Of a stretch of 64,000 nucleotides of DNA, positions 1 through 64,000 are shown one piece after another. The notes beneath the pieces were generated by a model. It made no database searches. It saw only the letters and a program-made list of their open reading frames with translations, and was not told the origin of the DNA. The position numbers were made by a program, and so were the translations under genes. Position 1 is the stretch's first letter; each line of letters begins with the position of its first letter. Source of the stretch: Sorex araneus (Eukaryota; Chordata; Mammalia; Eulipotyphla; Soricidae); contig NC_073304.1 of the NCBI RefSeq assembly GCF_027595985.1, forward strand, positions 219,240,000 through 219,303,999, given 5' to 3'.

Positions 1-239
1 CACACCAATTCCTCTAATGGAAACTGAGGCATCCACCTATCTGCCTAGTCTATTCTTTATCTCTGGGTAGAAGAAACCTGACTCAGAGCTGTTTCTGAGA
101 AGCTTCCCTGAAACTTGGTGAAAATGAGTCACTGCTTTTGAGATGTTACCCCCCAAACCTACAATTTTCCACCCCATGCTTCCCCATTCTATGACATGCC
201 CCCACCCGAACTCATGGAGACGCCATAAGAAATTAATCC

Positions 240-356
240 CCATCATGTATGGTTCCTCAAGCACTGTCAGGAGTGATCCCTGAGCCCAGAGCCAGGAGTA
301 AGCCCTGAGCACTGCTGGGTGCCTCCCTCGACCCCCCCCCCAGTAAAACAAAACAA
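240..356 (+). mobile_element. SOR SINE, 3' half, old
   Basis: Begins at ATGGTTCCTCAAGCACTG and keeps the CCAGGAGT body and an AAAACAAAACAAAA tail. The tRNA-like head is lost. Confidence 0.7.
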
Positions 357-847
357 AAAAGTAGAGCTGAGGAACTTTAAGAAAAAGGAGGCTGCTGGGG
401 GAGGGGGAGAAGAGGAAAAGAGTGGGGAGCCTAGACTGTCAGCCTAGACTGTCAGGCTGAATTTCGATCCCAAAATTCTTTTGGTGTCTTAATTTAACAG
501 GTGATTAACTATCTAAGAGCAAACTGCCCAAGGAAAAATGCTCAGGTCAGAAACTAGATCAAGCGACCTGCTAGCTTCTCACTGCAACCCTGACCAACCG
601 ACCCACATCCCCAAAGTCATTAGAAACACATGGGAAAGTCACACACCAACAGAACACAGAGTGTTAAGATCAGATTTTGAAAATAAAATACTCTGCCTCA
701 ACCATTCATACCACTGCCAATGGTTGGATAAAGCAGAAAATGCTTTATCAGGAATTGTTTTGAGCTGGTTGGGGCAATAAAACAAATTGTTAATCCAACC
801 CAAGATATTGAATCCTGTCCTTTCTTACTGCTGAGATTCATACAGTT

Positions 848-981
848 TGTTTCGTTTTGTTTTTGCTTTTTGGGTCACAGCCCAGCAGAGCTCAGGGCTC
901 ACTCTTGCCTCTGTGCTCAGGGATCGAACCTGGGTTGGCCAAGTACAAGGCAAGCCCTTACCTGCTATACTCCAGCCCCAA
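848..981 (-). mobile_element. SOR SINE, antisense
   Basis: T-rich start, TTTTTGGGTCACAGCCCAGC, and ends in CTCCAGCCCC. Internally shortened. Confidence 0.85.
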
Positions 982-1547
982 TTCAGACAGTTTAAAAGAA
1001 TACCTGGAACGACCTCTAAGCAACTTCCACATCACTCAGCACTGGAGAAAGGAAACCAAACATTAGTGGAGTAAGAGAGAAATACACTCTCAGAGGGACG
1101 CTGCATCAGACAAGGCATCCAGGCCACGGCCGACCATTGTTACCCAGTCTTCTAAAGTCTCAGGAAAAGAAAGTAAAGGTAAGAGCCCAGTACTCAGCTT
1201 TCAAAAAAAAAAAAAAAAAAAAATTTAAAAACACCAGCTTCAATGACTAATCTGTGATTGGCTGGAATGTACAACAAGGCTCTGCTTTAAGCCAATCAGA
1301 GCTCTGGTCGTTAGGAATACACTAGACCCTAGAGTAACTGACACTCAGTCCAACATACCATTAAAAGTATTTGATTTATCTGACTGGATGGGAACCTGAA
1401 TTAAAGAAACAGACTCTACCTTTGCTCCAGTTGTGAGAACAATTTTGCCATGTTATTATCAGGGTTTAGTTAATTTACTGGAATTCAGGAATCTGTATCC
1501 TTATTTTTCCTTCCCTTAACCATGACTCCTTTATCCATTCTCATTTC

Positions 1548-1708
1548 TTTATATGGCCCCATACAAGCTACCCGTGGTTTATATGGCCCCATACAAGCTA
1601 CCCGTGGCCTATCTGATATGCCAAAAATAGTAACAAGTCTCACAATGGAGATGTTACTGGCGCTCCAGCAAATGATGAACGACGGGACAACAGTGCTACA
1701 GTGCTAGG
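1548..1708 (-). mobile_element. Composite repeat, antisense copy
   Basis: The reverse complement carries the TGTCGTCCCGTTGTTCATCG-type segment and the GTAACATCTCCATTGTGAG block shared with copies at 4972, 29823 and 34096. Its distal part holds a perfect 30-bp tandem duplication (1548-1577 and 1578-1607). Confidence 0.75.
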
Positions 1709-1952
1709 TAAAGTATATCAAAATGGTAACTTTGTGCTTTGATACTTTTGAGTTTAAGGTCAAAGGTAATTCTCTTGCAGCCTGCAACTTACTGACATGT
1801 CTAGCTACTGCTCGGGAACTTTACATGAAAGATTAGGGGATCAAAGACCTAAGAACCTAAAACAGTAGAGGAGGGCAGGGGAAAGGCATCCCCACAAGCT
1901 CTTCAATGAAGCAAGATCATCAACTTCAAATTATCTCAAAAAGGGCAGAAAG

Positions 1953-2120
1953 ATGGGGCTGGAATGACAGCACAGCGGGTGGGGCGTTTGCCTTGCATGT
2001 GGCTGATTTGAGTTCGATTCCCAGCATCCCATATGGTCCCTCAAGCACAACCAGGAGTAATTCCTGAGTGCAGAGCCAGGAGTTAACCCCTGTGCATCAC
2101 CGGCCGTGACCCAAAAAGGG

Positions 2121-2124
<4 letters not shown>
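1953..2124 (+). mobile_element. SOR SINE
   Basis: Near full length: GGGGCTGGAATGACAGCACAG head, B-box GAGTTCGATTCC and a body ending in TGACCCAAAAAG. Its tail passes directly into the (GA)n at 2123-2174. Confidence 0.92.

Positions 2125-2174
<50 letters not shown>
2123..2174 (+). repeat. (GA)n microsatellite in a SINE tail
   Basis: About 26 perfect GA units directly continuing the A-tail of the preceding SOR copy. Confidence 0.95.
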
Positions 2175-2177
<3 letters not shown>

Positions 2178-2178
2178 G

Positions 2179-2335
2179 ACAGAAAGATAGCCTACAGGCT
2201 GGCGTATTCCTGATGTGCAAGAAACGGGAGTTGGCCCCTGCAGATCCTGGTTCCCAGAGCACTTTATTCAGGGAGTAACCCCTGAATAAAGAGAGGAGTA
2301 GCTCCTGAGCACCCCTGGGTGTAGTCCCTTAACAA
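2179..2335 (+). mobile_element. SOR-like SINE, old
   Basis: Weak head (GAAAGATAGCCTACAGGCTGG) and the AGTAGCTCCTGAGCACCCCTGG body. Divergent. Confidence 0.5.
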
Positions 2336-2345
2336 AACAGACCCA

Positions 2346-2505
2346 AGAGGGTCGGAGTGATAGTACAGCAGATCAGGCACTTGCCTTGCATGTGGCTGAC
2401 CTGGGTTTGATCACCAGGACCCAATATGGTCCCCCAAGTCCACCAAGGAGTGATCCCGTGAGTGCCTAGCAGGAGTAAACCCAGAGCACGTGACCCAAAC
2501 ACAAA
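2346..2505 (+). mobile_element. SOR SINE
   Basis: GGTCGGAGTGATAGTACAGC head, B-box GGTTTGATCAC and a GTGACCCAAACACAAAC tail. Confidence 0.85.
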
Positions 2506-2745
2506 CAATATAAGCCCCAAGACTTAGCTACTGAAGACAAAGAGAGCCTAGATCAGGATTTAGTGCTCCCAACAACATAAAGAAATGAAAGGCAAGCAGG
2601 GGCCAGAGGACAGTCCCAGAGCATCACCGGGTGTAGCCATGCCACCCCCACCAACCCCCACCTCTCCGAGGCAAACCGAATCCACAAACGGATTCAATAG
2701 CTCAGTTCCTAGACTGGGTCTAACTGTATGCATTATTTCTTTATG

Positions 2746-2893
2746 TTTGTTGTTTTTGGGTCACATGCTGCAGTATTCAGGGGTTACTCCTGGAAGGGCT
2801 TAGGGGACCATATGTGCTGCCAGGGACCCAACCTGGGCCACTGGCCATGTGCAAGCTAAGGGCCCAACCCGCTGTATTATCACTCCAGCTCTG
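2746..2893 (-). mobile_element. SOR SINE, antisense
   Basis: TTTTTGGGTCACATGCTGCA start, GGGGACCATATG core, ends ATTATCACTCCAGCTC. Confidence 0.85.
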
Positions 2894-3117
2894 TGTTCTT
2901 TCATTCCATCTGGAAAACAGATACACGGAAGTTCAATTATCAGCTCAAGGAATCAGGTAAGGTGGCCACGCTCCTAAGCGGGCAGCTCACATGGGTTCTT
3001 CGAACCCTCACTGTCCAGTCACAACAGGTACAGATGGAGAAGACAAATGACTTCTACCGATAAACCCAAACTCTTCCGTTTTAGTACAATAAATACTACC
3101 ACAGAAACTAAGACCAA

Positions 3118-4070
3118 CAGAGACTAGCACACATCCAAAAGAACAAAAGCAACCGCTGTTGGAGAGGATGTGGGGAGAAAGGGACCCTTCTACACTGCTG
3201 GTGGGAATGCCGGCTAGTTCAGCCCTTTTGGAAAACAGTATGGACGATTCTCAAAAAACTAGAGGTTGAGTTCCCATTTGACCCAGCAATACCACTGCTG
3301 GGAATATATCCCAGAAAAGCCAAAAAGTATAGTCGAAGTGACATATGCACTTATATGTTCACCGCAGCACTGTTTACAATAGCCAGAATCTGGAAAAAAC
3401 CCGAGTGCCCTAGAACAGATGACTGGTTGAAGAAACTGTGGTACATCTATACAATGGAATACTATGCAGCTGTTAGAAAAAATGAGGTCATGACATTTGC
3501 ATATAAGTGGATCAACATGGAAAGTATCATGCTAAGTGAAATGAGTCAGAAAGAGAGAGACAGACATAGAAAGATTGCACTCATCTGTGGAATATAGAAT
3601 AATAGACTATAAGACTAACGCCCAAGAATAGTAGAAATAAGTACCAGGAGAATATTTCCATGGCTTGGAGGCTGGTCTCTCATTCTGGGTAACTCAGGGA
3701 AGGGACCACCAAGTAAAATGTGGTTGGAGGACATGTGGGGGAAGGGTGAGGCGGGTGGAATACAGACTAGAGACTGAACACAATGGCCACTCAACACCTC
3801 TATTGCAAACCACAACACCTAATCAGAGAGAGAGAACAAAAGGGAATTCCCTGCCACAGTGGCAGGGTGGGGTGGGGGGAGACGGGTCTGGGGAGGGGGG
3901 GAGGGATGTTGGGTTTACGGGTGGTGGAGAATGGGCACTGGTGAAGGGATGGGTTATTGAACTTTGTATGGGGGAAGCATGAGCACAAAGATGTATGGAT
4001 CTGTAACTGTACCCTCACGATGACTCTCTAATTAAAAATAAACTAATAAAAAAAAAATAAAAAAAAAAAA
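3118..4070 (+). mobile_element. 5'-truncated LINE-1 insertion
   Basis: The L1 3' end with the C-terminal ORF2 region (about 3355-3597, including the MEYYAAVRKNEVMTF segment), a G-rich 3'UTR tract (3880-3930) and an A-rich tail (4034-4070). It is flanked by the perfect 15-bp duplication AGAAACTAAGACCAA at 3103-3117 and 4071-4085, the signature of target-primed reverse transcription. The copy is about 950 bp of a 6-kb element and is not functional. Confidence 0.93.
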
Positions 4071-4182
4071 AGAAACTAAGACCAAGTTCCACCCCAGTCC
4101 AGGAAATGGATACTGAGTGCCTTCCCTCTAACAAGTATTCACGACTAGTTAACCAGTCAGCAACTTCCCAGAAAACAGCAGC

Positions 4183-4362
4183 CTTGGGGCCAGAGAGAAG
4201 AGTACAGGTGAGGAGCTTGCCCTGCATGCAACCAACCCGGTTCCACCTCCTGTACCACATAGGGCCCCCTGAGCTCTTCCAGGAGTGATCCCTGAGCAGA
4301 GCCAAGAGTGAACCCCAGGAACTGCCAGGTGTGGCCTAGCAACCCCCCTCTCCAAAACAACC
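4183..4362 (+). mobile_element. SOR SINE, diverged
   Basis: TTGGGGCCAGAGAGAAGAGT head and a full body to CCAGGTGTGGCC with a C-rich, A-poor tail. Confidence 0.8.
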
Positions 4363-4971
4363 CAGAAAATATCAGGCTTAAATAATGAGCTGATACGTAA
4401 GACCTCTAAAATGTCCCCTGGCTCTCGAGTTGCCTTCTTCTTCTTCTTTTTTTTTAATCTGTTCTGGGGAACAAAGAGAAATAATCTTCATGTACAGAAT
4501 TCTTAATCTATTTTGGAATGTCAACTAACACATTTTTCATTTTAGCCTCTTGCCTACTATAGGGGCATTTTTTAGGAATTTTGTAGGACATGTGATTTTC
4601 CACTTTCTTTCTTGGTGAGAGATGGAGGCTGAGGATATATAACATAGTTACAGAAAATGTTGCAACCAGCGTCTTGAAAGTGCCCCATCCTCTGCCCTGT
4701 GGGGCTGTAATACCTCTGCAAGCTGCAGCAGCAGCAGCAAGACCTGGATGCAGGAAAGGAACCCTTCCTGATTGGATTTCACAAAAATCTACCCAAGAGA
4801 CCTATCAGCTCCCCTGTCCCCAGGTGAACTGCGAGTGGCACTGTAATAATGAGACACAAACTTGGTGAATTGATTAACCAAATCAAGACAGTAAAAGGCA
4901 TTAATAGGAAAGTTCCTATCTCTTGCCCCTGCTCTGGCTACACAGAAGGGTTCCAGGATTCATGAAAAGTC

Positions 4972-5161
4972 ACTGTTACTGTCATCCCATTGCTCATCGA
5001 TTTGCTTGAGCAGGCACCAATAATGTCTGATTATGAGACTTAATGTTACTTTTTTTTTTGCATATCAAATACACCACGGGTAGCTTGCCAGGCTCTGCCG
5101 CGCGGGCGCGATACTCTCGGTAGCTTGCCGGGCTCTGAGAGGGGTGGAGGAATCGAACTAA
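4972..5161 (+). mobile_element. Composite repeat
   Basis: Shares TCATCGATTTGCTTGAGCAG and the GGTAGCTTGCCGGGCTCTGA block with the copies at 29823 and 34096; truncated just after GGAGGAATCGAAC. It is followed at once by a sense SOR copy. Confidence 0.85.
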
Positions 5162-5171
5162 AAATAATTAT

Positions 5172-5285
5172 TGTGGGACCAGAGCAATAGAACTGCAGGT
5201 AGGGCTGCCTTGCACACACTGATCTGGGTTCGATCCCCAGCATCGCCAGAGTAATACCTGAGTACAGAGCCAGGAGCTACAAAAC
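5172..5285 (+). mobile_element. SOR SINE, short
   Basis: GGGACCAGAGCAATAGAACT head, perfect B-box GGTTCGATCCC, shortened body ending AGAGCCAGGAGC. Confidence 0.8.
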
Positions 5286-5316
5286 CTACTCCATTTTGGA
5301 GTTAGAAAACCAGATA

Positions 5317-5494
5317 TGGGGCCAGAGCATTAGACAGTGGGTAGAGTGCTTGCTTATCTTGCATGTGTCCTGACCCAGGTTCAACCCCGGGTACCCCAGA
5401 AGGTCCTAAGAGCCTCCCCAGAAGTGATCCCTGTGCACAGAGCCAGAAAGGAGCCCTGAGCACCACTGGGTGTGGTCCCCCCTACAAAAAAAGG
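5317..5494 (+). mobile_element. SOR SINE, old
   Basis: GGGGCCAGAGCATTAGACAG head through CACTGGGTGTGGTCC and an A-rich tail. Confidence 0.85.
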
Positions 5495-5549
5495 AAAAAG
5501 AAAACCATACACAAACAAGGCATTTCTTACAGATCCAATTGCTTATCTC

Positions 5550-5705
5550 CTTTTTTTTTTTTCCTGTTTTGGGGCCCCACCCAGCAGTACTCAGGGGCTA
5601 CTCCTGGCTCTGCACTGAGGAGTAACCAGTGGTGGTGCTGGGCGACCATAAACTGTGCCCAGGAATCAAACCAGTGTCAGAGGATGCAAGGTAAGTGCCT
5701 TAATC
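5550..5705 (-). mobile_element. SOR SINE, antisense, old
   Basis: T-run, CAGTACTCAGGGGCTACTCC, head end degraded. Confidence 0.75.
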
Positions 5706-5794
5706 CTTTAAGTAAGTACCTCAAAATATTCCGATGAATATGTATAGCAGTCTATACCAGAATGCAGGATGTGTGTGTTGGGGATGGGGGGGGG

Positions 5795-5957
5795 TAGGGT
5801 CACACTGGGCTGTGCTTTAAGGCTTAATCCTGGCTCTGCACTCAGGGATCAGTCCTGGCAGGACTCGGAAAAAATACCCTGTGGGATGCTGGGGATGCGG
5901 GTGCTGTGGATCAAGTCAAGCCCGCCACAGGCAAGGTAAGTGTCTCTCCCACCAGCC
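5795..5957 (-). mobile_element. SOR SINE, antisense, old
   Basis: GGGTCACACTGGGCTGTGCT start, ends CTCTCCCACCAGCCCC. Body diverged. Confidence 0.7.
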
Positions 5958-6023
5958 CCAGAACACAATCTTTGTACTTAAATTTATATTCATTTATTTT
6001 TTCTTAGAAGCAGGTAAGGTTAC

Positions 6024-6195
6024 TTTTTTTTTTCTTTTTGGGTCATACCCAGCGATGCTCAGGGGTTACTCCTGGCTTTGCACTCAGGAATTACTCCTGG
6101 CAGTGCTTGGGGGACCATATGGGATGCTGGGGATCGAACCCGGGTCAGCCTCATGCAAGGCAAACGCCCTACCCACTGTGCTATCGCTCCGGCCC
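6024..6195 (-). mobile_element. SOR SINE, antisense, young
   Basis: Full length, near consensus, ending TATCGCTCCGGCCC. Perfect 13-bp target duplication CAGGTAAGGTTAC at 6011-6023 and 6196-6208. Confidence 0.96.
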
Positions 6196-6214
6196 CAGGT
6201 AAGGTTACATTTTA

Positions 6215-6397
6215 AGAACCAAAGTGACAGTGAAGTGAGTAGGGCAGGAGTTTGCCCTGCACATGGCTAACCCGAGTCTGATCCCCGGCACCCCCCAAGG
6301 TGCCCTGAGCCCTCAAGGAGTGATACCTGAGCACAGAGCCAGAGTAAGCCCTGGGCACTGCCAGGTGTGACCCAAAACCAAAATAAAATAACAACCA
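6215..6397 (+). mobile_element. SOR SINE
   Basis: Follows the previous copy directly in the opposite direction. Weak A-box, ACCCGAGTCTGATCCC B-box, CCAGGTGTGACCC end. Confidence 0.8.
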
Positions 6398-6439
6398 CCA
6401 CCAAAAGGCATTTTATAACCAATACCTTTTTTCTTGTGG

Positions 6440-6560
6440 GGGGGCAGGGGGGCAGGGGTGGGGGAATGGTCACCTCCCAGAGGTGCTCAGGAAACCATGC
6501 AATGCCAGGGAGGGAGCCAGGGCTCCTGTATGCCATCCAGTCCTCTGAGCCATTTCCCAG
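6440..6560 (-). mobile_element. Possible old antisense SINE remnant
   Basis: GAGGTGCTCAGGAAACCATGCAATGCC recalls the SOR core; heavily diverged G-rich flank. Confidence 0.35.
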
Positions 6561-8554
6561 GTCCCTGTAATCTCCCTGATTTTTTTGAACTGCTATCAGA
6601 CAGGCTGGTTTTGTGGGACTCAATGTGGTCACGTGACAGTGTCACCTGCTTTATGTTTCTTAATATATCACATCCGAGTACTCTAATTTGATGGTCCACT
6701 ATCCCCTATAGCTAGGCCCTTCTTTGTTCTTATTTAAAAGCACTGTGGCGGTCACAGCAGGCACCTCTGGGGGCCATGCCGAGCCAAGGATCAAACTTGC
6801 CTCCCCTTCCCCCCAAGGTGCATGCTGGGCCACCACAGGGGCCACCTCCTTGGTCTCTGGATTGGGCGCTTTCTTTTTTCTTTTCTTTTCTTTTTTTTTT
6901 TTTAAGGAAAAAGACAGGTTTTGCTCCAAAACCTAAGTGGGGGCAATCCCTGGGTCAGAGATTTAAGCTGAGGAGGAAGTTTCCAGAAGGAGCATCCCAT
7001 ATTTACATCACAAAGAACCACTGTGTTCTTTCCACTCCCAAGTGAAATAAATCCTTACAATTCAATGCAAGTAGGGAAAAGTTTCCTGCCTTGCACTTTT
7101 CCTTTCGTTTCTGTTTGAATTGCTGTGGGGGTACACCAGGTAGGTGATGGTGGGGGGAGGGATCAAATCCAAGGCCTTCGCCTACTTGGGCGACATTCCA
7201 GCGCCATGAGCAATTTCTCTTGAAATTGCTTGGTGGGGAGGGGAGAAGAGGTTCCGGACAGTGCTCTGAGGGGCCTGGGAGCTACTCGAGCCAGACCTGG
7301 CCCAGCAGACATGCGGGTCAATGCGAGGGTCCTAGGAGACGGAGCAGCGCCCCCCGCCCCCACCCAACTGTAATTCCTAATGATGCGGATGGCGCTTAAT
7401 TCCCCACACCTTCGCTTAAGGAGGAAAACCGCAGAGCGAGCCCCGCTGCCTTCTCCAATCCCCCCTGGTCGTGCTCTCCCGGCGGGTCCTCTGGGCCCCC
7501 AGAAGCGGGGGGTGGGGTGGGGGGGAGCCCCGCTGGGGCGCTGGCAGCAGGCAGCACCCCCACCCCCACGGGTAATGGTGCAGGCGGCCTCCCGGGACGC
7601 CCCCGTCGTTCCCAGGGCGCAGAGGGGTAATCTCGGCCGTTCTGCTTTCGGACCTCACGCGCTGCACCTCCACCTCCGCTCCCCGCAGCTCCGCACGCTG
7701 CGGGCACCCCCGAGCCGAGGAAGCACCATATGGGCGCTCGCGACGTCCAAACCCCTTTCTGTTCACTGCTCTGGGCCAGGATTAGGTCACACAGGACACC
7801 CCAGCCCGCGTGCCACCCCCACCTCCGCGAGATCCGGAGTCCAGAGTGTTCTGGAAAAGCAGCTCCGACCCGGTCCCCAGCGGAGCCCAGCGACCCAGCG
7901 CGGCTGCTCCTTCCCGAGACTCGGACCTGCGCCCTGTCCTGGGGGATGGGGTGCAGGAAGGTGGGGGGTGGGGTGGAGGGCGCAGCGTCGGACGATCGGG
8001 GCAGGCGCCGAGTCCCTGATGCAAACCCGAGACTTTTGCAGGAAGGGCCGGGGACCGCCACCAGGTCACGGAAGACGTGGTCGCCCCGGAGCCGGACTCA
8101 TGGGTGCTGGGGTGTCATTACCGAGCGAAGGGGCTGCGGGAAACCGGGGCTTGGGGTTGCACGGGGCTGAGGCAACAAGGCCCCGAAGTCGACCCGGGAA
8201 GACGGGGTCGCAGGGGGGAAGGGAGGAAGTGACCCCGTCGCCGCGCCGCCACCCCCACCCTCTTTGCCGACCCCACGAGAGTCCCGGCCTCTACCATCCG
8301 GACGACCTTCCTCCCCGCCGCCTCAGCCAGGCTGTCCTCGGGGCCCGGCCGGGCGGAAGCGGGAGAGGAGGGCCGACCTCCGCGAGCGCCCCTTGAGGGG
8401 GCTCCATCCGGACTGGATCTCACAGGGTGAAGGTGGGGGGTCGCGGAGGGCGGGGCAACGCCGCCACAGCCAGTGGCTGCACCGTGGCAGGGCCGGGTTT
8501 CCCGGAGCCACCGAGCCGAAGGTCGCTCCTTCCAACACCCCGCCGCCGGGTTAC

Positions 8555-8631
8555 CTCTTGGCTTCGTTGTCGTCCAGCAGCTCTGGCTCGGTCGCCGCCA
8601 TTACCACATCGCACTCCGCGGCAGCCGCCAT
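8555..8631 (-). CDS. DNAJC7: DNAJC7 coding exon 1 (J-domain and TPR co-chaperone)
   Basis: The ATG is at 8631-8629 on the minus strand. The exon encodes 25 residues starting [19 protein letters not shown], which I recognise as the N-terminus of DNAJC7 (TPR2). It ends at an AAGAG/GTAACC splice donor (gt at 8554-8553) in phase 2, as expected for the following Arg codon. DNAJC7 is a cytosolic co-chaperone whose TPR repeats bind HSP70 and HSP90 and whose C-terminal J domain stimulates HSP70; none of those domains lies in this exon, and the rest of the gene is outside the window. An upstream in-frame ATG in the open frame exists, but the family start and its Kozak context (AAGATGG) favour this one. 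Confidence 0.93.
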
Positions 8632-8700
8632 CTTACCGCCGGGACCAGAGAGCCGGGTGGGAGGCAGGCGGTGAAGAGCACTTCCGGCGGGAGCATCGAG
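8632..8700 (-). promoter_or_regulatory. DNAJC7: DNAJC7 5'UTR and core promoter
   Basis: The minus strand reads AAGATGGCGGC across the start codon (8624-8634), a YY1-type element typical of translation and chaperone genes. It also has CCGGAAGTG at 8687-8679, a consensus ETS/GABP site. There is no TATA box. The start site is probably within or just above this segment. The motif matches are seen; transcription factor use is inferred. Confidence 0.65.
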
Positions 8701-8935
8701 CAGCTCCGCCGCGCTGCGCCCAGAGTGGCTCCTGTGAACCCGTCTACCAGCGAGAGGCTCCGCTTGGGGCCAGAGCGGCCTCCCGTCCCCGGAGGTCCAC
8801 GGTGGTCTCCGCGCCGGGGCGGGGGCCCAGGGACGGTTCCTCTGCGTAGGGGGCGCCACTTTACCCGTGGGTCGGGAGGGGGTGACGGAGGGTGTTGCCT
8901 CTCTAGGCCTCGGTGTGCCTCAGTAGGCTGAGAGC

Positions 8936-10200
8936 TTCGTTGCCATAGCAACTAACAATCTTCGGGCGTCTTGGGTAATGCTAAGCCGAGTCTGGGCAGG
9001 ATGAGGAGCCGGTGTCTCCGAACTCAAGGGAAAGAACTCCCGCAGATTGCTGAACCCGTCTCCACCTCGGTGTTTGTCCACAGCTGCCGCCTGGGAAAGG
9101 CAGGAAGAGACACTTTGAGCCTAGTTCCCCCAGCTTTCATCGGCCCCTGGGAGCCCTGCCCAACCAAGCCAGGGGAACGCAGGGCGTCTTCACCCCGCGC
9201 CTTTCATCCCCCCCTGGATCTCCAAGCGCCAACTGGTTCATCACCCTAATGACGCTGGCTCTTTTATGAGGCTGCTTTCATGTCAACCGTCTGGGAGTGC
9301 CATCTCAGCATTAAGCCTAAGGAGGGTGTCACGGTGCCCCAGACCCTGCCCTGGAGTTTATAAGGCAGCTCTCGGGGTGAGGTCCCCAACCAGTGTCCCC
9401 ATGCTTCCCGCCCCTTCTATAAACGTCCGGTGCGGCACGCTTGTTTTCCCGAACGCGCTCTGGATTGGAAACATTGAGGGCAAGAACTCCGCCTCATCAT
9501 CTTTTATAATACCTCCCTCACCAAACCAATAATTTTTGTGAGCTCGGGGTTCTCTGGGGTTAAATTGGGGAAGTTTGGGGTTAAAGGGCCACAGAAATAA
9601 TGGAGCAGGATATTTTAGAAGGATTAGTCCCATTCCTGCGGTAACCTAATATGCACAGTAGTCCATGGCTGGAGCTGAAACCGCATCCGCAGCGGGTGAG
9701 CACTTAGAGAAGAGCTGAGCACGAAGAAGAGAACGGTCAGTCCTCTAGTCCATGGTTGAGTTGCTCTCTCCTTCTGCCGACTTGGGGAGCTTGGGGGACA
9801 CAGACACCCTGACATCTTGCCCTGCTGACCGTGGCTTATCATCTACAGTCTAATGCAAAAGGAAAGGCCAAGCTGCCTTAGCCCATCTTCCTGCTTTGTG
9901 TTCTCTGCATCTCAGCCTCACTCAACCTCCTCCCACAGCCTTTATCTGATGGTTCTCAGCTATTACCTAGACCACTCTGAGTTTCAGATAGGGATATCCA
10001 ATTTTCTCTTAGATGTCTCTCGAAGAAATCGCCAAGACAGGTGGATCGGATTTGAATTATTCTTTTCCACCCCTCCACAAGAGATGTTAGACTGTCTCTT
10101 CCTGAATTCCTTAGCTAATTAATGACCACCACTGGGTCACCAAATGAGAAAGCTGGGCTTCATCATGAACTCAGTCTTTCTTACTCCTGACTCCCAATTT
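8936..10200. other. Intergenic spacer between DNAJC7 and NKIRAS2
   Basis: Ordinary single-copy DNA between two divergent genes. CpG density falls away from 8.9 kb. I see no SINE, no exon and no clear motif array in it. Confidence 0.6.
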
Positions 10201-10205
10201 ATCAC

Positions 10206-10380
10206 TAATTTTTTTTTCTTTTTGAGTCACACCCGGCGATGCACAGGGGTTACTCCTGGCTCTGCACTCAGGAATTACTCCTAGTGGTGCTCGGAGGACC
10301 ATATGGGATGCTGGGAATCAAACCCGGGTCGGCTGTGTGCAAGACAAACGCCCTACCCGCTGTGCTATCGCTCCAGCCCC
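10206..10380 (-). mobile_element. SOR SINE, antisense (first of a pair)
   Basis: Full length, ends CTATCGCTCCAGCCCC. Preceded by CACTAATTTTT and followed by the same target word. Confidence 0.95.
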
Positions 10381-10385
10381 ACTAA

Positions 10386-10561
10386 TTTTTTTTTTCTTTT
10401 TGGGTCACACCTGGCGATGCACAGGGGTTACTCCTGGCTCATGCACTCAGGAATCACTCCTGGCGGTGCTCAGGGGACCATATGGGATGCTGGGAATCAA
10501 ACCCGGGTCGACCGCGTGCAGGACAAACGCCCTACCCGCTGTGCTATCACTCCAGCCCCAG
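10386..10561 (-). mobile_element. SOR SINE, antisense (second of a pair)
   Basis: Full length and very similar to its neighbour; has the ATGCACTCAGGAATC body variant. A third copy of the target word ACTAATTTTT follows at about 10567. Confidence 0.95.
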
Positions 10562-10849
10562 CCCAACTAATTTTTTTAACCTTTGGCGTGTGTGTGTGTG
10601 TTGGGGTAGGTAAAGCCGGTTCTGTTCAGGGATCCCTGCATCAGATCAGAGTCAGCTGCATGCAAGGACAGAGTAGGTGCTCAGAAGACACTGAATGAAT
10701 ACACGAAATGTTCCTATGACTGTCTTTAGACGAAGAACTTTTAGACATCAGAGAAAACAGAACCCCAGCATCCAGGCAACCCTGACACACACCCCCACAT
10801 CCCCACTCCTCGCCCGCCGCTCACCTCCAGCTCGGGAGCATAATCCGTC

Positions 10850-11039
10850 AGTCCCCCGCCGGCCTCTGGGGGCGCTATGGGCTAGCGCCCGCTCTGTGCA
10901 GCCGGAATTTCTCTCGCCGGACGGAAGTGGGGGGCGGGGCCAGAGGAAGAGCCGAGTTCCGGTGGCTGTGTTACTTTTGCCCCGGTGCCGCCGCCCCTCC
11001 AGGGACCCGGTTAGGGTGCTGCGGGAGCCCCTCGAGGAG
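10850..11039 (+). promoter_or_regulatory. NKIRAS2: Putative NKIRAS2 promoter and untranslated exon 1
   Basis: A short CpG-rich segment carries GGGGCGGGGC (SP1-type, about 10930-10940), an ETS-like GACGGAAGTGG just before it and a second ETS-like GTTCCGG at about 10956. It ends with CTCGAGGAG/GTACGG, a good splice donor at 11039/11040. The next acceptor in the right orientation is at 12122, leading into the first coding exon. The exon contains no in-frame start that continues into the protein, so it is read as 5'UTR. Its 5' end is not visible; the boundary is a guess. Confidence 0.55.
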
Positions 11040-12122
11040 GTACGGAGCGGGGAAACTGCGATAGGCCACCGCGTCTGGACCGCCTAGTTGGCGGGTCTCA
11101 CGGATTCCCTCCGGGGTACCCCCTGGTGGGGAAATAGGGGTGAAGCCCCCCCCCGTGGCTGTCACATTCCTTCATCGTGGGTTCCTGGGAGGATGCCCTT
11201 TGGTGGAAGCGGGGCAGGGAGGTTTCTTCTCCAATGCCTGTTGCAGACCTTTGGGGGTGTGGTTAGCGTATTACTGTTGAGGGGGTAGGAGGGGCGTTGT
11301 CTGGATTACTTCTGAGACGTCTGCCCGCTTCGGAGCGCCCGGGATCTCCTGACCCGCGGCTTTCTGCATCTGAGCCTTACTTAGCACCAGAATCTACAAG
11401 GTCAGCCACAGCAAGAATTACATTGCTGAAGATTTTACCCTGAAGATTTCTTCTCTCCTTTCTTACTTAGTCCCATCTGAACCATGGGCATGGCTGGGAA
11501 TTAAAACGAATTCATTGTTGTCCAGAGAAGTGATGCAGGAAAGCAGAATATCCCCCTTAAATGTCTGCTTTCCCCAGGAGGAGTGATGTCTTTCTCCGTG
11601 GACCCCTGAAAGCAGCTGGCGATTGTTCCCCAGTGCACGGAAAGGAATCCCTTAGGTTACAGGCCCGGGAGGCTTTAACTCAGCTACTGTTCCCCTTTAA
11701 TGGCAACATTTATTGAGTGGTTTCTTTTGGCCTCACAGTGGAATTAAGTCTAGTAAGATTATCTGCCCAGGAGTGGATGCAGACACCTCACCCAGCTAGA
11801 GTGGTGTGGATGTCTGAGGCTACTCATTTAGTGGAAGTGCTGGACTCTGTTTTGGGTGGTCAGCCCTATTCTTTTGTTTGTTGGTTGGTTTGGTTTTTGG
11901 GCCACACCTGGCCGGTGCTCAGGGGTTACTCCTGGCTCTGCACTCAAGAATTACTCCTGGCAGGCTGGGAGGTGGGGGGTGGGCTGTATGGGATGGTGGG
12001 GATAGAACCTGGGTCAGCCGCATGCAAAGCAAGCACCCTGCCCGAGGTACTATCTCTCAGGCCCTCGGCTCTGTTCTGATGCACTCTTCCTTCCCTCACC
12101 CCCTTTGCTTCTGCTTTTCCAG
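11040..12122 (+). other. NKIRAS2: NKIRAS2 intron 1
   Basis: The interval between the putative untranslated exon and the coding exon 2 acceptor (TTTTCCAG, ag at 12121-12122). It holds unique sequence to about 11870 and one antisense SOR SINE at 11874-12063, which ends only about 60 bases before the acceptor. Confidence 0.6.
11874..12063 (-). mobile_element. SOR SINE, antisense, next to NKIRAS2 exon 2
   Basis: GGTTTTTGGGCCACACCTGG start, an unusual G-rich insertion in the core (about 11965-11985), head end CTATCTCTCAGGCCC. Confidence 0.9.
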
Positions 12123-12136
12123 GCTGGAGGCCAAGC

Positions 12137-12230
12137 ATGGGGAAAAGCTGTAAGGTGGTCGTGTGTGGCCAGGCATCTGTGGGCAAAACCTCAATCCTGG
12201 AGCAGCTGCTGTATGGGAACCATGTAGTGG
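12137..12230 (+). CDS. NKIRAS2: NKIRAS2 coding exon 2 (kappaB-Ras 2, P-loop)
   Basis: The exon begins at 12123 after TTTTCCAG and the ATG is at 12137. It encodes residues 1-31 plus one base, starting [19 protein letters not shown], and stops at GTGG/GTGAGT (12230). The P-loop is G11-Q-A-S-V-G-K-T18. NKIRAS2 is a small Ras-like GTPase that binds IkappaB proteins, mainly the IkappaB-beta PEST region, and slows their degradation, so it dampens NF-kappaB signalling in the cytoplasm; it also partners RalGAP. The Ras Gly12 position is replaced (Q-A-S in place of the usual glycines), a trait of kappaB-Ras proteins that lowers GTP hydrolysis. Together with the next two exons it gives 191 residues, the normal family length. 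Confidence 0.96.
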
Positions 12231-12610
12231 GTGAGTGTTGTGAAGGTGGTGGAGGCAGAAGGGAGGGGGCGCATGGGTCCCAGCAGGCCAGGGCTGATAG
12301 TGGCTCCTGGTGGCTATTGCACCCCCAAAGAATAAAACCTGCTTAATAGCCCCCACCGGACAACACTGAACAGGGAAGCCAGTACTAGAGGCAGAGAGGC
12401 ACAGCTCCAAGTTAATTGTTGGTGTTTTGTATTAGCAGAAAAGTCATGTCAGCTCCCCCAAATCATTCAATTCGGCCAGAATCTGAGCCTCTGACCTTCT
12501 CCCCCAACCCCCCCCCAGCCCCCACATTCCTTCCTTTTTCTTCATTCGGGCCACCTAGTCCCCTTGCATTTCCTGCCTTCCAGCCAATGTCTCTCCTGGC
12601 TTTTTCCCAG

Positions 12611-12852
12611 GCTCTGAGATGATTGAGACGCAGGAGGACATCTACGTGGGCTCCATCGAGACGGACCGGGGGGTGCGGGAGCAGGTGCGCTTCTATGACA
12701 CGCGGGGGCTCCGTGATGGGGCCGAGCTGCCCCGACACTGCTTCTCCTGCACCGATGGCTTTGTCCTGGTCTACAGCACGGACAGCCGGGAGTCCTTCCA
12801 GCGCGTGGAGATGCTCAAGAAGGAGATTGACAAGTCCAAGGACAAGAAGGAG
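12611..12852 (+). CDS. NKIRAS2: NKIRAS2 coding exon 3 (switch regions)
   Basis: Acceptor TTTTTCCCAG at 12601-12610; exon of 242 bases, residues 32-112. It carries the kappaB-Ras G3 motif D61-T-R-G-L65, in which leucine stands at the Ras Gln61 position, and a short switch I without the usual Ras effector loop. The end is set by continuity with exon 4 (KDKKEV): GAG/GTCTGG at 12852/12853, a donor that departs from consensus at +3 to +5. Reading on past it gives an open frame of about 39 extra codons that does not match the family, so that is intron. Compared with remembered human protein the exon shows only conservative changes, such as Phe82 and Met99. Confidence 0.95.
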
Positions 12853-13090
12853 GTCTGGGTTGGGGCAGGGACGGTGGTGACCCGGGCTGGGGGCCTGCCC
12901 TGTGCCATTCCTCATGGACTTTCCAGGACATGGGTCAGGAACTGGAACAGGATGGGGGCCCCTGGATAGAAGGTGCCTGCACCCCTAGAGGGGACCATGT
13001 GTTGAGGCAACTGAGCCAGAAACTGCTTCAGATTAGGAGGTCCCTGACCGAAGGCTGCAAGTCCCAAGTAGTGTTTCCTCATTTTCTCTT

Positions 13091-13252
13091 TGGTTTTTTT
13101 TTTTTTTGAGTTTTTTGGCAGGGGCACCTAATGGTGCAGGTGTGGGGTTATTCTTGGCTGTACCATGGGAACCATGTGGTGCCAGGGATCAAACACAGGT
13201 TTCCCACATGCAAAACCTGTGCTCTAGACCTTGAGTCATGTTCCTTGGACCC
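13091..13252 (-). mobile_element. SOR-like SINE, antisense, old
   Basis: T-run, GGGTTATTCTTGGCTGTACC and a GCCAGGGATCAAACAC core in NKIRAS2 intron 3. Confidence 0.65.
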
Positions 13253-13262
13253 AAGTGCCCCC

Positions 13263-13425
13263 CTTTGTTTTCTTTTGTTCTAATTTTGGGTCACACCTGG
13301 TGATGCTCAGGGGTTACTCCTGGCTCTGCACTCAGAGGGACCAGATGGAATGTGAGGGATTGAATCCCGGTCAGCCACGTGTGCAAGGCTAGTACCCTAC
13401 CTGCCGTATTATTGTTCCGGCCCTC
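13263..13425 (-). mobile_element. SOR SINE, antisense
   Basis: TTTTGGGTCACACCTGGTGA through TTATTGTTCCGGCCC; internal shortening in the core. Confidence 0.88.
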
Positions 13426-13532
13426 AAGTACTCTTTAAACTGGAGTACTGGAATCGCTTCTGTACTGCTTGTTCAGCTAGAAACTGCCAGTGGGCAGATG
13501 GAGGGTCAGCCGGGGGACCAGAATTCATTTTT

Positions 13533-13695
13533 TTTTGAGGGGTCACACCCGGTGATGCACAGGGGTTACTCCTGGCTCTGCACTCAGGAATTACCCCTGG
13601 CAGTGCTCAGGGGACCATATGGGATGCTGGAATTAGAACCCGGGTCGGCCGCGTGCAAGGCAAACGCCCTATCCGCTCTGCTATTGCTCCAGCCC
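13533..13695 (-). mobile_element. SOR SINE, antisense
   Basis: Full length; target duplication CCAGAATTCATTTTT at 13518-13532 and 13696-13710. Confidence 0.95.
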
Positions 13696-13721
13696 CCAGA
13701 ATTCATTTTTGTTCTTGATTT

Positions 13722-13845
13722 TGGGCTCATCCTTGGGGACTACTCTCAGTTTGGAGGTTATTCCTGGTGCTTAGGGGACTGTGTGGTGCCAGGAGTTGAA
13801 CCCCGGGACCTCACACATGCAAGACACACGTAATGCCCCTGAGCC
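13722..13845 (-). mobile_element. SOR-like SINE, antisense, old
   Basis: GGTTATTCCTGGTGCTTAGG core and GAACCCCGGGACCTCACACA head. Diverged. Confidence 0.6.
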
Positions 13846-14048
13846 AATGTGGGAGCCAGAATTTGTAGAGGAAGGAGGGGCCCTGCAGCCATTTCCCACA
13901 CCCGCCCCTTTCTGCCCCTTTCTCTGTCTCGTGTCATGTGACTTGGGATGGCCTCAGCCACTGAGACGCCCTTTCTGGGCCCGTCGGTGGTCACCAGCCC
14001 CGAGGCGGGCGCACTCACAGGCCTCGCTGGCCCTCTCTTTTTCCCCAG

Positions 14049-14288
14049 GTCACCATCGTGGTCCTCGGCAACAAGTGTGACCTGCAGGAGCAGCGCCGCG
14101 TAGACCCGGACGTGGCACAGCACTGGGCCAAGTCGGAGAAGGTGAAACTCTGGGAAGTGTCGGTGGCCGACCGCCGCTCCCTGCTGGAGCCCTTCATCTA
14201 CCTGGCCAGCAAGATGACCCAGCCGCAGAGCAAGTCCGCCTTCCCCCTCAGCCGCAAGAACAAGGGCAGCGGCTCCTTGGACGGCTGA
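14049..14288 (+). CDS. NKIRAS2: NKIRAS2 coding exon 4 (C-terminal half, stop)
   Basis: Acceptor TTTTTCCCCAG ending at 14048. The exon encodes residues 113-191 and the TGA at 14286-14288. It opens with [11 protein letters not shown]; the guanine-specificity motif is N120-K-C-D123. The C-terminus ends GSGSLDG and has no CAAX box, so the protein is not prenylated, which is normal for this family. The sum of the three coding exons is 576 bases including the stop, in perfect phase. Confidence 0.96.
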
Positions 14289-15036
14289 GGAGCTGCCTCG
14301 CCGCTCCCCTTCCCAAACCCTGTCCAACTCGGGGGGTTTGGTGGGGGGGCTCTGGAAGTGGGTCTCTGGGGTCAGGGAGGGTCAGGCAGTTCGGCCACGG
14401 TCACGGGGTGGTGCTCTCCACCTGGGCAGGCAGCTGGGCTGGCCCAGGCCACCTCTGCTTCGTCCCAGCTCTGGGAAATGCAGGTAACCCCCACTTCCAT
14501 CCCCTCTGACCCTGGTGACCTCTGAAGGGGCCGTCGTGCCTCAGTGTCCCTCCCACCTGCCCTGGGTGGGGATGTGTAGTGCTGGGTCAGCTTCTGTCCC
14601 GGGCTGATGGCGGAGGGTGGGGGTGGGGGGGCGCACGTCTCTGGGCTTCTGGCTTGTGACACATTCGAACCCCATCCTGGAATGGGGCGTCCAAGGAGGG
14701 CATCTGCGTGCCAGGGCCGGGAGGAGTCCGCCCCGGGGAACTGCTCCCTCGCCTCTCCGCCTTCCTGCTCAGGGAGCCGGGGGGCCTCTTGGCCATGCCA
14801 GCTGTGCTGAGTCACGCGTGACTCCGGGGCCCTGCCTCGCCCTCTCTCGCTTCAGTTTTCTCATCTGTAAAGCGATGGGAGTTGCTGAGATGATCTCTCA
14901 GGACCTCTCCCGCTCTGCGATTCCACAACGCCAGTGGCTACTGTCTGGCCAGCTCTGATGGTACTCGCCTTCCCCTTTCAAGGTGCTATGGCCCCACCCG
15001 GCCCTGGCGCCGGGGACGCTGCATCCCCGTCCCCCG

Positions 15037-15050
15037 CCACCAGGGGGCAG
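15037..15050 (+). promoter_or_regulatory. CTCF-type motif
   Basis: CCACCAGGGGGCAG matches the CTCF core at every position. It lies in the NKIRAS2 3'UTR. Binding is inferred from sequence only. Confidence 0.5.
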
Positions 15051-15364
15051 AAGCACACTGTCTGCTGGTGCCAGAGGGCCGCTGGCTGCCCATTGGGCCC
15101 GCAGCCCAGGACCGTGGACGTCCACCTTTGGCTGCGGTGGTTCTCAGCACGCAGCCGCAGAGAGGTGAGCCAGCTGCCGGGTGGAGGCTGCACCAGGTGC
15201 TCCTCTAGCTTTTCCTTTCCTCAGGTGACCCCTCTGTAGTTCTCAGAAAGGCTGGTTACACTCACCCCTCCTCCACGAGGCCAGTACGGGGAGGGGGGGG
15301 GAGCTGGACGGGTGACCTGGGGCTGGGTGAGTCCGGTCAGGCACAGGCTCAGGTGTAAAGTTCA

Positions 15365-15370
15365 TTTATT
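15365..15370 (-). terminator. ZNF385C: ZNF385C poly(A) signal
   Basis: The plus strand TTTATT reads AATAAA on the minus strand, about 1.0 kb after the ZNF385C stop codon. It lies 15 bases from the opposing NKIRAS2 signal. Confidence 0.6.
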
Positions 15371-16383
15371 GCGGCATTGGACAGAATAAAACCACAACTG
15401 TTATCAAAAAGTTTCCCTCCCCTTCTTCTCCCAGTGGAAACAACTTTAAAAAAAAAAAAAAAACAGAAAATGGTGGGAACTGGCAAAGTGCCATGTTTTG
15501 GGGGGCAGGGCTGGTGTGGGATGGTGCTGGAGGGGGGGACGATGGTTCCGACAGCGTGAAAATGGGACTTGGGTCATTTAGCACGGGCTCCCACACTCCG
15601 CTGCACAGCCAGGGGGACCATGGGCTGTCTGGGAGGACAGAAGGTGCTGTGGTGCTAGGGACCCATGTAGGGGGGCACGCTGGGGGGTGGGCGATAGCTA
15701 AGAGCACAGTCTGGGGAGATCCAGTGCCCCGCTGAAAAGAGAGGAAGATATTGAGAGATAAGGGGGGAGGACTTGGAGGGAATCAATGGCTCTGTGAAAA
15801 CGGGGCGCCCAGCCCAGCCCACACCCTCATCCCAGCAGCTCCCTTCTGGCTTCACCCCACCTCCCCTCTGCTCCTTTCTGCACACCCCCTGGCCACACGG
15901 CACATACAGAACTGGACGGACCCCACTTCCGCTTGAGACCCTCCACACTTCTAGAGAGTCTCCAGAGAATCCAGCAAATGGGGAGAGCCTCGTGGGGGCG
16001 TAGTGGTCACAGGTCACCGTCCCCAGGCTCATTCAGAGTCCCAGGGCCTCTGGGTGTGGGGGCAAGGGTCCTGGGTGGTGGAGGTTTTGCATAGATATTT
16101 GGGATTCATTGGTGTCTCGCCCGTTAATTGGGTCGGGAAATGCAGGGCGGAGCCCAGGGCCATCCTAGGGGGCTGGGAAGGGGGCAGGAGCGGTCCTGGC
16201 TCTGGCTGGGATCCAATCTCCAGTCCTGACGGAGTCGGAGTCGTGAAGGGCAGCTACCCTGAAGTCCAGCCCAGCTCCTGCTAGACGTGTGGGCAGGAAG
16301 CCCAAGTGGGCCCCATGGAATGCAGGAGCTGAGGCCTCTGCCTGAGCCACACCAGGGAAGTCCACCCCAGCCTCTGCGGGAGG
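15371..16383 (-). other. ZNF385C: ZNF385C 3'UTR
   Basis: Continuous sequence between the stop codon at 16386-16384 and the AATAAA at 15370-15365, without SINEs. An A-run near 15446-15465 is internal. The extent depends on the inferred poly(A) site. Confidence 0.6.
15385..15390 (+). terminator. NKIRAS2: NKIRAS2 poly(A) signal
   Basis: First canonical AATAAA on the plus strand that I find downstream of the NKIRAS2 stop codon, about 1.1 kb after it. A second AATAAA occurs near 16704, inside the body of the opposing gene, and is less likely. Confidence 0.65.
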
Positions 16384-16608
16384 CTAGTAGGGGGCAAAGA
16401 GGATGGGCCCTGCTGGGCGGACAGCTCCCATGGGCGTGCGGAACAGAGCGGGGCCCAGGATGGGCGTCGGGAAGAGCGTGGTGGCTGCGGCGGGTCGCAG
16501 GGCCAGGGGCCCGGGCAGGGCGCAGAGGGCCGCAGCGGCGGGGAGCGGGCTGGGCAGGAAGCGGGCTGCCAGCGTCTTGGTGAGCTGCTTCTGCAAGGCC
16601 AGTTTCGA
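16384..16608 (-). CDS. ZNF385C: ZNF385C last coding exon
   Basis: Acceptor CTCCTCTGCAG before 16608; 75 codons including TAG at 16386-16384. Encodes residues 419-492, starting [13 protein letters not shown]. It is rich in Ala, Pro and Leu and ends in PILFAPY, the conserved C-terminus of the ZNF385 family. No finger lies here. Family members bind RNA or p53 partners in the nucleus; the function of ZNF385C itself is poorly known. Confidence 0.93.
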
Positions 16609-16902
16609 CTGCAGAGGAGAGAGAACGGGCCGCGCTGACCCCGGCGGAATCCCACGCCCGTCTGCCCAGGGCTCCAGCCTGCCTGGGGCTTTGGCCGCAG
16701 GAATAAAATTCGTGCCTTTGAGGGTTCCAGGCCGAAAGCCTCTCCCCACCCCCAAAGCTCCAAAGCTCCGTTCCGGAGCGCTTTCTCTCCCAGCTGTCTT
16801 CCTGCCCTGGGAGGTGGAGGGACTCAGGAGAGATCAGGGCGGGGGTGCTGGGTGCTGGGGTGGGGTCAAGCGCTGCCTGCCCACTCTCTGGTGACCCCGC
16901 TT

Positions 16903-17089
16903 TCTTTTTTTCTTTTTTTTTGCTTTTTGGGTCACACCCGGCAATGCACAGGGGTTACTCCTGGTTCATACACTCAGGAATTACTCCTGGCGGTGCTCAG
17001 GGGACCATATGGGATGCTGGGAATCGAACCCGGATTGGCCATGTGCAAGGCAAACACCCTACCCACTGTGTTATTGCTCCAGCTCCCCT
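16903..17089 (-). mobile_element. SOR SINE, antisense, in the last ZNF385C intron
   Basis: Full length, GCTTTTTGGGTCACACCCGG start, ends TTATTGCTCCAGCTCCCC. Confidence 0.95.
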
Positions 17090-17247
17090 TTTTTTTGGGG
17101 GGGGGTTACACCTGGCGATGCACAGGGGTTGCTCCTGGCTCATGCACTCAGGAATTACTCCTGGCGGTGCTTGGGGAACCATACGGGATGCTGGGAATCA
17201 AACCCGGGTCGGCCACGTGCTATCGCTCCAGCACCCCCAGCCCCATT
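17090..17247 (-). mobile_element. SOR SINE, antisense, head deletion
   Basis: Adjacent to the previous copy. The stretch between GGCCACGTGC and TATCGCTCC is missing, which removes most of the A-box region. Confidence 0.92.
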
Positions 17248-17376
17248 TTCTGCCATTACTGAAATTCCTCCTGCCAGGTCCCAAGACAGCCAATCCCGGT
17301 CCTGCTCTTGGCCTCCAGCTAGCTTCCTCTCTGTCCACCCCCTTGCCCAGCTGGCTGGCCGCCTGCAGACAGGTAC

Positions 17377-17487
17377 CTTGAGGATACTCACAGCCAGCGC
17401 CGCCTGCTTCTGCAGCTTGCTGTGCTGGCCGCAGGCCTTGGGCGGCTTCCCGGCCAGGCGGTCTTTGTGTCTTCTGCTGCTCAGGTG
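17377..17487 (-). CDS. ZNF385C: ZNF385C exon encoding the end of finger 4
   Basis: Acceptor CCCTCCGACAG before 17487, donor CTCAAG/GTACCT at 17377/17376; 111 bases, residues 382-418, phase 0 at both ends. It starts with [14 protein letters not shown], which supplies the two zinc-binding histidines (H382, H388) of finger 4. The intron to the last exon contains two adjacent antisense SOR SINEs. Confidence 0.94.
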
Positions 17488-17758
17488 CTGTCGGAGGGAC
17501 ACAGGCTGGGAACAGGGTGAGACGCCCAAGGCCCCCTGGCCCCCCTCCCTGCTGCCCTAGCCCGGGCTTGCCCGCTTCTGACATTGAACATTACCCGGCA
17601 GCATCCTGGGCGGGCCCTACCCTGGAGGTAGAAAATCGGGATCCCGGGAGCCCCTGGGCGTGCCAGGCTCGCCGCAGCCCTGCTCAGCCCGCCTGCTCTC
17701 CCAGACTCCGTGCCCCCCGCCCCCGCCCCCTGCTCCCCCCCAGATCCTCTCCCCCCAC

Positions 17759-17955
17759 CTGCTTGAGTTGGGTCTCGGAATTGACCTGGAGCTGGCAGAG
17801 AGCACAGTGAAAGGGGGGGCTGGGCCCCTGCCGGCCCCCCCGGCCCCCCGCCGCTCTCCTGGCCTTTTGTCCAGCTCCGCCGCGGGATGCTGGGCGGCCC
17901 CGGCTCCTTCGGGGAGCTCCCCGCTGGCCTTCCACCATCCACCGGTGTCTGGCTC
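17759..17955 (-). CDS. ZNF385C: ZNF385C exon with the end of finger 3 and start of finger 4
   Basis: Acceptor CCCCCCTCAG before 17955, donor AAGCAG/GTGGGG at 17759/17758; 197 bases, residues 316-381. It begins by completing a Gly codon followed by [10 protein letters not shown], giving the last histidine of finger 3 (H319). Then comes a basic, Gly- and Arg-rich linker of about 40 residues and the cysteines C366 and C369 of finger 4. Confidence 0.92.
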
Positions 17956-18045
17956 CTGAGGGGGGAGACAAGCCGGTCTCAGCAGGGAAGAGGGGCCGGT
18001 GTTTCGAGGGCTCGGGGACCCCTTTCCCCGTCACCCAGGGGGCTC

Positions 18046-18048
<3 letters not shown>

Positions 18049-18080
<32 letters not shown>
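18049..18080 (+). repeat. (CA)16 microsatellite
   Basis: Perfect AC run in the ZNF385C intron between the exons at 17759-17955 and 18273-18545. Confidence 0.95.
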
Positions 18081-18082
<2 letters not shown>

Positions 18083-18272
18083 GCTCCCCAGCAGCCACAA
18101 GAGGAGCTGGGTACTTCCAAGCAGCCTCCTGCCACCTCCTCCAGGCAGGCCTCCTGGTGTGGAGCCACACAGAGACCAACTGGCCTGTGTTCTCTGGAGT
18201 AACCCCGACCCCTCACCGCCCTGTGAGCCGGCCCTGGGCTCTGACCAAGACTCCCGGGCTGGGGACACTGAC

Positions 18273-18545
18273 CTGTGTTGTGAGCCTGGAGCTGGGAGGC
18301 AGAGTTCACGGTCACCTTACACGTGGGGCAGTAGAGGGGCCCCTTCTCGCTCCTGCCATCCCCGCTCTCTGCAGCAGACCCCGCGGGCTCCTCCGTCCCA
18401 GGCTCGGGGGAGCAGGGAGGGCAGGAGGAGGAAGATGAAGAGGAGGCGGCGTCCAGGGGGTCTGGCTGGGCGGGCTCCCCCGGTGCAGGGTCCGGAGCCA
18501 GTGGTGACTGCGCCAGGGGGCCGGCAGGGGGCGCTGCAGGAACTT
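18273..18545 (-). CDS. ZNF385C: ZNF385C exon with most of finger 3
   Basis: Donor ACACAG/GTCAGT at 18273/18272. Residues 225-315: a Pro/Ala-rich stretch, an acidic serine run ([12 protein letters not shown]) and finger 3 (C297, C300, H313). Two in-frame acceptors are possible: CCTCCCTAG before 18545 and CCTGCAG before 18533, 12 bases further in. The first has the better pyrimidine tract. Choice of the second would remove four residues. Phase 1 at both ends agrees with its neighbours. Confidence 0.88.
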
Positions 18546-18863
18546 CTAGGGAGGAGGAAGGGCGGCAGCAGAGTGAGGTCCCAGAGGTTCTGATGGCGGA
18601 GGCATGGAAGGGTAGAGGCATGGAAGGGTGGAGGCTTCTGCATGGGGCGGCCTGAGCTGCATCCCAGACCCCACTCTCCCTCTAACTCATGGGACCAACC
18701 TCGGACTCTTCGTGCCTCAGTTTCTTTGGGCTTCAGACACCAGAAAGATGGTCTCAGAAAGTCCTCATGGCCCTGACACGCTGCAGCTTTTAACTCTATC
18801 TCGCTATTATGGTTGTCAGCTGAGAGCAATCCTAGAGGGCCTTCTATAAAAGACTGAAGCCAT

Positions 18864-19034
18864 GGGGCTGGAGTGATAGCATGGGTAGGGCGTTTGCCTT
18901 GCACACGGCCGACCCGGGTTTGATTCCCAGCATCCCATATGGTCCCCTGAGCACCGCCAGGAGTAATTCCTGAGTGCAGAGCCAGGAGTGGCCCCTGTGC
19001 ATCGCCGGGTGTGACCCAAAAAGAAAAAAAAAGT
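18864..19034 (+). mobile_element. SOR SINE
   Basis: Full length; target word CTGAAGCCA at 18854-18862 and 19035-19043. Confidence 0.93.
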
Positions 19035-19044
19035 CTGAAGCCAG

Positions 19045-19185
19045 CTTGGGGGCGCAGAGGCAGTACAGCCAGCAGGACGCTTGCCTTGCACCTGCCCAAC
19101 CTGAGTTCGACTGCCAGCATCCCATATGATCCCTGAACACCTCCAAGCAGTAGAAGGGCTCCTGAGCTTGATTGGGTATGACCTT
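19045..19185 (+). mobile_element. SOR SINE, old
   Basis: GGGGGCGCAGAGGCAGTACA head, GAGTTCGACTGCC B-box; the tail is lost in the L1-like fragment that follows. Confidence 0.75.
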
Positions 19186-19330
19186 CTAACTTGTTTAATT
19201 ATAGCGCCGTGATTTACTGAGTTGTTTATAATACAGTTATTTCAGGCATCCAGTATCCCATCACTAATCCCGCCGCCGGTGTGCCCTTCCCTCCACCAAA
19301 GCCCCCAGTTTCCCACCCCCCACCCAAGCC
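19186..19330 (-). mobile_element. Probable antisense L1 3'UTR fragment
   Basis: Read on the minus strand it has the G-rich tract followed by a GGCGGGATTAGTGATGGGATA segment laid out like the L1 3'UTR near 3900-3980. Old and partial; family assignment rests on layout and memory of shrew L1 tails. Confidence 0.4.
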
Positions 19331-19339
19331 TGACTCCTT

Positions 19340-19695
19340 GCAAGCATAAATTTACTTCATATTGCTTGCTATGACACAAAGGCAAATGCAAGTATCAAAA
19401 CTTAGACCAATAAGAGTCTTTTTGTGGCGCATATGCTGCCCAAGCCCATGTGCTGCTTGTGCCCACGTGGCCGAGTACATGTGTCACCCGAGCACATGTG
19501 TCACCCACATCTCCCCTCTTGAGATGTGGACTTTCATGCTTTCATGTCTAATGCTGGGATGTGTGTAGGGCTCCCTCCACCCTCGGAGAAACTCGCATTC
19601 CCTCTTGAGCGCGTTACTCTCGCTCTCTTTCACTCTCTCCCCCTTCACACCTTCAAAAACCCTCCAAATAAAATCTATTTACTTCAAAAAAAAAA
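19340..19695 (+). mobile_element. Unidentified retroposed sequence with A-tail
   Basis: The segment has imperfect internal repeats (GCACATGTGTCACCC-like units at 19470-19510), a pyrimidine-rich CTCTCT tract, then AATAAA at 19667-19672 and a 10-base A-run. GCATCCA flanks it at about 19236 and at 19695. It could be an LTR fragment or a processed transcript; I do not recognise the family. Confidence 0.35.
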
Positions 19696-19769
19696 GCATC
19701 CATTTGTGATCACTGTTGCATCTCACAACGGTGTTAGTGAATAAAGTCATCATCTAAAGATGTGCCGGG

Positions 19770-19962
19770 GGGCCGGAGCGATAGCACAGCGGGTAGGGCG
19801 TTTGCCTTGCACGCGGCCGACCCGGGTTCGATCCCCGGCATCCCATATGGTCCCCCAAGAATTGCCAGGAGTAATTCCTGAGTGCAAAGCCAGGAGTAAC
19901 CCCTGAGCATCGCTGGGTGTGACCCAAAAAGCAAAAAAATAAAAAAAATAAAAAAAAAAAAA
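19770..19962 (+). mobile_element. SOR SINE, near consensus
   Basis: Intact A-box TAGCACAGCGGG and B-box GGGTTCGATCCC; A-rich tail with AATAAA-like runs. Target duplication TAAAGATGTGCCGGG at 19755-19769 and 19963-19977. Confidence 0.97.
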
Positions 19963-20340
19963 TAAAGATGTGCCGGGCTGGTGGGTGGCAGTTGAGCCTT
20001 CTGTGTTACTGTGTTACTGTTTAGGCTCACGGAGCTTGGTGGTCTCTATGCAACTTTCCCATCACATTTGCTCTGATCCTGCTGGGCTGACAGTACTATG
20101 AACTTTGGAGGTGTCGTGCAGCTGTACGGATGGAAGATGCTCCGAGAGCACAATCGCAAATGAGCAGAAATCTCTTAACTCCGAGTCAGCAGCCGGACTG
20201 GGGGTGGATGAGAAGAGTTCAAGACCGGCCTTCATTTGGGGCTGGGAGGCGTCTGACCTACAGGTTGGGTACGGGGTTTGACTGCTGGCAAACAGTGCCA
20301 GGTGAGCTGAAAAGAAAGAAATGAATAAAGCAAGACTCAC

Positions 20341-20506
20341 CTTTGCTCTGTGGCTCTTCAGAGGCCGCGCTAGTGGGAACTGGAGTTGGAGAGCCCGGAA
20401 CCCCCTCCCGGGCCAGGTCTGGTGGTTTCTGCTTGTTCTTGGCAGCTTCTGCGGCTTTGAGCTTGCGAGCATGTTTGTGGCCTTTATAATGCGCTTCTGC
20501 CTGGTT
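20341..20506 (-). CDS. ZNF385C: ZNF385C exon with the end of finger 2
   Basis: Acceptor CCCCCTTACAG before 20506, donor CAAAG/GTGAGT at 20341/20340; 166 bases, residues 170-224 plus one base. It opens with [18 protein letters not shown], which gives the histidines H175 and H181 of finger 2. The rest is a low-complexity Pro/Ser/Lys linker. Confidence 0.94.
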
Positions 20507-20929
20507 CTGTAAGGGGGAGGGCACAGGGTCAGCCCTGGCTGACCTGGGGCGGGTCCTGCCGCTGCTATGGTCAGCACCACACAGGCTCCATGCAAGCAGC
20601 CACAGGCTTCCAGTTCTGACGCTGTTGCCACTAAAGGCTGTGCATCCTGGGGCAGATCTAACTACCTCTCTGAGCCTTGGTCTCCCTCACTAATGCTGCA
20701 ATGACCACACTGACCTTAATGGGTTGAATGGATTCGAGGGGCACCCCAGTGACCTTGCAGGTGCTCGATGAATGTCCGTGACCAAATTGCAAATCGCACC
20801 AGCAAGACAACACAGCAGCCCCACACTTTGGGGGTGTGCCTCACAGCACATACACAGCTTCCTTTAGTTTCCGCCAAAAAAAATCTCCTTTTTTGTTATG
20901 CACCATGCAGTGCCCAGCATTGAGAAGAC

Positions 20930-21090
20930 ACAGTGCCGGAGAGAGAATATGGGGTCGCTGCACGTGCCTTGCATGCTGCCAACCCTGCTTCAATTTGTGG
21001 CACTGCATATGGTCCCTTAAGCCCCGCCAGGAGTGACCCCCTAAGCACAGAGCCGGGAATGACATCTGAGCACTCCTGGGTGTGGGGGAA
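20930..21090 (+). mobile_element. SOR-like SINE, old
   Basis: AGTGCCGGAGAGAGAATATG head, CCGCCAGGAGTGACC body. Its tail runs into the GGGAA-rich tract. Confidence 0.75.
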
Positions 21091-21202
21091 GGGGAAGGGG
21101 AGAGAGAAGAGGAAGGGGGAAAGGAAAGAAGGGGAAGGAAGGGGAGGAAGGGGAGGGAAGGGAAGAGGAAGGGAAGGGAGGGAAGGGGAGGGGAGAGAAA
21201 AT
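21088..21202 (+). repeat. Purine tract (GGGAA/GGAAGG)n
   Basis: About 115 bases almost without pyrimidines, degenerate pentamer and hexamer units, continuing a SINE tail. Confidence 0.9.
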
Positions 21203-21400
21203 TCAATCTCTTCTTCAGAGTAGTCTCTGTCCATCTCTTGCACAACTCTCATAACCTGAAAGCCTCAATAGCACCCCCCACCCCCCAGCCCAACACTGAC
21301 CCCACTCATTGGTCCTAGGACCCTGGCTTATTCCCAACTGTAAGAAAGTTGGACCCCTCAGAGAAGCATCATCCTGAACTTCTACAGTTGCCTGGACATG

Positions 21401-21573
21401 GGCTGGAGCGAGAGCACAGCGGGTAGGGTGTTTGCCTTGCACTCGGCCGACCCGGGTTCGATTCCCAGCATCCCGTATAGTTCCCCAAGCACCGCCAGGA
21501 GTAATTCCTGAGTGCATGAGCCAGGAGTAAGCCCTGAGCATCGCCGGGTGTGATCCAAAAAGAAAAAAAAATC
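21401..21573 (+). mobile_element. SOR SINE
   Basis: Full length with intact GGGTTCGATTCC B-box and the ATGAGCCAGGAGTAAG body variant. Confidence 0.95.
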
Positions 21574-21769
21574 AAAAGCAGAGTTGCCCAGACAGAAGTG
21601 GAGCCTTTCCTGGGAGACCAGAAGAGGCCCCTCCCCGCTGAGGGGGAAACTCTATAGCAAGCACGGGGGCGGTGATCAGCCAGGCCGGGACCTAAATCCA
21701 GGTTGCATGGCCTCAAGGAAGTCACTTAACCTCTTGGCGGCTGCTTCCTCATCTGAAACAAGCCTGACT

Positions 21770-21951
21770 GGGGCTGGAGCGATAGCACAGCGATTAGGGC
21801 GTTTGCCTTACACACAGCCGACCCGGGTTCAACCACCCCTCCAAATCCCATGGTCCCCCAAGCACCGCCAGGAGTAATTCCTGAATGCAAAGTCAGGAAC
21901 AACCCTTGAACATCACTGGGTGTGACCCAAAAAGAAAAAAGAAACAAGGGG
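21770..21951 (+). mobile_element. SOR SINE, first unit of a dimer
   Basis: Full head; the B-box region is altered to GGGTTCAACCACC; tail AAAAAGAAAAAAGAAACAA. Target word AAACAAGCCTGA precedes it at 21756-21767. Confidence 0.93.
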
Positions 21952-22122
21952 CTGGAGAGATAGCACAGCGGGTAGGGCGTTTGCCTTGCACTCGGCCGAC
22001 CCGGGTTTGATTCCCAGCATCCCATATGGTCACCCAAGCACCACCAGGAGTAATTCCTAAGTGCATGAGCCAGGAGTAACCCCTGTGCATTGCTGAGTGT
22101 GACCCAAAAAGCAAAAAAACAA
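21952..22122 (+). mobile_element. SOR SINE, second unit of a dimer
   Basis: Begins directly at the tail of the first unit. The target word AAACAAGCCTGA recurs only after this unit, at 22123-22134. Confidence 0.94.
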
Positions 22123-22189
22123 AAACAAGCCTGATGACATCACAGCTTCTCTCTCTATCTCACGGAGAGACCATGGCAGCTTTAACTCC

Positions 22190-22380
22190 AGGGGCTGGAG
22201 AGACAGTACAGAGGGCGGGGGCCACTCGCCTCACACACACAGCAGACCCAGGTTTGATCCCTGGCACCCCAGATGCACCCCAAGCCCCACCAGGGGGTGA
22301 GGTAAGCAGCACCACTGGGTATGGCCCTCCCCCACCAACACCCCCTTGCCCCCCAAAAAAAGAAAAAGAAGAGAAAACAA
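22190..22380 (+). mobile_element. SOR SINE, old
   Basis: GGGGCTGGAGAGACAGTACA head, GGTTTGATCCC B-box, CACTGGGTATGGCC body end and an A-rich tail. Confidence 0.85.
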
Positions 22381-22396
22381 AAACAAACTCAGCTCC

Positions 22397-22580
22397 AGGA
22401 CTGAGAGATGGTGCAAAAGGCTAGAGCACCCACTTTGCCTGCAGGAGGTCTGGGTTTGAGCCTTGACTCCTCAAGTACCAGTGTGAGTGACCGACCCCCT
22501 AGCCTGCACACACAGAGTCCGGAGGAGCCCCTGAGCATTGCTGGGTGCAAACCCAAAAGCAAAGACAAAACAAAAAAAGC
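22397..22580 (+). mobile_element. SOR-like SINE, old
   Basis: GGACTGAGAGATGGTGCAAA head; TTGCTGGGTGCAAACCC end with AAACAAAAAAAG tail. Confidence 0.7.
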
Positions 22581-22889
22581 AGTCATCTCTGGGCCAGGAG
22601 ATGATGGGGCGGCTCCTGGCAGCCGGAGTAGGGGTAGGCAAGCCACCTGCTCCCTTGCAGAATGCAGAAGATGGGAGAGACGCCTTGGGGAGCCGAGAGG
22701 GAAAGGGTCCAGGCCCCCAGAGATGGGAGGCTAAATGGACAAGGGTCGGGGGAAGGAAGCCGTAAGGAATGCACACCACTCCTCCAACCAAACACAGAGC
22801 CAGAGAACTGGCGCAAACAGCTGGCACACTTACATACATTAATCACATACATACACATTAATCCCTATGCAGGTAAAAGTGGCTATTTA

Positions 22890-23083
22890 GGGACTAGAGT
22901 GATAGTACAGAGGGGAGGGTGCTTGCCTTGCACAGGGCTAACCCAGGTTCGATCCCCAGCATCCCATACGGTGCCCCATGCCCCTCAGTGACCCCTGAGT
23001 ACAGAGTCAAGAGTAACCTCTGAGCATCACTGGGTGTGACCAAACACCAAAATAAAAATAAATAAATAAATAAATAAATAAAG
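22890..23083 (+). mobile_element. SOR SINE with (AAAT)n tail
   Basis: GGGACTAGAGTGATAGTACA head, GGTTCGATCCC B-box; the tail has become about 7 AAAT units at 23053-23083. Confidence 0.9.
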
Positions 23084-23266
23084 GGGGGTGTGCTAATTAC
23101 ACAGAGACACACAAAATTATATCCGGAGAAGAGAGGCTGGGATGGACAAAGGTCTGGGGGCCTCAGGACCATCACCCCCAGGCCACCCCATCCTCCAGGA
23201 GCCCCCAGAAGCCCTAGGTCCAGCCCCCAGCCTCCTCTCCAGCCTGTGCACACTGCTCCCTCTCAC

Positions 23267-23377
23267 CGCTGAGTTGAACCTCAGGTGACAGATGTTACAG
23301 GAGATGAAGAGCTTCTTCTTCAGAGGGGAGGGGACCCCAAATGTGTGGCTGATGACAGCTTTCTGGACCGGGTCCAT
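23267..23377 (-). CDS. ZNF385C: ZNF385C exon with MDPVQKAV and start of finger 2
   Basis: Acceptor CCGCTTCACAG before 23377, donor TCAGCG/GTGAGA at 23267/23266; 111 bases, residues 133-169, phase 0. It starts with [18 protein letters not shown], the most conserved block of the ZNF385 family, and ends inside finger 2 after C159-N-I-C162-HLRFNSA. The internal Met133 could start a shorter isoform. Confidence 0.95.
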
Positions 23378-23965
23378 CTGTGAAGCGGAGGAGGGCACAG
23401 TCATCCTGCAGTCAGGTTGTGGTAGGGGGCAGTGCCGGCTACGGGCTAGGGAAGTGTCCAGTCTGCCACTGGAGCATTCCTGCTCTCAGCCCTGCAGGAC
23501 GTGGCCAGGTGAGCCCCCACCCCACGGCGCTGAGAATGGAACCAGCCTCTGCAGGACTCGGGACCTCTCTCGCCACCCGCTGAGTCTCTGTTTTGCTTTG
23601 GGAGGGAACTGTCCCCTGGAGACTCCGATTCCGGCAGCCGCTCTCTGTGCTGGACCTACAGGTGCCCTGGCGGCTCTGACCAGCTCAGAACCACCCCTAG
23701 ATCTGAGGAGCAAGAGAGTCGGAGAGAGGCCAGGGGAGGTGGACAGCAAGGAGAGGCCCAGGGGTCCCTGAGTGGGAGCCAGGGCTAGGACCTCAGACCC
23801 CCAACCCAGACATCAAGGGCTTCACGAGGCACCCCATGCCTGGAAACAGAGCATGCCAGCAAGTGACAGCAGGGACAAGGTCCTCAGGACCTTTACTCTG
23901 TGGCCGCAAAGAACTCCCCCCACTTCTGGTCAAGATGGAGTGGGGTTCCTAAGTGAATAAGTGAT

Positions 23966-24119
23966 TCTTTTTTTTTGGGGGGGGTGCCACACTTGGACAC
24001 CAGAACCAGTACAATAACACCCCTAGTGGTTCTCCAGGGACCATCAGGGCCAGGGCTCAAACCCAGGCCCCCCACTTGCAGAGCAGGTGCTCAGGTCCTT
24101 TGATCCATCTCGCCGGCCC
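23966..24119 (-). mobile_element. SOR-like SINE, antisense, old
   Basis: T- and G-run start, CTCCAGGGACCATCAGG core, ends ATCTCGCCGGCCC. Confidence 0.65.
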
Positions 24120-24218
24120 TCGATTTGATTGGGCGAATTGGGGAGGGCATGGTTTACAGCTCAGGGAGTGAGATGAAAGCCATGCCAGGCTACCCCACCT
24201 GGCCTTCCCATGCCTACA

Positions 24219-24368
24219 CACACAGAGGGACACACACACACACACACACAAACACACACATACACGGGCACATAAGCTGACAGGAAATGAAACTGAAGGA
24301 GACACACGTAGAAGATACACACTCAAACACACACAACTCACAATGGCCCAAAACCCCTAACACACACA

Positions 24369-24411
<43 letters not shown>
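24219..24411 (+). repeat. CA-rich tract with (CA)n
   Basis: Interrupted CA repeats, with the longest perfect run at about 24371-24410. It produces spurious His/Thr-rich frames. Confidence 0.9.
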
Positions 24412-24414
<3 letters not shown>

Positions 24415-24692
24415 AAGTGAAGATTCAGAGCAGTCAACACAAAAACCTAATCATATATCCAGGAAAAAATGGGCTCCTGTTCACACACAGAGAGATACAC
24501 CCATTCACCACCATAAATAACAAAGACCATCTGGGACACAACTGAGACGGAAGGACACGTAGGAATCACACACAGACACCCACAGACAGCCCCAAATTAA
24601 ACTTCAAGTGAAACTCAGTTATCAAGTGCTGGGGATCAGCCCCCCATGAACAGGCCTAAAGCAGGGGCGCTGTGAGGATTAAGAAAAACAGA

Positions 24693-24865
24693 AAAGCCGG
24701 AGTGATAACACAGCAGGAAGGGCATTTGCCTTGCATGTGGCTGACTCAGGTTCGATCCCTGGCATCTCATACGGTCCTTCAAGCACTGCTAGGAGCAATC
24801 CTGAGTGCACAGCCAGAAGGAACCCCTGAGCACAGCTGGGTGTGACTCAAAAAGCCAAAAAAAAA
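24693..24865 (+). mobile_element. SOR SINE
   Basis: AAGCCGGAGTGATAACACAG head, GGTTCGATCCC B-box, GTGACTCAAAAAGCC tail. Confidence 0.9.
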
Positions 24866-24868
24866 GGG

Positions 24869-25062
24869 GGAGCTGAAGCAATAGTACAGCAGGGAGGGTG
24901 TTTGCCTTGAACCTGAGCTGACTCAGGTTTGATCCCGGGCATGCCATATGGTCCTTTGAGCATCGTCAGGAGTAATTCCTGATTGCAGAACCAGGAGCAA
25001 GCCCTGAGGGCCACCAGGAGTGACCCAAAGAGCCAAAAAACAAACAAACAAACAAACAAGCA
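24869..25062 (+). mobile_element. SOR SINE
   Basis: Directly follows the previous copy; GGAGCTGAAGCAATAGTACA head; tail becomes (CAAA)n at 25038-25060. Confidence 0.9.
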
Positions 25063-25193
25063 AACCCAGAAATAAGAGAGAAAAAGAAGCAGGGGGCCAG
25101 AGTGCTCACAGCCTCGTGGACAGAGAGCACCTACTGCCCTCCACGGACAGTATGTATTGCTTAGAACCAAGGGTTATTAAGAGGAGGATATTA

Positions 25194-25374
25194 GGGGCTG
25201 GAGCGATAGCACAGCGGGTAGGGCATTTGCCTTGTACGCGGCCGACCCGGGTTCAATCCCCGGCATCCCATATGGTCCCCCAAGCACTGCCAGGAGTAAT
25301 TCCTGAGTGCAAAGCCAGGAGTAACCCCTGAGCATTGCTGGGTGTGACCCCCCCCAAAAAAAAAAAACAAAAAA
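25194..25374 (+). mobile_element. SOR SINE, young
   Basis: Near consensus; C-run before the tail. Perfect target duplication AAGAGGAGGATATTA at 25179-25193 and 25375-25389. It lies between ZNF385C exons. Confidence 0.97.
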
Positions 25375-25853
25375 AAGAGGAGGATATTAACATTTTTTTG
25401 GCAGACACCTAGATATCTTAATCTACTCAGGTCAAACTCTTCCATATCTGAGGGCCTTTGTTTATCAGGAAAAACCTTTTTGTAAAAGGTTTTCTCATGG
25501 GGAAATTCTTCCAGGAGGGGGCGCAGCGACAGAGCAGATCCAGGACCCCCGCCAGGGCAGCACCCGGCACGCAGCGCCCGCATTCTGGACTTCGAGGTGC
25601 CATGAACTCCCCATCCTGTCTGTCTCCTTTGTCCCACCCGTCCAGGCCCCAGCACCCAGGCCCTGCAGGGGAGCTGCTGTTTGTGGGAGGGATGACGCAT
25701 CTCGGCTCCTTGGCCGGGGGGGGGGGGGGCGAAGCTGGGCCCAGGGGTCCCCGTCTGGGGAGCACCTACTCACTCTGGGGGTCGTTGGGAGGCCATGAGA
25801 CTCTCTTCCACCAGCCCCTGGACCCCCCCAGCCTGGCCGCGCCACCCACCTAC

Positions 25854-26002
25854 CGTGCTGAAGTTGGGGAAGAGACTGAGTGGGGCGTTGCCATTGAGGT
25901 GGAAGGCGAGCAAGTGCTTGAAGTCCAGCGGGGGCTGCAGAGGACTGGCGGGCAGGGGCAGGGAGGCCAGCAGGGGGCTGGGGGTGCTGGAGGCTGGGCC
26001 TG
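25854..26002 (-). CDS. ZNF385C: ZNF385C exon 2 of the coding region
   Basis: Acceptor CCTCCTGCAG before 26002, donor AGCACG/GTAGGT at 25854/25853; 149 bases, residues 83-132. It encodes a Pro/Leu-rich segment with [17 protein letters not shown] and ends [10 protein letters not shown], which corresponds to the family segment just before MDPVQKAV. No finger. Phase 1 in, phase 0 out. Confidence 0.92.
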
Positions 26003-26275
26003 CTGCAGGAGGAAGGAAAAGGGGGTCTGAAGTGGGGAGCCGCCCGACTTTCTGCAACCTCTTAGGTTGAGCCACGCTCAGGGGTGAGTGAGGCCAAACT
26101 GCTGCCTTCCCCTGCCCCCCCCCCCCCCCCGCACCTTGCAGCACTGCCCAAGCCCAGGGCCACCAAAGCCCATCCTGGGGCTCCCCACAATGGGGACGGG
26201 GGAGCCGGAAAAGCCGGATGTCCAAGTGTGAAGTGCTCCAAGTGGCCACGGCAGGGGATAGTAGGGACAGGCGCA

Positions 26276-26338
26276 CATGTGTGTGCGCACACACACACAC
26301 ATGCACACATGCGCACACACACATGCACACATATGCAT
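26276..26338 (+). repeat. (CA/GCAC)n tract
   Basis: ACACATGC-type alternating purine-pyrimidine repeat, interrupted. Confidence 0.85.
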
Positions 26339-26739
26339 CACCATGGGGACGGCACACTGCAATGCGCAGGGTTACCACTTCATTGCCAATTCAGCCCGAA
26401 CACCCCCAGGAGACCGGAAGAGAAGCCGGTCCCCCAGCTTTCACAAGCTGCCCCCTCCAGATGCCCACACCATTCACAGCAATGGCAGACCCATATGAGG
26501 GGAGGCTGAAGAGCTATCTCCCCATCTGTGTGCCCCCCAGCTCGGGTACTCTCCCCAGGAGCCAGGACGGTCCTGCGGTTGTCACAGCCTTTGATGGAGA
26601 GGTGAGGTGAGGGCAGGTGAGGGCTAAGAATCTGGGGAGCAGCCAGACTTGGAGGGAGACAAGAAGGTGGAATAAACTGGGTGCGCTCAGGACTCTTTCG
26701 GATGCTGCCATTGCAAAACCAAAAAAGAATCCTTTTCGG

Positions 26740-26885
26740 GACCAGAGTAAGCCGGGGGGTTCAAAGGGCAGAGCGCAGGCCTTGCAATAGGAAACCTGGG
26801 TTCCATCCCCAGCTCCACCTGGTCTCCCTGAGCGTTGCAGGGAGCAAAGTCCTGTCTCAGCACTGCTGAGTGTAAACTCCTCTCC
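26740..26885 (+). mobile_element. SOR-like SINE, old
   Basis: GGGACCAGAGTAAGCCGGGG head and GGGTTCCATCCCC B-box; body eroded. Confidence 0.65.
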
Positions 26886-26954
26886 AGTCCCCGCCTCGAC
26901 TCCCCGCAAAACCAAAAGAAAACTTTAACAGATTTTGGTGCTCACACCAAGAAA

Positions 26955-27132
26955 GATGGGGCAGGGCTGGACAGTACAGCAGAGAAGTCACTTGCTTTGC
27001 ATGTAACTGACCTGTGTTCGATCCCTGGCACCCCGTATGGTGCCCGAGCCCCACCAGGAGTGATCTCTAAGTAAAAAGAGCCGAGAGTAAGCCCCGAGCA
27101 CCACCTGGTGTGGCCTCCAAACAACAACCACA
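26955..27132 (+). mobile_element. SOR SINE, old
   Basis: GGGCAGGGCTGGACAGTACA head, GTTCGATCCC B-box, CACCTGGTGTGGCC end, AACAACAACC tail. Confidence 0.85.
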
Positions 27133-27320
27133 AAAGTAGGCTTACTTTGCACTTCTCCATTTATGAGCCTACATACACAGTCACCCACAGTCAAGCCTCA
27201 GGCGGGCTAGTGGAGGTGGGGAAGAAGGGCACACAGTGCGTGCACACAGGACTTCCTCTATTCTCCAGGAAGAGAAACTGCTGGGAGAGAGGTCAAGCCG
27301 CACTCAAGAACCCCGTTCTC

Positions 27321-27505
27321 GGGCTGGAGCGATAGCACAGTGGGTAGGGCATTTGCCTTGCACGCGGCAGACCCAGGTTCAATTCCCAGCATCCCATATG
27401 GTCCCCTGAGCACCGCCAGGAGTGATTCCTGAGTGCAAGAAGCCAGGAGTAACCTCTGAGCATCACCAGGTGTGAACCAAAGAGCAAAAATAAATAAAAA
27501 TTAAA
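27321..27505 (+). mobile_element. SOR SINE, first unit of a dimer
   Basis: Full unit with the tail GCAAAAATAAATAAAAATTA. Target word AAGAACCCCGTTCTC at 27306-27320 precedes it; none follows it directly. Confidence 0.95.
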
Positions 27506-27692
27506 GGGGCTGGAGCGATATCACAGTGGGTAGGGCGTTTGCTTTGCACGCCGCCGACCCAGGTTCGATTCCCAGCATCCCATATGGTCCCCTGAGCACC
27601 GCCAGCGGTAATTCCTGAGTGCAGAGCCAGGAGTGACTCCTGTGCATCACCAGGTGTGACCCAAAAAGCAAAAATAAATAAAAATTAAAAAA
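27506..27692 (+). mobile_element. SOR SINE, second unit of a dimer
   Basis: Same tail word as the first unit. The target word AAGAACCCCGTTCTC recurs at 27693-27707. Confidence 0.95.
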
Positions 27693-28059
27693 AAGAACCC
27701 CGTTCTCCTTCCCTCAGCCCTCAGCTCCCAAGACATGGTCCTTTACCCTGCAGCCAAGACACCACCCCCTGTCCCCAGACTTTTCTAGAATCAGAGCCTG
27801 AGTCAACTCAAGAGGGTGAGCAGAGCCTCATCTAATTCTGGGAAGACTAGGACCAATTATTAGGGTACCCCAGGGCCAAGCATCTCTGCCCATCGCCCGG
27901 GTCCTAGAGAACCCCTGGGACCATGGAGGGACTCGGCACAGGGGAAGGGAGCTCTGGAAGAGGCTGGGAAGGTCCAGTTATCAAGTCTGTGCAGGTGAAG
28001 CTGGGTCAGGGGGGTGAGCCCTGGGCATTAAGGACCCAGCCCCCCTGTCCCGCTGCACC

Positions 28060-28990
28060 CAAGGAGCTGGTCCTGAGGAGGGCAGCAAGTCCAGGAGCCC
28101 ACCCCCCACAATGCACAGCCACTCTCCAAGACCCCCACTGCCAACGCTAAGTCAAACTCACGCAGTGGGGAGCCGATAACTGTGATCTTCCCTGCGGGGC
28201 CGCCCCGATGTGTGTCCCCCAGCACAGCCCCAGGAGGCGCCCGTGGGGTGGAGAGAGCCGAGGAGAAGCCGGAGAAGAGCTGGTGCAGCTTGAAGGGTGC
28301 ACACACCAGCCTGACGCCCGTGCCGTGAGCACGACTCTGCCAGGTGCTGTGCCAGCTCAGGACCAGGTCCTGGGCCCCCGGGGCATGCCCTCAGGGCGCT
28401 CAGAGTCAGCTCATGGGTGAAGGGATGAGCGGAGCGAGCTGGCCACTGCCAGGTGCAGCTCTGCCCAGCCCCCGGATGTCCTCGCTCCCGAGCCCCGTCC
28501 AGGCCTCTGTGGCCACCCACCTGCACGTCCCTCCCTCTCCTGGGGCCGCAGTGATCGCTGCGCTCCATGTGCAGCAGCGCCTGGCACAGGCGGAATCTCT
28601 GCAGCTCTGGCAGGGCGGAGCCGAGGGCCTTGGGCACGTACTCCTTGGCCCCGCGATACACAGTGCTCAGCATGGCCAAAGTGGCCACGTCCACCTCCGC
28701 TGTGAGGCCCACGGAGGTGGGGCTGGCCGCAGTGAGCAGTGAGCGCCAGGCATTGGGCCCCCGACATCACGTGGTGCGGGAAGTTGTCAGTGCCACAGTG
28801 AAGGCGTCCTGGGCTTTGCCATGCGCACCGGGCGCCAGTCCTGGGGGCACCTGAGACAGAGCAGGGGCTTCCGCTCACAGCTGGAGGGCAGCCAGGGGAA
28901 CTCCCCCTTCCAGTGCTCACTGGAATAGTACTTGCTCTTCTGGCCAGAGTCGGAGGTTTCCCCAGCTGGCTTTTTCCTGGGGGGCACCAA
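28060..28990 (-). pseudogene. C17orf113-like gene remnant
   Basis: On the minus strand an open frame starts MVPPRKKPAGETSDSGQKSK at 28990 and continues through a W..FPWL..C..CLRC segment resembling a TTF/BED-type zinc finger. After about 45 residues the frame breaks. GTDNFPHHVMSGAQ-like sequence follows in another frame at about 28790, then VDVATLAMLSTVYRGAKEYV and ELQRFRLCQALLHMERSDH in a third frame (about 28690-28560). At 28306-28070 comes FKLHQLFSGF and GKITVIGSPLREFDLALAV, which I recognise as the C-terminal region. From memory these match C17orf113, a protein of about 670 residues related to ZNF862 and hAT transposases and encoded next to ZNF385C in human. Roughly the middle two thirds is missing. 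Several frameshifts and the internal loss show that it cannot make the family protein. Whether it is the decayed orthologue or a retrocopy cannot be settled here; I see no A-tail or target duplication. Confidence 0.72.
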
Positions 28991-29231
28991 GCCAGCTCCT
29001 CTAGGGGCTCACCCAAAAGCTCATGTCCCCCACCTGCCATCCAGCCTGCCATTCCCACCAGAACCACCTCCCCGGACAAGGGAAGTTGGGCCTCCCGCCA
29101 GGCTAGAGGGGACGGTTGGGCTGAGGCCGGAAAGTTTACTCCTGCTTTGCTGGCAGGAGACTGAGATGAAACACAGAAGGAGAAGGTGTCAAGGGCCCCG
29201 CTGGGGTGGCCGGGACGAAATGGGGCAGGGC

Positions 29232-29401
29232 AGGGGCCAGAGAGATCGTATAGTGCGTAGGGTGCTTCCTTGCATGCAGCTGACCCGGGTTCGATCTCTG
29301 GCACCTCCGATGGTCCCCCGAGCCCTGCAGGAGTGATTCCTGAGCACAGAGCCAGGAGTTGGTCCTGAGCACAGCAGGGTGTGGCCCCCAAACAAAATAA
29401 G
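29232..29401 (+). mobile_element. SOR SINE
   Basis: GGGGCCAGAGAGATCGTATA head, GGGTTCGATCTC B-box, GTGGCCCCCAAACAAAAT tail. Confidence 0.88.
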
Positions 29402-29822
29402 AAATGGGGGAGGGTTGAGGGGAGAGGGCATGCGCATGTACAGAGCATGGGCCAGACGGGCCCCGTGCTTCCCTACGGCTCCTCTGAGGGGGGCCGTATT
29501 ATAGGGGAGACACATGCCAGCACTCAGAGCTGGAAAGATTGGCCCCATCTTTGCTGTGGTACGACAGCAAGGTGGACGGGGCACGTCTGGGGGGCTCTGA
29601 AGAATTCATGGCTGGGCTGGGTCTAACACTCTAGGCGCCTGGCCTCCCACCCAAAGACTGGCTTGTCCCCCCCTCACAACCGCAGCCATTGCTGTCGTCA
29701 GAAGAAAGCTGGTGGGCCTCTGCCTGCTGCTCCACCATGCCAGGGAGCCTGTCCCCGGCTGATGTCCCTGGGCCTATTCGGAACCGAAAGCAGAGCCCCT
29801 CCAGCAGCCTCCACACCTGCCC

Positions 29823-30264
29823 TGTGCTGTTATTATTATTATTATTGCACTGTCCCACTGTCGTCCCATTGTTCATCGATTTGCTTGAGCGGGCACCAGT
29901 AACATCTCCATTGTGAGACTTGCTGTTACTCTTTTTTTTTTTTTTTTTGCTTTTTGGGTCACACCCAGTGATGCTCAGGGGTTACTCCTGGCTTTGCACT
30001 CAGGAATTACTCCTGGCGATGCTTGGGGGACCATATGGGATGCCGGGGATCGAACCCGGGTCGGCCGCATGCAAGGCAAATGCCCTACCCGCTGTGCTAT
30101 CGCTCCGGCCCCTGTTACTATTTTTGGCATATTTAATATACCAGGCTCTGCCATGTGGGCGGGATACTATCAGTAGCTTGCTGGACTCTCCGAGAGGGAT
30201 GGAGGAATTGAACCCAGGTCGGCCGCATACAAGGCAAATGCCCTATCCGCTGTGCTATCACTCC

Positions 30265-30266
<2 letters not shown>
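29823..30266 (+). mobile_element. Composite repeat, interrupted by a SOR SINE
   Basis: The two halves 29823-29930 and 30112-30266 match the continuous copy at 34096-34339. The first half carries CATCGATTTGCTTGAGCGGG; the second ends in the tRNA-like CAAATGCCCTATCCGCTGTG. A SOR copy sits between them. Confidence 0.88.
29931..30111 (-). mobile_element. SOR SINE, antisense, inside the composite repeat
   Basis: Near consensus; short target duplication CTGTTACT at 29923-29930 and 30112-30119. Confidence 0.95.
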
Positions 30267-30300
<34 letters not shown>

Positions 30301-30310
30301 CATTATTATT
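30265..30310 (+). repeat. (ATT)n microsatellite
   Basis: About 15 ATT units with one C interruption, starting where the composite repeat ends. Confidence 0.93.
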
Positions 30311-30470
30311 TTACTTTTTGGGTTACACCCAACAACGCTCAGGGGTTACTCCTGGCTTTGCTCTCAGGAATCACTCCTGGTGGTGCTTGGGGGACCCTAT
30401 GGGATGCTGGGAATCAAACCCAGGTTGGCCACGTGCAAGGCAAATGCCCTACCCGCTGTGCCCTGCACCA
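30311..30470 (-). mobile_element. SOR SINE, antisense
   Basis: ACTTTTTGGGTTACACCCAA start; head truncated after CCCGCTGTG. Confidence 0.92.
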
Positions 30471-30599
30471 TATTATGGGCCCACACCACAACTCCTGAAG
30501 CTACAGACCTACTCAACAAATTCCATGCTGCTCTCAGTTATTCTCCCTGTCATCCTGTGAGGACGGGCAGAGAAGACAGAGACCGACCTCCAGCTTCAT

Positions 30600-31480
30600 C
30601 CCTCAACATCTTTCGAGGGGTTAACTACAAAAACTCACCCCCTGCAAGAACGCTAGGAAACCAGTGTAGAAACCCACCAAGCTCAATGAGCTAAAACAAT
30701 GTCACGGAAGGCATAAATGACACCAGCAGAACCTCAGCAGCGTCTTTAGTGATGCTAGGATGAGATGGTCAATGAGTTCAAAGAAATGACAGCATGGGCT
30801 GTCAGCAAAGCACAAGAAAGTATGGAAGTTAAAATGAGAAAACTATGACAGTCAGAAATGATAGAAATGAAGAACATGGTAGATTTTTTTTAAGTCAATA
30901 GAAGCTCTGAAGAGCAGAATGACAGGAACTGAGCAAAAGATCAAGGGGCTCAAAATGAGAAGGAGGAAACTGCTAGGAAATAGCAGAAGGTGGAAAAAAG
31001 CCAGAAAAGAAATGAACAGCATACCCGAGAACCATGAGGAACAATATAAGAATCACTGGAGTGGGAGCCGGAGTGATAATACTGCAGGGAGGGTGTTTGC
31101 CTTGCATGCAGCCGACCTGGGTTTGATCCCCAGCATCCCATAGGGTCCCCCAAGCACCACCAGGAGTAATTCCTGAGTGCAGAGCCAGGAGTAAACCCCT
31201 GAGCATTGTTGGGTGTGGCCCAAAAAAGCCAAAAAAAAAAAAAAAAAAAGAATCACTGGAGTCCCTGAAGAACAAGAAGGCAAATGTGATGAAGAAACAA
31301 TAGTTAATCATTGATAAGAACTTCCCGGAGTTGGGGATTACACAAGATCCAAGAGGTCTGAAGGGTCCTGGTGAAAATAGACCCAATTAGGAAAACTCCC
31401 AGACACATTATCCTCCAAATGACAAAATGCAAAGATAGAGGCACAATATCAAAGGCAACAAGACCACAAAGGAACTTACA
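30600..31480 (+). mobile_element. LINE-1 5' fragment with ORF1 remains
   Basis: Plus-strand reading gives NIRITGVPEEQEGKCDEE across 31041-31062 and 31263-31295, the conserved ORF1p block, and TPRHIILQMTKCKD at about 31395-31440. Frames are broken by stops and by a SOR SINE inserted at 31063-31247. The fragment stops near 31480 and has no 3' half here. Confidence 0.8.
31063..31247 (+). mobile_element. SOR SINE inside L1 ORF1
   Basis: Full length. Target duplication AAGAATCACTGGAGT at 31048-31062 and 31248-31262. Removing it restores continuity of the L1 fragment, so it is younger than the L1. Confidence 0.95.
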
Positions 31481-31627
31481 GGGTGGTTTGCAGGGGTGGG
31501 AGGGAAACTGGGGGCAGCTCAGATGTGCCTTCTGCCGCCCTCCCAGGCCCCCAAACCCCCAGCCCGTGAGGAGTGCACACACAGCGACCCTCTGGGAAAC
31601 TCTGTGCTTGGTTTCTGGAAGGCCACA

Positions 31628-31812
31628 ATTTTTTTTTTTTTTTTTTTTTTGCTTTTTGGGTTACACCCAGAGATGCTCAGGGGTTACTCCTGGCTCTGCA
31701 CTCAGGAATTGCACGTGGCATTGCTCAGGGGACCATATGGGATGCCCAGGATCAAACCCAGGTCGGCCTCATTGCAAGGCAAACCCCTTACCAATTGTAC
31801 TATTGCCCCTAG
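31628..31812 (-). mobile_element. SOR SINE, antisense
   Basis: T-run and GCTTTTTGGGTTACACCCAG; ends ACTATTGCCCCTAG. CCACAATTTAT-like words flank it (about 31622 and 31817). Confidence 0.93.
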
Positions 31813-31950
31813 AAGCCACAATTTATTGTTAATTTTGTTAGCATAAGGGCCAGGCTCAGTGTTGCTCAGGGCCATGCTTAGGGGCCTTGGGGGGACATGG
31901 GTGACATGGCATTTGGCACAGCTTCCCACATCCGCCCCAAACACACCTTT

Positions 31951-32125
31951 TTTTGTTTGTCTGCTTTGGGGCCATACCAGGCAGTGCTTAGGGCTTACTC
32001 CTGGCTCTGCACTCAGGAACTACTCCGGATGGTGCTCTAGAAACCATAAGGAGTGTCAGGGACTGAACTCGGGTCGGCTGAGTGCAAGGCAAATGCCCTA
32101 CCCACTGAACTATCTCTTCGACCCC
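31951..32125 (-). mobile_element. SOR SINE, antisense, old
   Basis: TTTTTTGTTTGTCTGCTTTG start, ends CTATCTCTTCGACCCC. Confidence 0.88.
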
Positions 32126-32453
32126 CGCAAACACATTTTGCCTTAGAAGACCCCAGAGCACCTCAGGCAGCCATGACCTGCCCCTCAGCCCTCTCCCCCT
32201 CATCCCCCCATTGGCAGAGTTCCCCAAAGCATTCCCGCGCTGCTTAGCAAAGCTCCCCAGCCTGGGCCCCTGCCCCACCTGCGCCTCCCGAGACCATCCC
32301 TGCCCCCCCCCCCCAGCCTCCCTCCCCAGCCAGTGGCCCACGTAGGAGATGGCCCAGACTCCCATCAGGTTCTCCGTCCCTCCAGTCCCTTCTCTTCACC
32401 ACCCAGGCCCTGGTCCAGGGGTTACACTCCCTGTCTCTCCCAGCACTGTTATG

Positions 32454-32464
32454 GTGCGCGCGCG

Positions 32465-32495
<31 letters not shown>

Positions 32496-32815
32496 CACCA
32501 CCACCACCACCACCACTACCACACAATACACACACACAGCCCCACAATACCCCACACACACCCTATACACATCCCCCCCCACCACCACCACACACATACA
32601 TATACCACACACACATACCACATACACACACACCCCACCCCCCCACACACACACACCACCGCCACCACCACCACTACCACACAATACACACGCACAGCCC
32701 CCCCCACATCCCACACACACCCTATACACATTCTCCCACACCACACACACACACACATATACATATACCACACACATATACCACATACACACACCCCCCA
32801 CACACACACCTGTCA
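32454..32815 (+). repeat. CA/ACC-rich simple sequence
   Basis: About 360 bases of CA, CCA and CACACATA repeats, with a duplicated CACCACCACCACTACCACAC word (about 32500 and 32662). It starts with an alternating GCGCGCGCGCACGCACAC run. Confidence 0.95.
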
Positions 32816-32826
32816 GGCTGCCTTCA

Positions 32827-32870
32827 TCTCTCTCTCTCTCTCTCTCTCTCTCGCTCTCTCTCTCTCTGTG
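32827..32870 (+). repeat. (TC)n microsatellite
   Basis: About 20 TC units with one TCGC interruption. Confidence 0.93.
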
Positions 32871-32966
32871 CTAGGCACAGAATGGAAAGCCTCGTGCCTG
32901 TCAGGAATGCCTTCTACCCCCAGCCAGTCTGTCTCTGGTACTCTGGGCTCCTCTCTCCCCGCCCCT

Positions 32967-33122
32967 CAAGAACGCTAGGAAACCAATGTAGATACCCACC
33001 AAGCTCAATGAGCTAAAACAATGTCACGGAAGGCATAAATGACACCAGCAGAACCTCAGCAGCGTCTTTAGTGATGCTAGGATGACGATGGTCAATGAGT
33101 TCAAAGAAATGACAGCATGGGC
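32967..33122 (+). mobile_element. Second copy of the LINE-1 5' fragment
   Basis: 156 bases almost identical to 30645-30799 (about four differences by eye), then an abrupt change to unrelated sequence at both ends. Confidence 0.75.
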
Positions 33123-33162
33123 ATTTTTGTTTGTCCCCCCTTCCTCCACCCAAGCCCTCCTC

Positions 33163-33258
33163 CTGGGTCAGAGAGCTGGTACAAAGGTTACGGTGCTTTT
33201 CCTGCATGTGGCCAGCCCTGTTTCAGTCTCCAGTACCAGATGGTCCCTCAACACTACA
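33163..33258 (+). mobile_element. SOR SINE head fragment, old
   Basis: GGGTCAGAGAGCTGGTACAA through CCAGATGGTCCCTCAACAC; the 3' part is missing. Confidence 0.6.
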
Positions 33259-33626
33259 GGGTGGCGTGGTCTCCCCAAAAACCCCCCAAACGCATCTTCC
33301 TTGCACATCCCCCATTACTGTCCGTCTCTGAAGGCCCGCCAAGGGCCCAGCACTGCTGCCCGCTGACAGTCACTCCCCTCCCAGCTCCAGACACACTGAC
33401 CTTCCCCTCGGTCCTGCCAGAGCTCCAGGATCCCATCCCCAGGGCCTCCGCTCCTGCTGTGTGCGGCGCTTGGTTCCAGAATGTTCCAGAACTCCCTCCC
33501 AGCACTTTTCCTGTAGCCTACCCATCCCCTCCTCAAAGCAGCATTTTCTAATTATCCTTCTGTCCTCTCACCAACCCTCCGTTTGTTTGTCTCTCCGTGG
33601 CACTTCCTGTGCTTCACAAAAATCTG

Positions 33627-33627
<1 letters not shown>

Positions 33628-33703
<76 letters not shown>
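33628..33703 (+). repeat. (TC)n(AC)n compound microsatellite
   Basis: About 24 TC units followed directly by about 14 AC units. Confidence 0.95.
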
Positions 33704-33704
<1 letters not shown>

Positions 33705-34095
33705 CCTGAGGGGAGGAAAGGTAATTAACTTGACTCCTGAATGCCAGCAGGTACCAGGCAGAGAACAGTGGAGGGGCCTGGCCGCACCTTTAGGAAACTA
33801 AAACAACTGCCTTTGACATTTCCTTCCAGGAACCTGATTCCATGAGTCTTGACCCCACGGGCTCTTAGAGAGAGCTGGAAGGACAGGGTCCGGGGAGGGC
33901 ATGGACGCCCTCTTGCACCCAGAGGTGGGCAGTCCTGCCACTCACTGCAGAGCGATGAAATGACTTTTCAATTAAAAGGACACAGCCAGCACAGTGACTA
34001 GGGAACTTTCAATGCCATGCCAGAATGACAGGGAGGAGAAAGGAGCTGAAGATTGAGTTTATCGTCAATGGTCAGTGGCTTAATAAATCATTATT

Positions 34096-34336
34096 ATACA
34101 ATAGTAGCACTGTAGCACTGTCGTCCCGTTGTTCATCGATTTGCTTGAGCGGGCACCAGTAACGTCTCCATTGTGAGACTTGTTGTTGCTGATTTTGGCA
34201 TATTGAATACGACACAGGTAGCTTGTCAGGCTCTGCCGTGCAGGCGGGATACTCTCGGTAGCTTGCTGGGCTCTCCGAAAGGGATGGAGGAATCGAATCC
34301 GGGTCGGCTGCGTGCAAGGCAAAGGCCCTACCCACT

Positions 34337-34339
<3 letters not shown>
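34096..34339 (+). mobile_element. Composite repeat, most complete copy
   Basis: Uninterrupted: GTAGCACTGTCGTCCCGTTG, CGATTTGCTTGAGCGGGCAC, GTAACGTCTCCATTGTGAG, GGTAGCTTGTCAGGCTCTGC, then GGAGGAATCGAATCCGGGTC and the tRNA-like GCGTGCAAGGCAAAGGCCCT. The last ~50 bases equal the antisense head of SOR. Confidence 0.9.

Positions 34340-34373
<34 letters not shown>
34340..34373 (+). repeat. (TA)n microsatellite
   Basis: About 16 TA units right at the end of the composite repeat. Confidence 0.95.
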
Positions 34374-34375
<2 letters not shown>

Positions 34376-34774
34376 GTATTTTCATAAAATCACCTGAATG
34401 ACAGCTCACAATAGCAGGGGCTGACAAATACATTAAGATAAGGTTCCCCCCCAGTTTTTCTCATATCCCTGTGTATGAGTATATTTAGTTCTGTAAAATT
34501 CTATCAATGTATGCACTACCTAGTAGTTCTATCACTGTAAGAATCCCTCCTATTACCCTTTAATAAACACACTCAGATATCTCAATTTCCAGCCCTTTCT
34601 TTGCCCCAATACCCACCTCTAAAATCCACCAATTTATTCTCCATTTTGAAAATTTTGTAATTTTAAAGTTGCTTTTTTTAATATGAAATCCATTATGTAA
34701 CCTTGGCTGACAGACACTTTTTTAATTCCCTGGAAATTCATGTAATTTTCTATAAAACTGTAAGTCATTTTCTT

Positions 34775-34959
34775 TCTTTTCTTTTTTTTTTTTTTTGCTT
34801 TTTGGGTCACACCTGGCGATGCACAGGGGTTACTCCTGGCTCTGCACTCAGGAATCACCCCTGGCGGTGCTCAGGGGACCATATGGGATGCTGGGAATCG
34901 AACCCGGGTCGGCCTCGTGCAAGGCAAACGCCCTACCCGCTGTGCTACCTCTCCAGCCC
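34775..34959 (-). mobile_element. SOR SINE, antisense, young
   Basis: Near consensus; perfect 17-bp target duplication CTGTAAGTCATTTTCTT at 34758-34774 and 34960-34976. Confidence 0.97.
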
Positions 34960-35049
34960 CTGTAAGTCATTTTCTTGAATTTTTGCGTAGCATTCAATAG
35001 CATAGGCACCATAGTTGAAGCATTTATCTGTTGAAAGACATCAGCCTGG

Positions 35050-35224
35050 GGGCTGGAGCAATAGCACAGCGGGTGGGGCGTTTGCCTTGCACGAGGCCGA
35101 CCCGGGTTCGATTCCCAGCATCCCATATGGTCCCCTGAGCACCGCCAGGGGTGATTCCTGAGTGCAGAGCCAGGAGTAACCTCTGTGCATTGCCAGGTGT
35201 GACCGAAAAAGCAAAAAAAAAAAG
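35050..35224 (+). mobile_element. SOR SINE
   Basis: Full length; CATCAGCCTGG (35039-35049) versus CATCAGGCTGG (35225-35235). Confidence 0.95.
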
Positions 35225-35475
35225 CATCAGGCTGGTTTTATTTTTTTTGATTCTTACAAATAAAGCTGTTATGAGCATTCAAGTACAAAAAAAAAAAAGG
35301 AAAAAACAAAAACAGAGTAGCAGTGCCGTGGGGTCATCACTGGCCACTTGTGGTTGCTTAAAGGGAAATAAACAGAATGAAAGAAACTATTTGGACATGC
35401 TGACCACACTCAGTTCCCCACCGCTGTATGTGGCTAGTGGTGGTGGTACGGCTCATACTCGTAGAAAATACTGAC

Positions 35476-35865
35476 CTGGGGCCCGAGTGACAGTACATCA
35501 GGAGGGCGTTTGCCTTGCACATGGCCGACCCAGGTTTGATCCCTGGTACCCAGTAGGGTCCCCCAAGAGCTTCCAGGAGTGATCTCTGAGCATAAAGCCA
35601 GGAATAAACCCTTAGTTTGGGAAAGAGAGAAAAGAAGGGAGGGAGGAAGGGAGAGAGGGAGGGAGAAAGGAAGGGAAGAAGGGAGAAAGGGAGAGAAGAA
35701 GGGAGGAAGGGAGGTAGGGAGAGAGGGAGAGAAGAAGGGAGAAAAGGAGGGAGGGAGGAAGGAAGGAAGGAAGGGAGGGAGGAAGGAAGGAAGGAAGGAA
35801 GGAAGGAAGGAAGGAAGGAAGGAAGGAAGGAAGGAAGGAAGGAAGGAAGGAAGGAAGGAAGGAAG
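35476..35865 (+). mobile_element. SOR SINE with expanded purine tail
   Basis: SINE body 35476-35608; its tail is a 260-base GGGA/GGAA purine tract. The target word GAAAATACTGAC (35464-35475) recurs as GAAAATGCTGAC only after the tract (35866-35877), so the tract is part of the insertion. Confidence 0.88.
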
Positions 35866-35868
35866 GAA
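35609..35868 (+). repeat. (GGAA)n microsatellite
   Basis: Degenerate GGGA/GAGA purine units, then about 22 perfect GGAA units at 35779-35868. Confidence 0.95.
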
Positions 35869-35926
35869 AATGCTGACATTGTCATAGAAAGTTCCATTGG
35901 GCCTTGCATTAATAGGAAGGGCACCT

Positions 35927-36092
35927 GGGGCTGGAGCAATAGTACAGCAGGAAGTTGCTGGCCTTGCACATGGTTGACCCGGGTTCAATCCCTGGCATCC
36001 CACATGGGGCCCAAGTACTGCCAGGAGTAATCCCTGAGTGCAGAGCCAGGAGTAAGCTCTGAAATCCGGCTGCATGTGGCACCAGAACAAAA
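35927..36092 (+). mobile_element. SOR SINE
   Basis: GGGGCTGGAGCAATAGTACA head, GGGTTCAATCCC B-box; unusual 3' end ATCCGGCTGCATGTGGCACC. Confidence 0.88.
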
Positions 36093-36773
36093 CATTGGTT
36101 CCCCCACACACACCTGTGAGCAGCCAGCTGGGTCGGTGGGGTGTGGCTCAAACAACTCTGTGACCAAGGTGGGCCTGGAGGTGGTCTCTGCCGCCTTCTT
36201 TTTTTTTGGACCACTCAGGCACAACTTGAGGGATCCCTGAGGGCACAGACACCTGGAAACCTCACCCTGCACAGGACGGTGGGCTCTGTTCCTTGGGGGG
36301 TCTCACTCAAGGGAAACCCAGCTGCTCTAGGTGTGGGTCTGGGGCCACCCTCTGCTGGCCCCAGGAAAAAGTCGGGGCTCCCTGCACCCGGCCAGGACAA
36401 GGAGGACTGGGAACTTCTGGGGGTGATCAGGGAAGGCACCCAGTGCAGGTCCCACGGAGTCCCCCAGCGCTGCCCCTGCAGACACCTGGCCCTGGCCACA
36501 ACCTCCAGGTCAACTACCAGCCCTGGCCACACTCAAGGAGCCACGGAGTCACCATCTTGCACGGTGCACACTCTGGCCACATCTCGGGCTGACCGAACCA
36601 TTAGCAACGGCGCCAAGGGTCGCCCCCACCTCGCCAGCCACTTGGGACCGAATCTGGGCCTTGCTGAGCAGGGGAGAAGGTCCCGGGGATGGGAGGGCAG
36701 AGGGAAGCACAGAGGCTTTTCTTTCAGGCCCCCCCCCCGCTGCAGGGGGGCTCACAGGTGAGGGGCCGGGAAC

Positions 36774-36923
36774 AGGAACCCAGTGCCTGAGCAAGGGCAC
36801 TTGTGGGTTCGGTCCCAGGCACCCCAAAATGCCCTCTGAGCCCCACCAGAAGTGATCCCTGAGCTCAGAGCTGGGAATAAGCCCTGAGCACCACCAGGTG
36901 TGACCCCCAAACAGAACAAAATA
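36774..36923 (+). mobile_element. SOR SINE, old, head lost
   Basis: From GGGTTCGGTCCCAGGCACCC to CCAGGTGTGACCCCCAAAC. Confidence 0.75.
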
Positions 36924-37854
36924 CCAACAGAGGTGCGGAGTGAGCAGGGGTAAGTGACCTGCCAAGCGGGGGGCGGGGGGGCGTGGGCAGGCGCGGAGGC
37001 AGCTGGGGTCCGGCTGGAGTCCCGAGCCCGAGAGGTAGGAGATCAGTGTTCGAAGAGTCGGGAGGCGGGATGGGGAGGGTGGAGAGGCTGAGCCCCGGTC
37101 CCCTGTGATCCCTGGGGAGGGCCTTCGGGGGATCGTGGGAAGCAGCACCCCAATCCTCCCAGACTCCGTGTCCAGAGGCCCCACCAGCACCAGGTGCAGT
37201 GAACTCTGAGGCCCTGAAACTGAACCCTCCCTGAGTCTCAGTTTCCTCCTGTGAAGGGCTGCTCAGCCAGAGAGGAGGGGGCAGGACAGGAAGCTCCCGT
37301 CTAGTCAGTACCAGCCGCTCACCCAGGGGTGCTCCCCTCCCATGCACGGCCTAGAGCACAGGGTGATCGCAGACTAGGGATCCCCAACCCCCCCCCCCAG
37401 ACTGCTGGGAACCGCCCACCTCCCCGCCACCCCGGCGGAGCTGCTCTCTGCCACCCCCACCCCCTCTGACGCTCACTGTGAACTCTGACCCGCGGGGCCA
37501 CGGGATGACACAGGAGTCACCACGGGCTCTCACGGCAGGACTGCACGCCAGTCTGCACGGCACACTGCAGCAGCCGCCCGCCCGGCCTGGAATTCCCCGG
37601 CGGGACTGGAGGCTTCCAGAGGCATCTCCCGCCTGGCTGGTGTGGGGGCACTCTCCCCAGCTCAGTGCTTGGAGGTCCCCCCTGCGGTGCCCAGAAAACC
37701 CTGAGATGCTAGGGCTCGGACCCCAGGCTCCCACAGACAAAGCCTGAGCTCCAGATGGCCTTTTGCATCTGGTCACCCTGGCCTGTCCCTCACCCTCCCT
37801 GGGGCATGCAGCTCATTGGACCTCCAATACCTGTATTGCCAATCATAATGCCTA

Positions 37855-37890
37855 AAAGACAGAGACAGAGAGACAGAGACAGAGAGAACG
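37855..37890 (+). repeat. (GACAGA)n short array
   Basis: AGACAGAG repeats, about five degenerate units. Confidence 0.85.
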
Positions 37891-37929
37891 AAGAGGGTGG
37901 GTTGGTGCCTCTGTCAAACACAGACTAAC

Positions 37930-38108
37930 CTGGGCCGAAGCAAGAGCACAGTGGGGAGGGCATTTGCCTTGCATGTGGCCAACCGGGATTTGGTCCCTGG
38001 CACCATACACGGTCCCCTGAGCACCACTATGAGTGATTCCTGAGTACAGAGTGGGGAGTAAGCCCTGAGCACAGCCAGGTGTGCCCCTCCCAACAAACAA
38101 AGACAAAT
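37930..38108 (+). mobile_element. SOR SINE, old
   Basis: TGGGCCGAAGCAAGAGCACA head; GGATTTGGTCCC B-box; AACAAACAAAGAC tail. Confidence 0.85.
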
Positions 38109-38199
38109 ACAAGCAAACGCTGATTGTCCAAGAAATACGGCGGCTCCAGGGTCCAACAGAGGCTCATGAGCAGAGCAGGTGTCTCAGAAATCACCTCCC

Positions 38200-38348
38200 G
38201 GGCTGGGGCAACAGCACAGCGGGTAGGGCATTTGCCTTGCATTCCCAGCATCCCATATGGTCCCCCGAGCACTGCCAGGAGTGATTCCTGAGTGCAGAGC
38301 CAGGAGTAACGCCTGTGCATTGCTGGGTGTGACCCAAAAAGAAAAAAA
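38200..38348 (+). mobile_element. SOR SINE lacking the B-box
   Basis: Head and 3' half are normal, but the sequence jumps from TTGCCTTGCA to TTCCCAGCATCCC, removing the B-box. Target duplication AGAAATCACCTCCC at 38186-38199 and 38349-38362. Confidence 0.95.
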
Positions 38349-38616
38349 AGAAATCACCTCCCCCAGGAAGCCCCCCAGGGAGAGGATGTGAGGCGCAGGA
38401 CCATCACTGGGACAGACACACACAGGACCCAGGGATACCCCACCACCCCACCTCAGGCACACAGGCCCCGCACAGAGACCAGCAGGCCCAGGAGTCAAGG
38501 CTCACAAGTTTTCACAGCGACAGCGCCAGGGCCACGGTGGGCACAAAGGACTGGGGAGGGGCCCCTGCAGACAGGCTGCCGAGCTGGCCGAGAGGCAGAG
38601 GTGGCCCGAGGCTCTG

Positions 38617-38618
<2 letters not shown>

Positions 38619-38671
<53 letters not shown>
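38619..38671 (+). repeat. (CA)n microsatellite
   Basis: About 24 CA units with one AT interruption near the start. Confidence 0.95.
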
Positions 38672-38673
<2 letters not shown>

Positions 38674-40933
38674 GCAGGCGCCGACAGGCTCATCAGCAAA
38701 GCCCCACACGCACGGGCATGCACAGGGCAAACAGCCCCAGGCGGGCTCCCGCACAGGCGCGCCCAGGGACAGGAAGTGGCCACATAATGACCCCCCAGTG
38801 CCCCTTTACCCAGAACTGCGTACGCCCCCCCAGAACCAAATGGCTTTGACAGACACAAATGCTCAAGTCACTGAACCCTGAGTCTTTCTCTCCAGTCACA
38901 GGGCGGAGGAGCGGGATGCACAGCCTCCGTGCCAGTGTCCCCCACGGCTGACACCCAGAGGACACCCTGACTGGCCGCAGAGGACGCGGGGACTGGGGGT
39001 TCACCCCCCGCCTTCCCCAGACCACCCCAAGCCACATCTCGCTCACGTTCCAAAGTCCTGCTCGGCCCCCCAATTCTTCAGGGGAGTAAGTAGCAGCCCC
39101 TGCCCTGGCACTAATGCAGCCTTCCCCTGAAGCGTTCAGGCACCCCTGGGTGTGCGCCCTGAGCCAGGTGACAAGCCAGGAGAAAGCTGCTGAGGCCAGG
39201 GAAGGGGCAGCAGGGTGGTGATCCCCACCTCAATTTCTGCCATCCCCCTTCCTGCTCCCTCTTCAGCCTGGAGCGCCCCCCCTCCCCGCAACTCTTCCAT
39301 CCTGCCCCAAATCACAGAGCGCCTCACTTCCTCAGCATGGACCCCCGGTGCCCAGCCACCACCTCTGGGGGCCTGGGAGAAGCTACCACAAACCCAGGGT
39401 CTCTGGACAGACAACTGATGGGGAGAAGGGGAGGGGAAGGGAGGGGGGGACAAAAGCAAGAAAAGGGGGGGAGTTTCGGGGGTCTCCAGCACTCACCCAA
39501 GAGCATTCTCTGTCTTTGGAGGCTCCCCTGAGCGCTGAGTGTGGAGAGTGAGGCCAAGGAAGTGCAGCCTGAGTGACAGAAGGAAGGGGTGAGGGAGTGC
39601 AGGACGGGGGAGGGTTGGAGGAGGAGAGGGGGAGCGGCTGGCTCAGGGCTTCTCTGCCAGGAAGGGGCCTACCATGCCCCCTTCCCCCCAGCCCCCACCC
39701 AGGCAGACAGCACAGGGCACGCCTCCCTCACCCACCAGAAAGACAAGGTGTAAAGGAGCATGGGGGGCTGTATCGGGGTGTCCATCTCTCACCCTGCAAT
39801 CCCTGCCTGGGGCCTTTTGTACTGAAAGAGGATCTGCTCCTTCGGTTGGGGGGCCAGCCTCGGGCAAGGAGGCGCCCCAGAGCCCCTTCTCTGATTGCCA
39901 GAACAGTCCTGCTGTTTTCTGGCCAGTCCCCGTCTCACTAATCAATCTGGGCACCCTTAGAGCACCCTCCTTTTGCGAAGGGGGAAACAGGCTCCGAGAG
40001 GGGATTCCCCAAGTCAGGTTACCTGGGTGGTGCAGGAGGGCGGGGTGAGACCGCCTGAGCCCCTCCCCCATTCCGGTTTGTTCCCTCTCCCCCTCTTCTT
40101 CCTGAAGTCTCTGCCCCCCTCTCCCCTCTGTGCACCTGGTGACCCGAAGGGGGATGGGAAGGGGGAGAGGAGTAAGGCGCGCGCCCGCTCAGGATCCAGT
40201 CTCACATTCCAACCCCGTCCTGCGCTGCCCCCCCTGAGCCCCCCCAACATCCTGTCTCCAGCAGACAATAACCTGTAATCTCGGGAGCAGCCAGAACCCC
40301 GAGAGATGAGCCGGGGAGGGGTTGGCAGCAGTTGGGCCTGAAAACAGGTTTGATAGGAAGAGGCTGAGGAGGGGGGAAGAGGAAGGAAACCCAAGCCCCA
40401 AGCTAATTAACCCACCCAGACATAGACTGAAGCTTTGTCTTCCGCTGACCCCCCTCGTGCTCCCCACAGTGGCCCCTGGGAGGGGATGGCTGCTGGTTAC
40501 CGAAGGTCAGGGTCGCCCCTGGGGGGGCGAGGGGCGAGGGCTTCTCCCCTCTGTCCTCGGCAGCAGGGGGCACTGGTCAGGCCTTGGGGGGCACTTCTTG
40601 GAAGTGTCAGGAAGGTCGGGGTGCTGAGCGGGGTGGCAGCCCAGGGAGGCATTGGAGCTAGGGGAGCACCTGGAGTGCTTAGGGGTCTCCTGGTGGGACT
40701 GAAAGGGGCCCCTCTTGGGGCGGGGGGCGGGGCGGCTGGGGCACCAGCACTCATCAAGCCAGTGGCTCAGGCGTGACCTGCACAAGGTCTTTGATCTCCA
40801 GGCCTGGAGACAAGGGACTGATCAGGGACACAGCTGAGCCCAGGAACAGCCTCTCCCTGCCCCTTTGACCCCCATGCCCCAGAGGAACTGGGGCCTCTAG
40901 TGTCACCCCAGGCGTCCTTGTCTTACAAGCCAG

Positions 40934-41073
40934 AGCTGGGCGGGTGCAATGGCACAGCAGGGAGGGGCATTTGCCTTGCACCCCGACATCCCATATGGTC
41001 CCCTGAGCAACGCCAGGAGTAACCCCTGAGCATCACCGGAGATGACCCCCCAAAAAACAAAATGAAATAAAAA
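40934..41073 (+). mobile_element. SOR SINE with internal deletion
   Basis: The head GCTGGGCGGGTGCAATGGCA jumps from TTGCCTTGCA to CCCCGACATCCC; a second gap removes part of the body. Confidence 0.85.
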
Positions 41074-41589
41074 CCACAGAGATTTTTGTTCCCCCCAGTG
41101 TGGGCCCCCCCGGGGTATCTCAGTGACCAGAGCTTCCACCACTTCCCAAAACTCCATCTCCCTGCCTGTGTCAGGTGCAGGGGACAGTGGGGAATGGGTG
41201 CCTGGTGCGTGTGTGTGGGGGAGTCACCTTCAGCAGACTGGCAGACTGGGGATGGCTGGCGTCTCCCCACTTCCAGGACACAACAGGAGAGGCTGTGGGA
41301 GTTGGTCAGCTGTGGGGGGGCTGGGAGGGACGAGAGGAGGGCAGGGGGGTCCCGAGGGCCCTAAGCTCTTCCTCCCGCCTTGAGAAGGGAAGGTTCAGCC
41401 TGCTGCCCCAGGTGAGAGGGGCAAGTCGAACACTGGCCCTGGGGTAGGATCCCAAGAGGAAAGTGGCCTCCCTGGGTGGCTGGGGACGCTGCTGGGGACA
41501 TGGCAGGTAGAGGTGAGAGAGAGGAGCTCTGCAAGCCACAGTGTGGCTACCCCTGGCATAAGGGAGGGTCAGGCAGGACTCTGAGGCAC

Positions 41590-41775
41590 CCTGCGCCCTG
41601 CGCCCTGCTCTATACCCTGGACCTCTGTCTTGAACCCTGTGCCCTATGCCCTGTGCCATATACTCTGTGTCCTCTACCCTGTGCCCATTGCCCTGAACCC
41701 TGTGTCCTAAGTCCCTGCCCCGTGGCCCCGCCCTGAGCCCTGAATCCTGTGCCCTGCCCTGTGCTCACCTGTGCC
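41590..41775 (+). repeat. CCCTGTG heptamer minisatellite
   Basis: Some 20 or more degenerate units of 7-8 bases (CCCTGCG, CCCTGTG, CCCTATG, CCCTGAA). It gives a Gly/Gln/Arg-rich open frame on the minus strand. Confidence 0.85.
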
Positions 41776-42049
41776 CCACCGAGGCTGGGGCGGGAGGCCG
41801 AGCCACCCTCACTCCCTGCAGATGGCCCCGAAGCCACCTTAGTCCTCAGTCTCTGAGGTAAGGCTGGTCCTCACCAGGTCACGGGGCCTCCCCCCAGGGC
41901 AAGGTTGGGGACCTGTCTCCCTGCCCCCAGCCCCTCCCCTGCCACGCCCAAGGCACTGGGACTGGGGGGTGCTGAGTAAGGAGCCACCGACCCCATCTCC
42001 CGCCTGCAGCCTCCTTAGGGCCCCTGCCAAGCTGCCAGCCCACAGACAT

Positions 42050-42229
42050 TTTTATTTTTTTGCTTTTTGGGTCACACCCAGCGATGCTCAGGGGTTACTC
42101 CTGGCTCTGCACTCAGGAATTACTCCTGGTGGTACTCAGAGGACCATATGGGATGCTGAGAATCGAACCCAGGTCGGCCGGCTGCGTGTAAGGCAAATGC
42201 CCTACCCACTGTGCTATCGCTCCAGCCCC
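42050..42229 (-). mobile_element. SOR SINE, antisense
   Basis: TTTGCTTTTTGGGTCACACC start, ends TATCGCTCCAGCCCC; duplicated GGC/GTG bases in the head. Confidence 0.96.
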
Positions 42230-43095
42230 CAGCCCCCAGCCTTTAATCAAAGCGGCAGCTCTGGAGGCCCTGGAGAGGGAGCCCAGGGCGCCCCACACCC
42301 CCCAGCCTCTGGGGAAGCGGATGTGGCTCCCCCCACTGTCAGGGGCACCACAAGCCTCCGTCCCTTTGGGCAGGTCCCTCCTGGAAAGCCCCTCCCAGGC
42401 GGCCCTGCCTCCCCACAGCCCTAAGGAGCAGAGGCACAGAGTTCACCAGGTCTGTGGGGAAACAGCGTCTCAGGCTGAAGTCCCGAAGTCCAGGGTCCCC
42501 AGAGCTCCCAGAGGCCGAACAGTGCCTGCCTCTGCCCTCCGCTGGCCGTGACCCTAGGCTGAGCCCCAGGACACAGGCGTGGGCAGGACTCAGCGCCCAC
42601 ATCCTGAGCGCAGACGACAGCAGCGACAGTGCTCATGTCCCATTCCACAGTCTGGTCATGAGCACAGCTGACCTGGCTCCCAGGACCCCAGACCTGCCCA
42701 GAATTGGGGGGATGAGCACCGGGAGAGGGAGGCTGGGCCCCTCTGACAGCTGGTTACTGGTGCCTCACTTCTGTCTTCCTTCTCTTCTTGGGGGAACCTC
42801 CCAAATGGTGCTGAGGGCCCATCCGGGGGGGTTGCTCCCAGCAGGGTCTGGCTACGCATCCTGATGATTCGGTGCTAGGACCCCAGTACATGGCACTGCT
42901 TGGCGACATTGGCAAGGGGCCAGAGAAATACCAAACTGTAGACGGAGGGTTCCGAGGTTCCGAGGTACGGGGCAAATGGGGAGACCGGACACAGGGTACA
43001 AACTCTCCTGCTCTGCGTCAGACCCAGGAGCAGGGGTGTGGCCGTGATGGAAATAAGCAACACTGCCATTTATGTGGAAGTTCTTGGAGTAGATT

Positions 43096-43258
43096 TTTCT
43101 TTCTGGTTTTGGGTCACACTGGGGGTACTCAGGAGCTATTCCTAGCTCTGGGCTCAGGCATAACCCCTAGCAGTGCTCGAAGGACCAGGTGTGGTGCTGG
43201 AGGTTCCTACTGGGGTCAGCCACATGCAAGGCGGGTGCACTCTGCGTCTGTCCCCTGA
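43096..43258 (-). mobile_element. SOR-like SINE, antisense, old
   Basis: GGTTTTGGGTCACACTGGGG, then a diverged core and head. Confidence 0.75.
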
Positions 43259-43381
43259 GTAGATTTTACCTGTAAGCACATGCCTTATATGTATGAGGCC
43301 CTGGGTCCCAGTCTTAACACCACCAGCACGCCCTCCCCTTCGAGCATTCTTGGTATGCCCCCATAATAGAATACGGCTTAA

Positions 43382-43561
43382 GGGGCTGGAGCGATAGCAC
43401 AGCGGGTAGGGCGTTTGCCTTGCACGCGGCCAACCCGGGTTCAATTCCCAGCATCCCATATGGTCCCCTGAGCACTGCCAGGGGTGGTGCCTGAGTGCAG
43501 AGCCAGGAGTAACCCCTGTGCATTGCCAGGGTTGTGACCCAAAAAGCAAAAAAAAAAAAAA
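43382..43561 (+). mobile_element. SOR SINE, young
   Basis: Near consensus; target duplication AATACGGCTTAA at 43370-43381 and 43562-43573. Confidence 0.97.
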
Positions 43562-43741
43562 AATACGGCTTAAAATAATGGCAATAAATAACTAAAACGG
43601 CAGCTTGCGATAACTAATCCTAGCTCTGTGCAGAGATAGAAGGGTTAAACTGGCGCTACCATGCTCATTGCTTTGCATTTGTATGGCTGGTTATCACACT
43701 GGATGCCACATCCATGCTCAGCACCAATCATATTCCAACAC

Positions 43742-43918
43742 AGGGGTCTGGGAGATAGCACAGTGTGTGAGGCACTTGCCTTGCATGGAGCCAATCTGGG
43801 TTCGATCCCTGGCTCTCCCTATGGTTCCCCTGAGCGTGCCAGAAGGGACTCCTGCGTGCAGAGTCGGGAGTAACCCTGAGCACAGACAGGTGTGGCCACC
43901 CACCCCTCACAAAAAGTC
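43742..43918 (+). mobile_element. SOR SINE, old
   Basis: GGGTCTGGGAGATAGCACAG head and GGGTTCGATCCC B-box. Confidence 0.88.
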
Positions 43919-44114
43919 CCAATAAAGCTGAAGGAAATAAATGCAAAGAGGAGGACTGGGGTTCAAGTGGGGGAGCACATGCCTTACATGTATGAGGCCC
44001 TGGGTCCCAGCCCTGGCACCGCCTGCGCACCCCCAACCCCAAGCACTTTGTGTGTCCCCACAACAGTGGGGCATAAATGGCATAAAATAATAGCAATAAA
44101 TAATTAAAACGACA

Positions 44115-44298
44115 TGGGGCTGGAGCGATAGCACAGCGGGTAGGGCGTTTGCCTTGCACGTGGCCAACCTGCGTTCGATTCCAGCAACCCATATGGTCCC
44201 TGGAGCACCGCCAGGAGCAATTCCATGAGTCCATGAGCTAGGAGTAACCCCTGTGCATCGCCAGGTATGACCCAAAAAAGCAAAAATAATAATAATAA
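44115..44298 (+). mobile_element. SOR SINE, young
   Basis: Near consensus, (AAT)n tail; target duplication TAATTAAAACGACA at 44101-44114 and 44299-44312. Confidence 0.96.
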
Positions 44299-44367
44299 TA
44301 ATTAAAACGACAGCTTATACAGGTGGTCTGTAAGTATTAGATGAATTCACAAGTGCTTCTTTTAAAT

Positions 44368-44398
44368 CACACACACACACCCACACACACACACACCA
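44368..44398 (+). repeat. (CA)n microsatellite
   Basis: Interrupted CA run of about 15 units. Confidence 0.9.
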
Positions 44399-45218
44399 TG
44401 TAAGCAGAGTATTCCCTGCCTCTACTCTTGCAGGGCCCAGGCCCGCCACATCTCCCCAAAGCTCAGCACCGCCCCCTCCCCCAGGAGCCGTTCCTGCACT
44501 GCCCCCTCCCCCCCATCACGAACGTCACGAACATGCTTTCTCCTCCAAATCTGTGGGGAGGAAAGTTGGAACGCAGTGGTCCCCAGGCCCGAGTCCTCTG
44601 GGGACCCAGCCTGTGAACACTGACCCCAAGAACAGACAGGCCTCCAGAGAGCATGACAAGGTGACCACCTGGGAGCCAGGCCCAAGCGCCCACCCCACTC
44701 CCCCACCCCACCTGCCTCCCCACGCAGGACCTGGCTCTGGGTCCATGTCCCTGCCAGCCCGCGCTCTGCCTCCGGCTCTCCCCTGCAGCCCCTGTGTCAG
44801 CAGGCATCACCCTCACAGACACAGTCACCCATTTTTCTCCAGGAATCAGTCCCGGCAGCAGCTGCCCACACATGGTGCTGGCAGAGAGGCCCGCACCGTC
44901 ACCCCTTGTCTCGAGAGAGGAGAGATCCCAGCCAGGAGCCCAGCAGGATGGAGACGCCTGTCCAGCCCCCAGGGTCCTGGTGGGTGCTGGGACACTATGC
45001 ATATGCATGTGGGGTTCTTGCCCGGAAGACCCCCTAGGCAAATAAAAATGCTGTTTAGGGGTCCTGGTCCCAGAAGTTCTCTTAGGGAGAGCCTCGGGCC
45101 CCAGAATCCTCAAGAGGCGCTTTAGACCTTCAAGCCCCTCGGATTCCAGCAGCGCTTACTTAGACAGGAAGTAGGGTGAGTGGGTGGGGTGTCCAGATGC
45201 CGAGCAAAATGGGCTTCC

Positions 45219-45405
45219 AGGGGTCAGAGAGACAGTACAGCAGCTATGGCTCTTGCCTTGCATGTGGCCAACCTGGGTTCGATTCCCGGCACCCAATATG
45301 GTCTCCTGAGCCCACCAGGAGTGATCCCTGAGCACACAGAGTGAACCCTGAGCACCACCGGGTGTGTCCCCCAAACCAAAATCACCACCACCACCACCAC
45401 CACAA
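45219..45405 (+). mobile_element. SOR SINE with (CCA)n tail, beside the ZNF385C exon
   Basis: Full copy ending about 75 bases from the donor of the first coding exon. The tail is a (CCA)n at about 45383-45403. CAAAATGGGCTTCC (45205-45218) pairs with CAAAATGGGCTCCC (45406-45419). Confidence 0.93.
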
Positions 45406-45479
45406 CAAAATGGGCTCCCAGGGAACTTCAGAGCCGGCTGGTGGGAGCGCACACCTGCCTCCCAGCTCTGACCACTGAC

Positions 45480-45728
45480 CTGGCCCTGCAGGAGGCTTGC
45501 CCAGGCTGAGCTGCCGCAGCCGCCGCTGGTGCGCCCGGCCCCCGCAGTGCACCTGTGCCTGCGCCTCTGAGTTAAGCTGGATGTTGCACACGTCACACAA
45601 TGTGTACGACGGCCTCTTCCGCTCCCGCTTGGGCTTCGGTTCCGGGGGCTCAGGGGGGCACTCCGCAGCTCCAGGTGTGGGGGGCTCTGTCTCGGCCAGG
45701 GCAGAGGGGCTCAGTGGTCGCTTCATAC
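45480..45728 (-). CDS. ZNF385C: ZNF385C first coding exon (finger 1)
   Basis: The acceptor TGTGCCCAG lies before 45728 and the ATG is two bases into the exon (45726-45724); donor GCCAG/GTCAGT at 45480/45479. It encodes residues 1-82, starting MKRPLSPSALAETEPP, then a basic patch KPKRERKRPS and finger 1 (C44, C47, H60, H66; CX2CX12HX5H). The exon follows an acceptor, so at least one upstream untranslated or coding exon must exist; I cannot place it. All eight coding exons total 1479 bases and 492 residues. ZNF385 proteins are nuclear zinc-finger proteins of the JAZ/HZF type, which tend to bind double-stranded RNA as well as p53. Confidence 0.9.
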
Positions 45729-46214
45729 CTGGGCACACAGAGAGAGGAGAGGGAGACCAACAAAACCACAGCTGGGTGTGGAGGGACACAGAAGGAGCAA
45801 GGACCCGAGATGGCGGCTTCTGGGGCGCATGGTGGGGGGAGGTCTTTGGACCCGCACAGGGGGGAGGCACGGGGAGATGTCACAGCTGTCTGCACTCTGG
45901 GAGGCAGAGGAACAGCGCTAACACTCGGAGATGGAGACTGGGGCCCCCAGGGAACAGGAGCTGCCAGGTAAGTGGAGTCACACACACTGTGTGAGGCCTG
46001 AGCTCGGGTCAGTCCACTCCGGGCAGGCACAAGCTCCCTGGAAAGAACAGAGTGAGAGGAGAGGAAACCCCAATTCCCCATGCTCGGTGCCTGGCTGGCA
46101 ATGCCCACACGTATGGTAACATGCGAGGCGTGTCCCCCTGCCCCCTGCTGACTCGGCCACCAAGGCCACAGCAACAGCTGGCATCATGACGAGTGGGACA
46201 GGTGGCCTTGTGTG

Positions 46215-46435
46215 CTGTTTACATGTACATGCACACTCACTCAGACATGTTCATACTCATACATACACACACAATCACTCACACACATTCACTCACTCAC
46301 ACTCACATTCATACACACATTCGCTCATTCACTCACATTTATACTCACACATTCACACACATTCACTCATACACACATACTCACATTCATACACATGCAC
46401 TCATGCACACACTCACACTCAAATTCACATGTACC

Positions 46436-46475
<40 letters not shown>
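46215..46475 (+). repeat. CA-rich tract
   Basis: CACTCACATTCATACACA-type interrupted repeat ending in a perfect (CA)n at about 46440-46475. Confidence 0.93.
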
Positions 46476-46479
<4 letters not shown>

Positions 46480-46800
46480 CACTTCCTGGTCCTTGGAGAA
46501 CACACATCACCTCCTTTCCAACTCACTTCCCTGAGATTCCCGTGCCGCCACTTCACTCCCTCTGTGACTGAACTGTGTCCATTTTCACTTCCTTCCTGAA
46601 TCTGGGTACAAGCTTTCTGTCTCTGCATCAGGACTGGGGGCTCCCTGACAGTGAGGTGTAGGTACCCCCTCACCACAACATAGCTCCTGTGGTCAGGGCC
46701 GTCCCTCAAACTGAGGGAGCCCCAAGACAAGGATTAGCAGGAGGCGTGACTAAGGTTCTTTCTCTTGTATGAGTTGAAATATGTACATACACACCATACA

Positions 46801-46802
<2 letters not shown>

Positions 46803-46879
<77 letters not shown>
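46803..46879 (+). repeat. (TC)n(AC)n compound microsatellite
   Basis: About 18 TC units followed by AC units with one AA interruption, like the tract at 33628. Confidence 0.95.
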
Positions 46880-49800
46880 ATGTTGAACTCCCAGTCCTCA
46901 AACTGTGACTGTTTGGGGTGAGAGGGTTCTCTATTAAGTCAGGGTGAGCCCAGTCCAATGACAAGAGTGGAATCCTGCCAAGAATGGGGACAGAGACTCA
47001 GTCACAGCTGGGTGGGGTCCCACCTGTGCTCTGCCAGTACGTGGCTTGATCTGAACCTCATCGATACCTTTGTAAAATGGGGGTAAAAAGTAACGTTGCC
47101 TCAGTTACAAGCACATGGAGGAGCTGAATGCTACAAACCCCTTCCTGTGTCCTGTGAATGTTAGTCGTCGTTATCATCAATGTCATCATCATCATCATCA
47201 ATACACAGGGGACCCTGAGGTGCCAGGGAGAGATTCTGAGGCTCCCGCATGCAAAGTGCGTGCTCCAGCCCCATCTCGTCAGTGGCTATGAATTTATGAA
47301 CTCTCACATGTTCACATGTCCCCGTGCAGAGATTCAGCAGGTCTGTGTCTGCCCTGGTGTCTGTGGGTCACTGCTGCAACTGTCGCTATTAGCCACCAGC
47401 CTCCCTTGTTGAGGGGAAATGGGTCCCCCAGGGCTGTGTGTGTCTCTGAGGCTGGATGACCACGAGAATCTGAGACAGGCCTTATGTAATGAACTGTGTC
47501 CCCCCTCTCAAATCCTGAGCCCCAGTCCGTCAGAAGGCAGCCTCATGAGGACGCAGAGGGGTTTTCAGACGTCACCAGGAAAGAGGAGGCCATCCCGGAG
47601 GAGGTGGACCACGAATCCAACACGAACTCCACCCTGAGCCCTACGGGGTCAGGGCAGCCCCTGGAGCCCAGCCAGTCCCAATGCAATCTTGATCTTGCAC
47701 TTCTAGCCTCCAGAAGTAAGGAGACAATGAATCTCTGGATCTCTGTTGCATGGGACCCTGAAAACAGACAAACCGAGGACCTGACCCTCGGCCCCTCTAG
47801 GTGATTTTAAGGTCCCCCATCTTTGACTCAGCCAGAGTTGGGAGGTTTGGGGGTCAGTACCAGCAATGGACTCCAGGTGGCGCCATAAGAAAAACAGAAA
47901 GGGAAGCAGGGAGACCCCTTTCTGCTGGAGTGGGCTATACCCACCCCTCCAACACTTGTGGGGTGGGGTGGGGCACAGAAACTAGGTCACCCCGTTCAGT
48001 ACTCGCTGGACTCCTGGGCACTCTCTCTGGGATCCAGGGCTTACACTGGGGGTCCCCAACAGTTGAGAAGGCCCCCTCCCAAGGTACAGCACCCCCTGCC
48101 CCAATGCCTTGCAATATACACCCCGCTCAGCTCCAAGCAGGAGGCAGAGTGAGGGAAGGGGGTCACTAGGGGCATCCAGTTTTCTGGGGCAGAGGTTTCA
48201 GGGAATGAGGCTTTTCCTGGCGTGCCAAGGAGGGCGCCTAAACTCCGCCCTGCAAGGAGACGGGAGATTTTGAAACCTCGGTGCAATTTATGACATGCAG
48301 GCTGGGGAGGTGGTGGCTCGAGAGAGCAGGCAAGTATCTGCCAGTGGCCGATTAAAGCTCCGTGATATACAGCCTACAGGCTCCCGGGCCCGCCTGGATT
48401 CCGGGGCTAATTGTGTCCCCCCAGTCTGGCTGCCGGGCCTGCTGTGACCTGCGCCGCCTGAGCCAGCCCGACCAGCTGTCCCCTCAGGACCCACTGCGCC
48501 GGTGAAACCCGGCCTCCGGGCCAGAGAACTCAGGAGAGACGGACAAAGCTGAAGGTCCCCAGCTCGGCAGCAGCTGGTCAGCGCCTTCTCACCGGCCCTG
48601 CCCGGAACCAGCATGACTCACGTGCGCCCGCCCGGACAGACCCAGGTCTCACGCGCTCCCTGGCCACAGCGGGAACCCAGAGCCAGACTTCCGAGTACAC
48701 GGGGCAAGAGCTGCTTCTGGAAGCTTCCCTGCCCCCCACCCCCCCGCAACCCGGCCTCCCCCCCAGACTCATCAGCTGCCCGGGCCACCACCTCTCGATA
48801 CTGAAAGCCTGTTTCCGCATGAGCTCACCGCGGGCATGAGGTGGGCACTATTATTAACCTCCAGTCCGGCCGGGGATTAGAGCCCAAACTTGGAGAGTTT
48901 TGTGGCGGGACCGGAGCAGACGCTTGTCTGACACGGGAGCCCAGGTCCTTCTCTCTGCTGCCCTGTCCCGAGAGCCCCCGAGAGCTGAGCCGCTGGGTAG
49001 GGTGGGGGTTACAGAGGCTGAGCCCTCTCTCCTGGGGGTGCCAGGCGGGGAGGAATCGGGCCACAGGCAGGGGGAGTGGGGGTCCGAATCAGAGGCCGGG
49101 AGGAAGGGGTGTGAAGGCAGGGGACCAGACTGAACCCGGGTGAGGACAGGAAGCCGAGGGGAGCGTGCAGGAGGGGGCTGTCCCCCTCAAGGCTCAAGGC
49201 TCGACCCAGGCATCTGGGGGGTGCTGGGGGTGCTGCTGGAGGCCAGGCTGGCTGTCTGCCTGGTGTCCCACCGTAGGGAGCTGGGGAAGAGCTGGGATGG
49301 GGGCGTGGAGGGAGCCCCCCGGCCCTGGGCCCCAGTTCCATCAGTGCTCGCCAAGCCACGAATGGCCCTCCCAGCCCTGGGTGTTAGAGGGGTGCTCTGG
49401 TCCTGTGGGGGGGCTGCCTCTCCACGAGACCTGTGGGAAAGGGCTTTGGGGATCAAGGGGTTCCCAGCGGGCGGCATCTCAACTGCAGCTCTGGGGAGGG
49501 GAGTCTCAGGAAGGTGCTGCTTTTGCCAAAGGGTTCACAGAAGAAGAAAGTTCTGGGTCTGCCTAAGTCTTTGGCCTGGCCTGAGGGGCTTCTTCACCAG
49601 ATCCTTCACGAGCACCTTCCCCATGTCTGCCCACACTGATGCCCACTGCACCTCATAAGGCCCGGGGACCCGACCCGAGGAAGGGTCCTGGGGTCCTGCC
49701 AGCCTCGGGCCCATCCCTGGACCCTTGTGCCCCATCTGTAGGGAGTCTGGGCCCGGAAGGGCTCTCGGCTCCCTCGAAGGTGGCTGCAGGGTTGGGGACA

Positions 49801-52800
49801 GCTGCCTCTCAGCCGGGGGCTGGGAGGAGATCAGGCCGTACCCTTTCCATGGTCTGGGAAAGGCGGGAGGGGGTGGAGAGAACTGCCTGGGGGGTGCCAC
49901 GGCCTTTGGGGGCTCCCCTCACCCTTAGTACAACACCGGGAGCCTTCAAGGAGGAAACTGCGAGAGTGGGCGAGAGGCAGGTGGCTGGGGATGTCCTCTC
50001 TCAGCCCTGATGTGGGGCTGGTGGGGACAGGGCCTGGGGGTCCCCATCCTAGTCTGGGCAGGAGTTGGAGTCCTGCCCCTCCCCAGGAAGTTCTGGGGAT
50101 ACACCAAGGCGGCCTGATGTCCCCTCATGAGGCGATGGAAGAAGACGGTCCCCTTCCCTTCCCTGGGGACCTCTGGGTGCTGGGCATGTCCAGAGTGAGG
50201 GGCCCGAAAGTCTGAAAGTCACATTTGAGCCTCAGGGAAGGAGAGATGGTCCTGAAGATGGGGGGCAATGCAGAGGGGTGGTCACCTGCTCCCACTGCCC
50301 ACCCCCTAGGCTGCTCTCTTCTCACCCCTGACGGAGGAGATGCCTTTGAGGACACTTCTAAACACCCCCAACCCGGGGCTGCCTCTCTGGGGCAATGACA
50401 CTCCCACCAGTGCCCCGTCCAGCCTCCCAGGGGCCTCGGCGGCAGCACGGAGCAGCTGCCTCCAAGCATGGGTGGCCTTGGAACCCCTTTCCCACTCTGA
50501 CCAGGCAGGGCTGAGGAATCTGGCTTGGGCAGGGCACCCCCCTCTGCCTCTGCCACCCCCAAACCTTGGATTCCCTGCTGAGGACTTCAGCTGCATCCAC
50601 TCCCCCACCCCTCCCCAGCCCTGCCCTGGAAGCTCCTCCATCCGCAGGTCTGAGACACAGATCGGGTTGGGGGGTGCGTCCTGCCAGCTGGGGGGGAGTG
50701 TGTGGGGGACCGAGAGGGCTGCTGGGAAGACCAAGATCTGTGCTCGGGTGGCCCAGGTGAGCTCTGTGCACTCTCCTCTCTACCCTGCGGAGGGGGCCTG
50801 GCCGGGGTGTCTCTACCTCCACAGGGTCAGGAAGTTAGAGCTTGTGTCTCCTCTACACCAGTGGAGCCGGGTCTTAGCGCTGCCCACAGCCTGCAGGGCC
50901 ACCCCCACGGCGCCCCGGTGGTGGGGCTGGGTTGGGGGCGCCGTGCGGTCATCCGTGCCTACCTGAAAGTTGTTCGTGTGGGAGGGAGCAGGACGCCCCC
51001 AGCCGCCAGCGGCCGGACGGGTTGATCTGGGCACATGGGCCCATCCGGGCAGCCTGTCTCCGGAGCCCGCCCCTGGGCGGTGGCTGGGCCGGGCAGGTGC
51101 CAGGGGTGCGCTGGCCAGAGGAGCGAGCAGCCGGCAGGCAGCGGGGCTGACCGAGCCGTGAGTATCATCCCCCCGCCACCTCCCACTGGTCCAAGGGCCC
51201 AGCCTGGGGACAGAGCACCCCCAAATGACCTCCACCCCTTACAAACCAGCCCTTCTTTGGGGGTGAAGCTCAGGAAGGAGGAGGAAGCGGAGAGTCAGGG
51301 GGTGTCCAGGAGGCCAGGAGGGATCACACTTGGCCCTCCCCGCCCTGCCGGGAAGGGTTTGCACTCCACTTTCCGGAGCAGGAAATGAAAGATTGGGGAC
51401 ATTAGGGCACACAGGAAGTGAGCCCCCAGCTCCAAGGGACCATTCTGCGGGTCAGGGGAGCGGGGAGGGCACCTGCTTGGTAGACTTCCGGGGGGGGGGG
51501 TGCCTGCAAGGGGGCCACTTCTGATTCCTCACAGGGTCTGGTCAATGGGGGGAGGGGCATGTGGCGGTGGTAGTGGGGGGGGTTGGGCTGGAGGCAGGGG
51601 CAGAGTGCACAACCTCCTGAGAAGTGCCCAGCCTTCATTCTGCTGCTGGGTAACGGGGTGGGGCGGCGCAGAATGGCTCACGCATCTGGAGAAGATGTCC
51701 AGAGCCGCTCCCCCGCCTCCCGTCCCCTGTTCTGTGCAGGCTCCCGGCCCTGGCACCCTGGCAATGCCTCGCCCACCATGGCTGGGCACTGCTCTGCCAC
51801 CCAATGCTGCAGCCCTTTCCCCCGGCCCTCCCCCAGCTCCTCTCCAGCCCTTGTTCCTCTCTGCTCCCTGACCTTCACGGCCTTCTTTCCTTGTCACTTT
51901 GGCCTCCATGCCAATGTCACCTCGTCAGTCCCTCTCCCCCGCCCCTGTTCCTCAGTGTCCCAGCCCCTCCCCGGTGACTCTCTCCCGCTGAGCACATCTC
52001 CCCACCTGGATACTCACCTGTCTCCCCCATGCGGGCCGGGCCTCTCGGGTGCTCCAGGGACCGGCCCGGAGCGGGCAGCTTTGTCTCAGGGACGCTCAGT
52101 GAGTGGCTGCTGAAGGCACGGGCGCGTCCGGGTCCATTCTAAAAGTAGATCCGCCAGAAACGACACCCTGGTCAGGCTCGGGCTGCAGGTGCGTGCACGG
52201 TATTGATACGGTGCTGGCGCACGGTGCTGGCAACGTCAGTGGCCCCAGGGGAGGGGACGCCCGTGACTGTGACCAAGGGCCAGGCCTGCCTCGCCATGCT
52301 GCAGCGCCCCCGCCCTCTGGTCCCGGCACCCCTCTCTCCCTCTCGGTGCACACCCCGTGTCTGTCTGTCCGTGGAGAGTGGCAGTTGCTCTGGGCCAGGA
52401 AGGGATCTTGGAAGTCATCCCGCCCCTGACAGTTGCCCTCTGGCCGCTGCTCTGACATACCAAGATGGGGCGCTGACCGCCTCCCGGGGGCACATTCCAT
52501 CCGGGTCTCAGTAACCCGCAGCTTGTGAATGGGGTGGGGGGTGAGCAGTACAGAACTTCCCTGTAGGGCCCAGCCTTGGGTGCCCACCCCTTTGCACTGC
52601 CATCTCACCGGGCAGGGCCACTTCCGTCACAGAGATCTCTTCTCCCCACTAAATCACCTCCTCCAGGAAGCAACCCTTGCCTGGCTCCCAGGCAACATAT
52701 ATGGGTTCCCAACATGCTTCTTCTCCCCCAAGCCCTGCCCTGGCCACCTCTGCTCAGTGTGGCAGACCACTGGCCCTTGATTCATGTGCTTTTTCCCTCA

Positions 52801-53406
52801 CTCTTTGTACCATGACCACCTGGCCTGAACTACATCGTCACCGTCACCTTCATCTTGAAGCATCTCATTATCCCGGCCCCAATCTCCTCAACAAACTCTG
52901 GCTCTCAAGATCCCCCTGAGAACAGAACCAGGGGGAAAGGCCCCTCCTTGGCCCTCCCCACCCTGACCTCTATTAATCCTACCCGCTGCTTAGCCTGTCT
53001 GTGGCGCTGAATGAGCTTCGTGTGGAGCTGAGGGGCCGGGCAGCCCCCAGCCCTGCTTCCCCGTGACCTGCTCGCGGGCTGGGCCTCCGCCTCTGGTCCC
53101 CAAGAGAGTGATTAGAACCACAAGTACCAGACCGTCTGCTGACACTCGCTGGCTCTCCCGAAATCATTCGGCAGGACACAGGTGTCAGCTTATGCCACCC
53201 CGGGACGTGGCTTCACCTAGCTACCTAGGAATAACATACCCCAAAACGCCAGACAAAAGCCTCCCTCAGCTGCAAGCCATCTGTACCCCAGCCACCCCCA
53301 CCTCTCAATTCACTTAATCCCCCCAGTAATCCCAAGAGGCTTTTTCATCTGCCTGAGGTCACGCAAGTGGAAAGGGGGAGAGGGTGAATTTCTTTTTCCT
53401 TTTGTT

Positions 53407-53410
53407 CATT

Positions 53411-53485
<75 letters not shown>

Positions 53486-53500
53486 CTCTTTCTTTCTCTT
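53407..53500 (+). repeat. (TTTC)n microsatellite in a SINE tail
   Basis: About 20 TTTC units forming the T-rich side of the adjacent antisense SOR copy. Confidence 0.95.
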
Positions 53501-53667
53501 TTTGCTTTTTGGATCACACCTGGCAATGCACAGGGGTTACTCCTGGCTCCGCACTCAGGAATCACGCCTGGCAGTGCTCAGGGAACCATATGGGATGCTG
53601 GGAATCGAACCCGGGTCGGCCGTGTGCAAGGCAAACACCCTGCCCGCTGTGCTATTGCTCCAGCCCC
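53413..53667 (-). mobile_element. SOR SINE, antisense, with expanded tail
   Basis: SINE body 53501-53667 plus the (TTTC)n. TTGTTCATTTC (53402-53412) pairs with TTGCTCATTTC (53668-53678) outside both parts. Confidence 0.92.
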
Positions 53668-53967
53668 TTGCTCATTTCGTTTTTGCGGAACCCAGGGCCT
53701 CACACATACAACTCAAGGGCCCTTCTGTCTCTGGCCTCCTTCTAAGTTTAATTTTGGAGGTGGGGGCCTCCCTCGTGGCAAAAGAAACAGGCCGTGCCAG
53801 GGATTGAGTACAGGGCCTCCACATATAAAGCACATGCTCCCACCCTTTGAGGGATCTCCCTCGCCCTGGAGAAAGGGGTGGGGTGGTCCCCCACCTGGTT
53901 GATTCCAAACTTTCCTCCAATTCACAAGCTTCTAAAGGCCAATCCCAAGATGCCACAGGCGGTTTTG

Positions 53968-54129
53968 GTTGATTTTGCTTTGGGGAGAGGATAAAGAGGG
54001 AACTTTCCATGATGCTCAGGAGTTACTCCTGGCTCTGTGCTCAAGGACCATATGGGGTGCTGGAGGTCAAACCTGGATGGGCTGCATGCAAGGCAAGCGC
54101 CCTCCCCACTGGACTATTTCTCCAGTCCC
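53968..54129 (-). mobile_element. SOR SINE, antisense, old
   Basis: GATGCTCAGGAGTTACTCC core, ends TATTTCTCCAGTCCCC; central deletion. Confidence 0.85.
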
Positions 54130-54380
54130 CAATGCCAGCGATGTTTTGCTTGTCAAGGAGGGTGTGGAGGGAGGGAACCGCCACCTCTTGCTGGGAACAG
54201 AGCTGCCATGCCATCCGGTACCCCCTACCCCAACTCCTCCTGCAAAGGACTCAGGCCCTGCCCCCTCCCACCCCACCCCCAGCAGACAATGACTCTCTGG
54301 CTAAATAAAGCCTCAGAAACTAGCCCGGCCGCTCAGTCCTCACCGCTGCCCGGCCTCACCCTGTCACAGCCTGAATGGAG

Positions 54381-54402
54381 CCTGACACACTAATGTGTCA
54401 GG
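54381..54402. promoter_or_regulatory. Palindromic TGACA/TGTCA site
   Basis: Nine-base perfect arms CCTGACACA and TGTGTCAGG around a 4-base centre CTAA. TGACA half-sites suit MEIS/TGIF-type homeodomain factors. Confidence 0.35.
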
Positions 54403-54854
54403 AGCGTCAACTAATCCACACGCCGGATTGGGGGTGCTGAGCCAGCTCGACTGTAGGTGCAAGGCGTGGATCGAGTACCTTTGCCTGGCTGTGTGAGCCG
54501 AGGCCAGTGACTCACCCTCTCTGAACTTCAGTCCTCTTGTCTGGAGAACAGTGAGGCAATTTACTCATGACCCACATGGCAGAGGGTGCTCCAGCTCATC
54601 TCTGCAGAGAGCTTGGTTCATGGACAGGATTAATGAAGCGTGGGGGTCCCCAACTGTCAAGACAGAGGCACTAAGACTCAGAGAGGTGGAGAGACTCAGA
54701 CAACTCACCTTGGCAGTGTGGAAGGGTTTCCCCCCTCCCCCCTCCATCACCCCCCCCCCCAACAGAAGCCTGTGCAGCCCGCCTGCAGGCTGCGCCCTAT
54801 GCTGGCCACAGCACCTTCCTGCGTGCTCAGCAACCAGAATCTCTCCCGCCAAGA

Positions 54855-55020
54855 CTGGAGACAGCCCGAGCAATAGCCCGGCTGTCTTGCACGCGCCCAT
54901 CCCGGGTTCAATCCCCGGCATCCCAGATGGTCCCCCAAGCACCTCCCGGAGTGATCCCTGAGTGCAGAGCCAGGAAGAAGCCCTGAGCACTGCCAGGTGT
55001 GACCCCAAAACCAAAACAAA
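54855..55020 (+). mobile_element. SOR SINE
   Basis: Weak A-box (AGCCCGAGCAATAGCCC), GGGTTCAATCCC B-box, tail ACCAAAACAAAATT; GAGACAG flanks both sides. Confidence 0.88.
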
Positions 55021-55817
55021 ATTAGAGACAGTGACTAATGGCTCACCTGAATCACACCAGGACCCGGGAATAAGGCCTGGATTCAAGGGGCCCAGGCGAA
55101 GGGCCATGGAGCCCTGCCCAGCGGGCAGCTTCCTTCTCTTGAGGCCAGCCCCGATGGCAGGGGCTGTGGGATTCGGAGCCGCAAGGCTCCTGGGCGGTGG
55201 AGAAGCCCCAACCTCGGGGGAATGGAACCATGGCGGCGCGGTGCCCTCCCCGGCAGAGGGGAGACCCGCGAAGGGCTACAATGAGCCCTCCAGATCCCTC
55301 CCCCCTCAGGGCCAGCCTTTTGCCTCCGAAAATAGCCCTGAGCCACCATGTGTCCAGGGCGGCTCCCCACTGGTTGCAAATCCCCCTGAAATCAAATCCC
55401 CATCCTGCCCCAAGCAGGGAGGCACCACCTCCTCCCACCACTGGCCTTCAGGGCCGGGCCAGGCCACCCTCCCTGACTGGAAGGCTGGACAGTTGTCCTT
55501 CACGGTGACCGAGAGGGACATAAATCCCCAAATAATGAGGCAGGCACTGGGAACACAGAAGGAGACATGGTGCTAATTGGTTTCCTTCTGGGCAGGGAGG
55601 ATATGAAGCATCAGAGCTGGGTCTCAGTTCCCTGGGCAAGAAGACACTGGGTTGATTTTTGAGGCCCCTCCTGGCCAGCCTTGCCATATCCCCTCACGGA
55701 ACAGAAAATTCTCAGATGTCAGCGGGGAGAATGGGGGCCCAGTGGTCCAGGTCTTAAGGTGGAGAGGCCCAGTCATCTCTACCATGGTTTACCTTCAAAG
55801 AAAAGAGGAGAAAGAAG

Positions 55818-55990
55818 AGAGCCAGGAGATCAGTGGGCAGCGCACTTGCTTTGCACTTGGCTGACTCAGGTTTGACCCCTGGCACCCCATATGGTCCCCT
55901 GGACCCAGCCAGGAGTGATCCCTGAGCACAGGGCAGGAGTAAGCCCTGAGCACTGCCTAGTTGTGACACCCTCTCCCCCCAAAAAAAGAA
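55818..55990 (+). mobile_element. SOR SINE, old, with purine tail
   Basis: GAGCCAGGAGATCAGTGGGC head, GGTTTGACCCC B-box; the tail leads into the purine tract. Confidence 0.85.
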
Positions 55991-56068
55991 ATGAGAGAGT
56001 AAAAAAGAATGCCTTCTTTCCACAAGAAAGAGAAAAAGAAAAACAAAAGAGGAAAGAGAAAGACAGAG

Positions 56069-56166
<98 letters not shown>

Positions 56167-56288
56167 GGAGAGAGGGAGGGAGGGAGGGAGGGAAGGAAGG
56201 AAGGAAGGAAGGAAGGAAGGAAGGAAGGAAGGAAGGAAGGAAGGAAGGAAGGAAGGAAGGAAGGAAGAGAGAGAGGGAGGGAGTGAGG
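55981..56288 (+). repeat. (AAAG)n(GGGA)n(GGAA)n purine tract
   Basis: About 24 AAAG units (56069-56166), a short GGGA part and about 18 GGAA units (56193-56266). The strand is almost pure purine for 290 bases. Confidence 0.95.
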
Positions 56289-56290
56289 GA

Positions 56291-56405
56291 GGGGGCCAAG
56301 GAGATGGCTGAAAGCACTGGAGCACGTGCTTTGCATGTGGGAACCCTGGGGTTCAATCCCTCGTGCTGACTAGATCCCCTGCTTGGTCCACTGAGCACCA
56401 CTGGG
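56291..56405 (+). mobile_element. SOR-like SINE, old
   Basis: GGGGCCAAGGAGATGGCTGA head and GGGGTTCAATCCC B-box; shortened body. Confidence 0.7.
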
Positions 56406-56429
56406 TCCCCTGGCCATGAAGCAAAGGAG

Positions 56430-56520
56430 GAGCTTGGAAATAGCACAAATGGTAGAGCACACACCCAGCACGTGCAAGGTCCTGAGTTCAATTCCCAGCA
56501 CTGTATGACACCCAAAGAAC
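56430..56520 (+). mobile_element. Different tRNA-derived SINE, ID-like
   Basis: TAGCACAAATGGTAGAGCAC followed by GCACGTGCAAGGTCCTGAGT and a TTCAATTCCCAGCAC B-box. The wording is closer to tRNA-Ala/ID-type elements than to SOR; no SOR body follows. Confidence 0.5.
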
Positions 56521-56549
56521 CATCAGTGCAGCCCCTTTGAAATTAAAAA

Positions 56550-56706
56550 CTAGGGAGCAGAGAGACAGTGCAGAGGTAAAGGCGCTTGCTTTGCATCCTG
56601 CCAACCTCAGCGCAAGTCCCTGGCACCCACTATAGTCTCCTAAACACCAGGAGTGACCCTTAAGCACAGAGCCAAGAGTAAGCCTTGAGATGATAAAAAT
56701 AAAAAC
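56550..56706 (+). mobile_element. SOR-like SINE, old
   Basis: GGGAGCAGAGAGACAGTGCA head, CACCAGGAGTGACCC body, GATAAAAATAAAAACC tail. Confidence 0.8.
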
Positions 56707-56707
56707 C

Positions 56708-56870
56708 ACGGGCCAGAGAGAGTGCAGCAGTTAAGGTGCTCGCCTCTCATGGAGCTGACCCAGGTTGTATCCCCAGCATCCTATATGGTCCCCTGAAACT
56801 TTCCAAGAGTTATTCCTGAATACTGCCTGGTGTGCCCCCCCCAAAAAATTTAATAAGTAAAAAAAAAAAG
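56708..56870 (+). mobile_element. SOR-like SINE, old
   Basis: CGGGCCAGAGAGAGTGCAGC head, CCTGGTGTGCCCCCCCC end, A-rich tail. Confidence 0.85.
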
Positions 56871-59081
56871 TTAACGAAAAATAATAAAAACTAACGGAAA
56901 GCAAAGACTTTCTGCTGGAGGCCCCGGGTCGGGTGGCCAGAGGGCGCTATCCTGCCTCCCGGCCCTGCCTGTGATAATTGTTTTTGGACAAGCCCAAGGG
57001 CCTCCGTTTGCAGTAATTAGCTTGAGATTATCACATTAAACTCTCAAAGTCTTTGCTCAAAACGAGGCAGCAGCAGCAGCAGCTGACACCCTTAAGTAAC
57101 CGGCTGTGCCACCCTCCCTGTCCCCGGAACCCTGCCCAGATGCGCTCGGGAGAACACGGGAGGCTCCCCTGCACCCTAACAGAGGCGGGGTAGTGGACAG
57201 GATGACTCCCTGGGGCCTGGACAGCCTGGGGGTGGTGGGGAGAGGGAAGGGGGAGGAGCTGTGGGGGAAATCTCATGAGAACTAGGAAGTCTCGTGAGAA
57301 CTAGGAGAAACTCCAGTCCGGTCAATGAGTACTCAGACTGCAACTCCGCCGTGGCTGAGCGCACAGCCCCTTCTCCGTGCCTCAGTTTCTCGGCCTGTAA
57401 AAATGGGAATGACAACATACATCGCAAACGCAGTGCTGGGACTTATTATTCCCTTATTCCCAGCACCGCCTGCTCTTCCAGGAACCCCTGGGAGTGACCC
57501 CCACAAGCAAGGCACAGGGAGGGGGACCCCGGGGCTAAGATCACAAGCTTTGTCTCATATCTACCTTAAGTTAGGGCAGGAGGGACCGTGGTCAGGCCAC
57601 AGAAAGAACTTCCTCACACTGGAGCATTGGGAAAGAAGGGAGAAGAAAGACGATGAAGATGAGTGGGCCATACCTGAGCACCCCTTGTGCCCATCCCCTT
57701 CCAGCCCGTACCCCACCCACTCCTGCCTCTCACCCTGCCTCCTGGGGCTGCCAGGCCTTGCCCGGCCTCTCCAGCCTGAGCTGGATCCAATGTGTGTTAG
57801 TTGCCAACACCACGGAAATTTTTTTCAACCTTCTCTTCCAGCCTGGTAGAGCGGCCCGGCCAGTGGGTGTGTCAGGGGCAGGGGGCGGCAGACAAGAGAC
57901 AGGGGTGCCCCTCCCCAGAGTGAGCTGCAGCAGTCTAGAAGGGGTCAGCTCGGGGCAGGGACCTCGACGCACTGCCGCTCGGGAGGGGAGGAAAAGGCTG
58001 TGCACCCGGGGGTACCGAGTGCGTGGGGGTCCCTGCGACCCCTGGCCTCCATCCCTCTGACCTAAAGGGCAGTGGCCCAGAGAGTGGAGCAGAGCACCCC
58101 CCCCGAAAAGGAAGCTATTTGATTCTCCCTGACCCCCCTTCAGATTTTGAGGCTGTTCTCCAGCTGGTCTGCCTAGAGTGTCCACCCTCACCAGCCCCCT
58201 GCCTACTCCACTGGGCCTTGAGGCTTTTCCCCAAAACCTCTCCTAGCCTCAGAGGGCTGGAAATGGTGGGGCAGGGTGAGATGACACTGAAAATGGGGAT
58301 TCCCATGGGGTAGGAGGGAAGGGGTTCCCAGGAGCCCCTGGGCTGGGGGAGCCTGGTATGCCCAGGGAGGAGCTGCTGACCACATCAAGGGCTGGCCATG
58401 AAGGGAGCCTTTCAAATCCGGCCAGAGGGCCCACAGACGCCTGCAGGCAGCAGCTCTGTCCAGGTCCAGGGGGCCCGGCCCTGCCCGCGGGGGCCAGGCT
58501 GGAGCCTGCATTCCGTAGCCTTCCAGCTGGGGTGAGGCTCAGGTTTGCTCAGTGGGGTCCCTGCGGTCTCTGGCCGAGAGCGGGCGTTGGGAGAAGGAAT
58601 CTTAGAGAGACGGAGGGCCCAAGTGCGGGGTGTCCAGAGCCCTCGGGAACTGCACCAGCCACATCCACACAGGTCGCCCACGCCTGGCACACTCGTGTGC
58701 TCCTCCTCGCACCCTCCCAGCCCGCTAGTCCCACACATGCTCCTGGACTCAGCCTGGGACGTGGTGGGGCTGCCACACTCTAGCCCTTGGTGGTCTAAGC
58801 TGCACGGCTGGCTAGACCCCAGGCTTCTGGTTCAGGGGCTTCCCTCCTGCAGACCCGAGCACCCCACTGGGTGTGAACTTGAGAGACTTCCAGATCTACC
58901 CCAGCCTCTAGGGAACAAGGCTGTCCCCACAACTGGGCAGAAGGTGGCTGGGCAGTGACCATTTTGGGGATCCTGTTTCCCCTCACCCCACTCTTACCCA
59001 GGGCCTTCCCAGGACCCCTTGTGTGGAGTTGGCCTTCATCCTCCCAGGGGCCATGCTGGGAAGACCATACAGTTTTGTTTT

Positions 59082-59134
59082 CTCTCTCTCTGTCTCTTTC
59101 TGTCTCTCTGTCTATCTGTCTGTCTCTCTCTCTC
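59082..59134 (+). repeat. (TC/TG)n tract
   Basis: CTCTCTGTCTCT-type repeat directly at the T-rich end of an antisense SINE. Confidence 0.88.
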
Positions 59135-59300
59135 TGGTTTTGGGGCAACACCTGCTGGGGCTCAGAGCTTAGTCCTGATTCTGTGCTCAGGGACTCTTGG
59201 CGGGACTTGGGGTACCATGGGGTGCTGGGGATCGAACACGTGTCAGCCATGTGAAAAGCAAAAGAGTACACCCCTACCTGCCGTACTCTCTCTCCAGCCT
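59135..59300 (-). mobile_element. SOR SINE, antisense, old
   Basis: GGTTTTGGGGCAACACCTGC start, ends CTCTCTCTCCAGCC. Confidence 0.85.
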
Positions 59301-59681
59301 CACCAATAGGTTCTGTTCCTGGGAGAGATACGCTACTAAGTAACCCCGTTCCGAATGAAGGTCAAAGCCCCCCTTTGGGGCACCTTCCTTTTGGGAAATA
59401 GCCCAGAATGCTACTGCCAGGGTTCAAAGCCTACCTCTTTCCCTCCTCCCCGGGTGACTCGGACCCTAGCTGGGCCTCAGTTTCCCCTCTGGTAAAAGAA
59501 GGAAGAATAGCGCCTCTGTTAGAGGCAGGGATTAAAAGGAGTCAATATTTTAAAAGTTATAAAGCAAACAGGTGTGTGATCGCCACTAGGTGTGTCTGTG
59601 AGATGATGTTAAAAATTCATGAATCTGGGAAGATGGTGCATTGTCAGTAGGTCAGCACAGTGCATTCTGGGATTAAGTAGC

Positions 59682-59828
59682 TTTTATTTATTTATTTTTG
59701 GGTTTGGGGCCAGACCTGGTGGTGCCCAGGGCTTACTCCCTGCTCTGTGCTTAGTGATCACTCTTGGTGGGTTTGGGGGACTGGATGGGGTACAGGGGAT
59801 CAAACCCAGGTCAGACAGTGCCTGACCC
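59682..59828 (-). mobile_element. SOR SINE, antisense, old
   Basis: (TTTA)n start, GGGTTTGGGGCCAGACCTGG; head cut short after CAGGTCAGACAG. Confidence 0.82.
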
Positions 59829-60449
59829 TAAACTCCTTCTCACGGGCAATGAGACTGACGAGACCGGGGGTGAAGGAGCGAAGCCTGGGCCGTGTCACCC
59901 GGAGCCTTCCCTCTCCCAGTGGCTGCGGCCCAGCTCCTTCTGCCCTCAAGTGCCAGGCCTGGCCCAGGTGGACCGTGAGCCCCGCAGCACAGACGTCTCT
60001 TTGTGCCCTGCCCGGGGTCACACCCTGTGCTCAGAGCCACACGCTGCACAAGCAGGCAGTGTCTGGGTCGGCTTGGCCTCCAGTCGCGTGCTGGGTGGAG
60101 GGCCGTGCCCCGCCCCGCTGTCCCCCACCTCGGCAGGGCATCCCTGGCCCTCCCCTGCAGCATGCAGCCAGGAGACAGCCTGGGAGGGAGCCCCAAGGAA
60201 AACGCCCCAGTCCCTGGTCTCCACCCTGTGCAAACTCCCTGGCAGGCTCTGGGTGTCGGTGCCCTGGAGGAGAGGGAGTGGAGGGGGCTGAGGCAGAGGG
60301 CGTCGTGCCTGTTCCCTCTGCCTCCCTGGGCATCCTTCAGCGGGGGTCCCACTGTGGCCTCCTTGCCAGCCTGCCTGCCTCTTGTCCACGTCTCCTTCCT
60401 CACCCTTCTGCCTCAAAGCCCCAGAGGCTTCCCCATGGCTGCCAGAGAT

Positions 60450-60795
60450 CTTACAGATCCTGAGGGATCTGGTCCCAACCTCGCTCTTTTCCATACAGAT
60501 CCTGAGGGATCTAGTCCCAGCCTTGCTCCTTTCTTTACAGATCCCAAGAGATCTGGTCTCAACCTTGCTCTGGGCCTCACAGACTCCAAGGGATCTGGTC
60601 CCAACCTTGCTCTTTTCCATACAGATCCTGAGGGATCTAGTCCCAACATTGCTCCTTTCCTTACAGATCCCAAGGGATCTGGTCTCAACTTTGCTCTGGT
60701 CCTCAAGATCCCAAGGGATCTGGTCCCAACCTCACTTCTTTCCTTACAGATCCCGAGGGATCTAGTCCCAGCCTCTCTCCTTTCCTTACAGGCCT
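60450..60795 (+). repeat. 45-bp minisatellite
   Basis: Seven to eight units of about 45 bases, each with GGGATCTGGTCCCAACCT-type sequence and CTTTCCTTACAGATCC. Three unit variants follow one another in order, so there is a 135-base higher-order period. The unit length is a multiple of three, so several frames stay open with a 15-residue repeat. Confidence 0.92.
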
Positions 60796-61200
60796 TCCGG
60801 CAGGACTCCAATTCTTCAGATACTCAAGTGATGCCCCACCTGAGCACGGCTCGTGCCAGGGCTGGAGAGGGAGCTCCGCGGTCAGGGGAGTGAGCTGTGC
60901 CCGTGCCAGGACTGGGGAGGAGGCCTTACACCACCCAGCATGGTGCTCCCCGAGCACCACTGGGAGGCCCCTGTGGCCCCTAGCATCGCAAGGCACGAGC
61001 AATTCCATATCCTCCAGCTCTGGCACTGGCCTCTGCTTGGCTGAGTGTTGCCGGGAATGGATCCCGAATAAAGGTGTGTGTGTGGGGAGAGAGGGTGTAT
61101 GTGTGACTAACATGGTAACTCTATCAACAGACCCTATCAACTCAGAGTGGAGGAGACTCGTTAGCGATTGTCATGAACAGAAGAATTCGATCTCCACCAA

Positions 61201-61390
61201 TCTAGTGCAGAGCTAGAAGCAACCCCTGAGCACTGCTGAATGTGGCCCCCCAATTTTTTTAGGCTGGCTCTGTGCAGAGAGATCCCTCCTTGTGGTTCTC
61301 TACGAACCAGACAGGGTACCGGGATCAAAGCTGAGTCGGCCGGATGCCAGGCGATCACCCTACTGACTACACTAACCCTCCAGCCCTACA
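61201..61390. mobile_element. Fragments of SOR-like SINEs
   Basis: A sense 3' half (GAAGCAACCCCTGAGCACTG, 61201-61250) joined to an antisense head (GATCAAAGCTGAGTCGGCCG to CCTCCAGCCC, to 61386). Confidence 0.6.
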
Positions 61391-61395
61391 ATGGA

Positions 61396-61573
61396 ACTTT
61401 CTTCTTTTTTTTCTGTTTTTTTTGGGGGTCACACCTGACAATGCTCAGGGGTTACTCCTGGCTCTGCACTCAGGAATCACTCCTGGCAGTGCTCTGGGGA
61501 CCATATGGGATCAAACTGGAGTGGCTGCATACAAAGCAAATGCCCTACACACTGTGCTATGGTTCTGGCCCCC
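61396..61573 (-). mobile_element. SOR SINE, antisense
   Basis: GGGGGTCACACCTGACAATG start; 12 bases missing around the B-box region (ATGGGATCAAACTGG); ends TGGTTCTGGCCCC. Confidence 0.92.
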
Positions 61574-61579
61574 ACGGAA

Positions 61580-61748
61580 TTTTCTTTTTGCTTCTGGTTT
61601 TTGGGCCACACCCAGCAGTGCTCAGGGGCAACTCCTGGCTTTGCACTCAGGAATCACTCCTGGCGGACTCAGGAAACCACATGAGACTGAACCTGGATCA
61701 GCTTCATGCAAGGTAAGTGCCCTACCCACTTCACTATTGTTCCAGTTC
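61580..61748 (-). mobile_element. SOR SINE, antisense
   Basis: GGTTTTTGGGCCACACCCAG start; ends CACTATTGTTCCAG. Confidence 0.9.
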
Positions 61749-61764
61749 CAGGACCCCTAAAATA

Positions 61765-62142
61765 GAAGTTTTATTTATTTATCTATCCAGGTCACACCTG
61801 GCGATGCACAAGGGTTACTCATGGCTCTGCAGTCAAGAATCATCCCTGGGGCCAGAGCGATAGCACAGCGGGTAGGGCATTTGCCTTGCACGCGGCCGAC
61901 CCGGGTTCGATCCCCGGCATCCCATATGGTCCCCCAAGCACCGCCAGGAGTAATTCCTGAGTGCAGAGCCAGGAGTAACCCCTGAGCATCGCTGGGTGTG
62001 ACCCAAAAAGCAAAAAAAAAAAAAAAAAAAAAGAAAAAGAAGAATCATCCCTGGTGGTACTCAGGGGACCATATGGGATTCTGGGAATCGAACCCAGGTT
62101 GGCCGCGTGCAAGGCCCTACCCGCTGTGCTATTGCTCCAGTC
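61765..62142 (-). mobile_element. SOR SINE, antisense, split by another SOR
   Basis: Parts 61765-61849 and 62040-62142 join into one antisense copy once the insertion is removed. Confidence 0.93.
61850..62039 (+). mobile_element. SOR SINE, young, nested
   Basis: Near consensus with intact A- and B-boxes. Target duplication AAGAATCATCCCTGG at 61835-61849 and 62040-62054. Confidence 0.97.
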
Positions 62143-62177
62143 CCCTAAAATAGAAGTTCTTTAGAAAAAGAAAGTTT

Positions 62178-62250
62178 GAGGGGCTGGAGAGGTGGTAAAT
62201 ACAGGCATTATGGTGCCGCCTTGCATGCTTCAGCACCCCACCGGACCCCC
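62178..62250 (+). mobile_element. SOR head fragment
   Basis: GGGGCTGGAGAGGTGGTAAA to TTGCATGCTTCAGCACCCC, then lost. Confidence 0.55.
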
Positions 62251-63656
62251 CACCTCCCATGCAGCCCAGGAGGCCCCAAAGGAACACTGGGTAATCCCTA
62301 GCCCCTTGGGGCTCTTGCACTGACCTTCCAGCCCCTCGAGAATCACTGGGAAGGCATCCTGGCCTTTGGAGCACTGCTTTGGGAGAACCAAACCAAGGAA
62401 ATAAATAATATGGAAATCGGTTTAACAGGACCTGAGAGGAAACATGGAAAAAGCCGATCAAGGAATGAAGTTTAATGAGTCAAGTTAAAACTGGAAACCA
62501 TTTTCTGAACAAGTCGCCAGTGTTGGTAGGTTTGGGATGAAAATGTTTGCATTCAAAACATCCTTTGGGTGAAAATGTCCCGGCCCTCCTGCCCGGGCTC
62601 CCGGCCTCCTGCGGCCACTCCCGACCGTGCTCACGGCTCTCCAGCCACACTGGGCTCTTTCTCCTCCTCCTGGGCTCAACTCCCAGTTGAACCTGCTCCC
62701 TCTGGCCGGAGCGCCCCTACCTCCTGTCGCCTGCACCCCTTCTCTGGCGTTCCTTCTCCTGAAGGTCCCCTTCCTTCCTGCCACCTCGCTGGGAGTCTCT
62801 TAGTCTCCGTTTTATCCTCCCTGAACTCTGGGCTTTGCAAGCACAAGGCATGTTAGGGGCCCGATAAATAAGGGTTGAATGACTCATTCAGAGCCCCTGG
62901 GATGCGGGGAGGGGGGCTTTGCCTGTCTCCCTTACTCCTAACCCCAAGCTCCAAGAAGCCGGTTCCAGCAGGAGGGGAAAAGGGGGCCCAGAGCAGTCCT
63001 GTGACCTGCTTGCCCCTTCCCCAGCTCCCAAGGTTCAGGCCCACATGCCAACAGGCCAGCTGCTTCCCAGCTGGGCTACCCCCATCCCCAGGCTTGGCGC
63101 TGCTGCCAGGGCTATTTGGGGAAGCTTCCTGATCCCCCCTGCCGCCTCTCCACCCCCACACCTCGTCCTGCAGCCCCGGAATAGCCGTCCCCAGCCTCAG
63201 CCTAGGCATGGTCCCACTCCCAAGTAGCGCCCAGAGAGTGGCGTTCCCCACTCGTCCCTGGGGTTCCTGTCCCCTCCAGAAGCGGCTAACTAGGCCAGCA
63301 GCGCTCAGAACCAGGGCATGAGGACGCTGCTCGAGACGCACAGAGCAGAAGGCTCCACCACAGCCAGGTGAAGACGGAAGAGATGATGGGGGGTGTGGTC
63401 CAGAGCCCAGAAAACGGCTGCGGCGTGAGCTCTTCCTTCTGGCTGGGAGGATGCCCCACTGCAGAGGGGACAGAGAGGCCCAGGTTCAAGGTCTGGCCCT
63501 GCGCCAGCGGGGATTTTGTTACCTCCTGGGTGCTCCCAGTTGAGAATTTTGTCCCCGATGAAATCCTGGGAGGGAAAGGCCCCAGAGGTCCCCAGGAGAA
63601 GAACACTCTGAAATGGACCCACAAAGGGATCCCAGCCCCACCAGAAAAAGCTGCTT

Positions 63657-63860
63657 TAGGTGCTGGAAAGATAGCACAGTGGGTAGGACATCCGCCTTGC
63701 ACGTGGTCGACCCAGATTCAATCTCCAGCATCGCAAATGGCCCCGGAGCCCACGAGGAGTGATTTCTGAGGGCAGAGCCAGGAGTAACCCCCGAGCATTG
63801 CCAGTGTGCCCATCCCCCGCCCCCAGTAACCCTACCACCACCAAAATAAAAAAAAAAAAT
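63657..63860 (+). mobile_element. SOR SINE
   Basis: GGTGCTGGAAAGATAGCACA head, GATTCAATCTCC B-box, C-rich linker and an AAAATAAAAAAA tail. Confidence 0.9.
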
Positions 63861-63939
63861 ACTGCTTCTACTGATGTTTCACTCTATGGTCATCTCAAAC
63901 CTTGGCCAATGGGAGGGTGGGAAGACATCATACATACTC

Positions 63940-64000
63940 TTTTTGGGGGGCTGTGGTGTTGGGGCCACTTCTACCAGTGTTCAGGGTCTTCCTCCTGGCT
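63940..64000 (-). mobile_element. Antisense SINE cut by the window end
   Basis: TTTTTGGGGGGCTGTGGTG and CAGTGTTCAGGGTCTTCCTC recall an old antisense SOR; only 60 bases are visible. Confidence 0.5.

Follow-up and report, generated by a model that had tools for sequence, protein, structure and literature searches.

The minus strand of the window, a stretch of 64,000 nucleotides of Sorex araneus DNA, carries the remnant of a C17orf113 gene which is very probably a unitary pseudogene, i.e. the C17orf113 orthologue decayed in place. Unitary pseudogenes are single-copy genes that decayed in place and have no working copy elsewhere; like those known in mammals, the remnant is single-copy, has decayed where it stands and has no working counterpart found in the assembly. 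We favour this reading because the matches to C17orf113 are ordered, the alignment score (417) stands against scores of 42–52 for controls, the reading frame is damaged, the flanks are conserved and no other copy was found.

The query in the comparisons with C17orf113 was a provisional sequence of the human protein (665 aa), in which single-letter errors are possible. This sequence scored 43.9 bits with the Pfam family PF25431 (zf-C17orf113), the cut-off of which is 29.5, and could be aligned with a ZNF862-like open frame of the same genome at 22% identity over 569 aa, so we consider the query to be broadly sound. Further, the frame changes described below are a property of the DNA of the window, and letter errors in the query would therefore leave the main result unchanged.

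We ran tblastn of the query against the window both without composition adjustment and with default settings. As controls we used 50 shuffled versions of the query together with its reversed sequence (n = 51), the best matches of which spanned 24.3–37.0 bits. Without adjustment, C17orf113 gave four collinear matches on the minus strand, in three frames: residues 1–50 (frame -1, 65.9 bits), residues 67–135 (28794-28585, frame -2, 40% identity, 34.7 bits), residues 112–182 (frame -3, 72.0 bits) and residues 582–664 (28312-28118, frame -1, 40% identity, 44.3 bits), with the remaining positions, identities and E-values given in Table 1. The next-best match in the window had an E-value of 0.20 without adjustment and of 1.7 under default settings. 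The defaults shortened the C-terminal match to 28207-28118 (30 aa, 63% identity, 35.8 bits, E 2.5e-4). They also cut back the second match, to 28797-28690 (31.2 bits). Since the second match, and the C-terminal match under defaults, fall inside the control range when taken alone, they weigh by their order and place. In line with these results, the description given in the sequence-only reading, in which three out-of-frame blocks on the minus strand keep the N-terminal zinc-finger-like and helical parts of a C17orf113/ZNF862-type protein and a fourth keeps its C-terminal end, was borne out, and its coordinates, 28060-28990, fit the remnant.

A frameshift-aware alignment of the query with positions 27900-29200 was performed at frameshift penalties of -14, -20, -26 and -32, with stops also penalised. 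C17orf113 scored 417, compared to 49 for the reversed protein and 45, 52 and 42 for three shuffled copies aligned to the same DNA, which, as far as a provisional reference allows, supports the C17orf113-like identity proposed earlier. Its path starts with residue 1 at 28990 and finishes with residue 664 at 28118, and 142 of the 280 aligned residues are identical. It includes an additional weak stretch, residues 183–249, to which tblastn gave no match and which was absent from the earlier list of blocks. By tblastn, block 3 overlaps block 2 in a different frame; the alignment sets the shift between them at 28713.

The remnant is collinear with human C17orf113 from residue 1 to the C-terminus and its neighbouring genes stand in the order printed for man and cattle, but its reading frame is disabled. 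The expected start codon ATG reads TTG in the DNA, 4 to 8 frameshifts are present by most settings, and residues 250–580 of 665 (about 1 kb, roughly half of the length) are absent from the alignment whichever of the four penalties is applied. This agrees with the earlier claims that the gene is decayed and that its middle is gone; no significant piece of residues 250–580 was detected elsewhere in the window or in the assembly in searches with the query. The frameshift count was 8 at a penalty of -14, 4 at -20 and -26 (at 28840, 28796, 28713 and 28349) and 2 at -32, and we give the number as 4 to 8 because it depends on the penalty and two of the eight cancel in block 4. Of the shifts at 28840 and 28796, which flank residues ~51–65, only 28840 persists at -32. 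The weak stretch has at most three frameshifts, and the one at 28349 is the sole one to persist at all four penalties. Block 4 is in a single frame by tblastn and frameshift-free in the alignment save for the two cancelling shifts at -14. A stop codon is missing where this block should end, and the open frame 28028-28390 extends to 28028. No in-frame stop was found on the alignment path, though the method penalises stops. In block 2, the final His of the zinc-finger motif, AHRQ in the query, is replaced by Gln (AQCL).

Table 1. Positions in the window of the parts of the C17orf113 remnant and of ZNF385C stretches.
Feature	Position	Strand	Evidence
Block 1, residues 1–50	28841..28990	-	tblastn, 58% over 50 aa; alignment; start place 28988-28990 = TTG
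Residues ~51–65, flanked by frameshifts	28797..28840	-	alignment at -14, -20 and -26
Block 2, residues ~66–106, end of zinc-finger-like part	28690..28796	-	tblastn (weak alone); alignment
Block 3, residues 112–182	28518..28730	-	tblastn, 56%, E 2e-15; top match in assembly
Weak stretch, residues 183–249	28315..28517	-	frameshift-aware alignment only
Block 4, C-terminal residues 581–664	28118..28314	-	tblastn, E 6e-7; alignment
Proposed ZNF385C exon 1 (ATGCTCTTGG, then GTGAGT donor)	39497..39506	-	fits expected start M-L/I/V-L-G
ZNF385C exon 2, coding part	25854..26000	-	peptide match; name presumed
ZNF385C exon 3	23267-23377	-	peptide match; name presumed
ZNF385C exon 4	20342-20500	-	peptide match; name presumed
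ZNF385C zinc-finger exon stretch	17392-17475	-	peptide match; name presumed

Poor sequence alone could produce frameshifts, as would be seen if an assembly error lay within a living gene. Against this, the start is lost, about 1 kb is absent and identity is ~58% in the best blocks, besides the frameshifts, and the four adjoining ZNF385C stretches examined beside the remnant have open frames. We therefore give an assembly error almost no credence.

Pfam scans of the four single frames of the remnant, and of a read-through of residues 1 to ~237 with X at the shifts, did not reach PF25431 (0 families in each case), in contrast with the human query protein. As a zinc finger below the cut-off is what a decayed copy is expected to show, we class the remnant as a pseudogene rather than as a family member with a working finger; because these scans gave nothing, family membership rests on the pairwise comparison with the provisional C17orf113 sequence. 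Judged from its sequence, the remnant makes no C17orf113 protein today and is most likely without function now.

Human C17orf113 is an intact gene on chromosome 17, where it is presumed to neighbour ZNF385C on the same strand. Here, 2.1 kb separate the remnant from ZNF385C exon 2, upstream of which it stands on the same (minus) strand, confirming the earlier placement inside or next to this gene. Four of the five ZNF385C peptides sought were located in the window. Two places above 26000 fit the expected start, and the one at 39497..39506, the sole one with a donor, is tentatively proposed as a ten-base exon 1. As the remnant stands between this proposed exon and exon 2, it is most likely situated in intron 1. 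Within 12559-14285 the plus strand encodes NKIRAS2, and near 8.6 kb the first exon of DNAJC7 is found on the opposite, minus strand; the names of these two genes and of ZNF385C are presumed. Within the same window, a 161-aa open frame at 3112-3594 (+) presumably resembles the end of LINE-1 ORF2. A RIG-I C-terminal domain, taken as DHX58, was found at C3:219313985-219315277, ~10 kb past the window end. Stops were reported inside two of the genome's five RIG-I C-terminal domain matches (C1 41.56 Mb and C12 196.12 Mb) and may be explained by reading across introns.

The flank order is hence DNAJC7, NKIRAS2, ZNF385C, DHX58, with NKIRAS2 and DNAJC7 on one side of the remnant and DHX58 on the other. 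The same order is printed for man in a passage of PMC4320828 and for cattle in a passage of PMC12075139, neither of which names C17orf113. To the extent of these passages, the neighbour order around the remnant matches man and cattle, the place of C17orf113 in man being itself presumed.

The assembly (2.4 Gb, 65 contigs) was searched for further copies, with scores given to the candidates that passed a loose first look. At the DNA level, 28020-29000 matched itself alone. The query protein gave four matches (all nine candidates scored). Two of them lie in the remnant, with E-values of 2.5e-12 and 8e-10; the other two, with E-values of 0.002 and 0.09, lie in distant paralogues. An intact C17orf113 was not found in the 2.4 Gb by protein, DNA or PF25431 profile search; such a gene should outscore the remnant, and as none did, we conclude that there is no working copy found within the 65 contigs and among the candidates passed on. 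This was one of the checks that the sequence-only reading had called for. It also bears on another explanation, namely that the remnant is a dead duplicate, made locally or by retro-copying, of a C17orf113 gene that had its proper place elsewhere and is unassembled or was lost separately. The blocks show no intron within residues 1–182 by tblastn and alignment, which might suit a retro-copy; however, no further copy was found in the 2.4 Gb searched, and position and strand fit the presumed human neighbour. A dead duplicate is thus unlikely, and decay of the orthologue in place is preferred.

The PF25431 profile found two loci in the assembly, on C1 and C6, but not the remnant (all 13 candidates scored). 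The first, at C1 ~122.99 Mb (L001 1342-2631 +), is a 429-aa open frame with PF25431 at 41.9 bits and represents a distant paralogue. The second, at C6 ~146.32 Mb (L002 1267-3177 +), is a 740-aa open frame with PF25431 at 35.8 bits, which we take to be ZNF862-like. The latter resembles C17orf113 in that it has a PF25431 finger and is distantly similar over the length of the protein, but it differs from the remnant in being open and on another contig. When both frames (the 429 aa of the first and, from the second, the 637 aa that fall within L002) were searched against the window, four matches with E up to 1 were obtained, none better than E 0.19, and none lay in 28-29 kb.

A remnant of another gene or transposon of the superfamily, either ZNF862-like or a free hAT element, could resemble C17orf113 by virtue of the homology between that protein and the ZNF862-like frame. 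Yet neither paralogue frame matched at the remnant, compared to an identity of 56–58% with C17orf113 in the two best blocks, and the DNA search gave a single copy, unlike what a transposon would leave. A different family, the possibility raised along with the original identification, is accordingly very improbable. On the provisional reference, the remnant has collinear similarity along C17orf113 that is better than its similarity to the paralogues, as befits an orthologue.

The ancestral product was probably a BED-like finger protein derived from a hAT transposase, as suggested by its family. Table 1 of PMC3257199 classes ZNF862 as hAT, and the homology of C17orf113 to a ZNF862-like protein would suggest a hAT origin. 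The query C17orf113 itself showed no hAT domain in Pfam at E up to 0.1, where only PF25431 was found. In the proposed course of events, a working C17orf113 would have stood at ZNF385C, most likely within intron 1 and on the same strand. Selection would then have relaxed, and the start codon, the frame, the zinc-finger His and ~1 kb of the middle would have been lost, the middle presumably by a single deletion.

To estimate the age of the loss, we used three clean blocks, in which 88 of 151 residues are identical (58%); the C-terminal part entered as its 30-aa core (63%) and not as the 83-aa match (40%). This identity is biased upward, because good matching was the ground on which the blocks were selected. 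It corresponds to 0.08–0.24 neutral substitutions per site if a working orthologue would have an identity of 0.70–0.95. Under assumed indel-to-substitution ratios of 0.06–0.14, eight shifts in 873 bases give 0.09–0.20, and for blocks 1–3 alone, with three shifts in 473 bases, the result is 0.06–0.14. The overall rough estimate is therefore 0.06–0.24 neutral substitutions per site since the loss. Neutral rates are of the order of a few 1e-9 substitutions per site per year, and at such rates the loss would date back, roughly, tens of millions of years. The view that the loss was fairly recent may hold but is not supported, as the ~58% identity of the best blocks and the 4 to 8 frameshifts point to long decay, within an estimate that is laden with assumptions. 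A figure of 30 million years is printed for shrews in the abstract of PMC11544316, and our estimate is of similar order. An early death of C17orf113, in the stem lineage of shrews or within Eulipotyphla, which would leave it absent from all living shrews, is conceivable, but we hold it to be somewhat doubtful.

The name C17orf113 appeared in no paper of the library searched, and no report of its loss was found among the titles and abstract openings listed from the shrew and gene-loss literature; the string C17orf has no occurrence in the passages of PMC11544316 examined. Taken alone, this loss is one among many, an unremarkable case of a unitary pseudogene, from a gene that has been studied little. 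If the early loss on the shrew stem is true, shrews would be natural knockouts of a so far unstudied protein derived from hAT. In a living mammal, such a knockout would demonstrate that C17orf113 is dispensable there, and would be a starting point for asking which trait, if any, accompanied its loss.
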